Source: Stappia sp. MMSF_3263 (GTDB lineage: Bacteria; Pseudomonadota; Alphaproteobacteria; Rhizobiales; Stappiaceae). From it: 64,000 nucleotides of DNA. Below the pieces are notes generated by a model. The model was not told where the DNA came from. It made no database searches and worked only from the letters and a program-made list of their open reading frames with translations. The stretch spans positions 310,001 through 374,000 of the forward strand of contig NZ_JASHIK010000002.1 of NCBI RefSeq assembly GCF_030733745.1. Reading direction: 5' to 3'. Shown here piece after piece: positions 1 to 64,000 of this stretch. Each line of letters begins with the position of its first letter. Positions within the stretch are counted from its first letter, which is position 1. The position numbers and the translations under genes were made by a program.

Positions 1-108
1 GCGGACGTGTCGCTGGCGCGCCTTGTCTTCGGCATCGGCAGCGACATTCCCGAGGCCACCGTTGCCAATGATGTGACCGTCCGCCTCGACATCGTCGCCA
101 CGCGATGA
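1..108 (+). CDS. C-terminal fragment of a YceI-like protein (partial)
   Basis: Only the last 35 residues are inside the window; the frame is open from base 1 to a TGA at 106-108. The end reads as an FGIG turn followed by VTVRLDIVA, which resembles the last strands of the YceI lipid-binding beta-barrel family (periplasmic, isoprenoid-binding). The match rests on a short tail, so the family call is tentative. Codon use is strongly GC-rich at third positions, as in neighbouring genes. Confidence 0.5.
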   Translation, partial: ADVSLARLVFGIGSDIPEATVANDVTVRLDIVATR

Positions 109-233
109 GGCATCCGGGCGGGCCCTTTTCCGCCGCCTCCGTACTTGTGGGAAAGGTCTGCTTGGCGGGCGGGCGAAGGATGGCGTAAAAGGCGGCGAGC
201 ATTTCCTGTCCAGCTTCCAGCCAAGGCAAGCCG

Positions 234-1868
234 ATGTCCGAGCCCAAGACCCCCGACTACCGCCACTCGACGCTTTTCCCGCTTGGCGAGGATCCGACCC
301 CGTACCGGAAGCTGACGGCGGATTTCGTCTCCACGGCGAGCTTCAACGGGGAAGAAGTTCTGGTTGTCGATCCGGAGGGCATGCGCCTGCTGGCGGAGGA
401 GGCCTTCGCCGATATCAACCACTATCTGCGCCCCGGTCACCTTGCCCAGCTGCGCAAGATCCTCGACGATCCGGAGGCGACGGAAAACGACAAGTTCGTC
501 GCCTTCGATCTCCTGAAGAACGCCAACATCTCCGCCCATGGCGTGCTGCCCATGTGCCAGGACACCGGCACTGCCATCGTCATGGGCAAGAAGGGCCGCC
601 GGGTGTGGACCGACGGCAGCGACGAGGCGAAGCTCGCGGAAGGCGCCCGCGACGCCTATTTCAAGAAGAACCTGCGCTACTCGCAGTTGGCGCCGATCTC
701 CATGTTCGAGGAGAAGAACACCTCGACCAACATGCCGGCCCAAGTCGAGCTCTACAGCGAGGGCGAGGACGCCTACAAGTTCCTGTTCATGGCCAAGGGC
801 GGGGGTTCGGCGAACAAGACCTTCCTCTACCAGGGCACGCCGTCGCTGCTGACGCCGGACCGGCTCGTCGAGTTCATCAAGGAAAAGATCCTGACGCTCG
901 GCACCGCCGCCTGCCCGCCCTATCACCTTGCCATCGTCATCGGCGGCACCTCGGCGGAGATGACGCTGAAGACCGTGAAGCTGGCCTCGGCACGCTATCT
1001 CGACGGATTGCCGAACGCCGGTTCCGAACTCGGCCATGCCTTCCGCGACCTGGAGATGGAAGAGCAGATCCACAAGCTGACCCAGGCGACCGGCGTCGGC
1101 GCCCAGTTCGGCGGCAAGTATTTCTGCCACGACGTGCGCGTCATCCGCCTGCCCCGCCACGGCGCCTCGCTGCCGATCGGCATCGGCGTCTCGTGTTCGG
1201 CCGACCGGCAGGCACTGGGCAAGATCACCCGCGAGGGCGTCTTCCTGGAGGCGCTGGAGCGCGAGCCGGTGAAATACATGCCGGAAGTGACCGACGAAAC
1301 GCTGTCCGACCAGGTCGTCAGGATCGACCTGACCCGGCCAATGCCGGAAATCCTCGCCGAACTGTCGCGCCATCCGATCAAGACGCGGCTGTCGCTCTCC
1401 GGCCCGCTGATCGTTGCCCGGGACCTTGCCCATTCCAAGCTGCGCGAACGGCTTGAGGCGGGCGAGCCGCTGCCCGACTATTTCAAGAACCATCCCATCT
1501 ACTATGCCGGCCCCGCCAAGACGCCGGAAGGCTATGCCTCGGGCTCATTCGGCCCGACCACGGCCGGGCGCATGGACGCCTATGTCGACCAGTTCCAGGC
1601 CGCCGGCGGGTCCATGGTGATGCTCGCCAAGGGCAACCGCTCGGCACAGGTGCGCCGCGCCTGCCAGGCGCATGGCGGCTTCTATCTGGGCTCGATCGGC
1701 GGACCGGCCGCCCGCCTTGCCCAGGATTGCATCAAAAAGGTCGAGGTGGTGGAGTTCGAGGAACTCGGCATGGAGGCGATCTGGCGGATCGAGGTCGAGG
1801 ACTTCCCGGCCTTCATCGTCATCGACGACAAGGGCAACGACTTCTTCAAGGAACTCAATCTCGGCTAA
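234..1868 (+). CDS. fumA: Class I fumarate hydratase
   Basis: Iron-sulfur fumarase of 544 residues, interconverting fumarate and L-malate in the TCA cycle in the cytoplasm. The length is that of single-chain class I enzymes, with the alpha-like domain N-terminal and the beta-like domain C-terminal. The three cysteines expected to bind the oxygen-sensitive [4Fe-4S] cluster are visible: C108 in MCQDTGT, C227 in AACPPYH and C321 in [10 protein letters not shown], together with the [12 protein letters not shown] signature. The beta domain shows GPTTAGRMD and MLAKGNRS. It stands alone, followed by a hairpin that may end transcription. The start ATG is preceded by a weak AAGGCAAG Shine-Dalgarno. 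The aerobic heat-stable class II enzyme (fumC) is not in this window. Confidence 0.95.
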
Positions 1869-1903
1869 CACGCAGGGCCTGCCCGCCTCCCCACTCTTCC
1901 GGA

Positions 1904-1924
1904 CAAAGGCCACCCCGGCCTTTG
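1904..1924 (+). terminator. Possible terminator of fumarase
   Basis: An 8-bp perfect stem (CAAAGGCC/GGCCTTTG, 5-nt loop) begins 35 bases after the fumarase stop. Only a short T run follows, so it may be a weak terminator or an mRNA-stabilising hairpin. Confidence 0.45.
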
Positions 1925-1930
1925 CCGCAC

Positions 1931-1956
1931 CGTGAAAACTCACGATCATGTGATCG
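1931..1956. promoter_or_regulatory. Two abutting inverted repeats
   Basis: CGTGA-N4-TCACG (1931-1944) runs directly into CGATCA-TG-TGATCG (1943-1956), sharing two bases. The pair lies after the fumarase hairpin and about 240 bases before the next gene. It could be a regulator binding site; I cannot assign a regulator. Confidence 0.35.
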
Positions 1957-2197
1957 GCGTCACGGCATCCCGGCGGCATTCGGGCGAGCATTGTTGCCAT
2001 CAACGCCTTTGCATTAACCGCATCGCAAGGGAGAATGGCAACTATCGTTAAGGAGCCACTTTGGCCCGTTTTGTCGATGCCGGCGCGGGCAGCGCCCCGA
2101 TCGACACTGGAACGTTTCCCGAGCCGGGCGGTTATGGCCGGGAGGCGGCGGGGGACTTGGGGCTGGTTCGGACGACCACCGGATGGGGAAACCGAGA

Positions 2198-2788
2198 ATG
2201 CGTATTTCACATTTGATTGCCGCGGCGCTGGTTGGCGCCGTCCTTGCGACGCCGGCTGCGGCGTCGAGCTTCTTCGATCCTGTCACCCGCCAATGGGTTG
2301 ACTACAGCGCACGCGGCGTGCCGAGCGGCAAGTCGCCGATCCGCCGCGAACGCGTGCGCTACGAGGGATCCTACGCCCCCGGCACGATCATCATCGATAC
2401 GAGCGAGCGGCGCCTCTATCACGTGCTGCCGAACGGCCGCGCGATGAAATACGGCATCGGCGTCGGCCGCGAGGGCTTCCAGTGGGCCGGCACACAGCGC
2501 ATCTCGCGCAAGGCCGAGTGGCCGGGCTGGACGCCGCCGCCGCAGATGCGCGCCCGCGAACGTGCCAAGGGCAAGATCCTTCCCGCGCATATGCCCGGCG
2601 GCCCGAACAATCCGCTCGGCGCGCGCGCCATGTATCTCGGCTCGTCGCTCTACCGCATCCACGGTTCGAACGAGCCCTGGACGATCGGCACCGCCGTGTC
2701 GTCGGGCTGTATCCGGATGGCCAATGACGACGTCGTTCATCTCTACGACAATGTCGACGTCGGAGCGAAGGTGGTGGTCAAGCGCTGA
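2198..2788 (+). CDS. L,D-transpeptidase (YkuD family), secreted
   Basis: A 196-residue exported enzyme that forms 3-3 peptidoglycan crosslinks or attaches proteins to the wall. The N-terminus is a signal peptide ending near AAAS. The YkuD catalytic signature is present: HGSNEPW, then SSGCIRM with the nucleophilic cysteine about 30 residues from the C-terminus. The ATG at 2198 is preferred over 2183 because it begins directly at the signal peptide and has GGGGA upstream. A strong terminator follows. A second paralogue sits 600 bases away on the opposite strand. Confidence 0.88.
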   Translation: MRISHLIAAALVGAVLATPAAASSFFDPVTRQWVDYSARGVPSGKSPIRRERVRYEGSYAPGTIIIDTSERRLYHVLPNGRAMKYGIGVGREGFQWAGTQRISRKAEWPGWTPPPQMRARERAKGKILPAHMPGGPNNPLGARAMYLGSSLYRIHGSNEPWTIGTAVSSGCIRMANDDVVHLYDNVDVGAKVVVKR

Positions 2789-2823
2789 GCCGCGCGATCC
2801 GCTGACCAAGGCGAATACCGCAG

Positions 2824-2851
2824 AAGGGCCGGCCTCGCGCCGGCCTTTTTT
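2824..2851 (+). terminator. Rho-independent terminator of the L,D-transpeptidase gene
   Basis: GGCCGGC/GCCGGCC stem with a 5-nt loop followed by six T residues, 36 bases after the stop codon. Confidence 0.85.
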
Positions 2852-2947
2852 GTTACCGGCCCTTTTTGTTGCCGGCTTTCCTGTGCCGCCAGGGGTGTTA
2901 TCCTGTTGCAAGCGGCCCCGCGTGAAGGCCGGCCAGGGACGGACGAG

Positions 2948-3361
2948 ATGCTAAACGCCATCATGCCAGCGCAACCTGTCGCCGCTGTCGCGGGCCTGGC
3001 TCTTGCCCTCGTCGTCATGCTTTGCGCGCCCGCCGCGGCCTTCGACGAAACGCTGGCCGCACGCGGCGCGGCCCTGTCGAGGCTGCATTGCGCGCGCTGC
3101 CACGTCGTCACACCGGAAAACCGGATGACAGGCATCTCCTCGACGCCGTCCTTCATGATCCTTGTGAAGGCGCTCGACGACTGGCGCGACCGGTTCGAGA
3201 CCTTCCATGCCAGACTGCCCCATCCGGCCCATCTGCGCTTCTCGCATGACGAGCCACGCCCCGTTGACCACCCCTCGACCATCGCCGAGATGATTCTCGA
3301 GATCGACGACCTCGAAGCCATCGTCGCCTATGCCGAGAAGCTCAAGGCCGAGAGCGAGTGA
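2948..3361 (+). CDS. Small periplasmic c-type cytochrome
   Basis: A 137-residue protein with an N-terminal hydrophobic export signal (AGLALALVVMLCAPAAA) and one CARCH heme-attachment motif shortly after the cleavage site, so a single covalent heme c in the periplasm is expected. Spacing after the motif is short for a classical class I cytochrome and I see no obvious distal Met pocket, although ISSTPSFM is a candidate. The ATG at 2948 has GGGACGGACGAG before it; an upstream ATG at 2906 would put 14 charged residues before the signal. It converges with the downstream transpeptidase gene. Redox partner unknown. Confidence 0.75.
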   Translation: MLNAIMPAQPVAAVAGLALALVVMLCAPAAAFDETLAARGAALSRLHCARCHVVTPENRMTGISSTPSFMILVKALDDWRDRFETFHARLPHPAHLRFSHDEPRPVDHPSTIAEMILEIDDLEAIVAYAEKLKAESE

Positions 3362-3377
3362 ACCCTGGCCCGCGCCA

Positions 3378-4085
3378 TCAGCCCAGGACGACGACCTTGG
3401 CGCCGAGCTGAACGCGGTTGTGCAGGTCTATGACGTCCTGTTGCCACATGCGGATGCAGCCCGAGGAGGCGTTGGTGCCGATGCTGCGCGGTGCGTTGGT
3501 GCCGTGGATGCGATAGAGCGTGTCGACATTGCCCTGCCACAGATAGAGCCCGCGCGCGCCGATCGGGTTGCTCGGGCCGCCATCCTGCCCGTCGCGATAT
3601 TTCTCCAGCTTCGGGTCGCGGTCGATCATTTCCGCCGGCGGGAACCATTTCGGCCATTCGCGCTTGAAGCGGATCGTGGCATCGCCCGACCACGCGAAAC
3701 CGGCACGGCCGACGCCGATGCCGTAGCGGATCGCCTTGCCGCCCGGCTGGACGAGATACAGAAACTTCGACTTCGGGTCGACGACCACGGTGCCGGGCTC
3801 GTGCCGCGAGAAATAGCGCACGGTCTGGCGCAGGTAGCGCGGGTCGAAATCCTTCCAGGGAATGGCCGGGATGTTGAAGCCGCCATCCCGCCGAGCCGCG
3901 TAGGCCAGCGCGTAATTCGGCTGCCCCTCCGGCGTTGCGGACAGCCCCGCATTCTCGATGGCCCTGCTTTTCGTCTGACAGGCGGCCGCCAGAAGCGGAA
4001 GGCCGAGAACAAGGCTCCTGCGGCTCAGAAGCACCCCGCCCTCACGCGGGTTCGATCGGTCACGCTGCACGTTCCACCCTTTCAC
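3378..4085 (-). CDS. L,D-transpeptidase (YkuD family), probable lipoprotein
   Basis: A 235-residue relative of the gene at 2198. The N-terminus carries SRRSLVLGLPLLAAAC, which combines a twin-arginine-like pair with a lipobox (LAAAC), suggesting a lipid-anchored periplasmic protein. The catalytic pair HGTNAPR and SSGCIRM with its active-site Cys is intact near the C-terminus. The first 15 or so residues before the arginine pair may not be translated; a start nearer LLSRRS is possible. Two L,D-transpeptidases flanking a cytochrome is probably coincidence. Many alphaproteobacteria hold several such enzymes for 3-3 crosslinks. Confidence 0.87.
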   Translation of the reverse strand: MKGWNVQRDRSNPREGGVLLSRRSLVLGLPLLAAACQTKSRAIENAGLSATPEGQPNYALAYAARRDGGFNIPAIPWKDFDPRYLRQTVRYFSRHEPGTVVVDPKSKFLYLVQPGGKAIRYGIGVGRAGFAWSGDATIRFKREWPKWFPPAEMIDRDPKLEKYRDGQDGGPSNPIGARGLYLWQGNVDTLYRIHGTNAPRSIGTNASSGCIRMWQQDVIDLHNRVQLGAKVVVLG

Positions 4086-4169
4086 GGTGATTCCAACATG
4101 CAGACTATGCCCGTGATTCCGCGCATTTGTCGACGCCGCCGCGGCGTGCGCTGAGCGGCGGCCCCGGCC

Positions 4170-4538
4170 TTAACGGTCCCGGCTCAGGCCTTTTTCCTCA
4201 AGCTCCTTCAGATAACCGCCCCAAAGCGTTTCGCGCTCGCCGGCCAGCTTGATGAAATAGTCCCAGGAGAAGATCCCCGAATTGTGCAGGTCGTCGAAAT
4301 GAATGCGCACGGCGTAATTGCCGACCGGCTCGATCTTCATGATGCCGACATCGCGTTTGCCCGGCACGGTCTTGCGTTGCGAGGGGGAATGTCCCTGCAC
4401 TTCCGCGGAAGGCGAGCAGACACGCAGGTATTCCGCCGCATATTCGTGGCTCTCGCCGCTGTCGAAACTGACGGTAAGCTGCTTCTTGTCCTTGCTCAGG
4501 CGGAGCTCGGTCGGCCAGGGCTTGGTGCTGTCGGTCAC
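4170..4538 (-). CDS. DUF971 (GBBH-like N-terminal domain) protein
   Basis: A 122-residue protein with the features of the DUF971 family, the small domain also found at the N-terminus of gamma-butyrobetaine hydroxylase and beside iron-sulfur proteins: TELRLSKDKKQLTVSF, a YLRVCSPSAE segment, and HSGIFSWDYF near the end. A GTG start at 4538 is chosen because AAGGA lies seven bases before it and the family normally begins just ahead of this point; the much longer open frame upstream is antisense to moaA. The molecular role is unknown; in other bacteria the domain occurs near Fe-S cluster or molybdenum cofactor genes, consistent with moaA next door. Confidence 0.85.
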   Translation of the reverse strand: MTDSTKPWPTELRLSKDKKQLTVSFDSGESHEYAAEYLRVCSPSAEVQGHSPSQRKTVPGKRDVGIMKIEPVGNYAVRIHFDDLHNSGIFSWDYFIKLAGERETLWGGYLKELEEKGLSRDR

Positions 4539-4802
4539 GGGTCGGGTCCTTCCCAGATGCACATGTGTCGGGGCGGACGATAGTGCCGACGCGGCGAAGG
4601 GCAAGGGGCAAGATCGGTTGCCCGGCGCACTGCGCGCGGAAGTCGCAAGTCGGGCGCACCCCACGGGGTCGTCCCGATTGACGCGGCCCTTCATTCCGCT
4701 ACCTTGCATGATTACATCAGGGAGGAACCGTGGGCTCCAGGCCCGCGCGGACCGAAGATCGAGAAGGCCGCTGCCAGCCGGCGGCCGAGCGAGGAACATC
4801 AC

Positions 4803-5804
4803 ATGTCCCAGCCGATGATCGACCCGTTTGGTCGCACCGTCAGCTACCTGCGCGTTTCCGTCACGGATCGCTGCGATTTTCGCTGCGTCTACTGCATGGC
4901 GGAGGACATGACTTTTCTGCCGAAACGCGAAGTGCTCTCGCTGGAGGAACTGGACCGACTGTGTTCGGCCTTTATCGAAAAGGGCGTGCGCAAGCTGCGC
5001 CTGACCGGCGGCGAGCCGCTGGTGCGCAAGAACATCATGAGCCTGATCCGCAGCCTGTCGCGTCATATCGACAGCGGCAAGCTGGAGGAGCTGACGATCA
5101 CGACCAACGGATCGCAGCTCGCGCGCTACGCGACCGAGCTTTACGAGTGCGGCGTGCGCCGCATCAACGTTTCCATCGACACTCTGGACGCCGACCGCTT
5201 CAAGGCCATCACCCGCTGGGGCGACCTGGGCAAGGTGATGGACGGCATCCGCGCGGCGACGGCGGCGGGGCTTTCCGTCAAGATCAACATGGTCGCGCTC
5301 AAAGGCGTCAACGAGCACGAGATCCTGTCGATGGTGGAGTGGTGTCACGCCAATGGCTACGATCTCACGCTGATCGAGACGATGCCGCTCGGCGAGATCG
5401 ACGAGGACCGCACCGACCAGTATCTGCCGCTGTCGATGGTTCGCGCCAAGCTTGCCGAACAGCTGACGCTGGAGGACATTCCCTACAAGACCGGCGGCCC
5501 GGCGCGCTATGTGCGCATCGCGGAGACCGGCGGGCGCCTCGGTTTCATCACGCCGATGACCCACAATTTCTGCGAAAGCTGCAACCGTGTCCGCGTTACC
5601 TGCACGGGCATGCTCTACATGTGCCTGGGCCAGGACGACAGCGCCGACCTGCGCGCGCCGCTTCGTGCCTCGGAAAGCGACGAGCAGCTGCACGCAGCCA
5701 TCGACGAGGCCATCGGCCGCAAGCCGAAAGGGCACGATTTCATCATCGACCGGCGCACGCGGCAACCCGCCGTCACGCGCCACATGAGCGTCACCGGCGG
5801 CTGA
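4803..5804 (+). CDS. moaA: GTP 3',8-cyclase, molybdenum cofactor step 1
   Basis: Radical SAM enzyme of 333 residues that rearranges GTP into 3',8-cyclo-GTP, the precursor from which MoaC makes cyclic pyranopterin monophosphate. The SAM-binding [4Fe-4S] cysteines are C24, C28 and C31 (CDFRCVYC). The C-terminal cluster that binds GTP is C257, C260 and C274 (CESC ... MC). The protein ends in the Gly-Gly dipeptide needed for MoaA activity. LTGGEPL is present. The ATG at 4803 is chosen over an upstream ATG at 4704 because family members start immediately before DPFGR. It supplies Moco for the formate dehydrogenase further along. No moaC, moaB, moaD or moaE is in the window. Confidence 0.95.
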
Positions 5805-5806
5805 CC

Positions 5807-6145
5807 ATGGAGAATGAAGGGGCTCCGCAGGCACGACGCCCTGCCGGTCGCCTCGACGGGCCGGCGGCCCGCATCCTCGCGCTGGCGATCGCGGCAGCGC
5901 TTGCCAGCGCCATCGCCTGGATCGGCCAGGTCGGCTTTGCCGGCGTCGCCATGACGCCTTTCGCCAATTCCCTGGCAGGCTCCGGCGGGAATGCCGCCGC
6001 CAATCCCGCCCTTGCCGCCTGCCTTGCCGAGCGTGTCGGTGCCGTCGACCAGATGCGGGCCGACAAGGTGATCAACTCCGGTCAGTACGAGGCCTTCCGC
6101 GCCCGTGCCGAGAGCTACTGCCAGACGCAGTTTCCCCCGCAGTAG
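5807..6145 (+). CDS. Small membrane-anchored protein, unknown
   Basis: A 112-residue protein starting two bases after the moaA stop, so probably co-transcribed and translationally coupled. It has one hydrophobic segment (about residues 23-50, rich in Ala, Ile and Leu) after a short basic N-terminus, then a soluble tail with two cysteines (ACLAER and SYCQTQ) that could form a disulfide if the tail is periplasmic. No family recognised. The next gene on the other strand converges on it. Confidence 0.6.
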   Translation: MENEGAPQARRPAGRLDGPAARILALAIAAALASAIAWIGQVGFAGVAMTPFANSLAGSGGNAAANPALAACLAERVGAVDQMRADKVINSGQYEAFRARAESYCQTQFPPQ

Positions 6146-6197
6146 TCGGCGGCGGCTGCCGGAAAGGCCCCCAAGCTGTATCGCCGTGCCGTCCGGC

Positions 6198-6971
6198 CTA
6201 TTGAAACCGCATCCGGCGCCGCGCCGGCCGTGCCGGCTCGCCTCGGGGCACCGCCTCCACCGGATGATCGGCCCGCACGGCGACTGTCGTCACCACGGCT
6301 TCTTCAGCGTCGAGCGGAACATCGGCAGTGCTTGTCGCCTCCTGCTGCGCCAGGGACACCACCGGCCCGTCGTCGTCTGCCGCTTCGCCCCCTGCTGTTT
6401 CGTCGGCATCGGCAGCATGCCCGTCGCCGGCAAGGTCGGGCTCGGCCTCCACGGCTCCGTCCTGCTCCGCGCTCCCGGCAAGCTCCGCAGCCGCATCCGT
6501 GGGCTCCGAGGCTTCCCCTTCCTTGGGCTCCAGCATCCAGCTATAGCCCTTGCCGACCTGCCATGACGTCTTCAGCCCCCCGACAAGCGTCTGCACGGTG
6601 CGGAAGTCCTCGTCGTAATCGTTGAGCCCGTCGACACAGGCCAGCACGGGATTGGATCTCCAAAGCTTGCGCAGCGCCGCGTTTTTCAGATCCGTTGAAA
6701 CACCTTTCTTGAGGAAGACCGAATAGTCGCTGTCGAAGGACAGCGCCTCCAGGTCGACGGCCTCGGCCGCCTCCCGGTTCTCCTGCTCGACACGCGCCGC
6801 CTCCGCCCGCAATTCGGCGCTGCGGGCACGCTCGCCGTCATTCTCGCCGGCAGTGTCTTCCGCATCGCCGACCGCATCGCCGAGCGCATCGTCAGACAGG
6901 TCCCCGTCACGCACCGCCTGCTTGCGGCGCGACCAACGGGAGAGGAAGCCCGTTTCGGTTTCCCGTGTCAT
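6198..6971 (-). CDS. DUF3306 protein, formate dehydrogenase satellite
   Basis: A 257-residue soluble, acidic protein. Its diagnostic part is at residues about 75-125: LDADSD-like FDSDYSVFLKKGV, then AALRKLWRSNPVLACVDGLNDYDEDF, which is the DUF3306 signature. The second half is low-complexity Ala/Glu-rich sequence. The family is found almost only next to formate dehydrogenase and DUF3305 genes; its function is unproven. It overlaps the stop of the DUF3305 gene by 4 bases (ATGA), so the two are translationally coupled. Confidence 0.88.
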   Translation of the reverse strand: MTRETETGFLSRWSRRKQAVRDGDLSDDALGDAVGDAEDTAGENDGERARSAELRAEAARVEQENREAAEAVDLEALSFDSDYSVFLKKGVSTDLKNAALRKLWRSNPVLACVDGLNDYDEDFRTVQTLVGGLKTSWQVGKGYSWMLEPKEGEASEPTDAAAELAGSAEQDGAVEAEPDLAGDGHAADADETAGGEAADDDGPVVSLAQQEATSTADVPLDAEEAVVTTVAVRADHPVEAVPRGEPARPARRRMRFQ

Positions 6972-7504
6972 TCCTCGCGCTCCTCACGTCGCCCGAGCGG
7001 GGAAAAGATCGGCTCCTTGCCGAAGATCTGCTTCTCGACCTCGAGCCGCTCCCGGCGGCGCTTGCGAAAGGCCGGAGCCTCGGGCAACGAGGCCAGGAAC
7101 TTCGCCATCCAGGCAACGGTCGCCTTGGGCATCGGCAGGCGGTCGACGATCCCTTCGGCGCTGTCGAGAACACCTTGCGCCTCATAAGGGTCGGCAGTGA
7201 CGCCGCGCACCCGATAGGCCGGATCCGCGCCGGAGAGCACCTCATCCAGCATCACCCAGATCGACGGCGCGCCGGTCTCGATGTTGGCATCATAGGCATC
7301 GACCATCTTGTGGTGCAGTTCCAGCACATGCGGGGAGGACAGGTAGCGCCGACGCCCGTCCTCGTCCGACAGGACCGTCCAGCCGTCCGTTGCCGGTGCG
7401 TCGGCGATCACATCGACCACCGACCATGACCAGTCGGCCCATTTCGAGGCCGACGGCCGGCGCTCCAGCACCACTCCGAAGGACGCGGACACTTCCCTTT
7501 GCAA
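6968..7504 (-). CDS. DUF3305 protein, formate dehydrogenase satellite
   Basis: A protein of about 178 residues with the DUF3305 start pattern (FGVVLERRP, then W-rich DWSWSVVDVI), the central LELHHKMVDAYDANI and the WVMLD block, then a basic C-terminus. I place the start at a TTG (7504) with GGGAG just upstream, because homologues begin a few residues before GVVLERRP; a GTG four codons inside is an alternative, and the long upstream extension runs antisense to the next gene. It precedes DUF3306 and faces away from the polyferredoxin gene. Known association with formate dehydrogenase; biochemical role unknown. Confidence 0.82.
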   Translation of the reverse strand: MQREVSASFGVVLERRPSASKWADWSWSVVDVIADAPATDGWTVLSDEDGRRRYLSSPHVLELHHKMVDAYDANIETGAPSIWVMLDEVLSGADPAYRVRGVTADPYEAQGVLDSAEGIVDRLPMPKATVAWMAKFLASLPEAPAFRKRRRERLEVEKQIFGKEPIFSPLGRREEREE

Positions 7505-7766
7505 GACGCTCTCCCATCGCTTGCCGGACGATGCGGTACATCGCGGCTCCCTGATTTTGGGTCCTTCAAGGCGGAAAGACAATGGCAAGCTGCAAGACCG
7601 CGCCACGGCGCATCGCCTCCCCCTGTCCGGCTTTGACCGCCACCAGACTTGAGGGAGGAAATGGTCAGGAAACTCGGCTATTGTCACAGGCAAATCAACA
7701 AGCGGCACCGGTCGCGGACCGCCCCTTGCAAGGGGCTCCAACCGGCCGTCGCCACGGAGGAACGAC

Positions 7767-9806
7767 ATGACGTCGACCAAACCCCGGGTCATGCTGTGCA
7801 ATTGCGAAAAGACGATGCGTCTCGACCCCGCGCGGATCGCGGGAATCGACGCGGGCACGCCGATCCACACACAGCTGTGCCGCGCCCAGCTCGACGCTTT
7901 CGAGAAGGCGCTGGCAACCGGCGAACCCCTGCTGGTCGGCTGCACCCAGGAAGCACCATTGTTCGAGGACGTCGCCGAGGAGCGCGGCGCGGAGCAGAGC
8001 CTCTCCTTTTTCAACATTCGCGAGCGCGCGGGCTGGTGCGACACCAGCACGGATCCGCATCCGAAGATCTCGGCCCTGCTTGCCGAAGCGCTGCTGCCGT
8101 CCGACCCGGCCGCCCTGCGATCCATCGAATCCGACGGTGTGTGCCTGGTCTATGGTGCCGGCCAGCAGGCGCTCGATGCCGCGCTGGCGCTTGACGGACG
8201 TCTCTCCGTTTCCCTGCTCCTGTCGGATGCCTCGGACATCCTGCTGCCGGGCGTCCTGCCGGTTCCGGTCCATCTGGGGCGCATCCGCAGCGTCGGCGGA
8301 TCGCTCAGCAATTTCTCCGTCACCGTCGACGGCTATGCGCAAATGCTTCCTTCATCGCGCGGCACGCCGGCATTCTCGCTGGCCCGCGACGGCGCCAAGG
8401 CCGGCTGCAGCCTGATCCTCGATCTTTCCGGCGGAACACCGCTGGTAACGGGGCCGGACAAGCGCGACGGCTATTGCCGCGTCGATCCGAAGGATCCGGC
8501 GGCGGTGGCACGCGCGCTCTTCGACATGGCCGACATGGTCGGGACCTTCGAGAAACCGCAATACGTCACTTATGACGCCTCCATCTGTGCCCACGGGCGC
8601 TCCGGCAAGACCGGCTGCAGCAACTGCCTCGATGCATGCCCGGCCGGTGCGATCACCAGTGCCGGCAACGAGATCGTCGTCGATGCCGGGATCTGCGGCG
8701 GGTGCGGTTCCTGCGCCGCGCATTGTCCAACGGGCGCGGTCAGCTACCAGTATCCGAACCGGGCCGCCCATGTCCGCCGACTGCAGGCGCTGCTGGGCAC
8801 CTATCGCGAGGCGGGCGGGCGCGATCCCGTGCTTCTCGTACATGACGGGGATCATGGACAGGACCTGATCAACGCATTGGCGCGCTTCGGCAAGGGGCTG
8901 CCCGGCAATGTGCTGCCGGTCAACGTTCATGCCGTGACGCTGTTCGGCCATGACGCAATGCTCGCCGCCGTGCTGGCCGGCGCCAGGGAAATGGTGTTCC
9001 TCTGTCCGCCGTCAAAATCCGACGAACTCGACGCTCTTCGCATGGAAATCGACCTTTCCGCCGGCCTGCTCGCCGGGATGGGATACGCGACCGAAGGTCT
9101 GTTCCAGATCGCCGTGGAAAGCGATCCCGACGCGGTTCTCTCCCGCCTTGCACCGGTACGAGGGCCGCTTCCCAGGGAAAGCGGCATCTTCGCTCCCGTG
9201 GGGAGCAAGCGCGATGTCGCGCGCAGCGCGATCTCACGCCTCATGGCACAGGCCCCCGCAACCGCGGACATCATCGCTCTGCCGGCAACGGCGCCCTACG
9301 GGCGCATCGAGATCGACGCCAAGGGCTGCACGCTGTGTCTTGCCTGCGTCTCCTCCTGCCCGGTGAACGCGCTTTCCGACAATCCGGACAAGCCGCAAGT
9401 GAGCCTGACGGAGGCCGCCTGCGTGCAATGCGGGCTGTGCGCCGCGACCTGCCCGGAGAGCGTGATCACGCTGGAGCCCCGCTACAACGCAGCGCCTGCG
9501 GCGATGCGACCCGTGGTGCTGCACGAGGAAGAGCCGGCCACCTGCACCTCCTGCGGCAAGCCGTTCGGCACGAAATCCTCCATCGCCCGCATTCGTGAAA
9601 AGCTCTCCGGCAAGCACTGGATGTTCCAGCGCGAGGACCAGATCGCCCTGATAGAGATGTGCGACGACTGTCGCATCTCGGCGCAGTGGGAGATGGACGA
9701 CACGCCGCTTCGCGGCGGCGCGCGCCCGCGCATCGTCACCACGGACGACTATCTGCTGCCGGACGGCGACGCGCTGACCGCCGACGACTTCCTGAAGAAG
9801 AACTGA
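7767..9806 (+). CDS. Polyferredoxin-like 4Fe-4S protein of the FDH locus
   Basis: A 679-residue cytoplasmic iron-sulfur protein. From the N-terminus: MLCNCEKTM (C11, C13); a central ferredoxin pair at about 272-325 with CSNCLDACP and CGGCGSCAAHCP; a second pair at about 520-572 with CTLCLACVSSCP and CVQCGLCAATCP; and two further CxxC motifs near 592 (CTSC) and 632 (CDDC), which could be a zinc or cluster site. At least four [4Fe-4S] clusters are expected. Proteins of this architecture sit beside DUF3305/DUF3306 in formate dehydrogenase clusters; a role in electron transfer or enzyme maturation is inferred. Good terminator downstream. The divergent gap of 262 bases upstream probably holds both promoters. 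Confidence 0.87.
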   Translation: MTSTKPRVMLCNCEKTMRLDPARIAGIDAGTPIHTQLCRAQLDAFEKALATGEPLLVGCTQEAPLFEDVAEERGAEQSLSFFNIRERAGWCDTSTDPHPKISALLAEALLPSDPAALRSIESDGVCLVYGAGQQALDAALALDGRLSVSLLLSDASDILLPGVLPVPVHLGRIRSVGGSLSNFSVTVDGYAQMLPSSRGTPAFSLARDGAKAGCSLILDLSGGTPLVTGPDKRDGYCRVDPKDPAAVARALFDMADMVGTFEKPQYVTYDASICAHGRSGKTGCSNCLDACPAGAITSAGNEIVVDAGICGGCGSCAAHCPTGAVSYQYPNRAAHVRRLQALLGTYREAGGRDPVLLVHDGDHGQDLINALARFGKGLPGNVLPVNVHAVTLFGHDAMLAAVLAGAREMVFLCPPSKSDELDALRMEIDLSAGLLAGMGYATEGLFQIAVESDPDAVLSRLAPVRGPLPRESGIFAPVGSKRDVARSAISRLMAQAPATADIIALPATAPYGRIEIDAKGCTLCLACVSSCPVNALSDNPDKPQVSLTEAACVQCGLCAATCPESVITLEPRYNAAPAAMRPVVLHEEEPATCTSCGKPFGTKSSIARIREKLSGKHWMFQREDQIALIEMCDDCRISAQWEMDDTPLRGGARPRIVTTDDYLLPDGDALTADDFLKKN

Positions 9807-9826
9807 CGCCTGGCGGCACGAAACGA

Positions 9827-9862
9827 GAAAAGGGCCGGAGGATTTTCCTCCGGCCCTTTTCG
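9827..9862. terminator. Bidirectional rho-independent terminator
   Basis: AAAAGGGCCGGAGG/CCTCCGGCCCTTTT stem with a 4-nt loop, A tract on the left and T tract on the right, between the convergent polyferredoxin and DUF3144 genes. Confidence 0.9.
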
Positions 9863-9880
9863 TTCGCGCGGGAGATGCGC

Positions 9881-10183
9881 TCAGGCGTGACCGGCGGGCG
9901 GATCCAGCTCCGGATCGGCGAGGTTCTGGCGCAGCATTTCGCGATATTGCTCGACCATGCCGGTGACGAACTCCTCGTGGTCCTCGACCTCGATCACCGC
10001 CTTGGCGACATGGGCGTTGTAGCGGGCAGCAGCCCACAGGAACGCCAGGTGAAGGTCGGTGGCCGGGATCTTGCGGTTCTCGCGATTGGCGACCTCGATG
10101 AATTTCGCAGCAACCTGCAGGAAGCCCGTCGTATCGAGCGACCCTTCGGCGCGGGCGGCGCGCCGGTCCTGTCTGTTCGCCAT
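9881..10183 (-). CDS. DUF3144-like small protein
   Basis: About 100 residues, soluble. The core VAAKFIEVANRENRK followed by LHLAFLWAAARYNAHV resembles DUF3144, a small alpha-helical family of unknown function. The ATG at 10183 is preferred over 10204 because GAGGAA lies 10 bases before it. It is the last gene downstream of the multicopper oxidase in the same direction, 43 bases away. Confidence 0.7.
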   Translation of the reverse strand: MANRQDRRAARAEGSLDTTGFLQVAAKFIEVANRENRKIPATDLHLAFLWAAARYNAHVAKAVIEVEDHEEFVTGMVEQYREMLRQNLADPELDPPAGHA

Positions 10184-10226
10184 GCGGCTCAAATTCCTCT
10201 CCATGGAGCAGTCGAAGGCACGCTGC

Positions 10227-11648
10227 TCACGTCACCTCGAACCAAGCCATCATGCCGGCCGCCTGATGCTCCAGCATGTGGCAATGGATCATCCATTTGC
10301 CCGGATTGTCCGCGACGAAAGCGATCTCGACGCGCTCTTCCGGTTCCGTCAGCACCGTATCGCGCCACTGCTCGCGCGTCACCTCCTCGCCATTGCGGGA
10401 CAGGACACGGAAGTGATGACCATGGACATGAATGGCGTGCGGCCATCTCGTGTCGTTGACGATCGGAATACGCACGGTACGGCCGCGTGCAACGGTGAAC
10501 AGCGCCGCATCGTGATGGCTGCCGGCAATGCCGTTGAAGGACCACATCTTGCGGGCCTCGAAGAGGTCCCGCATCGCCCTTCGCTCACCATGCAGCATCG
10601 CCTCGCGCATGCCTCCCATGGCACCGCCCTCCATCCGCAGGTCGACGGGCAGCACATCGCGCATGTCGAGCGCCTTCGGCACCGGGTTCGCCGGCAGGGC
10701 AATGTCGTCGGGCAGCGCCGCCGTGCGTTCTGCCGCCGGACCTGCGACGACAATCTCGCAGGCGGCAAAGGGGTCCCTGGAGACCTCGTCGATCTTGAAG
10801 ACCCGCTCTTCCCCCGGAAGGTCGATGATCAGGTCGCACCGTTGCGCCGGCGCGATCCGAAGCGTTTCCGCCTCGAGGAGGTGCGGCGTCACCGGCTGTC
10901 CGTCGAGCGCGATGACACGCGGGGCAAGACCGGCAAAGCGCAGGTTGAGGACCCGGGCGTTGGCGGCATTGAGAACCCGGAGGCGTAGGCGTTCGCCCGG
11001 GCGGGCACTCTCGCGGAGATACGGCTCGGCATTGACGGTCAGCACGTTGCCGAGCCGGCCGGCATGGGCCCAGTCGTGCATCGCGCCGAGACTGGCCGTG
11101 TCGATCTGGCGCTCGTCATCGAGCCGCCAGTCGTCGAAGGCAAGAACCACGTCGCGGTCGTAGGCCTTCGTCCCGGGTTCCTCGACGATCAGCACTCCGT
11201 AGAGCCCGCGGGCCAGTTGCTCCCAACTCCGGTTGTGAGGATGATACCAGTAGGTTCCGGCATCGGGAGCATGAACGAGATACTCGAACTCCGCGCCCGG
11301 CTCGACCGGGTCCTGCGTCAGGCCTGCGACGCCGTCATAGGCATTGGCGATGCGGATGCCGTGCCAATGCACCGTGGTCGGCTGTTCGAGACTGTTGCGG
11401 AAGCGGATCTTCAGCGTCTCGCCTTGGGCGATGCGCAAGAGCGGTCCCGGGACGCCCCCGTCATAGCCCCAGATATCGGCGAGAGGACCGCCCTCCTCCC
11501 ACAGCGAGGCCTTGCCGGGACGCGCGATCAGTTCCCGCCAGTCCGTGGCGGCGGCAAAGGCAGGGCGACGCGGCAACAGCGCGGCCGCGCCGAGAGCCGC
11601 GCCACCTGCGAGAAAGTGGCGCCGGGCAAGGGAAAGGTCTGTCGTCAT
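10227..11648 (-). CDS. Tat-exported multicopper oxidase (CueO/CotA-like)
   Basis: A 473-residue periplasmic blue copper oxidase. The N-terminus has a twin-arginine signal (SLARRHFLAG then an Ala-rich stretch). Copper ligands are all visible: HWHG (H94, H96), WYHPH (H136, H138), HVHGH (H407-H411) and HCHMLEH, with C456 as the T1 cysteine and M466 as the likely axial Met. The segment at about 365-385 holds several Met residues (MGGMREAML), as in cuprous oxidases of the CueO type. Likely roles are Cu(I) or metal oxidation in copper tolerance, or phenol oxidation; the sequence does not decide. The preceding gene is an MFS exporter on the same strand, 88 bases upstream. Confidence 0.9.
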   Translation of the reverse strand: MTTDLSLARRHFLAGGAALGAAALLPRRPAFAAATDWRELIARPGKASLWEEGGPLADIWGYDGGVPGPLLRIAQGETLKIRFRNSLEQPTTVHWHGIRIANAYDGVAGLTQDPVEPGAEFEYLVHAPDAGTYWYHPHNRSWEQLARGLYGVLIVEEPGTKAYDRDVVLAFDDWRLDDERQIDTASLGAMHDWAHAGRLGNVLTVNAEPYLRESARPGERLRLRVLNAANARVLNLRFAGLAPRVIALDGQPVTPHLLEAETLRIAPAQRCDLIIDLPGEERVFKIDEVSRDPFAACEIVVAGPAAERTAALPDDIALPANPVPKALDMRDVLPVDLRMEGGAMGGMREAMLHGERRAMRDLFEARKMWSFNGIAGSHHDAALFTVARGRTVRIPIVNDTRWPHAIHVHGHHFRVLSRNGEEVTREQWRDTVLTEPEERVEIAFVADNPGKWMIHCHMLEHQAAGMMAWFEVT

Positions 11649-11736
11649 GGTCGCATCCGTCCACCTGTCACGGCGACCGCGCGATCCAGCCGAGGCACGG
11701 CGCGGCCCAAACTGCATGATGCGCCAGCTGCAAGCC

Positions 11737-12957
11737 TCAGTCGACGGTTTCCAGCACCCGCGCAGCGATCCCGGCCAATACCGCCACGACGCAGGCCACC
11801 GCCATGACGAGCACGAGCGGCCAGATCGTGCCCGGCCACAACACGCCGGATAGGAGCCAGCCCGACAGTGCCGAGGCAATGGCGCCAGCGCCGATCTGCA
11901 TGCTGCCGGTCAGGCCGGATGCGGCACCGGCAAGATCCGGACGCACGCTCACCGCGCCGGCAATGGCATTGGGCAACGACATGCCGTTTCCAAGCCCGAC
12001 GATGAACATCGGGCCGAACAGGGAGAGCGGATGCAACAGATCGTTCCAGAAGCAGACGGCGATGGCCGAAACCGCGAGCGCCAGGACCGTGTTGCCGCTG
12101 GTGATCATGCGGCCGATGCCGATGCGGGCGGAAAAGCGGCCGGAAATCCAGTTGCCGACCATGTAGCCGGCGGCGACCAGCATGAAATAGAGACCGTAGG
12201 TCGACGGCGTCATGTGCAGCAGTTCGGCGGCGATGAAGGGAGCGCCGCCCAGGAAGGAAAAGAACACCGCCGAGGTGAAGGCCGAAGTCATGGCATAGCT
12301 GACGAAAACCGGCGACCGAACCAGGGCCGCATAGCTGCGCACCAGGCCCGCCAGCCCGCCGCCCGAGGCGCGGCTGTGATTTGTCTCATGCAACTCGAAC
12401 CATGACCAGGCGAACACGAGAATGCCGAGCACCACCATCAGGTAGGAGCTGGTGCGCCATCCGAAATTCTCGTCCAGCGTGCCGCCGATCACAGGGCCGA
12501 CCATCGGAGCCACGGCGAGGCCCATGGTCACATAACCGATCATGCTGGCCGCCTGGCTGCGATCGTAGAGGTCGCGCACGATGGCGCGGCCAAGCACGAT
12601 GCCGGCGCAACCGCCCACGGCCTGCAGCACGCGGCCGACCAGCATCACCTCGATCGTGTTGGCGAGGGCGCAGACCGCGCTGCCCACGACAAAGATGCCG
12701 AGCCCCCAAAGGAGAACCGGGCGACGTCCGTGCCGGTCCGACAAGGGGCCGATGCCGATCTGTGCGACGGCAACCGCCGCCAGGTAGAGCGACAGCGTGA
12801 GCTGCACCATGCCGGCGGTCGTGCCGAGAATGCCCACAAGGGTGGGCATCGACGGCAGGTAGATGTTGAGGGCCAGCGGGTTGACCGCGGAAACGGCGAC
12901 AAGAAGCGCAATCGACGGACGACGCTCGGCCAGTGCCGAGGAAAGACTCTTTGTCAT
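11737..12957 (-). CDS. Bcr/CflA-type MFS multidrug exporter
   Basis: A 406-residue inner-membrane protein with 12 predicted helices. The signature GPLSDRHGRRPVLL between helices 2 and 3 and the drug/H+ antiporter pattern in helix 5 (GLAVAPMVGPVIGG) mark the Bcr/CflA group of the 12-helix drug-proton antiporters. The start at 12957 leaves a short basic N-terminus before helix 1; a 22-residue upstream extension is possible but has no membrane or signal character. Substrate unknown. It may share an operon with the downstream multicopper oxidase. Confidence 0.88.
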   Translation of the reverse strand: MTKSLSSALAERRPSIALLVAVSAVNPLALNIYLPSMPTLVGILGTTAGMVQLTLSLYLAAVAVAQIGIGPLSDRHGRRPVLLWGLGIFVVGSAVCALANTIEVMLVGRVLQAVGGCAGIVLGRAIVRDLYDRSQAASMIGYVTMGLAVAPMVGPVIGGTLDENFGWRTSSYLMVVLGILVFAWSWFELHETNHSRASGGGLAGLVRSYAALVRSPVFVSYAMTSAFTSAVFFSFLGGAPFIAAELLHMTPSTYGLYFMLVAAGYMVGNWISGRFSARIGIGRMITSGNTVLALAVSAIAVCFWNDLLHPLSLFGPMFIVGLGNGMSLPNAIAGAVSVRPDLAGAASGLTGSMQIGAGAIASALSGWLLSGVLWPGTIWPLVLVMAVACVVAVLAGIAARVLETVD

Positions 12958-13038
12958 GTGAACTGCTTTTTGGTCGGCGCCACATGCCGGTCCGGGACCA
13001 GGCCGCGCCGTCGTATGAAACACTCCGGTTACGTAGAA

Positions 13039-13866
13039 CTATCGGCCCGGATCGGCCGGGTCAAACGTCAACATGGCGGCGACGACTGCTTCCGCAGCGT
13101 CTTCCTGCAACAGATGGCCGGCGGCCGGGACCCGGATGAGCGGCCGGGTGGATATGCGGGCGGCCAGCCGCTCACCGGTCTCGACGGGGATCCAGGCATC
13201 CTCCTCCCCCCAGAGCACCTGCACGGGGCACTCGAGCGGTGCGTAAAGCGGTTCGATCTCGTCAGTGAAGCGCTGGTCCATCTGGGCGATCTGCCGGTAG
13301 AAGCCCGCCTGCCCCGTCTCGCCCTGCCAGGGCGCCATGTGGACGGCCAGCGCCTCTTCCGACAAGGGCTTGTGGGCCGCGCCCTGGATATACGCTCGCA
13401 GCAGGGCGTCATGCGCATAGGCCGGCAGTCCGGCAAACGCCTCTTCATGCTTGCGCACGTGAGCGACGAACGGCGATCCCCAGGGGTTGAGCGCGACCGC
13501 GTCGAAGATCGTCAGGGAGCGGTAGCGCAAACCGTCGAGATAATATCCGCGCAAGGCGGTCGCTCCGCCGAAATCGTGACAGAGCACATCCGGACGCTCC
13601 AGCCGCCAGTGGCGGAAAAGCGAGGCGAGAACGCGGTTCTGAACGGCCAGAGAAACATCCTGCCCCGCCGCCATCTGCGAACGCCCGTATCCGGCCAGAT
13701 CGAAATAGTGAACCTTCCAGCGTGAGGCCAGCCAGGGCGCGATCCGGCGCCAGACCTGCGAGGAAAACGGTGTACCGTGGATGAGGACCAGCGGCGGGCC
13801 GTCTCCAATCGTGCCCCAGGCGATCCGCCGGCCTTCAAAGTCATACGTCCTGTCGAGAGGCAGCAT
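13039..13866 (-). CDS. Alpha/beta hydrolase with Asp nucleophile (dehalogenase/epoxide hydrolase type)
   Basis: A 275-residue cytoplasmic hydrolase. The oxyanion motif HGTP is at about 30-33. The nucleophile elbow reads CHDFGG, giving Asp98 rather than Ser, the state seen in haloalkane and fluoroacetate dehalogenases and epoxide hydrolases. The acid is likely in EEDAWIP and the base is His in AAGHLLQED near the end. Substrate cannot be read. It is divergent from an ArsR-type regulator with only 51 bases between starts, all but filled by a 30-bp perfect palindrome, so repression by that regulator is likely. Confidence 0.85.
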   Translation of the reverse strand: MLPLDRTYDFEGRRIAWGTIGDGPPLVLIHGTPFSSQVWRRIAPWLASRWKVHYFDLAGYGRSQMAAGQDVSLAVQNRVLASLFRHWRLERPDVLCHDFGGATALRGYYLDGLRYRSLTIFDAVALNPWGSPFVAHVRKHEEAFAGLPAYAHDALLRAYIQGAAHKPLSEEALAVHMAPWQGETGQAGFYRQIAQMDQRFTDEIEPLYAPLECPVQVLWGEEDAWIPVETGERLAARISTRPLIRVPAAGHLLQEDAAEAVVAAMLTFDPADPGR

Positions 13867-13879
13867 GAGGTCTCCTTTT

Positions 13880-13909
13880 CATATTGTCATTTAGCTAAAT
13901 GACAATATG
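13880..13909. promoter_or_regulatory. Perfect 30-bp palindromic operator
   Basis: The half CATATTGTCATTTAG is followed directly by its exact reverse complement; the centre is at 13894/13895. It lies 14 bases from the hydrolase start and 8 bases from the regulator start. Being AT-rich in GC-rich surroundings, it must overlap the promoter elements of both genes. A dimeric ArsR-type repressor encoded next to it is the obvious ligand (inference). Confidence 0.88.
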
Positions 13910-13917
13910 ATAGCCGC

Positions 13918-14244
13918 ATGCAAGACAGGTCAATCCAGATCAGGGCGATGTCCAGCGCGCAACGGCTGGAAATCCTGAGGCTTCTGAAAACACCGGAAAC
14001 GTATTTCGCCACCCAGTGGTCGGCCGATCCGGTCGAGTTCGGCGTCTGCATGACGCTGATCGCGGAAGCGCTCGGCGTCAGCCAGCCAACGGCGAGCCGC
14101 CACATCGACCTGTTGCGCCAGGCCGGTTTCATCACCGTCCGGCGGAAGGGCAAATGGGCCTATTGCAGACGGCAGGAGGCAGTGCTTGGCGACTATCTGC
14201 GGTGGATCTCGGAAACCCTTAGCGCGGACGGCATCCCGGCCTGA
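13918..14244 (+). CDS. ArsR-family winged-helix regulator
   Basis: A 108-residue DNA-binding protein. The winged helix is clear: SAQRLEILRLL, then LIAEALGVSQPTASRHIDLLRQAGFITVRRKGKWAYC. The classical metal-binding ELCVCDL box of ArsR is absent, although one Cys (FGVCMTLI) lies just before the recognition helices, so the signal may be an organic ligand or thiol rather than a metal. Divergent from the alpha/beta hydrolase across the palindrome, it most likely controls that gene and itself. Ends at a strong hairpin. Confidence 0.85.
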   Translation: MQDRSIQIRAMSSAQRLEILRLLKTPETYFATQWSADPVEFGVCMTLIAEALGVSQPTASRHIDLLRQAGFITVRRKGKWAYCRRQEAVLGDYLRWISETLSADGIPA

Positions 14245-14264
14245 CGCCCTCGCGTTCCGGACGC

Positions 14265-14297
14265 GCAAAGGCGGGCGACCGGGTCACCCGCCTTTGC
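14265..14297. terminator. Hairpin between convergent genes
   Basis: 11-bp perfect stem GCAAAGGCGGG/CCCGCCTTTGC with an 11-nt loop, between the ArsR gene and the small gene on the opposite strand. No long T tract; probably serves as a terminator in both directions. Confidence 0.65.
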
Positions 14298-14324
14298 CGG
14301 CGTTCCTCGATTTTGCCTCCCCCC

Positions 14325-14459
14325 TCACCTTGCAAAGACACGACGCAGCATGGCGCGAAGGGCTTCGGCGCGCTGGCGGCGCCCCCGCCGGGTGAGGCAG
14401 TTGATCTCGGCTGCAGTCAGGTTCATCGGATCAAGCCGAGAAATGTCGAGATAGGTCAT
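14325..14459 (-). CDS. Tiny Arg-rich protein (44 aa)
   Basis: A 44-residue protein starting at ATG 14459 with GGAGAG nine bases before it. The N-terminal half reads MTYLDISRLDPMNLTAAEI and the C-terminal half is an Arg-rich amphipathic helix (RRGRRQRAEALRAMLRRVF). It resembles the small Arg-rich proteins (DUF1127-type and similar) common in alphaproteobacteria, some of which bind RNA or act in phosphate or stress control; I cannot name the family with certainty. It is divergent from a LysR regulator, with a 119-base gap that should carry both promoters. Confidence 0.6.
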   Translation of the reverse strand: MTYLDISRLDPMNLTAAEINCLTRRGRRQRAEALRAMLRRVFAR

Positions 14460-14578
14460 GTTCGCTCTCCGGTTGCAGCCGGCAACGTGCCGGCATTTCA
14501 TGGAGATAAACTGCCTGATTGCGATACCCGCGACAAACTCGTATTTTCCTCCAGTCGAAACAAAAAATTTGAAGTGAA

Positions 14579-15493
14579 ATGCGCTACAACATTCCGGCAA
14601 TGAACGCCTTGCGGGTGTTCGAGGCGGTCGCCCGCCACATGAGTTTCCAGCAGGCGGCGGACGAGCTGCATCTGACGCCGTCGGCGCTGAGCTACCAGAT
14701 CCGGACGCTGGAAGAGCAGCTTGGCCAACCGCTCTTCGTGCGCGGCAACCGGGCGATCTCGCTCACGCCCGGCGGCCGCAAGCTGCTCCCGGCCGTGGAG
14801 GAGGCACTGGAACGGATCGTCGAAGGCATCTCGGCGATCTCGGCAAGCCCCGACAACAACCGGCTGATCGTCTCAAGCGGTCCGGCATTCGCGGCCAAAT
14901 GGCTGGCGCCCAAACTGCGACGGTTTGTCGATGCGTATCCCGATATCGAGCTGCTGGTGTCCGCCAACCTGCGCAATGTCGATTTCGCGCGGGACGATGC
15001 CGATGTCGGCATCCGCTTCGGGCTGGGCGATTATCCGGGGTTAGAGGTGGAGCCGCTGGTCGACGAGGCGGCGCTGCCGCTGTGCGCGCCCGACATGGCC
15101 GCCCGGCTGAAGACACCGGCGGACCTTGCCTCGGTCACGCTGCTCCATGACGACAGCATCCGGCACCTTGCCGACGCCCCGAGCTGGCCGCGCTGGCTCG
15201 AGCTTGCCGGCGAAACCGGTGTCGACGCCACCAAGGGCTTGCGCTTCACCCATGCCGACCACGGGCTCGACGCGGCGATAGAAGGCGCCGGGGTCGTGCT
15301 TGGCCGGCGGAGCCTGTCGGAAGCGGATATCCGGCACGGACGGCTGGTCGCGCCGTTCGGCCTTGAGCTGCCGATCCGGCCAAGATTCTATCTCGTCGGA
15401 CCGCCGGCGGCCTTCCGTCTGCGCAAGGTCATCGCCTTCCGCGACTGGCTGCGCAGCGAAATCGCGGCTTGCGGGAACGCCCCGGCCCGCTGA
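14579..15493 (+). CDS. LysR-type regulator, GcvA-like
   Basis: A 304-residue transcription factor. N-terminal winged helix: ALRVFEAVARHMSFQQAADELHLTPSALSYQIRTLEEQLGQPLF, typical of the GcvA subgroup; effector-binding domain from about 95. The start could also be the inner ATG 21 bases later (MNALRVFEA). Divergent from the small Arg-rich gene, which is its best candidate target. The AT-rich gap 14520-14578 lacks a clear T-N11-A palindrome that I would trust. Confidence 0.88.
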   Translation: MRYNIPAMNALRVFEAVARHMSFQQAADELHLTPSALSYQIRTLEEQLGQPLFVRGNRAISLTPGGRKLLPAVEEALERIVEGISAISASPDNNRLIVSSGPAFAAKWLAPKLRRFVDAYPDIELLVSANLRNVDFARDDADVGIRFGLGDYPGLEVEPLVDEAALPLCAPDMAARLKTPADLASVTLLHDDSIRHLADAPSWPRWLELAGETGVDATKGLRFTHADHGLDAAIEGAGVVLGRRSLSEADIRHGRLVAPFGLELPIRPRFYLVGPPAAFRLRKVIAFRDWLRSEIAACGNAPAR

Positions 15494-15518
15494 CTCCCCG
15501 GCCGACTGACCCATGAAC

Positions 15519-16421
15519 TCAGCGCGGCAGGTCGGCCTGCGCTGCGGGACCGGCCCCGCTCAGCAGCTTGCGCTCGCGCGCAAGGCTGTAGATGCCCGTC
15601 CCCACGAGCACGGCGATGCCGGCAAGGGTGAACGTGTCGGGAATGTCCTCCCAGACAAGATATCCGATGACGATCGCCCACAGGATGATCGAATAGCGGA
15701 ACGGCGCCACCAGGGAGATGTCGCCGATGCGCATCGCGTTGATGATGCAGACGAAGCCGACGAGGATGAACCCGGCTGCCGTTGCCAGGAGCAACAGGTT
15801 CTTCGCGCTCGGCATCACCCAGGTCTCGGTCACGGACAGCCCCAACCCCGTCACGGTGACACCGACAAGCGTGGCGAAGGTGACGCCAAGCGTCGGGATG
15901 TTCTTCGGCAGGACGCTTGTCGTCAGATCGCGCAGGGCCATGAGGAAGACGCCGGCAAGGGCGACCAGGGCCCAGGCGTCGAAGCCTTCCATGCCTGGCC
16001 GCACGATCAGCAAGACACCTCCGAACCCGATGGTGATGGCGGTCCAGCGGCGCCAACCGACCGGCGCGCCCAGGAACAGCGCGGCTCCGGCGGTTACCAG
16101 CAGGGGCAAGGCCTGCAGGATGGCGGTGGCGTTGGGGATCGGCATGTTGAAGAGAGCGGTGAGGTACAGCAGCGTCGCGCTCACCTCGGCGAAGACGCGA
16201 AGCCCCACCAGCCGGTTGAGCAGCAGCGGAAACCGCTTGATCGTGCCGTTGGCAACGCACCAGACGAGCAACAGGGAGAGCGCCATCGCCCCGCGCAGGA
16301 ACATGATCTCGCCAAGTGGCAGATCGCTCGACACCAGTTTGACGCAGCTGTCGTTCAGGATGAAGCCCGCCATGGCGAACATCATGAAGACGATGGCCCG
16401 CCCGTTGTCCGAAAGGATCAT
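15519..16421 (-). CDS. EamA/DMT-family transporter
   Basis: A 300-residue inner-membrane protein with ten hydrophobic helices in two EamA repeats (about 8-140 and 155-285), the second beginning near LGVTFATLVGVTVTG. Typical of drug/metabolite exporters of the RhaT/YdcZ-like superfamily; substrate unknown. It converges with the LysR gene, ending 25 bases from it, and lies downstream of the last FDH-satellite gene, 57 bases away, so it could be read with that operon but is probably independent. Confidence 0.85.
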   Translation of the reverse strand: MILSDNGRAIVFMMFAMAGFILNDSCVKLVSSDLPLGEIMFLRGAMALSLLLVWCVANGTIKRFPLLLNRLVGLRVFAEVSATLLYLTALFNMPIPNATAILQALPLLVTAGAALFLGAPVGWRRWTAITIGFGGVLLIVRPGMEGFDAWALVALAGVFLMALRDLTTSVLPKNIPTLGVTFATLVGVTVTGLGLSVTETWVMPSAKNLLLLATAAGFILVGFVCIINAMRIGDISLVAPFRYSIILWAIVIGYLVWEDIPDTFTLAGIAVLVGTGIYSLARERKLLSGAGPAAQADLPR

Positions 16422-16478
16422 GGTTTGCCTGTGCTTTCCTGCAATTGCTGCCGGAGACCGGCGGGCTTCGAAGAGAAA

Positions 16479-17498
16479 CTAGTTTCGTCGCCGAATCGGA
16501 AGGTTTGTCAACAGGTTCTGAGGTTTCATCCGGACAGCGCCGTCCGGCCCCATGGACAGTCCCATCCAGACGGGCTTGCCCCGCATCGTCTCGATGAGAT
16601 CGCCGCTCCGGTCGAAGTCGAGACGAAACAGGGCGATGATCCGCCCCAGCTCCGCCTCGTCGACCGGCGTGCCCTCATAGAGCGCGTTGAGAATCCGCGT
16701 TGCGCCGGCGTCAAGGCCGACATGCCAGGACCAGCGCTCGTCGCGTATGGACTGTTGCGGCTGGACGCGTACTCCGGTGCCATGGAAATGCGCGATCCAG
16801 CTTTCCAGGACCCGGGCAAAGGCATCGAGCGCCGGTTCGGTGAAGCGGAAGTCGATGGCCGTGTCGAAACGGTCCGAGCGGTCCCAGTAGATCCCCGCGT
16901 TCTCCTCGGTCAGCACATCCAGCGCCACGTCCCGCGTCGGCGTGCCGGCCTCGGCCAGCAAGGCTCCGAGCCCGCCGAACCCGCCGGTCCGCGAATAGGT
17001 CTCGACGATCTCGGCGTCGGCAAGCATCAGTTGCCCCTCCGCGGTGGTCACGGACTGTTCGCGGAACAGGATCTCCGCCGCGCGCAACCGCATCGGATCG
17101 GCGACCTTGCGCAGGACATTGTGGGCGATCAGATGCACCAGCTGGTCGATGAACATCGGCGGAATGTCGATCGGGGCCCCGCCTGAAAAGAAGGCCGCGT
17201 AACCGGCCTCGATGCTGCCACTGGCGACGAGATGGTCGCGAAAGCGCAGGATGACGCGATAGTTGTCGGCCGCGTCCGGATCGGCAATGGCGGCGAGATC
17301 GGCGTCGTCGATGACCGCGAAGGGATCGCTCATCAAATGCTCGAACAACCGGTGCTCGGCATCGCAGGACTCTTCCACCGGGTGAATTTCCGGCCGCGTG
17401 TAATAGGCCCGCAGAAAGTCCGGCGTGACTGCAAGCCATCCGTTGGCATCGCGTGTCACCAGGTGCATTCCCGATGATTTCCAGAACTGGCGCATCAT
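16479..17498 (-). CDS. DUF6352-type protein, last gene of the FDH satellite block
   Basis: A 339-residue soluble protein without signal or membrane segment. It begins MMRQFWKSSGMHLV and shows AYYTRPEIHPVEESC early and an FGGLGALLAEAG segment in the middle. I recognise it as the DUF6352 type, found with DUF6505 and a ligase-fold protein near formate dehydrogenase or aromatic-degradation genes; the DUF number is from memory. Its start overlaps the preceding stop by 4 bases. Function unknown. Confidence 0.75.
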   Translation of the reverse strand: MMRQFWKSSGMHLVTRDANGWLAVTPDFLRAYYTRPEIHPVEESCDAEHRLFEHLMSDPFAVIDDADLAAIADPDAADNYRVILRFRDHLVASGSIEAGYAAFFSGGAPIDIPPMFIDQLVHLIAHNVLRKVADPMRLRAAEILFREQSVTTAEGQLMLADAEIVETYSRTGGFGGLGALLAEAGTPTRDVALDVLTEENAGIYWDRSDRFDTAIDFRFTEPALDAFARVLESWIAHFHGTGVRVQPQQSIRDERWSWHVGLDAGATRILNALYEGTPVDEAELGRIIALFRLDFDRSGDLIETMRGKPVWMGLSMGPDGAVRMKPQNLLTNLPIRRRN

Positions 17499-17980
17499 TC
17501 GTCCTCGGTCACGTCCCAGATCCGGGCATGGGATTTGTCATCGGATGGCGTCACCAGGTGGAACCGTTCGTGGATGGCTCCCTCGTCATCGATTTCCCGC
17601 TGGATCGCCAGAAGCGCGTTGAGATCGAGTTCGGCGGCAAGCTCGCACGCATCGTCGATCTCGGCAGCGGCGACGGGTCGCGCGGCCTCAAGCGCGGGAG
17701 CGCCGTGTTCGTCGACAAAATGCTGTGCCAACCGTTCAATCAGCCGTTCGCGCTCCTCGGGGGAAAGGTCCGCCGGCGTTGCGAGCGTCGACCAGCCAAG
17801 GTTCTCCAGCGACAGGAAGCCCGAGACAAAGGCCTGGCGGATCTTTCCGGTCAGCCCCTCGTCCGTGTAGTTGCGAAAGGCGAAGGTGCCCGGAATGACC
17901 CAGTCCCCGGGCTCCGCCGCAAGCGGAAAGACATGCGTATCCGACACATCCAGACGGATGGCGCGCAACAACCGGGTCAC
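17495..17980 (-). CDS. DUF6505-type protein
   Basis: A 161-residue acidic soluble protein. Diagnostic pieces are LRAIRLDVSDTHVF at the start, then a FAFRNYTDE stretch and SGFLSLENLGWSTLA. It overlaps both neighbours by 4 bases, so it is translated in a coupled series with the ligase-fold protein before it and DUF6352 after it. The family is known only as a hypothetical that accompanies these genes; DUF number from memory. Confidence 0.75.
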   Translation of the reverse strand: MTRLLRAIRLDVSDTHVFPLAAEPGDWVIPGTFAFRNYTDEGLTGKIRQAFVSGFLSLENLGWSTLATPADLSPEERERLIERLAQHFVDEHGAPALEAARPVAAAEIDDACELAAELDLNALLAIQREIDDEGAIHERFHLVTPSDDKSHARIWDVTEDE

Positions 17981-18762
17981 GGGCGCGTCTCCGTTTCGTC
18001 GAGATATGCCAGCGCATCGTCAAGCGGGAGGGCAATTGTCTGCCCGCTGTCCGCGTTGTCGGGCTTCATCAAGAGGTTCCCTTTTTCATCAAGGCCGACG
18101 AACCGCCCGCTGCGGGGACCGTCGCCGGTCTCCAGAACAACCTGCGCGCGGTAACCGTCGGCACGGAACAGCCAGTTTTCCAGAACCGGCGCGAAACCGT
18201 CGACATCCCAGGTGTGGATCCAGGTGAGAAGGTGGCGCGACAGCGACTCGACCGCCTGGGTGCGGTCCAGTTCGGCCGCGCCTTCGTCGACGAGGCTCGT
18301 GAGATGCGGCACCTCGCCCGGTTCCAGCGGTCCTGTCAACGGCGCCAGCTGCAACGAGAGCCCCACGACAAGCCAGGCGGGCGCGCCGCTCTCGTCCAGC
18401 TCCACGCTCTGCGCAAGTTTCGCCCGGCCGACGGCAGCTCCGTTCGCCCGCAGTGTCGCCGGCCAGAGATAGGTCAGGGCAATCTCCGGCGGGATCAGGG
18501 CGCCGATGGCATCCGTCGTCGCGACCATCGCCAGGAACAGCATTTCTTGAACCCGGTCGGCGCCAACCTCCGGCTCGAGCACCAGGGCCAGTTCGATCCG
18601 TTCGAGCGAGCGTGACCAGACCAGGTCCCCGGCTCCAAGTTCCCCGGTCTCGGCTCCGGCAACCGCCACCTCGAACGGCACGGTTCCGGCGGCAACGGGA
18701 TGTCCGGCAAGCAGCGGAGGAAACACCGGGTCTGGCAAACCCATGCTCTCAAATCCTGACAT
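17977..18762 (-). CDS. Biotin/lipoate protein-ligase-fold protein (BPL/LplA/LipB type)
   Basis: A 261-residue protein whose first 200 residues match the biotin/lipoate A/B ligase fold with a DUF4444-like C-terminal domain: PPEIALTYLWPATLRANGAAVGRAKLAQSV, then a long middle, then a small SH3-like end (GRFVGLDEKGNLLMKP). The usual RRxxGGG ATP/biotin motif of BirA or the conserved catalytic Lys region of LplA is not obvious, so it may not be an active ligase. Start ATG 18762 has AAGGGA nine bases before; an upstream TTG is unlikely. Its constant pairing with FDH satellites suggests a role in this pathway. Confidence 0.72.
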   Translation of the reverse strand: MSGFESMGLPDPVFPPLLAGHPVAAGTVPFEVAVAGAETGELGAGDLVWSRSLERIELALVLEPEVGADRVQEMLFLAMVATTDAIGALIPPEIALTYLWPATLRANGAAVGRAKLAQSVELDESGAPAWLVVGLSLQLAPLTGPLEPGEVPHLTSLVDEGAAELDRTQAVESLSRHLLTWIHTWDVDGFAPVLENWLFRADGYRAQVVLETGDGPRSGRFVGLDEKGNLLMKPDNADSGQTIALPLDDALAYLDETETRP

Positions 18763-18821
18763 GAAACGCGAATCCCTTCGCAAACTGATTCAAGGCGCGG
18801 CCGGTGTCGCTGCCGGCAAGT

Positions 18822-19013
18822 TTATCCCAGATCGATGCGCCCGGTGACGACGTGCTCGAACTCCTGACCGTCGATGGTCAGGACCACGCGCGCGGTCAGG
18901 CTTCCGCTTTCGGCGCCGGAACCGCGCACATGGGCCTCGATTGCTTGCTGGGAGGTAACGCCCACCTGCTTCAGGAACTTCCTCAAGGACATGTTGAACG
19001 TATCGTTGTCCAT
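18822..19013 (-). CDS. DUF6494-type small protein
   Basis: 63 residues: MDNDTFNMSLRKFLKQVGVTSQ at the start, a short helix, and LTIDGQEFEHVVTGRIDLG at the end, which is the DUF6494 pattern as I remember it. ATG 19013 is preferred over 19025 because GGAG lies six bases before it. It follows the protease gene after 121 bases and precedes the ligase-fold gene. Small and soluble; unknown function. Confidence 0.75.
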   Translation of the reverse strand: MDNDTFNMSLRKFLKQVGVTSQQAIEAHVRGSGAESGSLTARVVLTIDGQEFEHVVTGRIDLG

Positions 19014-19134
19014 GGTTTTCTCCATCGGTTTCGGCCCGTTTTCGCCCGGGCCGTGAGGCCGGGGAGATCTGCCGGTTGAGAATCTGATTCAACGGATTGT
19101 GGAACTGAATCCGGAAACCCGTGCAAGTCTCTGG

Positions 19135-20094
19135 TCAATCGGTCTTTCCCAGTTCCACCTGAAGTTCCGATTCCGCCCGCCGGACGGTGAGCACACCCTT
19201 GGCATCGTCCCGCTCAAGGCGACCGCGAAACCCGGCGAGCTTGACCGCCGGAACGCCGTCGATCGACAGGATCACATCGCCCGGAAGCAGGCCAGCCCGC
19301 TGCGCCGCGCCGCCAGCCTCGAGGGAGACGACTTCCAGTCCCCCTTTTTGCGGGCCCGGCGGGGTCTGGCGCAAACGGGCGCCAAGGCTGCGCCGGGGGC
19401 TTTTCGAGATGGCAGCGGCCTCGACAACACGCTGCGCAAGGGAGGCCGAGACCGCGAAGTTGACGCCGATATCGCCGTCGCCCGACTTGGTGAAGATCGC
19501 GGACAGAACCCCGACAAGGCGACCCTCGCCGTCCACCAGGGCGCCGCCCGAGGCGCCCGGATTGACCGCGGCATCTGTCTGGATGAAATCCTCCACGGCA
19601 TTGAAGCCGACGCCGCCGCGCGCCGTCGCCGAGACCACGCCGCAGCTCAGCGAGATGCCAAGGCCGAAAGCATTGCCGAGCGCGCAGACGGGCGCGCCGA
19701 GCGACGGCTCCGTCCCGAAGGCCAGCGGCTCAAGGGTCACCGGCGCGCGCAGCAGCGCCAGATCCGTCGGCGCATCTCGAAAGGCGATTTCGGCCGCGAC
19801 GACACGGCCATCGGGAAAGCGCAGACGGACCGACCGCGCGGCGCCGAGCACGTGATCGGCGGTCAGGAGCATCGTTCCGTCGCCGATGGCGACGGCCGAG
19901 CCTTCCGGCTCTTCCGCATTGGCGCGCCCGTCGGGCCAATCGGGCAGAACAGCCACGACCGAGGCTCTGGCGCGTTCAAGCTGAGCCGCGGTTGGAAGCT
20001 GCGCGGCGGCCGGTGCGGCGTGACCTGCGACGACCGCAATCGCCACCATGCCTGACACGGCACGGATCAGCCTCGTCGCGCGACAGGAATTCAT
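19135..20094 (-). CDS. Periplasmic HtrA-like trypsin/PDZ protease
   Basis: A 319-residue exported S1C-type serine protease. A signal peptide ends near AAPAAAQ. The catalytic triad is H81 (TADH), D111 (APTDLALL) and S182 (NPGASGG, where Ala replaces the usual Asn of GNSGG). A single C-terminal PDZ domain spans about 245-315 (GLLPGDVILSIDGVPA). It overlaps the stop of the 54-residue anchor gene by 4 bases, inside the formate dehydrogenase operon, which suggests a role in quality control or processing of the periplasmic enzyme (inference). Confidence 0.88.
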   Translation of the reverse strand: MNSCRATRLIRAVSGMVAIAVVAGHAAPAAAQLPTAAQLERARASVVAVLPDWPDGRANAEEPEGSAVAIGDGTMLLTADHVLGAARSVRLRFPDGRVVAAEIAFRDAPTDLALLRAPVTLEPLAFGTEPSLGAPVCALGNAFGLGISLSCGVVSATARGGVGFNAVEDFIQTDAAVNPGASGGALVDGEGRLVGVLSAIFTKSGDGDIGVNFAVSASLAQRVVEAAAISKSPRRSLGARLRQTPPGPQKGGLEVVSLEAGGAAQRAGLLPGDVILSIDGVPAVKLAGFRGRLERDDAKGVLTVRRAESELQVELGKTD

Positions 20095-20255
20095 TCCCCC
20101 GGCCGTTCGCCCGAATCCGGTGAAAGCCGAACGGCGCCCGGCGTATCGGTCGAGTAGGTCGCCGCGGAGGAGTAGTCCAGGCCGCGCGTCAGATAGGCCC
20201 AGGCTCCCGTCCCGATGACCGCAAGTGCCACGACTGCACTCAGGAATGCCTTCAT
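20091..20255 (-). CDS. 54-residue single-helix membrane protein
   Basis: A small protein with an N-terminal transmembrane helix (AFLSAVVALAVIGTGAWAYL) and a 30-residue polar tail rich in Ser, Thr and Pro (LDYSSAATYSTDTPG). Start and stop both overlap neighbours by 4 bases (WD40-cytochrome c before, protease after), which strongly supports translation. It could tether or stabilise the periplasmic complex; no family recognised. Confidence 0.75.
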   Translation of the reverse strand: MKAFLSAVVALAVIGTGAWAYLTRGLDYSSAATYSTDTPGAVRLSPDSGERPGE

Positions 20256-21694
20256 TGTTCCCGTTCCTTCCGTTCGCTCGGACCGCCATCCGGCAAGGTC
20301 CGATCCGGCGCCGTCGCGCGTTTGAGAAATGACACCAGCGCATCGCGCTCCTCGGCGCTTTTCAGGCGCTGGATCGGCATCTTGGAGCCCGGCGTCACGA
20401 TGTCCGGGCCATGATCGAAGAGATCGGAGATCGTCTGCTCGTTCCAGACGAAGTCGAGCCGCCGCAACGCCTCGGAATACGGATAGCCCGGCAATGTGCC
20501 GACCCGGCGACCGAAGACGCCGTAGAGCGTCGGGCCGGCGCGATTTCCGTCGTCCGGCGTGAGCGTGTGGCAGACGGAGCACTTCCGCGCGAACTGGCGC
20601 TCTCCCGGATCATCTTCGGCAGCCACCTGGAAGCGGCGGGGGAAGTCGCTCGCGACCGGATCGAAGGGCCTGCGCGGGCTGATCTGCCAAGCGTTCACGT
20701 GGTCGTCGAGGCCGGAATAGAACGCGACCTGGTCATCGCCCGTGAGCGCAAGTCCCCAGACCGGACCGTAAGGGTTCTCGTATTCCTCCAGCAGTTCCCA
20801 CGCATCGGTGGCGTAGACGCGGATGCGGCCGTCGCCGCCGCCGCTCGCCAGCCGCCTGCCATCCGGCGAAAGAGCGAGAGACAGGACCGGCCGCGGGTGG
20901 GAGGCCAGCTGCTTGACGACCGTGCCACTGGCAATGTCGATCACCGCGACGACCCCGTCGGTCGCGCCAAAGGCGATCTGCGAACCGCCGGCCAGGACGC
21001 GCATCACGTTGATGCCCCAGCCGTGCGAATGGATCTCGCGCCGCAACGCCCCGCTTGCACGGTCGAAGACACGGATGCCGCCGTCATAGGAAGCGGTGTA
21101 GACGCTGGTCCCGTCGGCGGAGAAGGCGGCCGCGTTGACGTTGCCCCGGTGCCCTTCGAGAACGGCCCGCTCGGTCAGGGACGCCTCGCCTATCTCGTAG
21201 ACCCGTGCGGTGCGATCCCAGGATGCGGTCACCGCGAAGCGGGCATCCGGGCTGACGCTGACGGACAGTATCTTTTCCTCGCCGGTATCGATCCGCGTCA
21301 GCATTGCCCCGTCATCGAGGTTCCACAGGATGACCGCTCCGTCGTCGCCAACGGAAACGGCCCGCCCCTGCCCTGCGAAGCGGGCGTCATTGGCCGCAGC
21401 CTCATGGCCGATCAAGCGGTGAACGATCTCGCCCGTTCCGGCCCCGATGCGCCAGAGAATGACGGAATAGTCAAACGACGTGGAGAGCGCCGCCGTCCCG
21501 TCCTGCGAAAGCGCTATGGACTTGACCGGGCCGCCATGCCCTTCGAGGCGCTCCGGCCAGGTAGCCGGAGCCGTTGCGCTCTCCCCGGCGGGCGCACCCG
21601 TATCGGCGATCGCATCGCTGCCGGCGAAAGCCAGGCATATCGCTGCGACGGCAAGCAGGAACGCAGCACCAGGATGACGCATCATGCGACCCAT
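20252..21694 (-). CDS. WD40 beta-propeller fused to cytochrome c, exported
   Basis: About 480 residues. A signal peptide (FLLAVAAICLAFAGSDAIA) is followed by seven or so WD40-like repeats at about 55-350, visible as recurring GHxxxVN/KS...SxDGT...D..I.VW/VF blocks, then a cytochrome c domain with CSVCH at about 371-375 and a Met ligand in GSKMPIQ. The propeller should be a periplasmic docking surface. It lies directly after cytochrome b in the formate dehydrogenase operon, so it may carry electrons from the enzyme or bind it. The first ATG (21694) lies four bases after the preceding stop; ATGs at 21685 and 21682 are alternatives. Confidence 0.87.
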   Translation of the reverse strand: MGRMMRHPGAAFLLAVAAICLAFAGSDAIADTGAPAGESATAPATWPERLEGHGGPVKSIALSQDGTAALSTSFDYSVILWRIGAGTGEIVHRLIGHEAAANDARFAGQGRAVSVGDDGAVILWNLDDGAMLTRIDTGEEKILSVSVSPDARFAVTASWDRTARVYEIGEASLTERAVLEGHRGNVNAAAFSADGTSVYTASYDGGIRVFDRASGALRREIHSHGWGINVMRVLAGGSQIAFGATDGVVAVIDIASGTVVKQLASHPRPVLSLALSPDGRRLASGGGDGRIRVYATDAWELLEEYENPYGPVWGLALTGDDQVAFYSGLDDHVNAWQISPRRPFDPVASDFPRRFQVAAEDDPGERQFARKCSVCHTLTPDDGNRAGPTLYGVFGRRVGTLPGYPYSEALRRLDFVWNEQTISDLFDHGPDIVTPGSKMPIQRLKSAEERDALVSFLKRATAPDRTLPDGGPSERKEREQ

Positions 21695-21698
21695 GCAA

Positions 21699-22859
21699 CT
21701 ACTCTGCAGGCTGCGCCGCCGGCGGATGCTTTTCTTCGCCCTGCCGGGCAAGCACTTCCTCGACCCAGAGCGAGTGATGCTCCTTCGCCCAGTTGAGGTC
21801 GACCTCGCCGCTGCCCATCGCATCGAAGGCGCCTTCCATGCCGATGGAGCCGATATAGATATGGGCAATGATGACGCAGATCAGGAACACGCTCATGATC
21901 GCGTGCCAAAGGGAGGCAAGCTGCTGTTCCTGCAGCACGGTCAGCGCCGTCGGCAGTTCCGTGCCGAACACGGAGTTCACCGCCCCGAAGGTGCCGGAGA
22001 AAAAGTGCGTGGTGTAGGGAAAGAGCAGCGACCAGCCCGACATGGAGATCGAGATGCCGCAAAGGATCGTCAGCCAGAAGATCATCTTCTGACCGGCATT
22101 GAACTTCTTTGCCGGCGGATGCAGCTTTTTCGAGAAAATGCCGCCGCCCTGGAGGATCCACTTGATGTCGCTCGTGTGCGGCAGGTTGTGACGAACCCAC
22201 ATCGCGAAGATGATCACAAGGCCGGCCATGAAGGCGAAGGCAAGGTAGTTGTGAAGATACTTGCCAAAGAGCGTCACCGCGCCGAAGGCGTCCGGACCGA
22301 TAACCGGGAGCAGGACATAGCGGCCATACATGACGTTGAGGCCGGTCAGCGCCAGGACGATGAAGGACGAGGCCAACAGCCAGTGGCCGAACCGCTCGAC
22401 CGCCGCGAAACGCGTGATCGTCTGGTCCGAGCGGCCATGCTCGATCCGGATCCGGCCGCGAATGGCGAAGAAGATGCAGAGCACCACCACCATGGCCAGC
22501 AGCGCCCAACTGGCGTAGAGCGCCAGCGGTCCGTTGCGCAGGGAGCGCCAGAGTTCGCCTTCCGACTGGACGAGGGTTGCCGCGTTCTTGTCGGGAATGG
22601 AGACGTTTCCGGCAACGCCCTGCCGCACGGCGCGCCAGAGTTCCGTGTCGGAATTCGTGCCGAGCGTGTTGCCCGGGACCTGGCCCTGGACCGGTGCTTC
22701 CGCCGCAGGATCGCCAGCGGGCTGCTGCGCGTTGGCCGAGGTGCCGGCGCCCTGAAGGACCATGACACCGAGGACCATCGCAACCAGGGCGGCAAGGCCG
22801 CGTGACAGGAGCGCCCCGCCGAACCCTCGGGCGAAGCAGGCGATTGCCATTCCGTTCAT
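21699..22859 (-). CDS. fdhC: Formate dehydrogenase cytochrome b subunit (gamma)
   Basis: A 386-residue membrane protein. An N-terminal hydrophobic segment and a long periplasmic loop (to about 110) precede four core helices of the FdnI/FdoI cytochrome b556 type. Candidate heme-b histidines lie in ERFGHWLL, FGKYLHNYLAF and SLWHAIMS, and the loop after helix 2 holds RHNLPHTSD. It should take electrons from FdhB and pass them to quinone. ATG 22859 is preferred because GGGAGAGAAG precedes it. The N-terminal extension before helix 1 is longer than in E. coli FdnI, a common alphaproteobacterial feature. Confidence 0.9.
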   Translation of the reverse strand: MNGMAIACFARGFGGALLSRGLAALVAMVLGVMVLQGAGTSANAQQPAGDPAAEAPVQGQVPGNTLGTNSDTELWRAVRQGVAGNVSIPDKNAATLVQSEGELWRSLRNGPLALYASWALLAMVVVLCIFFAIRGRIRIEHGRSDQTITRFAAVERFGHWLLASSFIVLALTGLNVMYGRYVLLPVIGPDAFGAVTLFGKYLHNYLAFAFMAGLVIIFAMWVRHNLPHTSDIKWILQGGGIFSKKLHPPAKKFNAGQKMIFWLTILCGISISMSGWSLLFPYTTHFFSGTFGAVNSVFGTELPTALTVLQEQQLASLWHAIMSVFLICVIIAHIYIGSIGMEGAFDAMGSGEVDLNWAKEHHSLWVEEVLARQGEEKHPPAAQPAE

Positions 22860-22949
22860 CTTCTCTCCCTCCCCTGGCATTGCCGGGGCTTCACCGCTCG
22901 TGGCGCGCGCTCATCTCCGTCCGGCAGCGCCCGTCACAAGCATTGGCGC

Positions 22950-23147
22950 TCAGAAGCGCTGACTGCCCGCGCGGTTCTGCAGCTCGCGACGATCCGCCTC
23001 GCTCAAAGTCTCGTCGGGTGTGCCCTGATAGACACCCTTTTGCGTGTGCAGGGCACGGTTCTGTTCCTCGTCCCGGCATCCCGGAACAAGCATGAGCGCG
23101 GTGCATGCAAGCACCGCCATGCCCCAGCCAGCCCTTCCCGATCTCAC
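22950..23147 (-). CDS. Small lipoprotein of the FDH operon
   Basis: 65 residues. GTG start at 23147 with AGGAG eight bases before it. An export signal MAVLACTALMLVPGC ends in a lipobox (LVPGC), followed by a polar tail (HTQKGVYQGTPDETLS). Position between fdhB and the cytochrome b gene and the short length match small lipoproteins annotated in similar clusters. It lies behind the hairpin at 23293-23322. Confidence 0.75.
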   Translation of the reverse strand: MRSGRAGWGMAVLACTALMLVPGCRDEEQNRALHTQKGVYQGTPDETLSEADRRELQNRAGSQRF

Positions 23148-23292
23148 GTCCAGGTCTCCTTGTCGCTCCGCCGTCCGTCCGGACGGGATCTGCGCAATGT
23201 CAAAAGCGCCGCTCCTCCCGCGGTATCCCGGGAGATAGCGGACAAAGCCTCGTCAGCAAGGACACCGGTGACGGGTCTTGCCTTGAGCTGTC

Positions 23293-23322
23293 GAAAACAA
23301 AGGCGGCCATGAGCCGCCTTTG
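23293..23322 (-). terminator. Intra-operon terminator or attenuator after fdhB
   Basis: A 10-bp perfect stem CAAAGGCGGC/GCCGCCTTTG (loop 5) followed on the minus strand by TTTTC. It begins 30 bases after the fdhB stop and would terminate part of the transcription, giving more FdhAB than membrane or satellite subunits. Alternatively a 3' stabiliser. Confidence 0.75.
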
Positions 23323-23351
23323 CCAGTTCCCGCCGTCCTGATCCGGACGGA

Positions 23352-23951
23352 TCAGAAGCTCCCGGCCTTCTGCTCGTAAGCCGTGCCCCAACCCCAGGCG
23401 CCGGATCCGAAACCGCGCGCCACGACGCGTTCGCGGTAGATCGCCGAGACGACGTCGCCATCGCCGGCGAGCAGCGCCTTGGTCGAACACATCTCGGCGC
23501 AGAGCGGCAGCTTGCCCTCGGCCAGACGGTTGCGGCCATACTTGGCGAACTCGGCCGAGGAATTGTCAGCCTCGGGACCGCCGGCACAGAAGGTGCACTT
23601 GTCCATCTTGCCGCGCGAGCCGAAGTTGCCGGCCTGCGGATATTGCGGCGCCCCGAAGGGGCAGGCGTAGAAGCAGTAACCGCAGCCAATGCACAGGTCC
23701 TTGGAGTGCAGAACCACGCCCTCGTCCGACTGGTAGAAGCAGTCGACCGGACACACCGCCATGCAGGGTGCGTCCGAGCAGTGCATGCAGGCGACAGAGA
23801 TCGAGCGTTCGCCCGGCTTGCCGTCCTGGATCGTCACCACGCGGCGACGGTTGATGCCCCACGGCACCTCGTGCTCGTTCTTGCAGGCGGTGACGCAGGC
23901 ATTGCACTCGATGCAACGCTCGGCGTCACAGAGGAATTTCATCCGTGCCAT
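23352..23951 (-). CDS. fdhB: Formate dehydrogenase iron-sulfur subunit (beta)
   Basis: A 199-residue ferredoxin-type subunit with sixteen cysteines in four [4Fe-4S] motifs: CIECNACVTACK (C13-C23), CMHCSDAPCMAVCP, CIGCGYCFYACP and CTFC...C. It conducts electrons from FdhA to cytochrome b. No signal peptide, so it should travel with FdhA through Tat. The transmembrane C-terminal helix found in E. coli FdnH is missing, as in soluble periplasmic enzymes. Starts 12 bases after the fdhA stop. Confidence 0.92.
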   Translation of the reverse strand: MARMKFLCDAERCIECNACVTACKNEHEVPWGINRRRVVTIQDGKPGERSISVACMHCSDAPCMAVCPVDCFYQSDEGVVLHSKDLCIGCGYCFYACPFGAPQYPQAGNFGSRGKMDKCTFCAGGPEADNSSAEFAKYGRNRLAEGKLPLCAEMCSTKALLAGDGDVVSAIYRERVVARGFGSGAWGWGTAYEQKAGSF

Positions 23952-23963
23952 GATTTTTCCCCC

Positions 23964-26861
23964 TTACGCCACGCGCTCGATGCGGCAAAGCGTGGCTTTT
24001 GTTTCTTGCATCTGGGTGACCGAGTCGTAGCCATAGGTCTGGGCCGTGTTGGTGGCCTCGCCAAGGACATACGGGTCGGAGCCCTTCGGATATTTGTGAC
24101 GCTGGTCCTCGCCCTGGAAATGCCCGCCGAAGTGGAAGGGCATGAAGGCAACGCCGGTGCCGACGCGTTCGGTCACCATCGCCATGACCTTGACCTTGCC
24201 GCCTTCCGGACCGTGCACCCAGACCATCTCGCCGTCGCGAATGCCGATATTGTTGGCATCGCGCGGATTGACCTCGATGAACATGTCCTGCTGCAACTCG
24301 GCCAGCCACGGGTTGGACCGTGTCTCGTCGCCGCCGCCTTCGTATTCAACAAGGCGCCCCGATGTGAGAATCGTCGGGAAATCCTTGGAGAAGTCGTTTT
24401 CCTGGATCGACTTGTAGCGGGTCGGGACGCGCCAGAAGGTCTTGTCCTCGTAGGTCGCGTACTTGTCGAGCAGGTCGCGGCGGTTGGTGTAGAGCGGCTC
24501 GCGGTGCAGCGGCACCGGATCCGGGAAGGTCCACACCACGGCGCGGGCCTTGGCATTGCCGTAAGGGGCGCAGCCATGCTTGATCGCGACGCGCTGGATG
24601 CCGCCGGACAGGTCGGTCTTCCAGTTGGTCTTCTCGCCAGCCACCGCATCGATCGCAGCACGTTCTTCCGTGGTCAGGTCCCCGTCCCAGCCCAGCTTCT
24701 GCAGCATGGCCATGGTGAACTCGGGATAGCCGTCCTCGATCTCCGAGCCGGTCGGCCAGGAGCCTTCCGCCAGGAGATTGTCGCCATCCTTCTCGACGCC
24801 GAAGCGGGCGCGGAAGCCCATGCCGCCCTCGGCAACCGGGAGCGAGGTGTCGTAAAGCACCGCCGATCCGGGATGGTTCATCTCGGCCGTGCCCCAGCAC
24901 GGCCATGGCAGGCCGTAGAAGTCGCCGTCGGCCGGCCCGCCGATCGCGCGCAGGGTCGTGCGGTCGAACGTGTGCTGGTTGGCCATGTGCATCTTGAGGC
25001 GCTCGGGCGACTGGCCGGTATAGCCGATCGTCCACATGCCGCGATTGAACTCGCGGGTGATGTCCTCGATGAGGGGCTCCTCGCCGTTCACCTCGATGTT
25101 CTTGAACATCGTGTCGGCAAACCCGAACTTCTGCGCCAGCAGATAGGCGATGGTGTGGTCGGGCTTGGACTCGAACAGCGGATCGATGACCTTCTCGCGC
25201 CACTGGAGCGAGCGGTTCGACGCCGTCACCGATCCGGAGGTCTCGAACTGGGTCGTCGCCGGAAGCAGATAGACGCCGTCCTTGCGGTCATGCATCACCG
25301 CCGACATGGTCGGGAACGGATCGATGATGACCAAAAGGTCGAGCTTCTCCATCGCCTGCTTCATGTCCGGCAGGCGGGTCTGGGAGTTCGGGGCGTGGCC
25401 CCAGAACACCATCGCCCGTGTGTTGTCCGGCTGAAGGAGGTTTTCCTTCTCTTCCAGCACGCCGTCGATCCAGCGCGACACCGGAATGCCGGTCTCGTAC
25501 ATCATCGCCTTGTCGGCGCCGTCTGCGCCCTTCATCGTGGCGAAGCGGGCGGCCAGATCCTCGAACGGAACATCCCACACGCGGGCCCAGTGCTTCCACG
25601 AGCCTTCGGCAAGGCCGTAATAGCCCGGCAGCGTGTCGGCGAGCACGCCGAGATCCGTCGCGCCCTGCACATTGTCATGGCCACGGAAGATGTTGGTGCC
25701 GCCGCCCGACTTGCCCATGTTGCCGAGCGCCAGCTGGAGCGCGCAATAGGCACGGGTGTTGTTGTTGCCGTTGGTGTGCTGCGTGCCGCCCATGCACCAG
25801 ATCAGCGTGCCGGGACGGTTGTTGGCGAGCGTGCGGGCAACGCGCTTCAGCTGCGAGCCGGGAACGCCGGTGACGCGCTCGGTCTCCTCGGGCGTCCAGT
25901 TGGCGACTTCCGCCTTGATCTGGTCCATGCCCCAGACACGCTGGCGGATGAATTCCTTGTCTTCCCAGCCATTCTCGAAGATGTGCCAGAGAATGCCCCA
26001 GATCAGGGCGACATCCGAACCGGGCCGGAAGCGCACATATTCCGAAGCATGGGCCGCGGTGCGCGTGAAGCGCGGATCGCAGACGATCAGCGGCGCCGCG
26101 TTCTCTTCCTTTGCCTTCAGCACATGGAGGAGCGAAACGGGATGCGCCTCGGCAGGATTGCCGCCGATGATGAAGATCGACTTCGAGTTGTGGATGTCAT
26201 TGTAGGAATTGGTCATCGCGCCGTAGCCCCAGGTGTTGGCAACACCTGCGACCGTGGTCGAGTGACAGATACGGGCCTGGTGGTCGACATTGTTCGTGCC
26301 CCAGAAGGCGGCGAACTTACGAACCAGATAGGCCTGTTCGTTGTTGTGCTTGGCCGAGCCGAGCCAGTAGACGCTGTCAGGTCCGCTTTCGTCGCGGATC
26401 TTCATCATCTGGTCGCCGATCTCGTTGATCGCCTGCTCCCAGGAGATGCGCTCCCACTTGCCGTTGACCATCTTGGTCGGGTATTTCAGCCGCCGCTCGC
26501 CATGCGCGTGCTCGCGCACCGACGCGCCCTTGGCGCAGTGGGACCCCAGGTTGAACGGGCTGTCGAAGCCCGGCTCCTGACCCGTCCACACGCCATCCTG
26601 CACTTCCGCCAGGACGGTACAGCCGACCGAGCAATGGGTGCAGACCGACTTCTTGATCTCGACCTTGGCATTGGTCGGCCCGGCCGCCTCCGCCTTGCGT
26701 ACCATGCCACCGGTCAGGGCGCCGGCAGCCGCCAGGCCGCCTGCGGCAAGACCCGACCTGCGCAGGAAGCTCCGGCGGTCCATCGCGCTGGCGCCGATTG
26801 CCTCAATGGCGGAGGCCAGGCTGGCACGGCGCGCCACGCCGCTCGTCTTTTTCCTCAGCAT
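23964..26861 (-). CDS. fdhA: Formate dehydrogenase catalytic subunit (Mo/W-bisMGD, Cys form)
   Basis: A 965-residue DMSO-reductase superfamily enzyme oxidising formate to CO2 in the periplasm. The Tat signal is MDRRSFLRRSG, after an unusual 26-residue cytoplasmic lead. C74, C77, C81 and C109 bind the [4Fe-4S] cluster, with K111 next to it. The active site is VDHQARICH with Cys199 (not selenocysteine) and His200. Molydopterin-binding and C-terminal barrel domains follow. ATG 26861 has GGGAG seven bases before it. Preceded by a Tat-leader peptide and a TorD-like chaperone; followed by fdhB. Cytochrome c and b genes downstream suggest respiratory electron delivery. Confidence 0.95.
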   Translation of the reverse strand: MLRKKTSGVARRASLASAIEAIGASAMDRRSFLRRSGLAAGGLAAAGALTGGMVRKAEAAGPTNAKVEIKKSVCTHCSVGCTVLAEVQDGVWTGQEPGFDSPFNLGSHCAKGASVREHAHGERRLKYPTKMVNGKWERISWEQAINEIGDQMMKIRDESGPDSVYWLGSAKHNNEQAYLVRKFAAFWGTNNVDHQARICHSTTVAGVANTWGYGAMTNSYNDIHNSKSIFIIGGNPAEAHPVSLLHVLKAKEENAAPLIVCDPRFTRTAAHASEYVRFRPGSDVALIWGILWHIFENGWEDKEFIRQRVWGMDQIKAEVANWTPEETERVTGVPGSQLKRVARTLANNRPGTLIWCMGGTQHTNGNNNTRAYCALQLALGNMGKSGGGTNIFRGHDNVQGATDLGVLADTLPGYYGLAEGSWKHWARVWDVPFEDLAARFATMKGADGADKAMMYETGIPVSRWIDGVLEEKENLLQPDNTRAMVFWGHAPNSQTRLPDMKQAMEKLDLLVIIDPFPTMSAVMHDRKDGVYLLPATTQFETSGSVTASNRSLQWREKVIDPLFESKPDHTIAYLLAQKFGFADTMFKNIEVNGEEPLIEDITREFNRGMWTIGYTGQSPERLKMHMANQHTFDRTTLRAIGGPADGDFYGLPWPCWGTAEMNHPGSAVLYDTSLPVAEGGMGFRARFGVEKDGDNLLAEGSWPTGSEIEDGYPEFTMAMLQKLGWDGDLTTEERAAIDAVAGEKTNWKTDLSGGIQRVAIKHGCAPYGNAKARAVVWTFPDPVPLHREPLYTNRRDLLDKYATYEDKTFWRVPTRYKSIQENDFSKDFPTILTSGRLVEYEGGGDETRSNPWLAELQQDMFIEVNPRDANNIGIRDGEMVWVHGPEGGKVKVMAMVTERVGTGVAFMPFHFGGHFQGEDQRHKYPKGSDPYVLGEATNTAQTYGYDSVTQMQETKATLCRIERVA

Positions 26862-27007
26862 CACGTTTCTCCCTCGAATGCACGACAACGGCGCTGCTTC
26901 CGCCTTGTCGCGCCGGGCGCCCTTGCCCGCTTCGGGGCGAACGCCTCAACAACTCGCTTCAAGCATCGGCCACCTTGGCAGGAGGCCACGACCCGGGACC
27001 TGAAACG

Positions 27008-27199
27008 TCAGAACCGCGCGGTGTCGTAGAAGGTCTTGACGTGCTCGGTCTCGCGGTAGCCCGCGGCGGTCTCCGAAACCGGAGCCGCGGCCTGCGCCTC
27101 GCCGGCAACCAGCGTCGCCGAACCGGCCACGGCGCCCAGTCCGGCAAGTTTCAGGAAGCTGCGCCGATCCGCTTCAATGGCTGTGTCTTTCCGTTTCAT
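27008..27199 (-). CDS. FDH-region twin-arginine small protein
   Basis: 63 residues of the kind called formate dehydrogenase region TAT target (TIGR02811): a basic start, DRRSFLKLAGLGAVAG, an Ala-rich hydrophobic segment ending AEAQAAAP, and a short mature tail (GYRETEHVKTFYDTARF). Exported by Tat and expected to be a small partner of the enzyme. Between the TorD-like chaperone and fdhA. Confidence 0.88.
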   Translation of the reverse strand: MKRKDTAIEADRRSFLKLAGLGAVAGSATLVAGEAQAAAPVSETAAGYRETEHVKTFYDTARF

Positions 27200-27275
27200 G
27201 ACACCCTCTTCGGTCTGTTCAGTTCTTGTGTTGCCGGACGGACCAGCCCGTCCTTCTCAAGTTCCGGCGACATCG

Positions 27276-27295
27276 CCCGGGCCGCTGAGCCCGGG
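27276..27295 (-). other. Intercistronic hairpin
   Basis: 7-bp perfect stem CCCGGGC/GCCCGGG in the 113-base gap between the chaperone gene and the Tat-leader gene; no T tract. Possible mRNA processing or stability element. Confidence 0.4.
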
Positions 27296-27312
27296 AAACG
27301 CGGCCGCAATTC

Positions 27313-27975
27313 CTATCCTGCCTGCCGCTGCTGCGAAAACAGCCGGTCGGCCTCGTCCTCAAGATCGATGAACACCTTGCCCAGCTGCCCCAGCGCCGCG
27401 TAGAGCGCGCTGGTCGACGTCCCGGCCAGGTCCTTGAAGAAATAAGGCGCCCACGCCGCGACATGCGCCCTGAAAAATGTGCTCGCGGTCGCCGGCTCCC
27501 CGTCGCCATAGGCCCCTTCGACGAGGCCGGCCATCATCTCGCACAGAGCGGCGATATGGTCTTCCGGCTCGCTCACCTCGGGACTGCGCTCGATCCCGAG
27601 CCGGCGCATTTCCTGGCGCAGGAGGGCAAGCGGCTTCTCGTTCAGGAAACCGGTCAGGTAATAGGACGCATAGGGAACCAGTTCGCCCCGGCCCACGCCG
27701 ATAAAGAGATCATGGTAATCGCTGCGAAGCGCCTGGGGATCGGCCGCGCGGGCCTCGGCGGAAAGCTGTTTCAGCGCCGTGCCAAGGGGCCCCTCGATCA
27801 CGGGAAGAGCGCCAACGACCTCAAGCCAGTCACGTCCGACGGGAGCTTCCAACGCCGTGGCGAGCAGACGATAGACGATCGCGCGCTCGCCATCCTCGGC
27901 AGCAACGTCGGCGCGTCTTGTCTGTGCTTCCATGTCGGGCGGCACGCGGCCAGCCGACTCCGGCTCAAGCGTCAT
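27313..27975 (-). CDS. TorD/DmsD-family molybdoenzyme chaperone
   Basis: A 220-residue all-helical cytoplasmic protein. TorD-family marks are SDYHDLFIGVGRGELVPYASYYLTG at about 98-122 and EPEDHIAALCEMMAGL at about 150-165. It should bind the Tat leader of FdhA and aid Moco insertion. GGGAG nine bases before ATG 27975 favours this start. It is the first gene of the FDH operon, behind an AT-rich promoter region. Confidence 0.87.
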   Translation of the reverse strand: MTLEPESAGRVPPDMEAQTRRADVAAEDGERAIVYRLLATALEAPVGRDWLEVVGALPVIEGPLGTALKQLSAEARAADPQALRSDYHDLFIGVGRGELVPYASYYLTGFLNEKPLALLRQEMRRLGIERSPEVSEPEDHIAALCEMMAGLVEGAYGDGEPATASTFFRAHVAAWAPYFFKDLAGTSTSALYAALGQLGKVFIDLEDEADRLFSQQRQAG

Positions 27976-28395
27976 TCAGATCAATCTCCCTCTTCTTGAA
28001 GATTGTCATTTTGACCGGGTGGTTGCAAACGAATTCAGTTTTGCGACGCCAACCATTTTTCGTGCTATTTCATACGCATAGAAGGGATTTTAAGAACAAA
28101 AAGACACGAAATAACACAAATCACATATTCAGGCATGTTGCCATGCAGCATTTCCGTCTCGGGTCGCGTCTGATTTGGTTCCGGCAATTGACCAGACGAT
28201 CAACAGTTTACCTGAAGTAGAAAAGATGACTTATCAATTCATGTTTTTGATGCCGGCAATTGACGCTCCGAAAAACGGCAAGTTCACGGCCTCCGGCCCG
28301 CCTCGGTGCGAATCGAAATTCACCCCGAGCCGGGGCGGTTCTCGTGCGGGATCGCCGGAGCGGCGGGCGCAGCCAAACAAGGCGCCAGCAGCGCC
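27976..28395 (-). promoter_or_regulatory. AT-rich control region of the FDH operon
   Basis: 420 bases with no credible gene, much richer in A/T than its flanks, between the mrp and chaperone genes. It contains a 12-bp direct repeat CCGGCAATTGAC (28181-28192 and 28253-28264) with a palindromic CAATTG core, and an inverted GCATG-TTGC-CATGC (about 28133-28146). I find no -24/-12 sigma-54 promoter or FNR box I would trust. Since mrp also transcribes leftward, this region should hold the FDH operon promoter. Confidence 0.6.
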
Positions 28396-29583
28396 CTAGC
28401 TTTCCATGACGATGCGCGGCGCGGCGCGGTGTCCATCATCCCGGTTGCGTTCGATCTCGGCCCAGACCCTGGCGGCAATGTCCCTGTAGACAGCGGCGTG
28501 CGGTCCGTCGGGCGCGGTGACAGTCACCGGTGTGCCTGCATCTGAACTCTCGCGGATCGCCATGTCGAGCGGCACCTCGCCAAGGAAGGGCACGCCCAGT
28601 TTCTCCGCCTCCGCGCGGGCGCCGCCATGGCCGAAGATGTCGTGGCGGCCGCCGCAGTCCGGGCAGAGGAAATAGCTCATGTTCTCGACGATGCCGAGCA
28701 GCGGCACGTCCACCCGGCGGAACATGTTGAGCCCCTTGCGCGCATCGATCAGCGCCAGGTCCTGCGGCGTGGAAACGATGACCGCACCGGCCAGCGGCAC
28801 GTTCTGCGCCATGGTCAGCTGCGCATCGCCCGTGCCAGGCGGCATGTCGACGACGAGCACGTCGAGTTCGCCCCAGGCAACCTCGCGCAACATCTGGGTG
28901 ATTGCCGAGATGACCATCGGCCCGCGCCAGATCATCGGCGTTTCCTCGTCCACCAGGAAACCCATCGACATGACCTTGATCCCGTATCCCTCGAGCGGCT
29001 TCAGGATGCGGCCGGAGACCGGCTCGGGCCGGCCGGAGACACGGAAAAGACGGGGAATGGAAGGTCCGTAGATGTCGGCGTCGAGCACGCCGACCTTCAG
29101 GCCGTTCGCCTGGAGCGCCAGCGCCAGGTTGCAGGTGGTGGTGGACTTGCCCACGCCCCCCTTGCCGGACGCGACGGCGATGATCGACTTGACGCCGGGG
29201 ACCCCGGGCTTGGCGGCGGCGGGTTCGGCGGCCTGCGCCCGACCCTGCATGGGCGGCGGCACATTGGCCGCATCGCGCGCGGCGGGCGCCGGGCGAACCG
29301 GCGCGCCGCCCTCGGGCGGCCGGGGCAATGCCCCTGCCTTGCGCTCGGAGGTGAGCGCCGCCAGCACCTTTTCGACGCCGGGAAGCTTGCCGACCACCTT
29401 TTCGGCCGCCTGGCGCAAGGGTTCGAGACCCTGCGCGCGTTCCGCCGGGACCGTGATCGAGAAGATCACCCGCCCTTCGGAGATGAAGATATCCGACACC
29501 AGCCCCAGAGAGACGATGTCGCCCTCGAGATCCGGACCCTTGACCTTCGACAGTTCCGCCAGAACCTCGTCACGCGTCGGCAT
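28396..29583 (-). CDS. apbC: Mrp/ApbC-type Fe-S cluster carrier ATPase
   Basis: A 395-residue P-loop ATPase that holds and transfers [4Fe-4S] clusters. Deviant Walker A GKGGVGKST, switch DxDxxGPS (DADIYGPSIP), Walker B region VVDMPPGTGD and a CPDCGG cluster site near 300 are all visible; an N-terminal MIP18-like domain (PTRDEVLAELSKV) precedes a Pro/Ala-rich linker. Start ATG 29583 has GGGGGA five bases before; upstream ATGs are unlikely. Proximity to FDH genes suggests, but does not prove, service to their many clusters. Confidence 0.92.
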   Translation of the reverse strand: MPTRDEVLAELSKVKGPDLEGDIVSLGLVSDIFISEGRVIFSITVPAERAQGLEPLRQAAEKVVGKLPGVEKVLAALTSERKAGALPRPPEGGAPVRPAPAARDAANVPPPMQGRAQAAEPAAAKPGVPGVKSIIAVASGKGGVGKSTTTCNLALALQANGLKVGVLDADIYGPSIPRLFRVSGRPEPVSGRILKPLEGYGIKVMSMGFLVDEETPMIWRGPMVISAITQMLREVAWGELDVLVVDMPPGTGDAQLTMAQNVPLAGAVIVSTPQDLALIDARKGLNMFRRVDVPLLGIVENMSYFLCPDCGGRHDIFGHGGARAEAEKLGVPFLGEVPLDMAIRESSDAGTPVTVTAPDGPHAAVYRDIAARVWAEIERNRDDGHRAAPRIVMES

Positions 29584-29866
29584 CTCATCCCCCTTCTTCT
29601 TCCAGAACATCACAACATTCCCGTGCCCGATCAATCAGCCGGGAACGTAAGGCCGCAACGGGAAAGGTCAATCGGTTTCACCGGCGGCATATCGCGGCAG
29701 GCGGCGAGCCGGATCGGTAAACGAAGTTTTCAGCACACCGACAAAATGTGATGAAAATCGACGACTTTTTCCCTCCCCGACCGCATTCCTTAACCGTTCC
29801 GCCAAGTTTTCACCGGCAGGATTCCAAACCAGGGACGGACACACCGGAAGGACAAGGATCCGGGAA

Positions 29867-30322
29867 ATGAGCATGAATGCGATCTGCTACGCCGCACATA
29901 TCGACTGGACCGCGGTTCACCGCCCGGTCGAAACCGAAATCGAGCACATGCTCGGCCGTGCCAGGCGATTGAACCGCCTGAACGGTGTGACCGGGGCGAT
30001 CCTGCTCTATCGCGACCATCTGGTGCAATGGCTGGAAGGCGAGCGTGGCGGTCTCGTCGACAGCCGCGACTGCGCCTCGCGCGACGCGCGGCTTTCCGGG
30101 CTTTTCACCCTGTGCGAGGGACCCGTTGCAGAACGGCTCTTTCCGCATTGCTGGCTCTACTTCGCCGACTACCGCCTTGATGACGCCGTGCCCGGCGGCC
30201 TGCTCGGCCTGCTCGCCAATGCTCCTGCACCGGTCGACCTCCCGGAGATGGCCGGCTGCATGGCCGAAGTGGCGCGCGTGCTGGAGCCCGCCCGCTTCAC
30301 CCACGCGGCGATGCTCGTCTGA
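29867..30322 (+). CDS. BLUF-domain photoreceptor-like protein 1
   Basis: A 151-residue protein, a BLUF (flavin-based blue-light sensor) domain plus a short C-terminal cap and no output domain. The residues needed for the BLUF photocycle are in place: Tyr8, Asn36 (RRLNRLNGVTG) and Gln54 (LVQWLEGE). The equivalent positions in the next gene are identical. An inner ATG at 29873 is possible. Single-domain BLUF proteins work by binding partner proteins. Spacing between the two genes includes a hairpin. Confidence 0.75.
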   Translation: MSMNAICYAAHIDWTAVHRPVETEIEHMLGRARRLNRLNGVTGAILLYRDHLVQWLEGERGGLVDSRDCASRDARLSGLFTLCEGPVAERLFPHCWLYFADYRLDDAVPGGLLGLLANAPAPVDLPEMAGCMAEVARVLEPARFTHAAMLV

Positions 30323-30363
30323 AATACGGATGACCCTGCGTCCTTGCTTGCCGTCAAGTTAAT

Positions 30364-30412
30364 GGCAACACCCGAGAATCCGAGATCCGGCTTACCGAAA
30401 GCCAAGGTGTTG
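30364..30412 (+). other. Nested hairpin between the two BLUF genes
   Basis: GCAACACC (30364-30371) pairs with GGTGTTGC (30405-30412); inside it GGCTT (30388-30392) pairs with AAGCC (30398-30402). It could terminate or process the first transcript, or regulate the second gene. No long T tract. Confidence 0.45.
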
Positions 30413-30458
30413 CTTCTACAGTGACTGCCAAGAACACGAACACGATCGAGGCAGTCCG

Positions 30459-30917
30459 ATGAGTATCACCCGGTTGAGCTACCGGAGCAGGATCAACTTC
30501 AGCACCATGACGCTCTCCTTCGACGAGGAGATCGAGCGAATCCTGTCGCGCTCGCGGACCAACAATGCAAAAGCCGGCCTGACCGGGGCGCTGCTTTTGG
30601 CCGGCAACACCTTCCTCCAGATGATCGAGGGACCGGAACCGGTCGTACTGGAGGCGCTGGACCGCATCAGCGCCGACCCGCGCCACGGCGATTTCGCCAT
30701 CATCGACCAGCGCACCGACACCGCCCGCCTGATGCCCGCCGACCCGCTCTTCTTCTGCGACGCCTCCGATGCCTGCGATAGCGTGCTTTCCAGCCTCTAT
30801 ATCCCGATTGCCCATTCTCCCGAACTCGTCCGGTACGACGACCTCGTGTCGGTGATGATCTTCAGCGCGACACGGGTCGCGCGGCGGCACCTGCGGAACA
30901 GGGCCCTGTCCGCTTAG
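30459..30917 (+). CDS. BLUF-domain photoreceptor-like protein 2
   Basis: A 152-residue BLUF protein, closer to the family consensus than the first: SRTNNAKAGLTGALLL and FLQMIEGP. Tyr8, Asn36 and Gln54 are present at the same residue numbers. No output domain. Two adjacent short BLUF genes suggest duplication or a heteromeric sensor, here within the formate dehydrogenase/Moco neighbourhood. Target unknown. Confidence 0.87.
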   Translation: MSITRLSYRSRINFSTMTLSFDEEIERILSRSRTNNAKAGLTGALLLAGNTFLQMIEGPEPVVLEALDRISADPRHGDFAIIDQRTDTARLMPADPLFFCDASDACDSVLSSLYIPIAHSPELVRYDDLVSVMIFSATRVARRHLRNRALSA

Positions 30918-31055
30918 CTCCGAGCGTCACAGGTTTCCACGACGAACAGCCTTCGCGGCGCTTGCCAGCCATGCCTGTCCTTCCCTACCTTGTGCCGACG
31001 CAGGACCGCCGAGACCGGCCCGCCATCTTGGCGCGGGCCGCGGAAGGAAAAATCA

Positions 31056-31979
31056 GTGGATACCGCAGACAGAAGCGACCGGATGCCGGACCGATTGCCG
31101 GATTTTCACGTCAAGCCGGACCCGCAGGATCCGCGGCTTTCGACGCCGGTCACCGGGCGTGACCAGAACGGAAACGAGGTCGAGATCCGCGTCGTGAACG
31201 AGCGCGCTCTGACGCTCTACCTCAACGCCCAGGAGATCGTCACCATGATGACGATCGGAGACCGCCCGGACCTTCTGGCCGTCGGCTATCTCCTCAACCA
31301 GAACATGCTGAAGGCCGACGACCGCATCACCGGCATCGATCACGACGAGGACCTGGACGTGGTCGTCGTGCGCACCGAGCGCGAGACGAACTACGAGGAA
31401 AAGCTGAAGAAGAAGGTCCGGACCTCGGGTTGCGCGCAGGGCACCGTCTTCGGCGACGTGATGGAGCGGTTCGACGAGATCGCCCTCGATCCGGAGGCCC
31501 GCTTGCGCACGTCCTGGCTCTACGCGCTGACGAAGAAGATCAACACCCAGCCCTCGCTCTACCTGGAAGCCGGGGCGATCCATGGCTGCGTGCTGTGCCA
31601 GGAAGACCGCGCCGTCGCCTATATGGAAGACGTCGGCCGCCACAATGCGGTCGACAAGATCGCTGGCTGGATGTGGCTGAACGGCATTTCCCCGGCGGAC
31701 AAGACCTTCTACACGACCGGCCGGCTGACATCCGAAATGGTGATCAAGACGGCGATGATGGGCATCCCGATCCTGGTTTCGCGCTCCGGCTTCACCGCCT
31801 GGGGGGTGGAACTCGCCCGCCGCGTCGGCCTGACCCTCATCGGACGCGCCCGCGGCCAGCGGTTCGTGGTGCTGTCGGGAGCCGAACGGCTCATCTACGA
31901 CATGGAGGCAAGCGAGGCCGACGGCGAGGACGCCAGACACCGGCGCAAGGGCGCGCGCAACGCGGAAGACGCCGCATGA
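31056..31979 (+). CDS. fdhD: FDH accessory sulfurtransferase, CxxC-displaced variant
   Basis: A 307-residue FdhD protein that in E. coli transfers sulfur from IscS to Moco for formate dehydrogenase. GTG start at 31056, with AAGGAAAA eight bases before. The conserved Cys-containing loop reads SGCAQG (C126) where E. coli has a CxxC; a CxxC instead occurs later at C178/C181 (HGCVLC). Other FdhD marks are intact: GRLTSEMV, EDVGRHNAVDK. First of four overlapping genes with mobA, mobB and moeA. Confidence 0.92.
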   Translation: MDTADRSDRMPDRLPDFHVKPDPQDPRLSTPVTGRDQNGNEVEIRVVNERALTLYLNAQEIVTMMTIGDRPDLLAVGYLLNQNMLKADDRITGIDHDEDLDVVVVRTERETNYEEKLKKKVRTSGCAQGTVFGDVMERFDEIALDPEARLRTSWLYALTKKINTQPSLYLEAGAIHGCVLCQEDRAVAYMEDVGRHNAVDKIAGWMWLNGISPADKTFYTTGRLTSEMVIKTAMMGIPILVSRSGFTAWGVELARRVGLTLIGRARGQRFVVLSGAERLIYDMEASEADGEDARHRRKGARNAEDAA

Positions 31980-32602
31980 CGTCCGCTCCCCTTGCAGGCT
32001 GCATTCTCGCGGGCGGACTGGCCCGCCGGATGGGCGGCGGCGACAAGACGCTGCTGCCGCTCGCCGGCGCGCCGATGCTGGCGCGCGTCATCTCCCGGCT
32101 GGAACGCCAGGTCGGCGCGGTCGTGCTCAACGCCAATGGCGAACCGGCTCGTTTCGCCGAATTCGGATTGCCGGTCGTTGCCGATCCGATCGAGGGCTTT
32201 GCCGGTCCTCTTGCCGGTATCCTGGCAGGCCTGCGATGGGCGCGCGCCCATCACGGCGAGGCACAGGGCGTGATCTCGGTGGCCGGCGACACGCCGTTCT
32301 ACCCTGCCGACCTGGCCCCGCGTCTTCTCGAGGCGCGCGGTCCCGATCCGGAGCGCATCGTGCTGGCAAGATCGGACGGGCACATGCATCCGGTCTTCGG
32401 CTACTGGCCGGTGTCGGTCGCGGATTCGCTCGAACGCTTCCTGCGCGAGGGAACCACGCGCAAGGTGCTCGCCTTTGTCGACCTTCATCCCAACACGGCC
32501 GCGGATTTCACCCCCGAGCCGGGGGCTGCCGATCCGTTCTTCAACATCAACACGCCGGAAGACCTCGACGCTGCCGAGACGCGGGCAAGGGACGAGGCAT
32601 GA
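31976..32602 (+). CDS. mobA: Molybdenum cofactor guanylyltransferase
   Basis: A 208-residue nucleotidyltransferase that adds GMP to Mo-molybdopterin, giving the bis-MGD form used by FdhA. The N-terminal LAGGLARRMGGGDK nucleotide-binding motif, ADPIEGFAGPLAGI and VAGDTPF are typical. Overlaps fdhD by 4 bases and mobB by 4 bases. Confidence 0.92.
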   Translation: MTSAPLAGCILAGGLARRMGGGDKTLLPLAGAPMLARVISRLERQVGAVVLNANGEPARFAEFGLPVVADPIEGFAGPLAGILAGLRWARAHHGEAQGVISVAGDTPFYPADLAPRLLEARGPDPERIVLARSDGHMHPVFGYWPVSVADSLERFLREGTTRKVLAFVDLHPNTAADFTPEPGAADPFFNINTPEDLDAAETRARDEA

Positions 32603-33138
32603 GCGCGGCGCACAAGGCCCCGGTATTCGGAATCGCCGGCTGGAAGAATTCCGGCAAGACAACGCTGACGGAACGGCTGGTCGCCGCCATCTCGGCTCGC
32701 GGCTACCGGGTGGCGACGGTCAAGCACGCGCATCACGCCTTTGATGTGGACCAGGAGGGCACGGACAGTCACCGGCACCGGGTTGCCGGCGCGGTCGAGG
32801 TTGCCCTCGTCTCAAGCCGCCGCTGGGCGTTGATGCACGAGCTGCGCGGCGCGCAGGAACCCTCGCTCGGCGAGATCCTCGAGCGGCTGTCGCCTTGCGA
32901 CATCGTACTGGTGGAGGGCTACAAGCGCGCACCGCATCCCAAGATCGAGCTGCGCCGCCATTCAACGCTGAACGCGGAGCGGCTGGCGGACGACGATCCC
33001 AGCGTCGTCGCCATCGCCAGCGACGAGCCGGCGGCGGAGACGCGGCTTCCCGCGTTCGACCTCGACGATGTCGAGGGCATCGCCGACTTCGTGCTTGCCA
33101 CCTGCGGGTTGCGGAAAGTCGCCGATGACCTCGTCTAG
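32599..33138 (+). CDS. mobB: Molybdopterin-guanine dinucleotide protein B
   Basis: A 179-residue GTP-binding P-loop protein that assists MobA. Walker A is GWKNSGKTTL at about 14-23; VKHAHHAF and VEGYKRAPHPKIEL are typical of MobB. It overlaps moeA by 14 bases and mobA by 4. Confidence 0.92.
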   Translation: MSAAHKAPVFGIAGWKNSGKTTLTERLVAAISARGYRVATVKHAHHAFDVDQEGTDSHRHRVAGAVEVALVSSRRWALMHELRGAQEPSLGEILERLSPCDIVLVEGYKRAPHPKIELRRHSTLNAERLADDDPSVVAIASDEPAAETRLPAFDLDDVEGIADFVLATCGLRKVADDLV

Positions 33139-34405
33139 ACGCCTCCTCGACGACTGTTTCCTGCACGACCGCGACCGGCTGCGCCACGACGATGCGCTGG
33201 CCATCCTGAGGGACCGCGTCTCGGCGACCGTCGGACACGAGACGCTCGATCTCGCAGCGGCGGCCGGGCGCATCCTGGCCGATCCCGTCCGCGCCGGACA
33301 GAACGTGCCGCTTGCCGACAACTCCGCCGTCGACGGCTATGCGTTCGCGCAAGCCGACCACGGGCGAACCGGCGGGCGCTTCCCCGTTTCGGCACGGATA
33401 CCGGCGGGACATCCCTCCCCGGCTTCGCTTGCCCCCGGAACCGCCGCGCGCATCTTCACCGGCGCCGTGATGCCCGCCGGCGCCGACACCGTCGCCATGC
33501 AGGAAGACTGCGACCTGGACGAAGACGGCCATCTCGTCCGGATCCCGCCGGGCCTGAAACCCGGCGCCAACCGTCGGCGCGCCGGCGAGGACCTGAAGGC
33601 GGGCGACGTGCTGGTTGCCCCCGGCACGCGGCTGAGACCGCAGGACATCGCGGCCATCGCCTCGACCGGAACGCCCCGCGTCAATGTCTTCCGCCCGGTG
33701 CGCATTGCGCTCGTCTCGACCGGCGACGAGATCCGCCGCCCCGGTGATCCGCTGCCGGATGGCGGCGTCTATGACAGCAATCACTATCTCCTGTCCGGCC
33801 TGCTTGCCGGTTTCGGCGTGGAGATCGACGACCTCGGCATCCTGCCCGACGACGCCGCCCAGATCCGCAGGACGCTGGAACGCGCAGCCGGCGAGCATGA
33901 CGCAATCATCTCGACGGGCGGTGCCTCGCGCGGGGAAGAGGACCACCTGGTCGAGGCGATCGACGCGCTGGGCACCCGGCACATGTGGCAGCTCGCGATC
34001 AAACCGGGGCGGCCGATGAATTTCGGCCAGATCGGCGACTGCGTCACGCTCGGCCTGCCGGGCAACCCGGTGGCGGCGATGATCTGCTGCCTGCTCTATG
34101 TCCGGCCCGTCCTCTCGGTTCTCGGCGGCGGTGCCTTCCTCGCCCCGAGACGCTACCAGGTTCCCGCAGCCTTCTCGGTGGAGAAGAAGAAGCCCGACCG
34201 ACGCGAGTTCTACCGCGGTATCCTGGCAAGCGACGATGCGGGGCGCACGGTCGTGCGCAAGTTCGCGCGCGATGGGTCCGGACTGATCACCTCGCTGCGC
34301 GAGGCCGACGGGCTGATCGAGATCGCCGAGGAGACGGTGCGGATCGAAGAAGGCGAACCGGTCGACTTCATCTCCTTTGCCGAATTCGGCATCCCCGCAC
34401 GGTAA
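33125..34405 (+). CDS. moeA: Molybdopterin molybdenumtransferase
   Basis: A 426-residue enzyme inserting molybdate into adenylylated molybdopterin. Marks are NSAVDGYAF at about 61-69, TGAVMPAGADTVAMQED, STGDEI, the DSNHYLLSGLL motif and GLPGNPVAA. Last gene of the fdhD-mobA-mobB-moeA operon. No mogA is present in the window. Confidence 0.93.
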   Translation: MTSSRRLLDDCFLHDRDRLRHDDALAILRDRVSATVGHETLDLAAAAGRILADPVRAGQNVPLADNSAVDGYAFAQADHGRTGGRFPVSARIPAGHPSPASLAPGTAARIFTGAVMPAGADTVAMQEDCDLDEDGHLVRIPPGLKPGANRRRAGEDLKAGDVLVAPGTRLRPQDIAAIASTGTPRVNVFRPVRIALVSTGDEIRRPGDPLPDGGVYDSNHYLLSGLLAGFGVEIDDLGILPDDAAQIRRTLERAAGEHDAIISTGGASRGEEDHLVEAIDALGTRHMWQLAIKPGRPMNFGQIGDCVTLGLPGNPVAAMICCLLYVRPVLSVLGGGAFLAPRRYQVPAAFSVEKKKPDRREFYRGILASDDAGRTVVRKFARDGSGLITSLREADGLIEIAEETVRIEEGEPVDFISFAEFGIPAR

Positions 34406-34594
34406 CGGCGCGACCACCTTCCCTTGCGAAAGGTCCTGTTCCGATCCGAAATCGAAGGTGTCTTCGCCACGACGATGGGGACAACGCAACGTAAAGCTGT
34501 TGAAATCCATTTGATATTGATGGGAGTATGCAGGCTGATCCGAAGGAGCGCGAAGCCGCTTCACGGCAATAACCGGAATTGCAGGGGACATCAG

Positions 34595-35371
34595 ATGCGT
34601 TTCATGAAACTCGCGGCGGCAGCCGCTCTCGTTCTTGCGGCAGTCGGCAGCGCCGAGGCCAAGGACTGGACCAAGGTACTGATCGGCACCGAGGGTGCCT
34701 ATCCTCCCTTCAACAACCTGACCTCCGACGGCCAGCTCGTCGGCTTCGACATCGACATCGCCAAGGCGCTTTGCACCGAGATGAAGGTCGAGTGCGAGTT
34801 CGTCGTTCAGGACTGGGACGGCATGATCCCCGCGCTGCAGGCCGGCAAGTTCGACGCCGTCATCGCCTCCATGTCGATCACCGAGGAGCGGCTGCAGAAG
34901 GTCGACTTCACCAACAAGTATTACAACACGCCGCCGGCGATCATCGTCCCGAAGGACAGCGACATCTCGGCCGCCACCAAGGAAGCGCTGGCCGGTAAGC
35001 TGCTCGGAGCCCAGTCCTCGACCACGCATTCCAACTATGCCGAAGCCAAGCTGGGCGATGCCGAGCTGAAGCTCTACCCCACGCCTGACGAGTACAAGCT
35101 CGACCTTGCCTCGGGCCGCATCGACGCCGCCATCGACGACGTCGTCGTGCTGTCCGAGTGGCTCGACACCGACGACGGTGCCTGCTGCAAGCTTCTTGGC
35201 ACGCTGACGCCGGACCCGGTGATCAACGGCGAAGGCGCCGGCATCGCCATCCGCAAGGGTGAGGACGACCTCAAGGCGATGTTCAACACGGCCATCGAGG
35301 CCATCCGCGCGAACGGCACCTACGAGAAGATCCAGGGCCAGTATTTCGACTTCGACGTCTACGGCGGCTGA
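34595..35371 (+). CDS. Polar amino-acid ABC transporter substrate-binding protein
   Basis: A 258-residue periplasmic protein of the ArgT/HisJ type. Signal peptide ends near GSAEA; GTEGAYPPFN is the usual first ligand-binding segment, followed by GFDIDIAKALC and MSITEERLQKVDFT. Predicted ligand is a cationic amino acid such as Arg, Lys, Orn or His. RBS AGGGGA. Followed by a strong hairpin and then two permeases. Confidence 0.9.
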   Translation: MRFMKLAAAAALVLAAVGSAEAKDWTKVLIGTEGAYPPFNNLTSDGQLVGFDIDIAKALCTEMKVECEFVVQDWDGMIPALQAGKFDAVIASMSITEERLQKVDFTNKYYNTPPAIIVPKDSDISAATKEALAGKLLGAQSSTTHSNYAEAKLGDAELKLYPTPDEYKLDLASGRIDAAIDDVVVLSEWLDTDDGACCKLLGTLTPDPVINGEGAGIAIRKGEDDLKAMFNTAIEAIRANGTYEKIQGQYFDFDVYGG

Positions 35372-35385
35372 AGAGCGTTGAAACA

Positions 35386-35415
35386 CGCAAGGCGGCGGAC
35401 CTCCGCCGCCTTGCG
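35386..35415 (+). other. Strong intercistronic hairpin after the binding-protein gene
   Basis: 14-bp perfect stem with a 2-nt gap (left half CGCAAGGCGGCGGA). It lacks a T tract, so it is more likely an mRNA stabiliser that raises binding-protein output over the permeases than a terminator. Confidence 0.65.
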
Positions 35416-35435
35416 CCTGAACGCGGTCCCAGCGC

Positions 35436-36149
35436 ATGAATGAAGCCCTCACCCTGATATCGTTCGGCCCGGAGGGATGGGGCGACGAGATCGCGCGCGG
35501 CGTGCTGATCACGGTGAGCCTGGCGCTGGCATCGCTGCCTTTCGGCCTCGTCATCGGTTTCCTCGTCGCGCTGGCCAAGAATTCCGGCGATGCGTCGCTG
35601 CGCAATGCCGCGAACATCTACACCACCATCTTCCGCGGGCTGCCGGAACTGCTGACGCTGTTCCTCGTCTATTACGGCGGCCAGATGCTGCTGAACGAAA
35701 TCGCCCGGCTCTTCGTCACGGGTGCGACGGTTGACGTGAACTCCTTCATCGCCGGCATGATCGCCCTGTCGCTTGTGTTTTCCTCCTATGCCTCGGAGGC
35801 CTTCCTTTCCGCGTTTCGCGGCATCCGGCACGGCCAGTACGAGGGTGGTTACGCGCTCGGCCTCAGCCGCGGCCAGACGATGCGGCTCGTCGTCCTGCCG
35901 CAGCTCATCCGCCTTGCCTTGCCGGCACTCGGCAATCTCTGGCTGATCCTGCTCAAGGAGACGGCCCTTGTCTCGGCCATCGGCCTTGAGGACCTGCTGC
36001 GCTGGGCGGGCATTGCCGCCCGCGTCACCAAGGAGCCCTTCCTGTTCTTCGGCAGCGCATGCCTGATCTATCTGGCCTTGTCGATGATCTCCTCGATCGG
36101 GCTGAGACGGATCGAGATCTGGTCGAAACGCGGCGAGGCGGCGCGATGA
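35436..36149 (+). CDS. Amino-acid ABC transporter permease (HisQ-like)
   Basis: A 237-residue inner-membrane protein with about five helices. The EAA loop reads GGYALGLSRGQTMRLVVLPQ with the expected G before the ATPase-docking helix. It pairs with the overlapping permease after it (ATGA overlap of 4 bases). Confidence 0.9.
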   Translation: MNEALTLISFGPEGWGDEIARGVLITVSLALASLPFGLVIGFLVALAKNSGDASLRNAANIYTTIFRGLPELLTLFLVYYGGQMLLNEIARLFVTGATVDVNSFIAGMIALSLVFSSYASEAFLSAFRGIRHGQYEGGYALGLSRGQTMRLVVLPQLIRLALPALGNLWLILLKETALVSAIGLEDLLRWAGIAARVTKEPFLFFGSACLIYLALSMISSIGLRRIEIWSKRGEAAR

Positions 36150-36982
36150 GCTGGGTGAGCACCGAGACCCTCCCCGCGCGCCCGGCGCCGCCCGCCCGCC
36201 AGGATGGCTGGAGCGCTGCCCGCATCGCCGGCAACGTGCTGATGGCGCTGTGGATCGTCGCCGGCGCCTATCTTGCCTACTACCTCGCCAGCAACGTGAT
36301 GTCGGACTATGTCCGCACCTACTGGGACGACTATCTCGACGGCATCCTCATTACCTTGCAGCTGGTCGGGACATCGATGGTGACCGGCGCGCTTTTGTCG
36401 CTGCCGGTCGCGCTGGCACGGTCCTCGCGCAATCCTTTCGTCTCCGGCATTGCCTATGCCTATGTCTATTTCTTCCGCGGCACGCCGCTGCTGGCGCAGA
36501 CGTTCCTGATCTATTACGGCGCCGGCACGTTCCGGCCGTTCTTCAGCGATCTTGGCCTGTGGTGGTTCTTCCGCGACGCCTGGTATTGCGCCATCTTCGC
36601 GTTCACGCTGAACACCGCCGCCTACCAGGCGGAAATCCTGCGGGGCGCCGTCCAGAACATCGACAAGGGCCAATGGGAAGCGTCTTCCGCCCTCGGCATT
36701 TCAAGGCTCGTCACCTTCTGGAAGGTGATCCTGCCGCAGGCGCTGATCGTGGCGCTGCGCCCCTATGGCAACGAGTTGATCCTGATGATCAAGGGCTCGG
36801 CCATCGTCTCGCTGGTGACCGTTTTCGACCTGATGGGCGAGACGCGGCGGGCCTATTCGCGCACCTTCGATTTCCAGGCCTATATCTGGGCTGCCGTTCT
36901 CTACCTGGTGGTGGTGGAGATCCTGCGCCGGATCTGGGAGCGGCTCGAGGCGCGGCTGACGCGGCATCTCAAGCGGAGCTGA
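36146..36982 (+). CDS. Amino-acid ABC transporter permease (HisM-like)
   Basis: A 278-residue second permease with the EAA loop ASSALGISRLVTFWKVILPQ near its C-terminus. Its N-terminus has an extra Pro-rich cytoplasmic stretch (ARPAPPARQ) before the first helix. ATG 36146 overlaps the preceding stop. The cognate ATPase is not downstream; the next gene is an unrelated PLP enzyme. Confidence 0.9.
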   Translation: MSWVSTETLPARPAPPARQDGWSAARIAGNVLMALWIVAGAYLAYYLASNVMSDYVRTYWDDYLDGILITLQLVGTSMVTGALLSLPVALARSSRNPFVSGIAYAYVYFFRGTPLLAQTFLIYYGAGTFRPFFSDLGLWWFFRDAWYCAIFAFTLNTAAYQAEILRGAVQNIDKGQWEASSALGISRLVTFWKVILPQALIVALRPYGNELILMIKGSAIVSLVTVFDLMGETRRAYSRTFDFQAYIWAAVLYLVVVEILRRIWERLEARLTRHLKRS

Positions 36983-37078
36983 TCGACGCCTTTTTCAAGG
37001 CCTGCACCTATCCGTCATTGCGGAAAGCGCGCGTCGCGGATACCGCTTGGCGACCCTTTTCCCTCGCGGAGACATTCC

Positions 37079-38248
37079 ATGTCCGACAACAGCAGCGGCA
37101 AGCTCGCGCCGGCCTCCATTCTCGCCCATGGCGGCGGTGGCATCGATCCGGCAACCGGCGCCGTCGTGCCGCCGATCCACACGGCGACAACCTTTGCCCG
37201 CGACACCGACTACCGGCTGACCAGCGCCGCGCATATCTATTCGCGCGATGACAATGATCTGGCACGCCAGATCGAGAGCCTGATCGCCCGACTTGAAAAC
37301 GGCACGGACACCCGGCTCTTCTCCTCCGGCATGGCGGCGATCGCCGCGACCATCCGCACCGTGCGCCCCGGCGGCACGATCCTGGCGCAGTCCGGCATCT
37401 ACTGGGGCACGACCTCCTGGCTGCGCAAGCACTGTGCGCATAGCGGCATCGCGCTGATCGAGGCGGAGGCCTCCGATACCGAGCGCTTCCGCGAGACGCT
37501 GCGTGAAAGCGGACCGGATCTCGTGTTCCTGGAAGCCCCGTCGAACCCCTGGCTGGCGGTCGCCGACATCGCGGCAATCAGCGAGGCCGCGCATCAAAGC
37601 GGCGCGCTCGTCGCGGTGGATGCCACCGCGGCAACGCCCTTGCTGATGAAGCCGCTCGACCTTGGCGCCGACATCGTCCTGCATTCGGCGACCAAGGCGA
37701 TGAACGGCCATTCCGACGTGCTCGCCGGCGTCGCCACATGCAGGGACGCCGACAGCGATGCCTGGCGCTTCATCCGCGAGGAGCGTCATGACGCGGGCGC
37801 CGTGCTGGCACCGTTCGAGGCCTATCTGCTGCTGCGCGGCCTTCGCACCCTGTCCCTGCGCATGGAGCGCATGTGCGCCAGCGCCCAGACGCTTGCCGAG
37901 AGACTGGCCGCGCATCCCGCCGTGGAAACCGTGCTCTATCCGTCCCTTCGCGGCCATCCGACTCACGCCGCGGCCAAGGCCCAGATGCTGGGCGGCTACG
38001 GCTACCTGATGTCGATCCTCGTTCGGGGCGGTGCCGAGGAGGCGCTTGGCGTCGCCGGGCGGCTGCAGCTGATCAAGCGGGCAACCTCGCTCGGCGGTGT
38101 CGAGAGCCTTGTCGAGCACCGGCACACGATCGAGGGCGACGCCACGGGCGTTCCTGTGAACCTCCTGCGGATCTCCATCGGCATCGAGGATGTCGACGAC
38201 CTTGCAGCCGACCTCGAGGCAGCGCTCGCTCCCCTCACGTCCGCGTAG
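37079..38248 (+). CDS. Cys/Met-metabolism PLP enzyme (cystathionine beta-lyase/gamma-synthase family)
   Basis: A 389-residue PLP enzyme. The Schiff-base Lys is K206 in LHSATKAMNGHSD; RLFSSGMAAIAA, LEAPSNPW and SLGGVESLVEHR are family hallmarks. Members include cystathionine lyases, MetZ and methionine gamma-lyase, which cannot be separated here. It may act on the substrate of the amino-acid transporter before it. Converges with a LysR gene, the coding ends overlapping by 14 bases. Confidence 0.88.
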   Translation: MSDNSSGKLAPASILAHGGGGIDPATGAVVPPIHTATTFARDTDYRLTSAAHIYSRDDNDLARQIESLIARLENGTDTRLFSSGMAAIAATIRTVRPGGTILAQSGIYWGTTSWLRKHCAHSGIALIEAEASDTERFRETLRESGPDLVFLEAPSNPWLAVADIAAISEAAHQSGALVAVDATAATPLLMKPLDLGADIVLHSATKAMNGHSDVLAGVATCRDADSDAWRFIREERHDAGAVLAPFEAYLLLRGLRTLSLRMERMCASAQTLAERLAAHPAVETVLYPSLRGHPTHAAAKAQMLGGYGYLMSILVRGGAEEALGVAGRLQLIKRATSLGGVESLVEHRHTIEGDATGVPVNLLRISIGIEDVDDLAADLEAALAPLTSA

Positions 38249-39149
38249 CTGCGGCCCCGGTCTCGGGGCCGGGTTCCAGGTCGCGGTGGCTGCGGATCCA
38301 GGCCAGGAACGCCTTGAGCGGCGGGCGCTGGACGCCCGGGCGCGTGACCAGGTGATAGCCGTTGCCCGGCAGCACGTCCTCGAAGAGCACGCGGAGCGCG
38401 CCCGAGCGGATGTCCGGCTCGATGAAGGCGCGCGCCGTCGCGCTTACCCCCTCGCCGCGCCTCAGCCCCTCCAGCATCATGTAACCGGGCAGGTGCAGGA
38501 TATTGAGGCTGCCGGTCGCAACGACGCCCTGCCGGTCGAGCCACTGGGCGATCTCATGCGTGCCGATCTCCTGCAGCCAGGGAAACTCCTGCAGTTTCGC
38601 AGGATCGGGATAGTCGGCATCGCCGACCAGCGAGCGCGCCGCCACGATGACGAAACTGGTGAACAGGAGCGGTTCCGACTGCAACCCGCTCCAGTGACCC
38701 TGCCCGTAGCGGATGGCGAGGTCGACGCCGCCAGGTTCCATCTCGACGACCTCGGCCGTGGGGTTGAGCATCAGCTCGACCTCCGGGTGGCGATGCCGAA
38801 ACTCGGAGATGCGCGGCATCAGCCAGCTGACCCCGAAGGCCGGGGTCATGGTGACCTGCAAGGGCCTGGCAAGGTCGGCACGGGCGAGTTCGTCGACGGC
38901 CCGGCGCATGATGGAGAAGGCCTCGTCGAGATTGTCCGCAAGGCTGCGCCCTTCCCGCGTCAGCGCGATGCCGCGTCCCTGCCGCACCACCAGCTGCGTT
39001 CCGAAGAACGCCTCAAGGGCGCGAACCTGCTGGCTTATCGCGGCATGGCTGACATTCAGCGCGCGCCCGGCGCCGACCAGCGTGCCCGTCTCGGCGACGG
39101 TGGCGAAGGCGCGCAGGCTGGCGAGCGACGGCATCCGGCTCCACTCCAT
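38235..39149 (-). CDS. LysR-type regulator, GcvA-like
   Basis: A 304-residue regulator. N-terminal HTH: SLASLRAFATVAETGTLVGAGRALNVSHAAISQQVRALEAFFGTQLV; substrate domain from about 95. The start has no strong Shine-Dalgarno, but an earlier start would not fit the family. It could control the PLP enzyme or the short open frame on the other side; not decided. Confidence 0.88.
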   Translation of the reverse strand: MEWSRMPSLASLRAFATVAETGTLVGAGRALNVSHAAISQQVRALEAFFGTQLVVRQGRGIALTREGRSLADNLDEAFSIMRRAVDELARADLARPLQVTMTPAFGVSWLMPRISEFRHRHPEVELMLNPTAEVVEMEPGGVDLAIRYGQGHWSGLQSEPLLFTSFVIVAARSLVGDADYPDPAKLQEFPWLQEIGTHEIAQWLDRQGVVATGSLNILHLPGYMMLEGLRRGEGVSATARAFIEPDIRSGALRVLFEDVLPGNGYHLVTRPGVQRPPLKAFLAWIRSHRDLEPGPETGAAATRT

Positions 39150-39248
39150 ATGTCACCTCAGCTTACATTTCATCATCTTTCCTGAGTGGCATGATTTCGC
39201 GAAAACCGCAATCATCCGGGCACCACAAAGAGACGCGGAGACAGAACG

Positions 39249-39395
39249 ATGATTGGTATTCTCGCGGAAACTTTCATGACCGCCACCCGCTCCGAGGACC
39301 GCTCGCGGGCACAGGCGCATTCCGCCAGGGTCTTGTTCGCGCAGGACGGCCGCCCCCGTTTCGAGCATGGGCGCGACGCGACCCCGACCCGTTGA
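39249..39395 (+). CDS. Short hypothetical protein (48 aa)
   Basis: A short frame with GC-rich third positions and GGAG eight bases before ATG, about 100 bases from the divergent LysR start. The protein begins MIGILAETFMTATRSE and is otherwise polar, with no signal or helix. No family recognised. Evidence is codon use and RBS only. Confidence 0.45.
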   Translation: MIGILAETFMTATRSEDRSRAQAHSARVLFAQDGRPRFEHGRDATPTR

Positions 39396-39451
39396 CAGGG
39401 GAACAGCACCTTCTGCATCCCTCCCCCTGACTCGCCCCGTTCGATGCGCTA

Positions 39452-39498
39452 AACAGGAAGCGACTGACACGTTCGGTCGCCCTCCTGTTCAACGTGTC
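39452..39498 (+). promoter_or_regulatory. H-type pseudoknot-like leader element
   Basis: Stem 1: AACAGG (39452-39457) pairs with CCTGTT (39484-39489), with inner GCGAC (39460-39464) pairing GTCGC (39476-39480). Stem 2: GACACGTT, lying in the loop of stem 1 at 39466-39473, pairs with AACGTGTC at 39491-39498. Just upstream of the RBS of the gene at 39542. May be a folded RNA or two overlapping protein-binding palindromes. Confidence 0.6.
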
Positions 39499-39541
39499 GG
39501 GCGGGGCGACCTCATCCGGAAATCCCGAAGGGAGGGGCGCA

Positions 39542-40420
39542 ATGGCGAAGGTTGCATTCATCGGTCTTGGCGTCATGGGGTATCCCATGGCCGGTTATCT
39601 CAAGAGCCGGGGCGGCCACGAGGTCACCGTCTACAACCGCACCAGTGCCAAGGCGGAAAAATGGGCCGGCGAGCACGGCGGCACGCACGCGGCCACTCCG
39701 GCGGCGGCGGCCGAGGGCGCCGACTTCATCTTTGCCTGCGTGGGCAATGACGACGATCTTCGTTCGGTGACGACCGGTCCTGACGGGGCGTTCCACGGCA
39801 TGAAGCGCGGCGCGATCTTCATCGACAACACCACCGCCTCGGCGGAAGTCGCGCGCGAGCTTTATGCCGCCGCGAAGGAGAAGGGCTGCGGCTTCCTCGA
39901 TGCGCCGGTCTCCGGCGGACAGGCAGGCGCCGAGAACGGCGCGCTCACGGTCATGGTCGGCGGCGACGCGGACATCTATGAAACGGCCCGCCCGGCGATC
40001 GAATGCTTCGCCAAGATGGTCGGGCACATGGGACCTGCAGGCGCGGGCCAGCTCACCAAGATGGTCAACCAGATCTGCATCGCGGGCCTTGTCCAGGGCC
40101 TGTCGGAGGCAATCCATTTCGCCAAGAAGGCCGATCTCGACGTTGCCAAGGTGATCGACGTGATCTCCAAGGGTGCGGCCCAGTCCTGGCAGATGGAAAA
40201 CCGCTGGCAGACCATGCGCGACGACACGTTCAATTTCGGCTTCGCGGTCGACTGGATGCGCAAGGATCTCGGCATCTGCCTGAAGACCGCGAACGAGACG
40301 GGCGCACGCCTGCCGGTCACCGCGCTGGTCGACCAGTTCTACGCCGAGGTACAGGCGATGGGCGGCAACCGGTGGGACACGTCGAGCCTGATCGCGCGGC
40401 TGCAAAACGCCGACAAGTAA
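39542..40420 (+). CDS. NAD(P)-dependent beta-hydroxyacid dehydrogenase (3-HIB dehydrogenase family)
   Basis: A 292-residue dehydrogenase. Rossmann motif FIGLGVMGYPMA at about 5-16, substrate motif DAPVSGGQAGA at about 119-129, catalytic Lys region GAGQLTKMVNQ at about 174-184 (K in the MVNQ segment). Members act on 3-hydroxyisobutyrate, tartronate semialdehyde, 6-phosphogluconate-like acids or gamma-hydroxybutyrate; specificity open. Strong RBS GGGAGGGG. Its leader holds the pseudoknot-like element and its 3' side a hairpin. Confidence 0.87.
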   Translation: MAKVAFIGLGVMGYPMAGYLKSRGGHEVTVYNRTSAKAEKWAGEHGGTHAATPAAAAEGADFIFACVGNDDDLRSVTTGPDGAFHGMKRGAIFIDNTTASAEVARELYAAAKEKGCGFLDAPVSGGQAGAENGALTVMVGGDADIYETARPAIECFAKMVGHMGPAGAGQLTKMVNQICIAGLVQGLSEAIHFAKKADLDVAKVIDVISKGAAQSWQMENRWQTMRDDTFNFGFAVDWMRKDLGICLKTANETGARLPVTALVDQFYAEVQAMGGNRWDTSSLIARLQNADK

Positions 40421-40428
40421 GCCGCTCC

Positions 40429-40454
40429 GGTCCGGCGGCGACGGCCGCCGGACC
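40429..40454 (+). terminator. GC-rich hairpin after the dehydrogenase gene
   Basis: 11-bp perfect stem GGTCCGGCGGC/GCCGCCGGACC, 4-nt loop, no T tract. Possible terminator with Rho, or 3' stabiliser. Confidence 0.5.
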
Positions 40455-40536
40455 GCCATCCGCCGCCCGGCTTGCACCGACCGGTCCCACGGGCGCAAAA
40501 TGAACGGGCAAGAACGCAAACCTGCGGAGCAGCGGC

Positions 40537-41412
40537 ATGACCCGCGCAGACCCGGAGACCCGCGACCGGCACGGTCCGGGAACATATGTGCCGGAAGGAT
40601 TGCCGGTGACGCTGCTGCGCCGTCCGGCGCCACCCGGCCTGCGCCGCTGGTACAGCGAAATCATAGCCTATGACGAACGCGCCGGCTGCCCGATCCGCCA
40701 GATCGAGAGCGCCTCGCTCACCGTGCCGCTGATCGTCAGTCTCGGCGAACCGTTCCGGATCGGGCTCGGCCGCAGGCCGGACCGCGAAGACGCCAGGCCG
40801 AGCTTCGCCGCCGGGCTGACGACCGAGCGGGTCTATATCGGCTCGACCGGTCGCGCCGCCTGCCTGCAGATCAACCTGACGCCGCTCGGGGCACGGCATG
40901 TGATCGGCCTTCCGGTCGCGGCGCTGACCGGCGCCATGATCCCGCTCGATGACTGCGCCGACAGGGCGGTTCTCGACTTCAAGCGAAGGATAGAGGACCT
41001 GACCGACTGGGAGCACCGCCTCGACCTTGCGGAAGCCTTCGTCTGGCGGCGGCTGTCGGTCTCCACGGACGGCACGCCGCAGGTCGTCCACGCCTATCGG
41101 CGCATCGTCGGCAGCGGCGGGCGACAGGGCATCGCCGCGATCGGCGAGGAGATCGGCTGGAGCCGCAAGCATCTCTCGCAGCGGTTCCGGGACGAGATCG
41201 GCCTGCCGCCGAAGACGGTGGCGCGCATCGCCCGTTTCGCCCGGGCACAGGCGCTGGCGCGCTTCGAGGCGGTGCCGGAATGGGCGGACATTGCCTGTGA
41301 CTGCGGGTATGCCGATCAGGCCCACATGATCCGCGAGTTCGGCGCCTTTGCCGGGCTGGCGCCGCGCGCGTGGCGCGCCAGCCTCGACAATCTCGGCATC
41401 GCCACCTGGTAG
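40537..41412 (+). CDS. AraC-family regulator
   Basis: A 291-residue regulator with a sensory N-terminal domain (to about 190) and the C-terminal double HTH: AAIGEEIGWSRKHLSQRFRDEIGLPPKTVARIARF then ADIACDCGYADQAHMIREFGAFAGLAPRAWR. RBS context is GGAG-like. It stands just before a VOC-family gene that may be its target. Confidence 0.88.
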   Translation: MTRADPETRDRHGPGTYVPEGLPVTLLRRPAPPGLRRWYSEIIAYDERAGCPIRQIESASLTVPLIVSLGEPFRIGLGRRPDREDARPSFAAGLTTERVYIGSTGRAACLQINLTPLGARHVIGLPVAALTGAMIPLDDCADRAVLDFKRRIEDLTDWEHRLDLAEAFVWRRLSVSTDGTPQVVHAYRRIVGSGGRQGIAAIGEEIGWSRKHLSQRFRDEIGLPPKTVARIARFARAQALARFEAVPEWADIACDCGYADQAHMIREFGAFAGLAPRAWRASLDNLGIATW

Positions 41413-41497
41413 AAGACGCCGGTTCCCAGGTTACATTTGTTCAATCCGAAGGATCGGCGGCGCGCTATCGACGGGCACCCCAACAGGAGCCCGAACC

Positions 41498-41914
41498 ATG
41501 ACCGAACAGCAACCACCCTGCATCTTTCCAGCCCTGCGCTTCGGCAACGCGAACCGGATGGTCGACTGGCTGCAAGAGGCCTTCGGCTTCCGCCTGCACG
41601 CCTGCCACAAGGCCGACGACGGCAGCATCGCTCACGCGGAACTTGCCCTCGGAACCTCCATGATCATGGTCGGCCAGTCGCGAGACGATGCCTTTTCGAA
41701 GATTGTCGGCGAGCCGAACGGCCCGGGCGGCAAGACGCTTTATGTCGCGGTCGCGGATGTCGACACGGCCTTCCGCAGGGCCGAGACGGCGGGCGCCACG
41801 ATCGTCGAGCAGCTGACCGAGCGCGACTACGGCAGCCGCGAATTCGTCTGCCTCGACCCGGAGGAGAATGTCTGGTGCTTCGGCACCTACTGGCCGACGG
41901 CTGCAGCGGGCTGA
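41498..41914 (+). CDS. VOC-family (glyoxalase-fold) protein
   Basis: A 138-residue dioxygenase/glyoxalase-fold protein with the VOC pattern: PALRFGNANRMVDWLQEAFGF, H-A-E at SIAHAELALG, and SREFVCLDPEENVWCFGTY near the end with Glu as a candidate metal ligand. It resembles the PhnB/DUF1428-like subgroup. RBS CAGGAG. Could be co-regulated by the AraC gene before it. Confidence 0.85.
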   Translation: MTEQQPPCIFPALRFGNANRMVDWLQEAFGFRLHACHKADDGSIAHAELALGTSMIMVGQSRDDAFSKIVGEPNGPGGKTLYVAVADVDTAFRRAETAGATIVEQLTERDYGSREFVCLDPEENVWCFGTYWPTAAAG

Positions 41915-41917
41915 CCG

Positions 41918-42430
41918 CTACTCGCCGGCCGCCTCGCCGACGATCCCGGAGAGGAGTTCGTTGACAGCGGCAAGCGCCTTGCGGGAGGCCTCCGTCCCGG
42001 TTTCGGGCAGCCGCCTGTAGCCGACTGTCACCTTGCCCGGAGCATCCGGCGTTTCATAGAGGAAGACCGAATAGGGGCAGAAGGCGATGTTTCCCGCATC
42101 GGCCTCCATGGCCGCGCGCGACAGGGCGGCCGAGCAGAACAGCATCGCCTCCGCCCGGGCGAACACCTGCTCGCCCGACCCCACATCCTCGCCGGTGCGG
42201 GCCAGCATCTCGCCGATGTGCGAGACATAGTCGATCACCAGTCCGCGATTGATGATCGCGTTCTCGACATCGAAGCGCACGTCCTCGAACGCCGCCTCGA
42301 CGACACGCGTCTCGGCTGCAGGGGACATGTCATCGGCGAAAGAGACCGGGACCATGCCGAAGGCGGCAAGCCCGAGCGCGGCCACGCCGCTGCGCAGGCC
42401 TCGGCCGACAGTCCAGGACAGTTGCATCAT
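41918..42430 (-). CDS. DUF302-family exported protein
   Basis: A 170-residue protein with a signal peptide (GLAAFGMVPVSFA) and a DUF302 domain: FEDVRFDVENAIINRGLVIDYVSHIG, then EAMLFCSA and a YSVFLYET segment, ending with conserved PGKVTVGYRR. DUF302 is a small homotrimeric periplasmic or cytoplasmic fold of unknown ligand. An in-frame Cys (FCPYS) is nearby. Alone on the minus strand. Confidence 0.85.
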   Translation of the reverse strand: MMQLSWTVGRGLRSGVAALGLAAFGMVPVSFADDMSPAAETRVVEAAFEDVRFDVENAIINRGLVIDYVSHIGEMLARTGEDVGSGEQVFARAEAMLFCSAALSRAAMEADAGNIAFCPYSVFLYETPDAPGKVTVGYRRLPETGTEASRKALAAVNELLSGIVGEAAGE

Positions 42431-42566
42431 GAGAACCTCCAGTGAGCGTTCCCGCCACCGCCTGAACCGGGCCGCGGCGTGGTATCGCCCGGCACACTAG
42501 CCCAGAGCGCAGTCGGGCGCCACCAACACATTCATAAATCCGAATGCGTCTGGAGCCACCCCACCC

Positions 42567-43061
42567 TCAATCGTCCTTTTCAGCCCGTGGCTTCTCCGTC
42601 TGCACATAGGCAAGCGGCAGCTGGCTGGTCGACTTGATCTGCTCCATCGCGAAGGATGTCGAGACGTCGGAAATGTCGATCTTGGCGATGAGCCGCTTGT
42701 AGAAGGCATCATAGGCTTCGATGTCCGGGACCGCGACGCGCAGCAGATAGTCCACCGCTCCGGCCATGCGGTAGAACTCGACCACCTCGGGAAACTCCGA
42801 GATGACGTCGGCGAACTTGCGCAGCCAGTCGTCATTGTGCCGCGAGGTCGTGATCGAGACGAAGGCCGTGACCTTCACGTTGATCTTCTTCGGGTCGAGG
42901 ATGGCCACCCGTCTCTGGATAACCCCGTCCTCCTCCAGTTTCTGGATGCGACGCCAGCACGGGGTGGTCGACAACCCGACCCGCCGGCCGACTTCGGCCA
43001 CCGGAATCGTGCAGTCCTCCTGGAGAATGGAGAGAATTCGGCGGTCGATACGGTCGATCAT
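42567..43061 (-). CDS. Lrp/AsnC-family regulator
   Basis: A 164-residue feast/famine regulator. HTH: IDRIDRRILSILQEDCTIPVAEVGRRVGLSTTPCWRRIQKLEEDGVI; RAM ligand domain from about 70 ending with LPLAYV. ATG 43061 fits the family start; an ATG at 43109 would add 16 residues, no RBS. It faces the rhodanese gene; the 226-base AT-rich gap is the probable shared control region, and the sulfurtransferase a likely target. Confidence 0.9.
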   Translation of the reverse strand: MIDRIDRRILSILQEDCTIPVAEVGRRVGLSTTPCWRRIQKLEEDGVIQRRVAILDPKKINVKVTAFVSITTSRHNDDWLRKFADVISEFPEVVEFYRMAGAVDYLLRVAVPDIEAYDAFYKRLIAKIDISDVSTSFAMEQIKSTSQLPLAYVQTEKPRAEKDD

Positions 43062-43286
43062 GGATTTCCGGTCCGGATGGCAGTCGACAGAACTGGATTC
43101 ATTTTTCATGAAACACAGGTAAGTCGATACTGGTTTTCTTCGCTCACTGCACGTGTGGAGAATATTAGATTTTTCTTCCAAGAGCAGGCTGAATTCCGCT
43201 TGCCGCGTTTTCCAGTCGATGTCAACTCAAAGCTTGAAAATCAAATCCCGGAGCGGATCCGGGAGCCCATCAAGCGGAGACGCGAC

Positions 43287-44261
43287 ATGTTTCCCCTCAC
43301 CCGTATCGCAGCCGCGCTCGGCATGGCCCTGGCGGTTGCGCTTGCCCAGCCCGCGCTGGCCGCACCGGCGGTCACCCCTCTGGTCACCACCGAGTGGCTG
43401 GCCAACCACATTGAGCGCCAGGACGTCGTCATCCTCGACATCCGCTCTCCTTTCGCCAAGTCCGGCAAGGACGACTATCTCAAGGGGCATATCCCCGGCG
43501 CCGTGTGGAGCGAGTATCCCGGCTATTGGCGCACCGACCGCGGGTCCGTCGTCGGCGTCCTGCCGTCGGTGGAGAAGCTCGAGGCGGCTCTTTCCGAGAT
43601 CGGCGTGTCCGAGGACAAGGCCGTGATCATCGTGCCGGCGGGCGGCGACAGTTCCGAGTTCGGCGCGGCCGCACGCATCTACTGGACCTTCAAGTATCTC
43701 GGCCATGACGCGGTTGCGATCCTCGACGGTGGTCACAAGGCCTGGACGGCCGAGAAGCGCCCGCTCGAGACAGGCAACGTCACGCCGGTCGGCGACATGT
43801 TCATCGCCGAGCCGCGCGACGACTATCTGATCCAGACATCGGACGTCGCCAAGCGCCTCGACACCTCGGCAATCCTGGTGGACGGGCGCCCCGCCGACCA
43901 GTTCGCCGGCAAGGACAAGCATTCCAAGGCGACGCGTTTCGGTCGCATCCCCGGCGCGCTCGGGCTTGACCAGGCCGGTTTCTACAACGACGCCGCCGGC
44001 AAGCTGAAGCCGCAGGCGGAGATTGCGGCCCTGGTTCCGGAAACCCTGGCCGACAAGTCGGTCGAGATCGTCTCCTATTGCAACACGGGCCACTGGGCCG
44101 CGACGAACTGGTTCGTCCTGCACGAGGTTCTCGGCTACGAGAACGTCTCCCTTTACGACGAGAGCATGGTCGGCTGGTCGCAGGACGGCTCGCTGCCGAT
44201 GGCGTCCGAGCGCACCACGCTCGACGACCTGCGTGCCTTCCTGGGCGATCTTTTCGGCTGA
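43287..44261 (+). CDS. Periplasmic tandem-rhodanese sulfurtransferase
   Basis: A 324-residue protein with a signal peptide (MALAVALAQPALAA) and two rhodanese domains, at about 35-150 and 185-315. The active-site loop of the second is SYCNTGHWAA with Cys265; the first lacks the Cys and should be structural, as in thiosulfate sulfurtransferases. Expected to transfer sulfane sulfur in the periplasm. RBS GGAGA. Strong terminator after it. Divergent from the Lrp regulator. Confidence 0.87.
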   Translation: MFPLTRIAAALGMALAVALAQPALAAPAVTPLVTTEWLANHIERQDVVILDIRSPFAKSGKDDYLKGHIPGAVWSEYPGYWRTDRGSVVGVLPSVEKLEAALSEIGVSEDKAVIIVPAGGDSSEFGAAARIYWTFKYLGHDAVAILDGGHKAWTAEKRPLETGNVTPVGDMFIAEPRDDYLIQTSDVAKRLDTSAILVDGRPADQFAGKDKHSKATRFGRIPGALGLDQAGFYNDAAGKLKPQAEIAALVPETLADKSVEIVSYCNTGHWAATNWFVLHEVLGYENVSLYDESMVGWSQDGSLPMASERTTLDDLRAFLGDLFG

Positions 44262-44303
44262 TACCGAAACGTCTCCTCTGCGGTATCACTCCGGATAACC
44301 TTG

Positions 44304-44335
44304 CGCCGGCCCTCCAAACGGGCCGGCGTTTTTTT
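44304..44335 (+). terminator. Rho-independent terminator of the rhodanese gene
   Basis: 9-bp stem CGCCGGCCC/GGGCCGGCG with 7-nt loop and seven T residues. Confidence 0.9.
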
Positions 44336-44337
44336 GC

Positions 44338-44976
44338 TCAGCCGGCCAGTCGCGCCACCTCGGCGCGCAGGACCGGCAGGCAGTCCTCCTCGAACCAGGG
44401 GTTCTTGCGCAGCCAGGCATTGTTGCGCCACGAGGGATGCGGCATGCAGATCGCGGCCACGCCCTCTTCTTTGGTCGCCTCGTAGATCTCGCGCCAGGCG
44501 CCAACCGTTTCGCGGACCGAACCGCGCGCATGCCCGCCAAGGTGATAGGACTGGGCATAGGCGCCGATGACGATCTTCAACCGCAGCTGCCGCATGCCGG
44601 CAAAGACGCGGTCGTGCCAGAGCCGCCGGCATTCGGGCCGGGGCGGCAGGTCACCGCCCTTCGCATCGAGGCCGGGGAAGCAGAACCCCATCGGCACGAT
44701 GGCGAGGCGCGCTTCGTCGTAGAAGACATCCTCCCCGATCCCCATCCAGTCGCGCAGCCGGTCCCCGCTCGGGTCCGTGAACGGCCGGCCGCTGGCGTGC
44801 ACCCGCGTTCCCGGCGCCTGGCCGCAGATCGCTATCCGCGCGGTGGCGGACAACACGCAGACCGGTCGCGGCGCATGCGGAAGCGGCTTCCGGTCGGGAG
44901 CGTCGACGCAGCGGCGGCAGGCGAAAATCTCTCCCGCCAGCGCTTCCAGTCCGTCCTTCTGGGGTGCGAGCGCCAT
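44338..44976 (-). CDS. Uracil-DNA glycosylase-family protein
   Basis: A 212-residue protein of the UDG superfamily: GQAPGTRVHASGRPFTDPSGDRL (motif 1 with active-site region) at about 55-75 and CMPHPSWRNNAWL (motif 2) near 185. It has a CRRC near the start but not the four-Cys Fe-S set of family 4, so it is a divergent member rather than a certain repair enzyme. ATG 44976 fits the RBS AGAGGTAAGG. Convergent with the rhodanese gene across the terminator. Confidence 0.85.
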   Translation of the reverse strand: MALAPQKDGLEALAGEIFACRRCVDAPDRKPLPHAPRPVCVLSATARIAICGQAPGTRVHASGRPFTDPSGDRLRDWMGIGEDVFYDEARLAIVPMGFCFPGLDAKGGDLPPRPECRRLWHDRVFAGMRQLRLKIVIGAYAQSYHLGGHARGSVRETVGAWREIYEATKEEGVAAICMPHPSWRNNAWLRKNPWFEEDCLPVLRAEVARLAG

Positions 44977-45157
44977 CCTTACCTCTTGCAAGCTCCTGAA
45001 AGAAAACAGATCCGCGGATTTGGTTCGGCCGCCATCATGACCGGCGCGAGACGTTTTGTTAACCACGTCCTTGAGGCGGATATTAAGGGTTGCTCACCAT
45101 GATGAAGCGGTTTCAAGCATACGGGGCAAGGTCCCGGCAACCGGACGTCTGCAACAC

Positions 45158-46729
45158 ATGGCCGCGCAGGAAACAACGACCAGCAGCGAGGCGAAGACCG
45201 CACTCAACAGCGAACGTGCCCGGCGGCGGCGCGACGTGGCGCGCACCGTGCGCAACGTTCGCGAACGGTTGTCGATCAGCGACGGAAACGAGGCGAACTT
45301 CGAATACGAACTGCTGCTGACCTTCTCGAAGAACCGGCTGAGCGCGGCGATCGCGCTGCCGCTCTTCGCGCTGATCGTCGGCAGCATCTCGCTGTTGTGG
45401 ATGCGCGCCGAGCTGATCGTCGGTTGGCTGGCCTTCAACATCATCGCCCATGTGCTGCTGCTGATGGCCTGCCGTCGCTTCGATCGCGAGGTGCCCGTCG
45501 ACGCCGACCTGGGGCGCTGGCGCCGGCAGATGATCAGCGGCGACATGCTCTACGGTCTCACCTGGGCCGGCTTCTTCCTGCTGCAATCAACGGCTCCCGG
45601 CCATGACGGCTCAGAGATCTTCCAGTTCGCGACGATGCTGATCGTCATCGCCATGCTGACCATGTTGTCGGCCAGCCAGCCGAAGGCGCTGCTCGCCGGA
45701 ACGCTGCCGATCACCCTGGCGATCGTGGTCTCCTTCCTGAACCAGCAGTCGGCCATCCACTATGCCATGATGGCGATGGCCATCGGCGCGCAGGGCTTCT
45801 TCCTGATGCTCGGCAACCAGCTCCACATCTCGACCGTGACGATGCTGGAGTTCCGTGCAGAGAAGGATCACCTGATCGCCGAACTGGAGCAGGCCAACGC
45901 CATTTCCGACGAGGCCCGGCGCCGCGCCGAGGAGGCCAATCTCGCCAAATCCCGCTTCCTGGCGACCATGAGCCACGAATTGCGCACCCCGCTCAACGCC
46001 ATTCTCGGTTTCTCCGAGGTGATGAAGAACCAGTTGCTGGGCGCGCTCGACAACCCGACCTACCGGGACTACGCGGCCGACATCCACAATTCCGGCCAGC
46101 ACCTTCTCAACCTGATCAACGAGATCCTGGACCTGTCGCGCATCGAAGCCGGCCGTTACGAGCTCAGCGAGGAAGCGGTGCCGCTCGCCGAACTGCTCGA
46201 GGACTGCAAGCACATGATGGCCATCAGGGCCAAGAAGAAGCACATCTCCATCGTCGAGACCTACGAGGCCGACCTGCCCAAGCTGTGGGCAGACGAGCGC
46301 GCCGTCCGGCAGATGATCCTCAACCTGATGTCGAATGCGGTGAAGTTCACCCCGACCGGCGGCGAGGTGCAGATCAAGGCCGGCTGGACGGCCGGCGGCG
46401 GTCAGTACATCTCGATACGCGACAACGGTCCCGGCATCCCCGAGGACGAGATTCCGATCGTCATGCAGGCCTTCGGCCAGGGCGCCATCGCCATCAAGAG
46501 CGCCGAGGACGGGACAGGCCTTGGCCTGCCGATCGTCCAGGCGCTGGTCCAGATGCATGGCGGCAAGCTGGAACTTCGCTCGAAGCTGCGCGAGGGCACC
46601 GAGGTCATCGTTACCTTCCCCGCCTCGCGCGTGCTGGAAGCGATGCCGGCGCTCGAGGAAACGGCAGCCGCCAGCGCCGATCCGCGCCGCGCGGCGATGC
46701 GCAGGTCGATGATCCGCAAGGCGTCCTGA
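45158..46729 (+). CDS. Membrane sensor histidine kinase (DivJ/PleC/PdhS-like)
   Basis: About 523 residues. A polar N-terminus (Lys/Arg-rich to about 60) is followed by five or six hydrophobic helices (about 65-220), a short coiled coil (EKDHLIAELEQANAISDEARRRAEEA), then the HisKA domain with phosphoacceptor H273 in MSHELRTPLNAILGFSEVMK and the ATPase domain with NLMSNAVKF, DNGPGIPEDE, GTGLGLP. This kinase core is the type of the alphaproteobacterial cell-cycle kinases DivJ, PleC and PdhS. No response regulator is adjacent. Start placed at ATG 45158; an earlier TTG is possible. Confidence 0.87.
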   Translation: MAAQETTTSSEAKTALNSERARRRRDVARTVRNVRERLSISDGNEANFEYELLLTFSKNRLSAAIALPLFALIVGSISLLWMRAELIVGWLAFNIIAHVLLLMACRRFDREVPVDADLGRWRRQMISGDMLYGLTWAGFFLLQSTAPGHDGSEIFQFATMLIVIAMLTMLSASQPKALLAGTLPITLAIVVSFLNQQSAIHYAMMAMAIGAQGFFLMLGNQLHISTVTMLEFRAEKDHLIAELEQANAISDEARRRAEEANLAKSRFLATMSHELRTPLNAILGFSEVMKNQLLGALDNPTYRDYAADIHNSGQHLLNLINEILDLSRIEAGRYELSEEAVPLAELLEDCKHMMAIRAKKKHISIVETYEADLPKLWADERAVRQMILNLMSNAVKFTPTGGEVQIKAGWTAGGGQYISIRDNGPGIPEDEIPIVMQAFGQGAIAIKSAEDGTGLGLPIVQALVQMHGGKLELRSKLREGTEVIVTFPASRVLEAMPALEETAAASADPRRAAMRRSMIRKAS

Positions 46730-46732
46730 GAG

Positions 46733-46757
46733 GAGGCGGACCCGCTTCGTCCGCCTC
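46733..46757. terminator. Hairpin between convergent genes
   Basis: 9-bp perfect stem GAGGCGGAC/GTCCGCCTC, 7-nt loop, in the gap between the histidine kinase gene and the convergent hydrolase gene. No T tract. Confidence 0.55.
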
Positions 46758-46783
46758 TCCCCTTCGCGCCTGCGCCCGCCCGT

Positions 46784-47824
46784 TCACGGGGCGAGCCCGA
46801 GAAACTCCGCCACCGTCTCCACGATCTTCTCATGCGTCCCTGCCCGGTCGGTGCCCTGCGGGTCATCGCAGACCGGATCGTCCTCCCACTTGCGCAGCAG
46901 TTCCGCGCCTCCCGGCTTGCACACGCCAAGGAAGGTGAAATGATGCGCGGGAGCCACCGCCACGTGGCGCGCGCCGGAAATCCGGGCGGCAAGGCCGCTG
47001 CCTCTCGGACCGACATCCACCGCCGGCCAACGGTGCTCCTCGCCCAGGTTGACGAAGAGCACCGGCACCCGAATGCCCGCGAGGCTTTCCTCCACCGCAG
47101 CATGGGTGAAGCCGGGATCGACGGAGATCACCGACGAAACGCGCGCGTCCCGCATGTCCGCCGAAAATGCCTCCGGCAAGGCCTCCAGCCGGACGCCGCC
47201 GCTGGCGAGGAAATCACATCCAGGCGATGCCTCCCCGGCCTTGCGGCAATAGTCGGCAAAGGCATCGCCGTCGAAGCGCAGGCCGGCGAGCCCCAGAACG
47301 GTGCTGCCGCCAAGCGAAAAGCCGAGCGCCGAGATGCGCTCCCGGTCGACATGCGGTGCGAGTTGCGGATCGGCGAGCAGGGCCAGGAGCGCGGCTCCCA
47401 GATCGGCGGCGCGCGGTGCCAGCCGCATGGTGCGGCGCGGAGAAGAATCGCCGGACGTGGTGCCGGGATGGTTCACCGCCAGCACGATGGCCCCGCGAGC
47501 GGCAAGGCGCGAGGAAAGCCAGGCAAGTCCGTCCATGTTGCCGCCCGAGCCGTGCGACACCAGCACAAGCGGATGTCGTCCCTTGGCGACCGCCGCGCCG
47601 ATCATCGCCGGCGCTCCCACAAACAGGGCGCTGTCGCCGATGACATTGCGATAGGTGGCGCGGCCGGCCGGATACCAGAGGGAGGCAGCCAGGGGCATGG
47701 CCCGATGGCGGGCCGGCACATCCATGCGGTCATAACCGGGCAGATCCGCTTTTCCCGCCTCGGCGAGAGCCGGCGACACGGCAGATACTGCGGAAAGGGC
47801 AAACAGGAGGATCAGGCGTTTCAT
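46784..47824 (-). CDS. Secreted alpha/beta hydrolase (dienelactone hydrolase/PAF-acetylhydrolase-like)
   Basis: A 346-residue exported hydrolase. Signal peptide MKRLILLFALSAVSAVSPALAEA. Oxyanion region VLVSHGSGG at about 87-95; nucleophile elbow LGFSLGG with Ser at about 170; an acid likely in DPGFTH; a candidate base in VAPAHHFTFL. Similar to plasma PAF-acetylhydrolase-like and dienelactone hydrolase families; substrate unknown. It is divergent from a membrane AraC regulator 142 bases away, a plausible controller. Confidence 0.83.
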   Translation of the reverse strand: MKRLILLFALSAVSAVSPALAEAGKADLPGYDRMDVPARHRAMPLAASLWYPAGRATYRNVIGDSALFVGAPAMIGAAVAKGRHPLVLVSHGSGGNMDGLAWLSSRLAARGAIVLAVNHPGTTSGDSSPRRTMRLAPRAADLGAALLALLADPQLAPHVDRERISALGFSLGGSTVLGLAGLRFDGDAFADYCRKAGEASPGCDFLASGGVRLEALPEAFSADMRDARVSSVISVDPGFTHAAVEESLAGIRVPVLFVNLGEEHRWPAVDVGPRGSGLAARISGARHVAVAPAHHFTFLGVCKPGGAELLRKWEDDPVCDDPQGTDRAGTHEKIVETVAEFLGLAP

Positions 47825-47966
47825 CTCGGGAACTCCTTCGGTAGCGATTTCCCGTCAATGCCCGCCTGCGCCCGCCCTTGCGTCCTGAAACCGGATCAAG
47901 GACGACTGGAACCGGATCCTGTACCAGGGATATCCCCGCGCCCCGACACCGTCCACCGAGGCCCTC

Positions 47967-49013
47967 ATGCTTGTCCTGCCGATCCCTCTTGCGGTCGCCC
48001 TCGTGCTGACCTTCCTCGCCTGCCGCTTTGTGCTGCTCCGCGACGGTCCCTCGCTTTTCCCGTTGCTGCTCGGAGCGGCGGCGCTGCAGGGGACCCTGAT
48101 TTCACTCGTCCAGCATTATGGAATCGCAGCGCTTCAACCCGTGCTGCCGGTGACCGCGTCGCTGGTGCCACCCCTTGCCTATCTCGCCTTCCGCCAGGCC
48201 GCGATCCGTGTTCCCGCCCTGCCCGGCGCCCTGCCGCATGCACTGGCGCCGCTCGCCGCGGCCCTTTCCGTGCCGCTTGGCCAGGGCGCGCTGCACTGGC
48301 TTCCCGATGTGGCCCTCGTCGCATTGTATGCCGGATACGGCACGGCGATCCTGCTGCAGGCGCGTGGCCGCGAGGACCTGCCGCTCGCGCGGCTCGAGGC
48401 CGGTCGCCTGCCGCAGCGCATCTGGCAGGCGGTCGGCGCCTCGCTTCTCCTGTCGGCGGCCAGCGACATGGCGATCGCCATTGCACTGTTGTCCGGCGAA
48501 GCATGGTTGCGCCCCCTTGTCGTCAGCCTCACCTCGTCACTGGCGCTGCTGGCCGTGGGGCTGCTCGGTCTCGTCGCCGCGCGCCCCGGACCGGTTGGAG
48601 AGGATGAAGAGCCGGACGCCGGCGACACAATCGCCAGGGAGCCCGGAGCGGAGACCGTGGTGGACACCGAGGCAGACCGCGAGTTGATGGCGCGACTCGA
48701 CGCGCTGCTCGACCGGGACGGAGCATGCCTCGATCCGGACCTGACCCTTGCCCGCCTCGCCCGGCGCCTGCACGTTCCGATGAAACAGCTCTCGGCTGCG
48801 ATCAACCGCACAAGCGGCGAGAACGTCTCCCGCCACGTCAATGGCTATCGCATCCGCCACGCCTGCAAGCTGCTGGGTCAGGGAGACAGCGCCACCGCCA
48901 CGATGCTAGCCAGCGGCTTCAACACCAAGTCGAATTTCAACCGCGAGTTCCTGCGCGTGACCGGCGAGACGCCGAGCGCCTACCGGTCGCGCTTTGCGGT
49001 TGCGAAGGGATGA
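47967..49013 (+). CDS. Membrane-anchored AraC-family regulator
   Basis: A 348-residue regulator with six or seven predicted transmembrane helices in residues 1-205, then a hydrophilic linker and a C-terminal AraC domain: LTLARLARRLHVPMKQLSAAINRTSGENVSRHVNGYRI and ATMLASGFNTKSNFNREFLRVTGETPSAYRSRF. Such architecture senses signals in or across the membrane. Divergent from the secreted hydrolase. Confidence 0.88.
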   Translation: MLVLPIPLAVALVLTFLACRFVLLRDGPSLFPLLLGAAALQGTLISLVQHYGIAALQPVLPVTASLVPPLAYLAFRQAAIRVPALPGALPHALAPLAAALSVPLGQGALHWLPDVALVALYAGYGTAILLQARGREDLPLARLEAGRLPQRIWQAVGASLLLSAASDMAIAIALLSGEAWLRPLVVSLTSSLALLAVGLLGLVAARPGPVGEDEEPDAGDTIAREPGAETVVDTEADRELMARLDALLDRDGACLDPDLTLARLARRLHVPMKQLSAAINRTSGENVSRHVNGYRIRHACKLLGQGDSATATMLASGFNTKSNFNREFLRVTGETPSAYRSRFAVAKG

Positions 49014-49037
49014 GGATTGGCGCGCGGCGGTTGCCGC

Positions 49038-50066
49038 TCAGCCCTCGCCCTTCCCCGACACGCCGGCATCGGCAAACGTCGCCATGCCATCATGCACCTG
49101 GGCGGCGGCCTTGACGATGCCTGCGGCGAGCGCCGCGCCGGTGCCTTCCCCGAGCCGCATGCCGAGATCGAGCAGCGCCTCCTTGCCCATGGTCTCCAGC
49201 GCCCGGCGATGCGCCGGCTCGGCCGAAACATGCGCAAAGAGGCAATGGTCGAGCGCGCGCGGATCCATCGCATGCAGGACGGCAACGGCGGCGGTTGCTA
49301 CAAAACCGTCGACGATCACCGGGATGCGCTGCAGGCGCGCGGCGAGCACCGCCCCGGCCATTGCCGCGATCTCGCGACCGCCGACCCGGCGCAAGACCTC
49401 CAGCGGGTCCTTCGTACCGGCGATGCGCTCCACTGCCTGCGTCACGGCGGCGCGCTTGCGCGTCATGCCGTCATTGTCCACCCCGGTGCCCGGTCCGACC
49501 CACTCGGCCGGATCGCCGCCGAAAAGCGCCGCCAGCACTGCGGCCGCAACCGTGGTGTTGGCAATTCCCATCTCGCCGATGCACAGGAGGTCGGCGCCGC
49601 CGGCGGCGGCCTCCATGCCGAAGGCCATGGTCGCGGCGCAGTTGGGCTCGTCGAAGGCGTCCTCCTCCGTGATGTCGGGCGTCGGCATGTCGAGCGCGAG
49701 ATCGAACACCTTGAGCCCGAGATCATGGGCGATGCAGATCTGGTTGATCGCCGCACCGCCAGCGGAAAAATTCTCGACCATCTGCCGTGTCACGCTGGCC
49801 GGAAACGCCGATACGCCCTTGTCCGCGACGCCATGATTGGCGGCGAAGATCGCCACAACCGGACGCGTCACCTTGGGCCGCCCCTTGCCGCTCCAGCCGG
49901 CGAGCCATTCGGCCAGCGTCTCGAGCCGGCCGAGGGAGCCGGCGGGCTTGGTCAGTTGCGCATCCCTCGTCCGCACCTCGGCGACCGCCTCCTCGTCCGG
50001 CCCCGGCATCTGCCGGACAAGGTTGCGGATGTCGTCGAATGGCAGGGCGGACTGGGACACGGTCAT
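49038..50066 (-). CDS. cobT: Nicotinate-nucleotide-dimethylbenzimidazole phosphoribosyltransferase
   Basis: A 342-residue enzyme making alpha-ribazole phosphate for cobalamin lower-ligand assembly. FAANHGVADKGVSAFP, GEMGIANTTVAAAVLAAL, GPGTGVDN and the C-terminal MRLGEGTGAALA with the catalytic Glu are typical. Start ATG 50066. Divergent from cobS with a 107-base gap. Confidence 0.94.
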   Translation of the reverse strand: MTVSQSALPFDDIRNLVRQMPGPDEEAVAEVRTRDAQLTKPAGSLGRLETLAEWLAGWSGKGRPKVTRPVVAIFAANHGVADKGVSAFPASVTRQMVENFSAGGAAINQICIAHDLGLKVFDLALDMPTPDITEEDAFDEPNCAATMAFGMEAAAGGADLLCIGEMGIANTTVAAAVLAALFGGDPAEWVGPGTGVDNDGMTRKRAAVTQAVERIAGTKDPLEVLRRVGGREIAAMAGAVLAARLQRIPVIVDGFVATAAVAVLHAMDPRALDHCLFAHVSAEPAHRRALETMGKEALLDLGMRLGEGTGAALAAGIVKAAAQVHDGMATFADAGVSGKGEG

Positions 50067-50173
50067 GAAACAGGAACTCCGGCTGGCGGCGTAGAACCGC
50101 CTGAACTTGGCGGCGGGCGGGCGCCGATCTATAAACCGACCGGCACGGGCTCGCAAAGGCGGACGGACAGAAA

Positions 50174-51001
50174 ATGACAGGCGATCATCCGCAAGACGGC
50201 GAAAGCCCCGCTGGAGGCATCTCCGGCGCGATGGCGGATCTTGCCGCCTGCATCCGCTTTTTCTCCCGCCTTCCCGTTCCGTGCGTCAACAGAACCGACA
50301 ATCCGGCCTCGCTTCCCGACTTTTCACGCGCGGCCTGGACCATGCCGCTGGCAGGCGCTGTGCTGGCGCTGCCGGGCGCGCTTGTTCTGCTTCTTGCCGG
50401 CGCCAGCGCGCTGCCCGACATGGCCGTCGCGCTTCTTGCGGTCGGAACCGGCATCGCGGTGACCGGCGGCCTGCACGAAGACGGGCTCGCTGATGTCGCG
50501 GACGGGTTCTTCGGGGCGGGAACGGCGGAACGTCGCCTCGAGATCATGAAGGACAGCCGCATCGGCGCATTCGGAACGCTGGCGCTGATCCTTTCGGTGC
50601 TGCTCAAGGTGGCGCTCGTCGCCGCCCTCCTCGAGCGCCACGCCGCCCTGCCGGCGGCACTGCTTCTGGTCTGTGCCGAGGCGGGATCGCGGGCGGTGAT
50701 GGCGGGCGTGTGGTCCGCCCTGCCTCCGGCGCGCCCCGGCGGGCTCGCCAGCCTTTGCGGCACGCCGTCGCCCCGTGGCGCGGCGCTCGCGACGGCAATT
50801 GGCGCAGGCGGCCTTCTCGCAGCCCTCGCTGTCGTCCCGCCTGCCGCGGCCATGTGGGCTGCAGTTCTCGCGCTCCTGTCGGCGGCAGGTCTTCGCCGGC
50901 TCGCGCTGGCCAAGATCGGCGGGCATACGGGCGATGTCCTCGGCGCTGCCCAGCAATTGGCGGTCCTCTCGATCCTGCTCGGATTTTGCGCGGCCGCATG
51001 A
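50174..51001 (+). CDS. cobS: Adenosylcobinamide-GDP ribazoletransferase (cobalamin synthase)
   Basis: A 275-residue integral membrane enzyme joining adenosylcobinamide-GDP and alpha-ribazole. The Asp-rich Mg site [17 protein letters not shown] at about 97-113 and KDSRIGAFG are diagnostic. About six helices. Short N-terminal extension before FFSRLPVP. Confidence 0.93.
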
Positions 51002-51031
51002 GTGGCATGTCATCGCCTGCCGCAGCGTGAT

Positions 51032-52276
51032 ATGAAAACGAACGCGACCGTCCCTTCGGCCGGCGATCCGGAGTTGCAGCAGTTGCAGACCAGCACATCC
51101 CGCCCCGCATTCACGCGCCCTACCGCCCGGGGCCACGCCGCGCCAACACGCCTGGCCTTGGTCCTGGCACTGACGATGGTGCTGGTGGCCTGCGCCGGCC
51201 GGCCGGGCCCCGGCAGCCTGACGGTCTCGCAAGAACCGGCCCCGGACGCCACGGAGCACACCGTCCTGGTCGCCACCACGCGCCAGCGCGACACACGGCC
51301 GGGAAGCCTCTTCAGCGGCGAGCGCGCCGATGAACTGGACCATGCCGTCGCCACCGTCTCGGTTCCCCCCAGCCATGAACCGGGCAAGATCGAGTGGCCG
51401 AGCGCGCCGCCGGGCAATCCGGAAACGGACTTCACCCTGCGCGCCGCCAGCTACCTGGACGATACCGGGTTTCGCGCGGCGCTGAACCGGGAACTGGCGA
51501 AACGACCGAAGGGCCAGCGCGAGGTCTTCGTCTTCGTGCATGGCTACAACACGCGCTTTCCCGAAGCGCTTTACCGGATGGTTCAGCTGAAGCACGATTC
51601 CGGCCTGCCGCAGGTCGCGGTGCTCTTCACCTGGGCCTCGAGCGGCGAAATCACCGGCTATCTCTACGACAACAACAGCGCCACGATTGCCCGCGACGGG
51701 CTGGAGAAGACCTTGCGCGCGGTCGCCGCATCGAACGCGGAAAAGGTCAATGTCCTGGCCCATTCGATGGGCAACTGGGTGCTGACCGAGACGGCCCGGC
51801 AGATCCGGATTTCCGGCAAGCCGCTGCCCCGCAACAAGATGGGGCTGCTGGCCATGGCCGCCCCGGACCTCGATGTCGACGTCTTCAAGTCGCAGTTGCG
51901 CCGCTCCGGCAAGCCCGACCGACCCTATGTCATCCTCGTCTCGCGCGACGACCGGGCGTTGCAGGCCTCCAGCCTGCTTGCCGGCGGCAAGCAGCGGCTC
52001 GGCGCCTATGACGACGAGGAGGGACTGGCCGAACTCGGCGCCGTGGTCGTCGACCTGACCGAGGTCAAGGGCGCCGACGCGTCGAACCACGGCAAGTTCG
52101 CGCAACTGGCGCAGGCTGCCCCCGAGCTGCGCCGGGCGCTGGAATCGCTCGATTTGCGTGCGCAAGTCGGCACCACGGATGCAACGGTGGAAACGGTCGG
52201 CAACACGGCGAAAGCGGCCATCACCTTCCCCTTGCGCATCCTGACCGCTCCGATCACGGCCTTGTCGCGACAGTGA
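51032..52276 (+). CDS. DUF900-type alpha/beta hydrolase lipoprotein
   Basis: A 414-residue lipoprotein. ATG 51032; a hydrophobic signal [16 protein letters not shown] with a lipobox-like LVAC. DUF900 features are TTRQRDT early, [18 protein letters not shown] at about 165, and the nucleophile LAHSMGN at about 245; a candidate His base is SNHGKF. Family of esterase-like proteins with unknown substrates. Independent of cobS by a 30-base gap. Confidence 0.87.
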
Positions 52277-52340
52277 CGCCACCCCACATCGACGGGATGG
52301 CGTCACCGACACCGACCGGAAACCGATATATCGCGAGCCT

Positions 52341-52523
52341 ATGAGCGGAATTGAAAGTCCCTGCATCAAGGTCTGCCGGATCGACCCGCGAAGCGGGCTC
52401 TGCACCGGCTGCCTGCGCACCCTGGACGAGATCGCCGGCTGGGCGACGCTCAGCGCCGCCGAGCGCGGCGCGGTGATGGCGGCGCTACCCTCCCGCCAGG
52501 CGCGACTGACGGAGGCCGGCTGA
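52341..52523 (+). CDS. DUF1289 small cysteine-rich protein
   Basis: 60 residues with the DUF1289 pattern: [29 protein letters not shown]. Four conserved cysteines suggest a metal or Fe-S site. The stop overlaps the next start by one base (TGATG), so the two are coupled. Confidence 0.93.
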
Positions 52524-53239
52524 TGTTTCGCGGCAATCTCGCCGGAACCCTGGTCATCGCGGTTCTCGTCGCCGTGATGGTCGCCGCAGTGGTCGCCTTT
52601 CTCCTCGGTGTCGACATGCCGGGCGACGGGCCGATGTTCTCCGACAAGGGGCCGCGCGTCGTCGCGCTTGTCGCGCTGCTCATCGTCATCGGCGGCTCGA
52701 TGCTCGCCGCGCCTCGTCAGGTTTTGGTGCTGCTCAAGTGGCTCGCTGTCTGGGCGTTGCTCGGCCTGTCTCTGGTGACGGCATACACCTATCGCAGCGA
52801 ACTTGACGCCGTCCGGCAGCGCGTGTCGGGAACTCTGCTGCCTGGAACCGCCATGACCGATGCCCGCACGGGTACGATCACCGTGATCCGCGACCGTTCT
52901 CGGCACTACCGGATCAATGCTTCGGTGAACGGCGCGGCCGTCGGGTTCCTCGTCGACACCGGTGCTTCGGTGGTGACCTTGACCGCGCGTGATGCACGCG
53001 CCGCCGGCATCGACACCGCCGCCCTCTCCTATACGGTGCCGGTTTCCACGGCCAACGGGATCAGCCAGGTCGCGGCAATCCGGCTTGAAAGCCTGGAGAT
53101 CGACGGCCTGCGCCTCACGGACCTGCGCGCCTTCGTGGCACGCGAGGAAGCCCTGGAGACGAGCCTTTTCGGGCTTTCGGCGCTTGACCGCCTGAGCAGT
53201 TGGCGTGTCGAGGGCGACAGGCTGATCCTGCAGCCCTGA
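52523..53239 (+). CDS. Membrane retropepsin-like aspartic protease (TIGR02281 type)
   Basis: A 238-residue protein with three transmembrane helices in residues 1-90 and a C-terminal clan AA protease domain from about 110. The catalytic Asp is in FLVDTGASVVTL at about 142-153, the DTGA motif of retroviral-type proteases; YRINASVNG precedes it. Single-Asp domain, so a homodimer is expected. Downstream of DUF1289 in many alphaproteobacteria. Confidence 0.88.
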   Translation: MFRGNLAGTLVIAVLVAVMVAAVVAFLLGVDMPGDGPMFSDKGPRVVALVALLIVIGGSMLAAPRQVLVLLKWLAVWALLGLSLVTAYTYRSELDAVRQRVSGTLLPGTAMTDARTGTITVIRDRSRHYRINASVNGAAVGFLVDTGASVVTLTARDARAAGIDTAALSYTVPVSTANGISQVAAIRLESLEIDGLRLTDLRAFVAREEALETSLFGLSALDRLSSWRVEGDRLILQP

Positions 53240-53260
53240 TCCTTCCGGTAGCAGGTGGCC

Positions 53261-54091
53261 TCAGCCCCACAGGCTCCAGGCGAAGCGGGCTGCGACGCTC
53301 AGCAGGAACAGGCCGAAGAACACCTCGAGCTGGCGGCGCGGCAGCGCATGGGCGATCTTCACGCCGAAGGGCGCGGCGAATGTGGTGATCGGGATGATCA
53401 GCGCGACGCCGAGAAGGTTGACGTAGCCAAGGGAAAACGCGGGAAGGTCGGCCGCGCCCCAGCCCGCCCAGATCATGCCGATGACGCCGGGAATGGAGAT
53501 CAGCACGCCGGTGCCCGACGAGGTCGCCACCGCCTGGTGGATCGGCCGGCCGTAAAGGGTCATGAAGGTGTTGTTCATGACGCCGCCGCCAATGCCCATC
53601 AGCGTCGAGAAGAAGCCGATCAGCATGCCGCAGGCCGCCCGTATCGGGTTCCCCGGGATATCGGATCCCAGTTTCCAGCTCTCGCGGTTGAACAGCATGC
53701 GCAGGCCGACGACGACGGCGATGCCGGCGAAGATGCCCTTGAGCCCGTCGCCCGAAACATAGGCGGCGACAAGGCTGGCGATCAGGACGCCTGCGGGAAC
53801 CGGGATCAGCCAGCTCTTGAGCAGCTCCAGATCGGCCGCGCCGCGCGCCTTGTGCGCCATGAAGGAGCGGATAGAGGTCGGCACGATGATGCCGAGCGAG
53901 GTGGCGACGGAGACATGCATGCGCACAGATTCATCGACGCCCAGCCAGGTCAGGAACTGGTAGAGCACCGGCACGAGGACGGCGCCGCCGCCGATACCGA
54001 ACACGCCGGCAAGCAGGCCAGCCACCGCGCCTGACGCGATGAGAGCGACCACGAGGCCGATGACCTCGCCGTTGATCGACGACAAATCCAT
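53261..54091 (-). CDS. TauE/SafE-family sulfite/sulfonate exporter
   Basis: A 276-residue membrane protein with about eight helices and the family repeats GxGGGxxxVP: GVFGIGGGAVLVPVLYQ at about 28-45 and LMGIGGGVMNNTFM at about 165-178. Anion export of sulfite, sulfonate or similar. Convergent with the protease gene. Confidence 0.9.
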   Translation of the reverse strand: MDLSSINGEVIGLVVALIASGAVAGLLAGVFGIGGGAVLVPVLYQFLTWLGVDESVRMHVSVATSLGIIVPTSIRSFMAHKARGAADLELLKSWLIPVPAGVLIASLVAAYVSGDGLKGIFAGIAVVVGLRMLFNRESWKLGSDIPGNPIRAACGMLIGFFSTLMGIGGGVMNNTFMTLYGRPIHQAVATSSGTGVLISIPGVIGMIWAGWGAADLPAFSLGYVNLLGVALIIPITTFAAPFGVKIAHALPRRQLEVFFGLFLLSVAARFAWSLWG

Positions 54092-54160
54092 GAAAAGCCC
54101 CCAGCAAGGTCGTGAGATGGCGTTGGAGCGAGCCGTCGCGGGAACAGGTGGGATCGGGCT

Positions 54161-55195
54161 CTAGCTTGCGACGGCCCCTGTCATTTCTAACTGACCCAGT
54201 GCGGGCGATTTGTCCAGTGCGGTATCCAGGATCTCTTGCAGCGCCTCGTCGAGAACCTCGATGCCGGCGCCCGGCTTGACCGCATCCACCGTGAGGCGGC
54301 GGCGCCAGGCGCGCGCGCCGGGAACTCCGTGAAACAGGCCCAGCACATGACGCATCAGCTGGTTCGCCCGCATGCCCGCTGCGATCCGCTCCTGCGCGAT
54401 CTCGCGAAAGGCGGCAACCGCCGCCGGCCGGTCGGATGCGGGATCGGCCTGCCCGTGAAACCGGCTGTCGACCCGGGCCAGGATCCAGGGATCGTGATAG
54501 GCGGCGCGCCCGAGCATGACCCCGTCGACATGTTCAAGGTGTTTTTCCGCAGCATCGAGATCGGCGATGCCGCCATTGATGCCGATATAGAGATCCGGCA
54601 GGCGTTCCTTGAGGCGATAGACCCGCTGATAGTCGAGCGGCGGAATGTCCCGGTTCTCCTTCGGCGACAGCCCCTGCAGCCAGGCCTTGCGGGCGTGCAC
54701 CCACAAGGCGTCGACCCCGGCATCGGCGACGGCGTCGGCCATCGCATCGAGCGCGGGTTCCGGGTCCTGTTCATCGACGCCGATGCGGCACTTGACCGTG
54801 ACGGGGATGGAAACCGCCGCCTTCATCCGGTGCACGCATTCGGCAACCAGGCCAGGCTCTTTCATCAGGCAGGCGCCGAAGCGCCCCGACTGCACCCGGT
54901 CCGAGGGGCAGCCGACATTGATGTTGACCTCGTCATAGCCGTAAGCCTCGACGATGCGCGCCGCCTCGACCATCTCGGCCGGATCCGAACCGCCGAGCTG
55001 GCAGGCGACGGGATGTTCCAGCGCGTCAAAGCCGATCAGCCTGTCGCGATCGCCATGGATCACCGCCGCCGAGGCAACCATCTCGGTATAGAGCAAGGCC
55101 TGGCGCGACAGCACACGATGGAACGCCCGGCAGTTCCGGTCGGTCCATTCCATCATCGGGGCGACGGCAATCCTGTGGTCGTTATACGCGTTCAT
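54161..55195 (-). CDS. dusA: tRNA-dihydrouridine(20/20a) synthase
   Basis: A 344-residue FMN enzyme reducing U20/U20a of tRNA. Marks are APMMEWTDRNCR at about 12, NVGCPSDRVQSGRFGACLM with the catalytic Cys at about 108, VKCRIGVDEQD, and the DusA-specific C-terminal region. ATG 55195 is used; the upstream open frame is not family-like. Confidence 0.94.
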   Translation of the reverse strand: MNAYNDHRIAVAPMMEWTDRNCRAFHRVLSRQALLYTEMVASAAVIHGDRDRLIGFDALEHPVACQLGGSDPAEMVEAARIVEAYGYDEVNINVGCPSDRVQSGRFGACLMKEPGLVAECVHRMKAAVSIPVTVKCRIGVDEQDPEPALDAMADAVADAGVDALWVHARKAWLQGLSPKENRDIPPLDYQRVYRLKERLPDLYIGINGGIADLDAAEKHLEHVDGVMLGRAAYHDPWILARVDSRFHGQADPASDRPAAVAAFREIAQERIAAGMRANQLMRHVLGLFHGVPGARAWRRRLTVDAVKPGAGIEVLDEALQEILDTALDKSPALGQLEMTGAVAS

Positions 55196-55416
55196 CGGCT
55201 TTGCATTCGGGAACCTGGAACCGGGCACGCATGGCCAGGTGCGGTGGCCAGATACATGTTCGTCGAACATGGGTCGGCTGTCTCGCGACGACAATGCCGT
55301 CGGCGGCGACGGCGCGTTCTAGCAGCTTCCGCCGCAAACCGGAACCGGCAACGCCCGCCCCGTTCAAATGAAGAGCGCCCCCGCACGCCCCTCGCCCGGC
55401 GGCGGTTGCGGTCCGG

Positions 55417-55728
55417 TTACACGCTCCCGGCCTTCTCGATCACCAGAACCCTGGCCGGGCCATCCGGGTGCGCGACATGTTCATCGCCGCTCTCCGCGTG
55501 AAAGACGTCCCCGACTGCCAGCCGCCAGATCTCCTCCCTGCCGTTCCTGCGCGTGTGCATGTCGACCGCGCCATCAAGGACGACGAAAACCTCCGGACCG
55601 TCGTTGACGTGCCATTTGTAGGGTGCGTCGGTCCAGTGCAGCCGCACCGTCGCGCCCTCGATGTTCTCGATGTCGAGCGCGTCCCAGGCCCTGGTGCCGG
55701 TGAACTCTTTCGCGGTGACTTTTCTCAT
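55417..55728 (-). CDS. Cupin-domain protein
   Basis: A 103-residue single cupin: KWHVNDGPEVFVVLDGAVDMH (motif 1 with His and Glu metal ligands) and HAESGDEHVAHPDGPARVLVIEK (motif 2). Near-perfect RBS CAGGAGGTCAG. It is divergent from an Lrp-type gene with a 78-base gap holding an AAGCTG-N9-CAGCTT inverted repeat. Function unknown; may bind a small acid or oxidise a cluster metabolite. Confidence 0.85.
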   Translation of the reverse strand: MRKVTAKEFTGTRAWDALDIENIEGATVRLHWTDAPYKWHVNDGPEVFVVLDGAVDMHTRRNGREEIWRLAVGDVFHAESGDEHVAHPDGPARVLVIEKAGSV

Positions 55729-55766
55729 GCTGACCTCCTGTCTTGGGAGCTTGTATATTCCTCCGG

Positions 55767-55787
55767 AAGCTGCCATCCGGACAGCTT
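55767..55787. promoter_or_regulatory. Inverted repeat between cupin and Lrp genes
   Basis: AAGCTG (55767-55772) and CAGCTT (55782-55787), 9-bp spacer; the surrounding bases also repeat TCCGGA. Likely binding site of the Lrp-type regulator next to it (inference). Confidence 0.5.
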
Positions 55788-55806
55788 GCGAACCGACGTA
55801 AGCGGC

Positions 55807-56244
55807 ATGCGTATCGAGGGAAAATTGGCTCTGGACAGGACAGACAAGCGAATACTGGCCGCGCTTGAGCGAAACGCCCGCATCAGCTTCGCCGCACTGG
55901 GGCGCCAGATCAACCTGTCCCGCACCGCCGTCCAGGACCGCGTGACCCGGCTGGAGGCAGACGGGGTCATCCGGGGCTACAGGGCCGAGATCGCGGAGGA
56001 AGCCGGTGGCCTGATGCACGCCCTCCTGTTCGTGGAGATCGCCGTGCGCCCCTGCGAGCCGGCGCTGCAATGGCTGGCATCGCTCGAAGGCGTTTGCGAG
56101 GTGTTCTCGCTTTCCGGAGAGGTCGATGCCGTTGCCAGATGCGTCATCGCCTCGCCCGAGGCCCTCGCCGGCCTCAATGACCGGGTCAGGTCCAGCGACA
56201 TGATCTCGTCCTCGAGATCGCACATCATCCTCAACCATCGATAG
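55807..56244 (+). CDS. Short Lrp/AsnC-family regulator
   Basis: A 145-residue feast/famine regulator. HTH: LDRTDKRILAALERNARISFAALGRQINLSRTAVQDRVTRLEADGVI; a RAM domain from about 68. Ligand site not obvious. Its start ATG 55807 fits the family. Location between the cupin and the biosynthetic operon makes it the best candidate cluster regulator. Confidence 0.88.
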   Translation: MRIEGKLALDRTDKRILAALERNARISFAALGRQINLSRTAVQDRVTRLEADGVIRGYRAEIAEEAGGLMHALLFVEIAVRPCEPALQWLASLEGVCEVFSLSGEVDAVARCVIASPEALAGLNDRVRSSDMISSSRSHIILNHR

Positions 56245-56355
56245 CGTGCCGGTCGCCGAGGCCTGACGGAACGTTGAACTCCGCGCACCCGCGTCCTCAA
56301 GCCCGCTCCCGCCCCGGCAGCGAGCCATTTCCATCTCAAGTTATATGCAAATAGT

Positions 56356-56370
56356 ATTACAACCTGTAAT
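56356..56370. promoter_or_regulatory. Inverted repeat ATTACA-N3-TGTAAT before the biosynthetic operon
   Basis: Perfect 6-3-6 inverted repeat in an AT-rich patch, 97 bases before the first ATG of the operon. Confidence 0.6.
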
Positions 56371-56409
56371 TGCTCTCACTGGAAATGCAGTCTATCGTTC
56401 TCTTACTCT

Positions 56410-56428
56410 AGGTCATCATACCTGACCT
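56410..56428. promoter_or_regulatory. Inverted repeat AGGTCA-N7-TGACCT before the biosynthetic operon
   Basis: Perfect 6-7-6 inverted repeat 38 bases before the first ATG; an inner AGGT/ACCT pair is also present. With the upstream repeat, this suggests control by one or two regulators. Confidence 0.6.
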
Positions 56429-56466
56429 TATGGGTCGCCGCATCGTCATTGCTTCCAGGTGAGACC

Positions 56467-57774
56467 ATGCCCAATGCGCACTCCATTGCCGCAAGTCCTC
56501 ATCACCCTGGGGAATCTTCCGTAAGGTCGTATTCACGAACATTCCCGGTCGTCTTCGACAGGGCCCGCGGCCCCTATCTCGAATGCATCTCCGGCGAGAC
56601 CTATATCGACTTCTTCTGCGGCGCGGGGTCGCTGAATTACGGTCACAACGCCACCGAACTGAAAGAGGCCGTCGCCAGGTATCTCGCCGAGGACCGCATC
56701 CTGCACGGCATGGACATGATGACGGCGGCCAAGTTCGAATTTCTCGAGGTGTTCGCCTCGCAGATCCTCGCCCCGCGCAACATGGACTACCGCCTGCAGT
56801 TTTGCGGACCGACCGGAACCAATGCGGTCGAGGCCGCGCTGAAGCTTGCACGCAAGGTCAAGAAGCGCCGGCACGTCATCGCCTTCTCCAACGCCTTTCA
56901 TGGCGTCAGCATGGGCTCGCTCGCCGTGACCGCCAGCGCCAAGAAGCGCTCCGGCTCGCATCTGCCTCTGCGCGACACCTATTTCTTTCCCTATGAGGGG
57001 TTCGCCGGCGGGATCGACACGCTCGACCTTTTGGAAAGCTGCATCGGCCGGGCCGGCAGCGGCTACGAGCTTCCAGCGGCACTGATCCTGGAAACCGTGC
57101 AGGGCGAAGGCGGCGTCAATATCGGCTCGCAGGCGTTCCTGCAAGGCATCGCGGCGTTCTGCCGCCGGCACGACATCCTGCTGATCGTCGACGACATCCA
57201 GATGGGTTGCGGCCGCACGGGGCCGTTCTTCAGCTTCGAGCGTTTCGGGATCGAGCCCGACATCATCTGCCTGTCGAAATCCCTGTCCGGCTTCGGCCTG
57301 CCCTTCTCCCTCGTCCTGATGAAGCCCGAGCTCGATATCTGGCAGCCGGGCGAGCACGCGGGAACCTTTCGCGGCAACAATCTCGCCTTCGTCGCGGCGA
57401 CCCAGGCGATCCGCACCTTCTGGAGCGACGGCCGGGCCAGCCGAAGCGCGGCCGCGATCGAAACCTCGATGCGCAACTGGGGCGCGCGGTTGCGGCAGGC
57501 CCATGGCGAGATCCGCGACATTCGCGGGCGCGGCGCGATCTGGGGCGTGGAACTCGACACGCCGGGACGGGCCTCGGCCATCACCCGCCTGTGTTTCGAG
57601 CACAACCTTCTGATCGACACATGCGGCCCGTCCGGATCGGTCATCAAGGTGATGCCCCCGGTCGTCATCGAGGAAGAGATTTTCAATCACGGCATGCAGA
57701 TCCTCGCCGACTGCACCGAAACGGTGCTGCACGCCGGAAAAACGGAGGGGCCGGCATGCATATCGGCATCGTGA
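56467..57774 (+). CDS. EctB-like class III aminotransferase
   Basis: A 435-residue PLP aminotransferase, closest in pattern to diaminobutyrate-2-oxoglutarate transaminase (EctB): DFFCGAGSLNYGHN-like N-terminus, RLQFCGPTGTNAVEAALKLARK, and the PLP Lys K271 in CLSKSLSGFGLP. ATG 56467 is chosen with AGGTGAG before; an earlier TTG is discarded. EctB makes 2,4-diaminobutyrate from aspartate semialdehyde; whether this enzyme does is not shown. First gene of the operon; the next gene begins 19 bases inside its end. No ectA or ectC nearby. Confidence 0.88.
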   Translation: MPNAHSIAASPHHPGESSVRSYSRTFPVVFDRARGPYLECISGETYIDFFCGAGSLNYGHNATELKEAVARYLAEDRILHGMDMMTAAKFEFLEVFASQILAPRNMDYRLQFCGPTGTNAVEAALKLARKVKKRRHVIAFSNAFHGVSMGSLAVTASAKKRSGSHLPLRDTYFFPYEGFAGGIDTLDLLESCIGRAGSGYELPAALILETVQGEGGVNIGSQAFLQGIAAFCRRHDILLIVDDIQMGCGRTGPFFSFERFGIEPDIICLSKSLSGFGLPFSLVLMKPELDIWQPGEHAGTFRGNNLAFVAATQAIRTFWSDGRASRSAAAIETSMRNWGARLRQAHGEIRDIRGRGAIWGVELDTPGRASAITRLCFEHNLLIDTCGPSGSVIKVMPPVVIEEEIFNHGMQILADCTETVLHAGKTEGPACISAS

Positions 57775-58799
57775 TGGAATGCGACCTGCGTCCCGGACGG
57801 GGCGAGGCCGCCGCCTTCACCGAGGCGTTCGAGATCACCGAGCATGCCGACCGCTGCGGCATCGACTCGCTGTGGATGGTGGAGCGGCACTTCGCCGGCG
57901 AGGATGCGGCAAAGGGCACGATGGGCGCCGGCATCCCGTCCGTGTCGTCGACGCCGATGGTGATCGCCAGCGCGCTGGCCGCCCGCACAAGCCGCATCCG
58001 CATCGGCATCGGCGTCAGCATCCTGCCCCTGCACAATCCGGTCGGCATCGCCGAGGACGCCGCCGCGCTCGATCACATTTGCGGCGGACGGCTCGAGTTC
58101 GGCGTCGGCCGCAGCATGGACGAGAAGGCCTATGGCGGCTTCGGCGTCGACTTCGCCGAAAGCACGGCGCGCCAGGAAGAGGCGCTGGAGATCATCAAGG
58201 GGCTGTGGACCAACGAGACATACGGCCACCAGGGCAAGCACTACAGTTTCGAACCCGTCAATCTCGTGCCGCGCCCGCTGCAACAACCGCACCCGCCGAT
58301 CTGGTTCGCCATCAACCGCAAGGAGGCGTTCCATCATCTGGGGCGGATGGGCTACCCGATCCTTATCGGCCTGCGCGGCATGACCGTTCCCCAACTGAAG
58401 GACTGCGTCGACCTCTACCGCGCGTCGTGGAAAGCGGCCGGCCACGAGGGCGCCGCGCGGGTGCTGCTGCGCGCACCCATCCATGTGGGCCGTGACACAC
58501 GCTCCGGCCAGGAAGAGCCGCGCGCAAGCACCATGGCCGCCATCGAGCGGCAGTCGCGCAAGTACAAGGTCGAGATGCCCTCCTATGCGGAGCTTCTCAA
58601 GGACAAGCTGATCTATGGCGGGCCGCGCGATGTCGCCCGCCGGCTGTCGGAAATCGTCGACTATCTCGACGTCGAGGGGGTCATCGCCGAGTGCAATCTC
58701 GGCGGCCGGCTGCCCCAGGCGACCATCGAGCAATCCCTCACCTATCTGGGCACCGAGGTGCGTGACCTGATGAACAAGGAAAGGCTGGCTTATGCCTGA
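57756..58799 (+). CDS. Luciferase-like flavin-dependent monooxygenase
   Basis: A 347-residue LLM-class oxidoreductase: MHIGIVMECDLRPGRGEAAAF start, then DSLWMVERHFAGE, RIRIGIGVSILPLHNPVGIAEDAAALDH and GRLEFGVGRSM. Needs reduced FMN and O2, typically oxidising amines, aldehydes or aromatic rings. No flavin reductase gene is nearby. Strong RBS GGAGGGG. Overlaps both the aminotransferase (19 bases) and the radical SAM gene (8 bases). Confidence 0.9.
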   Translation: MHIGIVMECDLRPGRGEAAAFTEAFEITEHADRCGIDSLWMVERHFAGEDAAKGTMGAGIPSVSSTPMVIASALAARTSRIRIGIGVSILPLHNPVGIAEDAAALDHICGGRLEFGVGRSMDEKAYGGFGVDFAESTARQEEALEIIKGLWTNETYGHQGKHYSFEPVNLVPRPLQQPHPPIWFAINRKEAFHHLGRMGYPILIGLRGMTVPQLKDCVDLYRASWKAAGHEGAARVLLRAPIHVGRDTRSGQEEPRASTMAAIERQSRKYKVEMPSYAELLKDKLIYGGPRDVARRLSEIVDYLDVEGVIAECNLGGRLPQATIEQSLTYLGTEVRDLMNKERLAYA

Positions 58800-60465
58800 C
58801 ACATTCCAGCGACTGTACGAAGTCATCGACACGCCCCGCTTCGCGCAAGGCGGCGTGCCGCGCATCACCACCCGCAAGAGCGCCGAGGATTTCGCTCCCC
58901 GTGACGAGGGCCTCGACGTCCTGCTGATCAACACGCCGGTGCGCGAGTGGTCCTATCCCAACGTGCTGCCGATCGGTCAAGGCTATGTCGCGGCAGGCGC
59001 CATCATGGACGGGCACCGCCTCACCCGGCTCGATCTCAACGCCGACCGGCGCGTGCCGATCAGCACGCTCGATCCCGGTTACGACGCCTGGCTCTTCGCA
59101 CGCCTGGACGAGGCCCTGGCCGGCGAGCCGGACGTCATCGGCATCGGCGGGATCATCACCCAGTATGCTCAGATCAAGAAGATCTGCGCCTATTGCAAGG
59201 ACAAGCTGCCCGACGTGCCGATCGTCCTTGGTGGCGGCGTCGCCTCGGCCATGCCCGACTTCATGCTGAAGCACCTGCCGGTGGACTACGTCTCCCAGCA
59301 CGAGGGCGAGCTCACCTTTTCGGAGATCCTGCACCGCATCGAGATGGGCGCATCCATGCAGGGCGTCGCCGGGGTCACCTACTACGAGACCGACAGCCGC
59401 GGCGAGAAAACGGAGATCCGCCGCAACCCGCCGCGCCGGACAATGACCGCCGAACAGCTCGGTCACATGCCCTGGCCGCTCCGCCACCTGTGGGACATCG
59501 AGAACACCTACCGCGTCAATCCGGTCGGTCACCTCAACCAGGGGCGCAAATGGAACCAGGGCGCGCCCGAGTCGGGCGGTAAATTCTCGGCCGAGATGAT
59601 CGCCTCGCGCGGCTGCCCCTACACCTGCGAATACTGCTTCTCCGACTATCTGGGCACGGCCTACCGCTCACGCCCGCCCGCCGACGTGGTGCGCGAGATG
59701 GAATATCTGCACTACGAATACGGGGTTGAGTACATCGAAGTCCTCGATGACCTGATGCTCACCTCCTACAAGTGGGCTCTCGAATTCTACGCGGAGCTCC
59801 ACAAGAGCGGGTTGCCCAAGCGCGGCGTCGAGTGGGGCGGCACTTGCCGCACCAACATCCTGGCAAACGACATCGTCCGCGCCGCACGCGAGGGGCGCGG
59901 CAACATGCTCGAACTCGGCCACGACGCAGGGCTGCGCCGGGTCGCCTATGGCGTGGAAACGGGCAGCCCGACAATCCTCAAGGTGATCGACAAGTCCGGA
60001 CAGACGCCGGCGACGATCAAGACCGCGGTGCAGGAGACCGTCCGGGTGCTCGGCTATGCCTCCTGTTCCTTCATGTTCGGTTCGCCCGGAGAGACGGCGG
60101 AGACCATTCGCGAAACCGTCGACCTGTGCATCGATATGGACTACCGGCCGGAAGTGTTCTTCTTCACCACCGCCTATCCCGGCACGGTGTTCTGGCAGCT
60201 CGCCCTCGACAAGGGACTGATCCGCAAGTCGGTCGACGGCATCGTCGGCCCTGCCGACGACAGTATCATCGAGCGCTACCTGATGGGGCTTGGCGAACAG
60301 GGCGATGCGGTGCGCACCAATTTCAGCGACATGCCCGACGATGTGTTGCTGGAGCTTACCAACCAGGCGGCCCAGGACCTCAACTCCCACAATTCCCACA
60401 GGCATCCCTACCAGGACGGCGCGCCGAACAGCATCGTTCGGGACGCCACCCACGCAACGATCTGA
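58792..60465 (+). CDS. Cobalamin-binding class B radical SAM enzyme
   Basis: A 557-residue protein. The N-terminal B12-binding-like domain (about 40-180) lacks a clear DxHxxG motif but has the GQGYVAAGAIMDGHR and GIGGIITQY pattern. The radical SAM cluster is C275, C279, C282 in SRGCPYTCEYC. The C-terminal domain is long. Members of this class methylate carbon or phosphorus or do ring closures. ATG 58792 overlaps the previous stop. The most unusual enzyme of the operon. Confidence 0.9.
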   Translation: MPDTFQRLYEVIDTPRFAQGGVPRITTRKSAEDFAPRDEGLDVLLINTPVREWSYPNVLPIGQGYVAAGAIMDGHRLTRLDLNADRRVPISTLDPGYDAWLFARLDEALAGEPDVIGIGGIITQYAQIKKICAYCKDKLPDVPIVLGGGVASAMPDFMLKHLPVDYVSQHEGELTFSEILHRIEMGASMQGVAGVTYYETDSRGEKTEIRRNPPRRTMTAEQLGHMPWPLRHLWDIENTYRVNPVGHLNQGRKWNQGAPESGGKFSAEMIASRGCPYTCEYCFSDYLGTAYRSRPPADVVREMEYLHYEYGVEYIEVLDDLMLTSYKWALEFYAELHKSGLPKRGVEWGGTCRTNILANDIVRAAREGRGNMLELGHDAGLRRVAYGVETGSPTILKVIDKSGQTPATIKTAVQETVRVLGYASCSFMFGSPGETAETIRETVDLCIDMDYRPEVFFFTTAYPGTVFWQLALDKGLIRKSVDGIVGPADDSIIERYLMGLGEQGDAVRTNFSDMPDDVLLELTNQAAQDLNSHNSHRHPYQDGAPNSIVRDATHATI

Positions 60466-60491
60466 TCGCGGGCAGCAGGGAGGAAACGGTC

Positions 60492-61466
60492 ATGCTCAAG
60501 ACAAGCTTCGACCGGCAGAAACACTGGGAAACATCGCCGCGGGTCACCTCGCTGGTGGACGCGTTCGAGGCGATCGCCGCGGGGCGTTCGGGCTATCCGT
60601 CGAAACGCGAGGTGACCGCCGATCTGTCGCTGTTCGACGGACGGGAGGACATTGTCGCCTTCCACGAGCGCTACATGGGCTATAGCGGCACGTTCAACGC
60701 CCATTTCCTGGCCAGCATCCCTTACGTGCTTGAGGAGGAATGCCGTCTGGGCAACGCAATGACCGCCTATCTGACGGGCAAGAGCCGCAACCTTCGACGG
60801 ACGGCTCACCTCCAGACCGTCGGCAACGCGGAGGCCGTCATCGCGCGAACCGTCGTCGCGGCAAGCGGGGGGCACATCGCGTCGCTGTCGAACAGTCCGA
60901 CGGACGCCAACCGCCGCGAGTTCGAGCGCAACCGTCCGCCCGACTGCCATTTTCACCTCGGCCCCTATTTCGAGCTCGACCGGCACCGCATCCGCAACAC
61001 GCCGGAGCTTGCCCGCTTTTCCGAGGGCTTCGACATCATCTACGAGGACACGGCCTTCCAGATGTACGGCCCCGACCGTCACGAGCAGGTGCCCTTCGTG
61101 CTGCAGAACCTGCGACGGGACGGCATCTTCGTCTGCCTGGAAAAGTGCTCCCATGCCAGCCGCGAGGAATATCTGCGGCGGGAGCTGGTCAAGGACCGCG
61201 ATTTCAAGTCGAGATATTTCGATGCCGGCCAGCTTGAGGAGAAGGAGTTCATCCTTGGCGAAATGGTCAAGGGTCAGGTTCCGCTCGAGCATGTCGTCGA
61301 CGCGATCCGGATCGAGCTGCGCTATGTGGAATTGATCTGGAACTCCGGCAACTTCTACATGCTTGCAGCCTCGGACGACTGGGCCGAACTGCAGGCCTTC
61401 AAGGCATTGCTCGGACCGGTCTGCATTCCTGACGCATACGTGTTCGACTTCCCGCGCTCGCTTTAA
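60492..61466 (+). CDS. Methyltransferase-like protein of unknown family
   Basis: A 324-residue soluble protein with no family I recognise. Residues about 95-230 show a Rossmann-type alternation consistent with a class I methyltransferase: [25 protein letters not shown] (motif I-like, weak), [14 protein letters not shown] (motif II-like) and [13 protein letters not shown] (motif III-like). A canonical GxGxG is absent. RBS AGGGAGGAAA. It follows the radical SAM gene by 26 bases and is therefore part of the operon. Confidence 0.7.
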
Positions 61467-61618
61467 AGTGGTATCGACATTGGAAGGCTTGGATGCGCGA
61501 CCTCTCGCGCAGCCAGGCGTTCAGCCGTTTTCACCCTTGCCGGCCTGCAACCTTGCAGCGCAAACCACTTGATCCACCCGACGAAACAGTCCCATCGTTT
61601 TCCGGAAAGACACTGCAC

Positions 61619-62722
61619 ATGAAGACCATTCTCTTCCTCGCCGGCGACGGCATCGGACCCGAGATCACCCGCGAGACACGCAAGGTCGCACAGGCGCTCA
61701 AGGATGGCCTGTCGCTCGACCTTGCCTTCGACGAGGCCCTGATCGGCGGAGCGGCGCATGATGCGACGGGCAATGCCTTTCCCGACGAGACCCGCGCCAG
61801 GGCGGATGCGGCGAGCGCCGTGTTCCTGGGCGCCGTAGGCGGGCCCAAATGGGATCACCTGACCGGCGCCGCCTCGCTCGAGCGTGTCGCCCTGCTCGGC
61901 CTGCGCAAGCAGCTCGGCGCCTTCGCCAACCTGCGGCCGGTCAAGGTCTTCCCCCAGCTGATCGAGGCCTCGACGCTGAAGCGCGAGATCGTCGAGGGTG
62001 TCGACATGATCATCGTTCGCGAGTTGATCGGCGGGATCTATTTCGGCGAGCCGAGGGGCCTGAGGACCACCGGCGACGGACACCAGGAGGGCTACAACAC
62101 GCTCGTCTACAGCGTGCCGGAAATCGAGCGCGTCGTACGTGCCGCCTGCACCATCGCACGGACCCGCGACAAGCGCGTCACCTCCGTCGACAAGGCGAAT
62201 GTGCTTGAGGCGTTGCGGCTCTGGCGGGAAGTTGCCACCCGGGTGGTGCGCGACGAGTTTCCCGACATCACGCTCGACCACCTGATCGTCGACAACGCCG
62301 CCATGCAGCTGATCCGCTCGCCGAAACAGTTCGATGTCATGGTGACGACGAACATGTTCGGCGACATCCTGTCCGACGCGGCCTCCATGCTGACGGGGTC
62401 GCTCGGCATGCTCCCCTCCGCCGCGCTCAACGAGACGGGCAAGGGCATGTACGAGCCGATCCACGGCTCCGCTCCGGACATTGCCGGCCGGAACCTTGCC
62501 AATCCGCTTGCCTCGATCCTGTCCCTGGCGATGATGATGGAGCACAGTCTCGGCGAGCCGCAGGCAGCGCGGCGGATCGAGGCGGCCGTGCATGGCGTGC
62601 TCGACGCGGGATTGCGCACCGCCGACATCATGTCTCCCGGCATGAAGCAGGTGACGACGGCCGAGATGGGCGACGCCGTGGTTGCCGCCCTGGCCGTCAG
62701 GGTTTCGCAAGCCGCATCCTGA
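61619..62722 (+). CDS. LeuB-like 3-isopropylmalate/beta-decarboxylating dehydrogenase
   Basis: A 367-residue NAD-dependent enzyme: [88 protein letters not shown] and [11 protein letters not shown]. This is the LeuB pattern. No leuC, leuD or leuA is beside it, and it stands 152 bases behind the preceding gene, which may carry its own promoter. Either it is the ordinary leucine enzyme or it serves chain extension in the cluster. Confidence 0.9.
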
Positions 62723-62739
62723 CAAGGGCGATCAGCGCG

Positions 62740-63387
62740 ATGGACATGACCGGCATGCTTCTCGTCCTGTTCAACATCGCGTTGATCAACATCGTCGCCT
62801 GGCTGACGCCCGGTCCCAACATGTTCGCCGTCATGAACGCATCGCTGACGGGTGGACGGCCGATCGGGCTTGCGACCGGATTTGGCGTTGCCGCCGCCAG
62901 TTTCCTCTGGGCGGCGCTTGCCGTGCTCGGCGTGCGGGTCGTCTTCGAGACGTATCCGCAAGGGTTCCAGCTGCTGCGCCTCGCCGGTGCGGGCTACATG
63001 CTCTGGCTCGGCATCAAGGCGCTGCGCGCCGCGTTTGCCGGAACGGCCGGCGGGGCCGGCGCGGCGAACCCGTTGGCCGCCGGTTCGCGGCTCGTCGCCT
63101 TCCGTTCCGGCTTCGCGATCTGCGCCGCCAATCCGAAGGCGACCCTGTTCTTTGCCTCGATCCTCACCGCGTTCGTCCCGCCGGATGCCTCCGGCCGGCT
63201 GCTGATCGCGATCCTGCTCCTGTGCGGAGCCCTTGGTGTCGCCTGTCACTCGATCACCGCCACCGTCTTCTCGACGCCCGTCCTGGTGCGCTGGTTCGAG
63301 CGGAACAGAAACCGGGCCTATGCCGTGTTCGGCGGCATCTTCTGCTTCTTCGCGCTGGCCATCATTCACGACCTGCTCAGCGGGTGA
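62740..63387 (+). CDS. LysE/RhtB-family exporter
   Basis: A 215-residue inner-membrane protein with six predicted helices. LTPGPNMFAVMNASLTGGRPIGLATGFGVAAAS is the family signature; ANPKATLFFASIL in the second half is typical. Exports amino acids or homoserine-like compounds. 17 bases after the LeuB-like gene; fits export of a cluster product. Confidence 0.88.
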   Translation: MDMTGMLLVLFNIALINIVAWLTPGPNMFAVMNASLTGGRPIGLATGFGVAAASFLWAALAVLGVRVVFETYPQGFQLLRLAGAGYMLWLGIKALRAAFAGTAGGAGAANPLAAGSRLVAFRSGFAICAANPKATLFFASILTAFVPPDASGRLLIAILLLCGALGVACHSITATVFSTPVLVRWFERNRNRAYAVFGGIFCFFALAIIHDLLSG

Positions 63388-63529
63388 CGCAAGTGCCCGG
63401 GCGGCATTGCGCGCAAACCGGACATCAGAAATAGATTCAACGAATTAGACGAATGACTTCAGCCCCCTTATCACTCAGGAGTACCGTAGGGGAAATTGGC
63501 GTTTTCATCGGATTTCGACCAGGGAGGCC

Positions 63530-64000
63530 ATGATGGGCAAAAGGTGGGATATCAACGATTTCGAGCAGCGTACCGGCGGCGGCGCCAACATGGTCGGCTT
63601 CGAACCGGGCACTCCGGACGATCAGGAGATCGCCGCATACCAGGCCTATGTCAGGGACGCGCTGGAGACGGCGGAGGGGGCGAACGGAAAAGCCCTGGTC
63701 ATGGGAATGACCGTGCGCGTTCGCCAGGCGATGCACGACCTTGGCCTTGCGGTCACCTGCATGGATATCAGCGAAGGCGCCGTCACCTATCTGCGCAACG
63801 CGCTGCCGGATGCCTTCCGGGCCCGCGAGACCGTCCTCAACGACGACTGGATGAACCTTCCCGCCGCCCTCCCCGGCCCCGTTTCGGCGATCGTCGGCGA
63901 CGGCGTCTTCTCGAACATTCTCAGCCTGGCGCAACAGAACGTGCTGCTCGGCCGACTGCGCGAGACGCTGGTTCCCGGCGGTGCGCTGGTCACCCGCAAC
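63530..64000 (+). CDS. Methyltransferase-like protein (partial)
   Basis: 157 residues are in the window; the gene runs off the right edge. AGGGAGG precedes two ATGs at 63530 and 63533; the second has the better spacing. The protein starts MMGKRWDINDFEQRTG. LVMGMTVRVRQAMHDLGLAVTCMDISE resembles motif I and the acidic end of strand 2, and AIVGDGVFSNIL resembles motif II of class I methyltransferases. The preceding 142 bases may hold a promoter. Confidence 0.7.
   Translation, partial: MMGKRWDINDFEQRTGGGANMVGFEPGTPDDQEIAAYQAYVRDALETAEGANGKALVMGMTVRVRQAMHDLGLAVTCMDISEGAVTYLRNALPDAFRARETVLNDDWMNLPAALPGPVSAIVGDGVFSNILSLAQQNVLLGRLRETLVPGGALVTRN

Follow-up and report, generated by a model that had tools for sequence, protein, structure and literature searches.

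A seven-gene set in Stappia sp. MMSF_3263 with a predicted SAM-type-fold enzyme and a possible role in amino acid synthesis and export

Stappia sp. MMSF_3263 carries a string of seven genes that could constitute a horizontally acquired pathway making and exporting a small non-proteinogenic amino acid; the case for and against this reading is about evenly balanced. The exported product would perhaps be an antimetabolite. The genes lie at the end of the 64,000-nucleotide stretch analysed here, referred to as the window (contig NZ_JASHIK010000002.1, positions 310,001 to 374,000). The fourth product, P4, belongs to a family that is undescribed so far, and its high-confidence structure model, read by eye, suggests a SAM-type fold.

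Gene layout and family assignments

All seven ORFs are intact, start with ATG and lie on the plus strand, the first beginning at window position 56467 (Table 1). The initial annotation had described seven consecutive plus-strand genes, and each was found open. Its spacing was likewise reproduced: P1 and P2 overlap by 19 bases (57756-57774), P2 and P3 overlap by 8 bases (58792-58799), and P4 follows P3 after 26 bases. The view of P1 to P4 as one unit is firm; the remaining genes come after gaps of 152 (P4-P5), 17 (P5-P6) and 142 bases (P6-P7). Extension of the contig past 64000 showed that the P7 ORF ends 387 bases beyond the window end and is followed by a convergent gene. An AsnC/Lrp-type regulator is located upstream of P1 on the strand of the operon; its family search used 55741-56244, and the table gives a later start.

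Table 1. Features of the operon and its upstream flank (window coordinates)
Feature	Position	Strand	Evidence
Cupin-like ORF	55417..55728	-	Divergent from regulator; class read from sequence by eye
AsnC/Lrp-type regulator, 145 aa	55807..56244	+	PF13404 4.9e-16, PF01037 8.9e-8
P1, EctB-type diaminobutyrate transaminase, 435 aa	56467..57774	+	TIGR02407 565.4 bits; Aminotran_3
P2, luciferase-like (LLM) flavin monooxygenase, 347 aa	57756..58799	+	PF00296 (Bac_luciferase) 1.3e-54
P3, B12-binding radical SAM enzyme, 557 aa	58792..60465	+	PF02310, PF04055 above cut-off
P4, SAM-type-fold enzyme (predicted), undescribed, often plasmid-borne family, 324 aa	60492..61466	+	
P5, second LeuB with altered substrate loop, 367 aa	61619..62722	+	TIGR00169 464.8 bits; Iso_dh
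P6, LysE-type exporter, 215 aa	62740..63387	+	PF01810 2.5e-26
P7, weakly methyltransferase-like, 285 aa at full length	63530..64000 in window	+	Entire ORF L009:10531-11388

Five of the seven genes fall into known families, and Pfam and NCBIfam confirmed the five calls made earlier (EctB-like transaminase, LLM monooxygenase, B12-radical SAM enzyme, LeuB-like and LysE). P1 exceeds the TIGR02407 (EctB) cut-off of 552.2 bits with 565.4 bits and is the sole match over this cut-off in the genome. It is thereby shared with the ectoine pathway at equivalog level, but EctA and EctC are both missing among the seven operon genes and the regulator, and the only EctC-like match of the genome is an ORF with two domains on another contig, C38. 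Ectoine synthesis was rejected because neither EctA nor EctC stands beside P1. P2 is below cut-off for the 25 NCBIfam matches listed, of 31. P3 combines B12-binding and Radical_SAM domains, has the cluster motif CPYTCEYC (CxxxCxxC) and is below cut-off for all 18 NCBIfam matches; its domain content is that of a putative class B B12-dependent radical SAM methyltransferase. P6 passes the PF01810 cut-off (92.8 vs 25.6 bits) and belongs to the family of the LysE/RhtB exporters, but stays under the threshold of each of the six NCBIfam exporter models that it matches. P7 is weakly methyltransferase-like: it matches two methyltransferase structures (E 0.0018 and 0.0088) and methyltransferase models, the model matches all being below cut-off (PF08242, 0.006).

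The P4 family and its neighbourhoods

P4 matches no family of Pfam or NCBIfam. Its AlphaFold2 model has a pLDDT of 94.4, and the order of helices and strands, read by eye, fits a Rossmann-type SAM fold preceded by a helical N-terminal part. The earlier description of P4 as methyltransferase-like thus holds for the predicted fold class, while the protein may be a non-methylating SAM enzyme. The family is common on rhizobial plasmids and also occurs in enterobacteria and streptococci. P4 groups with the family member L028 (100/98), apart from the LysE-linked enterobacterial and streptococcal copies; the deep branches are unsure.

In SAM methyltransferases, an acidic residue usually follows strand 2 and holds the ribose. 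No acidic residue was found there (positions 131-134) in any of 41 P4-family members, residue 133 being S, C, N, T or A and residue 134 being C, N or T. The non-acidic position suggests unusual SAM handling by the family. This bears on the modest chance that P4 is an ordinary amino-acid N- or O-methyltransferase, whose methylated product would be altered by P1-P3 and exported. The predicted SAM-type fold would agree with such an enzyme, as would the weak matches to methyltransferase models, including those of 3 of the 41 members to sarcosine/dimethylglycine N-methyltransferase (best E 0.0045); the absence of the strand-2 acid in all 41 argues against it.

Weak similarity to CmoA, a carboxy-SAM synthase, was also observed, with E 0.0026 in a structure search using the family profile and, in a separate search, 0.00029 for the best of the 41 members. 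CmoA shares the predicted SAM-type fold, and the profile match is confined to the C-terminal part; unlike CmoA, P4 has the helical N-terminal part, and its relatives have exporter neighbours. Since the E. coli relative additionally matches a PHROG phage "tRNA methyltransferase" family (7.3e-11), some room is left for an RNA role. That P4 modifies RNA like CmoA and that its LysE neighbourhood is coincidental nevertheless appears highly improbable, in view of the LysE gene that immediately follows P4 in enterobacteria and streptococci, the ATP-grasp gene that precedes it in one bin and its place in a biosynthetic operon in the window.

The exporter neighbours, placed immediately after the P4 relative, were found on E. 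coli and Salmonella plasmids, in two Pectobacterium and in two Streptococcus loci; Pfam verified LysE in three of these, one each from E. coli, Pectobacterium and Streptococcus. In one metagenome bin, the first base of the P4 relative coincides with the final base of an ATP-grasp gene. These arrangements suggest that the probable task of P4 is to form or alter an amino acid destined for export. In a second bin, an ATP-grasp gene before the P4 relative was noted by sequence reading. The initial annotation had proposed that a modified amino acid is made and exported; the LysE linkage in four other genera and the ATP-grasp neighbour favour this, while the whole set was seen once. Relatives of P1, P2, P3, P5 and P7 were found in none of 92 other P4 loci, some of which span about 4 kb. 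Further points weigh against the main reading: LysE is a common family, here it is the second gene after P4, with gaps separating the genes, and LysE was matched in 4 of 86 P4 loci, 80 of which are rhizobial. Within 6 kb, AraC- or LuxR-type matches accompany 71 of the 86 loci and MFS matches 41, all of them rhizobial.

The pairing of P4 with a B12-radical SAM enzyme recalls the synthesis of methyl-azetidine-carboxylate by VioH and VioG. By this analogy, P4 would be a SAM-cyclising azetidine-2-carboxylate-type synthase and the operon would make a methylated azetidine amino acid with a VioG-like P3. According to PMC11794875, azetidine-synthase clusters contain B12-radical SAM enzymes, ATP-grasp genes, drug/metabolite transporters and mobile elements; AzeJ has a GxxxG motif at strand 1; and PFNxxGN, RxxYYxxC and an N-terminal FY are signatures of AzeJ and VioH. 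These clusters (AzeJ; VioH with VioG) resemble the operon in that a SAM-type enzyme has a B12-radical SAM enzyme as its neighbour, and the P4 relatives in their ATP-grasp and transporter neighbours and mobile elements. GxxxG is also present at strand 1 in 39 of the 41 P4-family members, P4 itself having GNAEA. The azetidine assignment is unlikely all the same. PFNxxGN and RxxYYxxC occur in none of the 41 aligned members and in none of 40 relatives over full ORFs; FY occurs in 1 of the 40 longest ORFs, probably upstream of the true start, and is absent from P4 and 10 other alignment rows (four trimmed). The P4 profile gave 5 structure matches, none of them an azetidine synthase. Unlike azetidine clusters, the operon has no peptide-assembly genes, neither NRPS nor aminoacyl-tRNA synthetase, and has the extra EctB, LLM and LeuB. 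P4, considered for its neighbours, was not filed as an azetidine synthase because the published signatures are missing.

The extra LeuB and the proposed pathway

P5 is an extra 3-isopropylmalate dehydrogenase (LeuB), scoring more than 100 bits above the TIGR00169 equivalog cut-off (464.8 vs 353.2 bits), and the genome retains its own LeuB. The loop RPE-x-GLL, which we take to be the conserved substrate loop, is present in 59 of 59 LeuB compared (the Iso_dh row L026, not a LeuB, was excluded), whereas P5 has SLERVALL, one residue longer, and RELI where the others have RELT or RELS. P5 is foreign-looking and unlike the LeuB of its taxonomic family. Literature consulted on what Glu87 does in LeuB yielded unrelated text only. 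The SDAAS stretch of P5 was dropped as a likeness to other dehydrogenases because close LeuB relatives have it too. LeuB had been listed earlier among the pathway enzymes; its presence and class stand, but a role as a pathway step is uncertain, since with the genome's own LeuB kept P5 could be a resistance copy. To our knowledge, no self-resistance LeuB has been known before.

The combination of LeuB with a methyltransferase led to consideration of beta-lactone pathways. For cystargolide and belactosin, PMC11427300 names an isopropylmalate-synthase-type enzyme, putative hydrolases and acyl-CoA-synthetase-like enzymes; as these are missing here, the pathways were rejected.

In the amino acid pathway favoured here, we infer the use of SAM by P4, the substrates, the order of steps, the nature and toxicity of the product and the role of LeuB. 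P4, as a putative SAM-binding enzyme, would be the core, either forming an amino-acid-like product from SAM or modifying an amino acid with a group taken from SAM. P1 would probably supply 2,4-diaminobutyrate or a similar amine. The product could be decorated by P3 through C-methylation or another radical step, by P2 through oxygenation and by P7 through methylation, and leave the cell via P6 under the control of the Lrp-type regulator. P5 would serve as a LeuB that is insensitive to the product and protects the producer, or else as a dehydrogenase re-purposed for the pathway. The product itself is, as stated earlier, not readable, its structure being beyond the reach of sequence.

If this is true, one undescribed enzyme family would link many orphan plasmid loci of rhizobia, enterobacteria and streptococci, each testable via the compound that the two-gene version releases into the medium. 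The window operon would show a possible extension of the module by B12-radical SAM and flavin chemistry, and the altered LeuB would hint at a possible target of the product. Since no large synthases make them, small amino-acid antimetabolites are difficult targets for genome mining, and P4 would be a marker gene for them. A bolder version, in which little confidence is placed, makes P4 the first of a new class of amino-acid synthases that consume SAM. Together with the exporter it would form a mobile two-gene antimetabolite module spanning Streptococcus to E. coli and, in rhizobia, P4 would have other partners. Here the module would have expanded into a pathway of seven genes, making a product that attacks or circumvents leucine synthesis, with P5 as the self-resistance LeuB; the plasmid version could then underlie the "historical" methionine-like amino-acid microcins of E. 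coli.

Rarity and acquisition of the gene set

None of the 86 further genomes searched within the taxonomic family has P4, and the one relative that shows the whole interval between the flanking genes lacks all of P1-P7; the set was seemingly acquired horizontally. The joint absence and the shared strand of P1-P7 speak against a chance string, in which P1-P4 form one pathway and LeuB, LysE and P7 are unrelated neighbours. Such a string is rather unlikely also because LysE recurs beside P4 elsewhere and the LeuB is extra and unlike the family's own. It would fit the 152- and 142-base gaps on either side of the LeuB-LysE pair, while promoter- and terminator-like sites in the region are no commoner than in shuffles and so neither join nor separate the genes.

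No close P3 relative was found in samples of 297, 289 and 398 genomes, so that the pathway is not testable by conservation. The search for a second cluster copy gave none with P3 in genome samples, plasmids and viral contigs, none with P1 and P2 in plasmids, and none with P4 in viral contigs and phages, where one 24.5% phage match appeared; P7 had no match in plasmids. Co-occurrence elsewhere, a test named in the initial annotation, therefore neither supports nor refutes the whole pathway in the samples searched. PADLOC gave no convincing match. The operon and the P4 family are described by no title found in open-licence literature, where the absence of a named pathway, as first annotated, also stands. 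Three plasmids carry distant P3 relatives, with no EctB, LLM or LysE gene nearby; in two of them, an annotated class I SAM methyltransferase lies near the B12-type gene.

Layout and gene families of the operon

Reading ORFs in the window and in the continuation of its contig showed that the seven genes (P1-P7) are all present and open in the order first proposed. The contig could be extended past position 64000, and P7 is complete 387 bases beyond the window on the same contig. The overlaps of 19 and 8 bases among the first three genes and the start of P4 26 bases further on were confirmed as well; the gaps before P5, P6 and P7 are 152, 17 and 142 bases, and the gene downstream of P7 is convergent. 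Promoter-like sites (1 versus a shuffle mean of 1.3) and terminator-like sites (4 versus 5.6) are not in excess in the operon region, and its GC content in 1-kb windows (about 0.61-0.67) differs at most weakly from that of the surroundings (0.62-0.71).

Locations of the operon features and of the loci compared
Feature	Location	Strand	Content
Lrp/AsnC-type regulator	upstream of gene 1	same as gene 1	
P4 (P0004 in alignments and tree)	window, 60492..61466	+	putative SAM-type-fold enzyme of an undescribed family, 324 aa
P7	L009:10531-11388 (own contig)	+	complete gene
EctC-like ORF	G000:C38:4572-5246 (own genome)		tandem pair of ectoine-synthase-like stretches, of which the second scores under the cut-off
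Slot in congener G081	L213:10880-16046		PhaC-like ORF and FecBCD-like ABC transporter, read from sequence
P1 relative, rhizobial plasmid	L220:8998-18393		EctB-type gene with aspartate-semialdehyde dehydrogenase, amino-acid kinase, L-amino-acid ligase and annotated lysine 2,3-aminomutase
P1 relative, rhizobial plasmid	L221:8992-13477		EctB-type gene beside nif genes
Unnamed protein near P4, examples	L017:5094-6503; L018:10259-11494		

P1 exceeds the EctB equivalog cut-off of NCBIfam and is the sole protein of its genome to do so in a genome-wide search; the single EctC-like match of this genome is a two-domain ORF on another contig. P2 is a luciferase-like monooxygenase that falls below the cut-off for all subfamilies among the matches listed. 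P3 combines a B12-binding domain with the radical SAM motif CPYTCEYC, and its top NCBIfam matches (BchE, ApyD and HpnJ, 89-91 bits) lie far below their cut-offs. P6 belongs to the LysE family, and P7 is weakly methyltransferase-like. P4 has no match in Pfam, NCBIfam, PADLOC or PHROGs.

Distribution of the gene set and its chromosomal position

The initial annotation read the seven genes as one operon for the production and export of a modified amino acid and proposed a search for the same gene order in other genomes. No second copy of the whole set turned up in the samples searched. Of 92 further P4 loci scanned at E up to 1e-4, some of them just about 4 kb in length, P6 was matched in four and the Lrp gene in one, and P1, P2, P3, P5 and P7 in none. 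In genome samples with overlapping draws, P3 matched itself alone among 297 (E up to 1e-20) and 289 genomes (1e-30) and, in a set of 398 searched at 1e-20, 36 others whose identity did not exceed 34%. It was not found in the viral contigs searched, and its identity on plasmids did not exceed 27% among the 15 matches listed of 86. P7 was unmatched on plasmids; plasmid relatives of P2 (20 listed of 50) showed 27-39% identity and those of P1 (12 listed of 307) 49-53%. Two P1 relatives viewed in context, both on rhizobial plasmids, lie in differing gene sets, which indicates that EctB-type genes occur outside ectoine operons too. The set in L220 is perhaps a diaminobutyrate peptide cluster.

The operon appears to be a foreign insertion, as suggested by a family-wide search with P4 and by a comparison of the chromosomal slot with one relative, the congener G081. 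The searches across the family covered P4 and LeuB. P4 was found in one of the 87 genomes of the taxonomic family, that of the window itself, and in seven of 297 genomes sampled from the order, the six others at 38-41% identity. G081 keeps both the extensin-like and the Dus flanking genes with about 5 kb of other genes between them, in which P1-P7 and the regulator were unmatched (E up to 1e-8). The comparison concerns this single relative because five further congener stretches showed no Dus gene; P1-P7 were absent from all five, and Lrp was matched weakly, at about 32%, in two of them (L216, L217).

The P4 family and its possible role

The AlphaFold2 model of P4, built with 40 relatives (mean pLDDT 94.4), is helical over residues 1-101 at the N-terminus, after which strands and helices alternate up to a hairpin at the end; the order of helices and strands, read by eye, points to a class I SAM fold. 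Among the residues invariant in 41/41 members are G111, R119, S135-P136, D186-T187, F189-Q190-M191-Y192, W283, N287 and F288, and positions 131-134 are acidic in none of the 41. The best matches of the P4 profile to structures were to CmoA (0.0026 and 0.0044). Among the PHROGs, one named tRNA methyltransferase is matched by the E. coli member (7.3e-11) but not by P0004. A Maribacter phage protein annotated as tRNA methyltransferase (L222), encoded by a very long ORF, shares a 24.5% identical stretch with P4. In a tree of 44 rows, for which the program warns of long branches, that of P0004 included, P0004 groups with L028 (100/98), separate from the LysE-linked groups of enterobacteria and streptococci.

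P4 relatives occur in 199 plasmid records, all below 60% identity, and at 140 confirmed places in genome contigs, the closest at 50%, of which the best 80 were retained. A search of 5426 complete E. coli genomes matched the E. coli P4-LysE pair in 24, plasmid-borne in all, and 19 of these hold at least 80% of it in one place. Further E. coli, Salmonella and Streptococcus plasmids carry the pair by annotation. Three E. coli/Salmonella plasmids of about 5.7 kb (L170, L022, L218) contain P4 and LysE, replication and mobilisation genes and one hypothetical gene.

Neighbours were surveyed by tblastn within 6 kb of P4 in 86 loci (80 genomic and 6 plasmid, related strains included). An unnamed protein of 400-470 aa was near P4 in 71 of them, AraC in 42, LuxR in 30 (either in 71) and MFS in 41. 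Four representatives of this unnamed rhizobial partner had no Pfam or NCBIfam match, and two had no convincing relative within the window or L009. LysE was found in four loci (E. coli, two Pectobacterium, Streptococcus equinus), its match beginning 14-53 bases past the aligned part of P4; Pfam confirms it in one locus of each genus. The ORF ahead of P4 in L028, read as ATP-grasp from its sequence, matches no Pfam or NCBIfam model and was matched in one of the 86 loci. None of the neighbour queries matched in L061, L065 or L101; in the last, a metagenome bin, the final base of an ATP-grasp gene is the first base of P4, and a gene resembling D-Ala-D-Ala ligase lies opposite P4 in facing orientation.

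The best clue to function is that P4 is paired with an amino-acid-type exporter in enterobacteria, streptococci and the window, and with an ATP-grasp gene in one bin. P4 is therefore likely to produce or modify an amino acid that is then either exported or incorporated into a small peptide. Within the window, the supply and decoration of this amino acid would fall to P1-P3 and P7, and its export to P6. The nearest described logic is that of azetidine-synthase clusters, whose enzymes carry, according to PMC11794875, the signatures PFNxxGN, RxxYYxxC and FY near the N-terminus. The signatures speak against counting P4 among these enzymes: none appears in the 41 aligned members (alignment ends trimmed), and the first two are absent from the full ORFs of 40 relatives. 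FY occurs near the beginning of one of these ORFs (L059), where the sequence probably still precedes the real start codon. A connection with the old methionine-type amino-acid microcins is no more than a lead; passages of PMC6795089 and PMC12162799 describe microcin 15m as an inhibitor of homoserine trans-succinylase, and these passages name no gene for it.

The second LeuB copy

P5 scores 464.8 bits against the LeuB cut-off of 353.2. Its genome has four Iso_dh members, two of them at LeuB level, and the copy on contig C47 is 51% identical to P5, about as close as the copies of relatives. P5 was matched in 85 of the 87 family genomes (E up to 1e-60), at 49-52% identity, the exceptions being P5 itself and a second LeuB copy in G066 (41%). 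Its best relatives in the phylum sample of 398 genomes belong to other classes (63%). The loop RPE-x-GLL, which we take to contact the substrate side chain, is conserved in 30/30 LeuB of one set, which joins the genome's own copy with 29 relatives, and in 29/29 nearest relatives of a second set; P5 has SLERVALL in its place, with one extra residue. The product may be toxic and P5 may protect against it; the altered loop fits self-protection and a new substrate alike. P5 also reads RELI where the LeuB compared have RELT or RELS.
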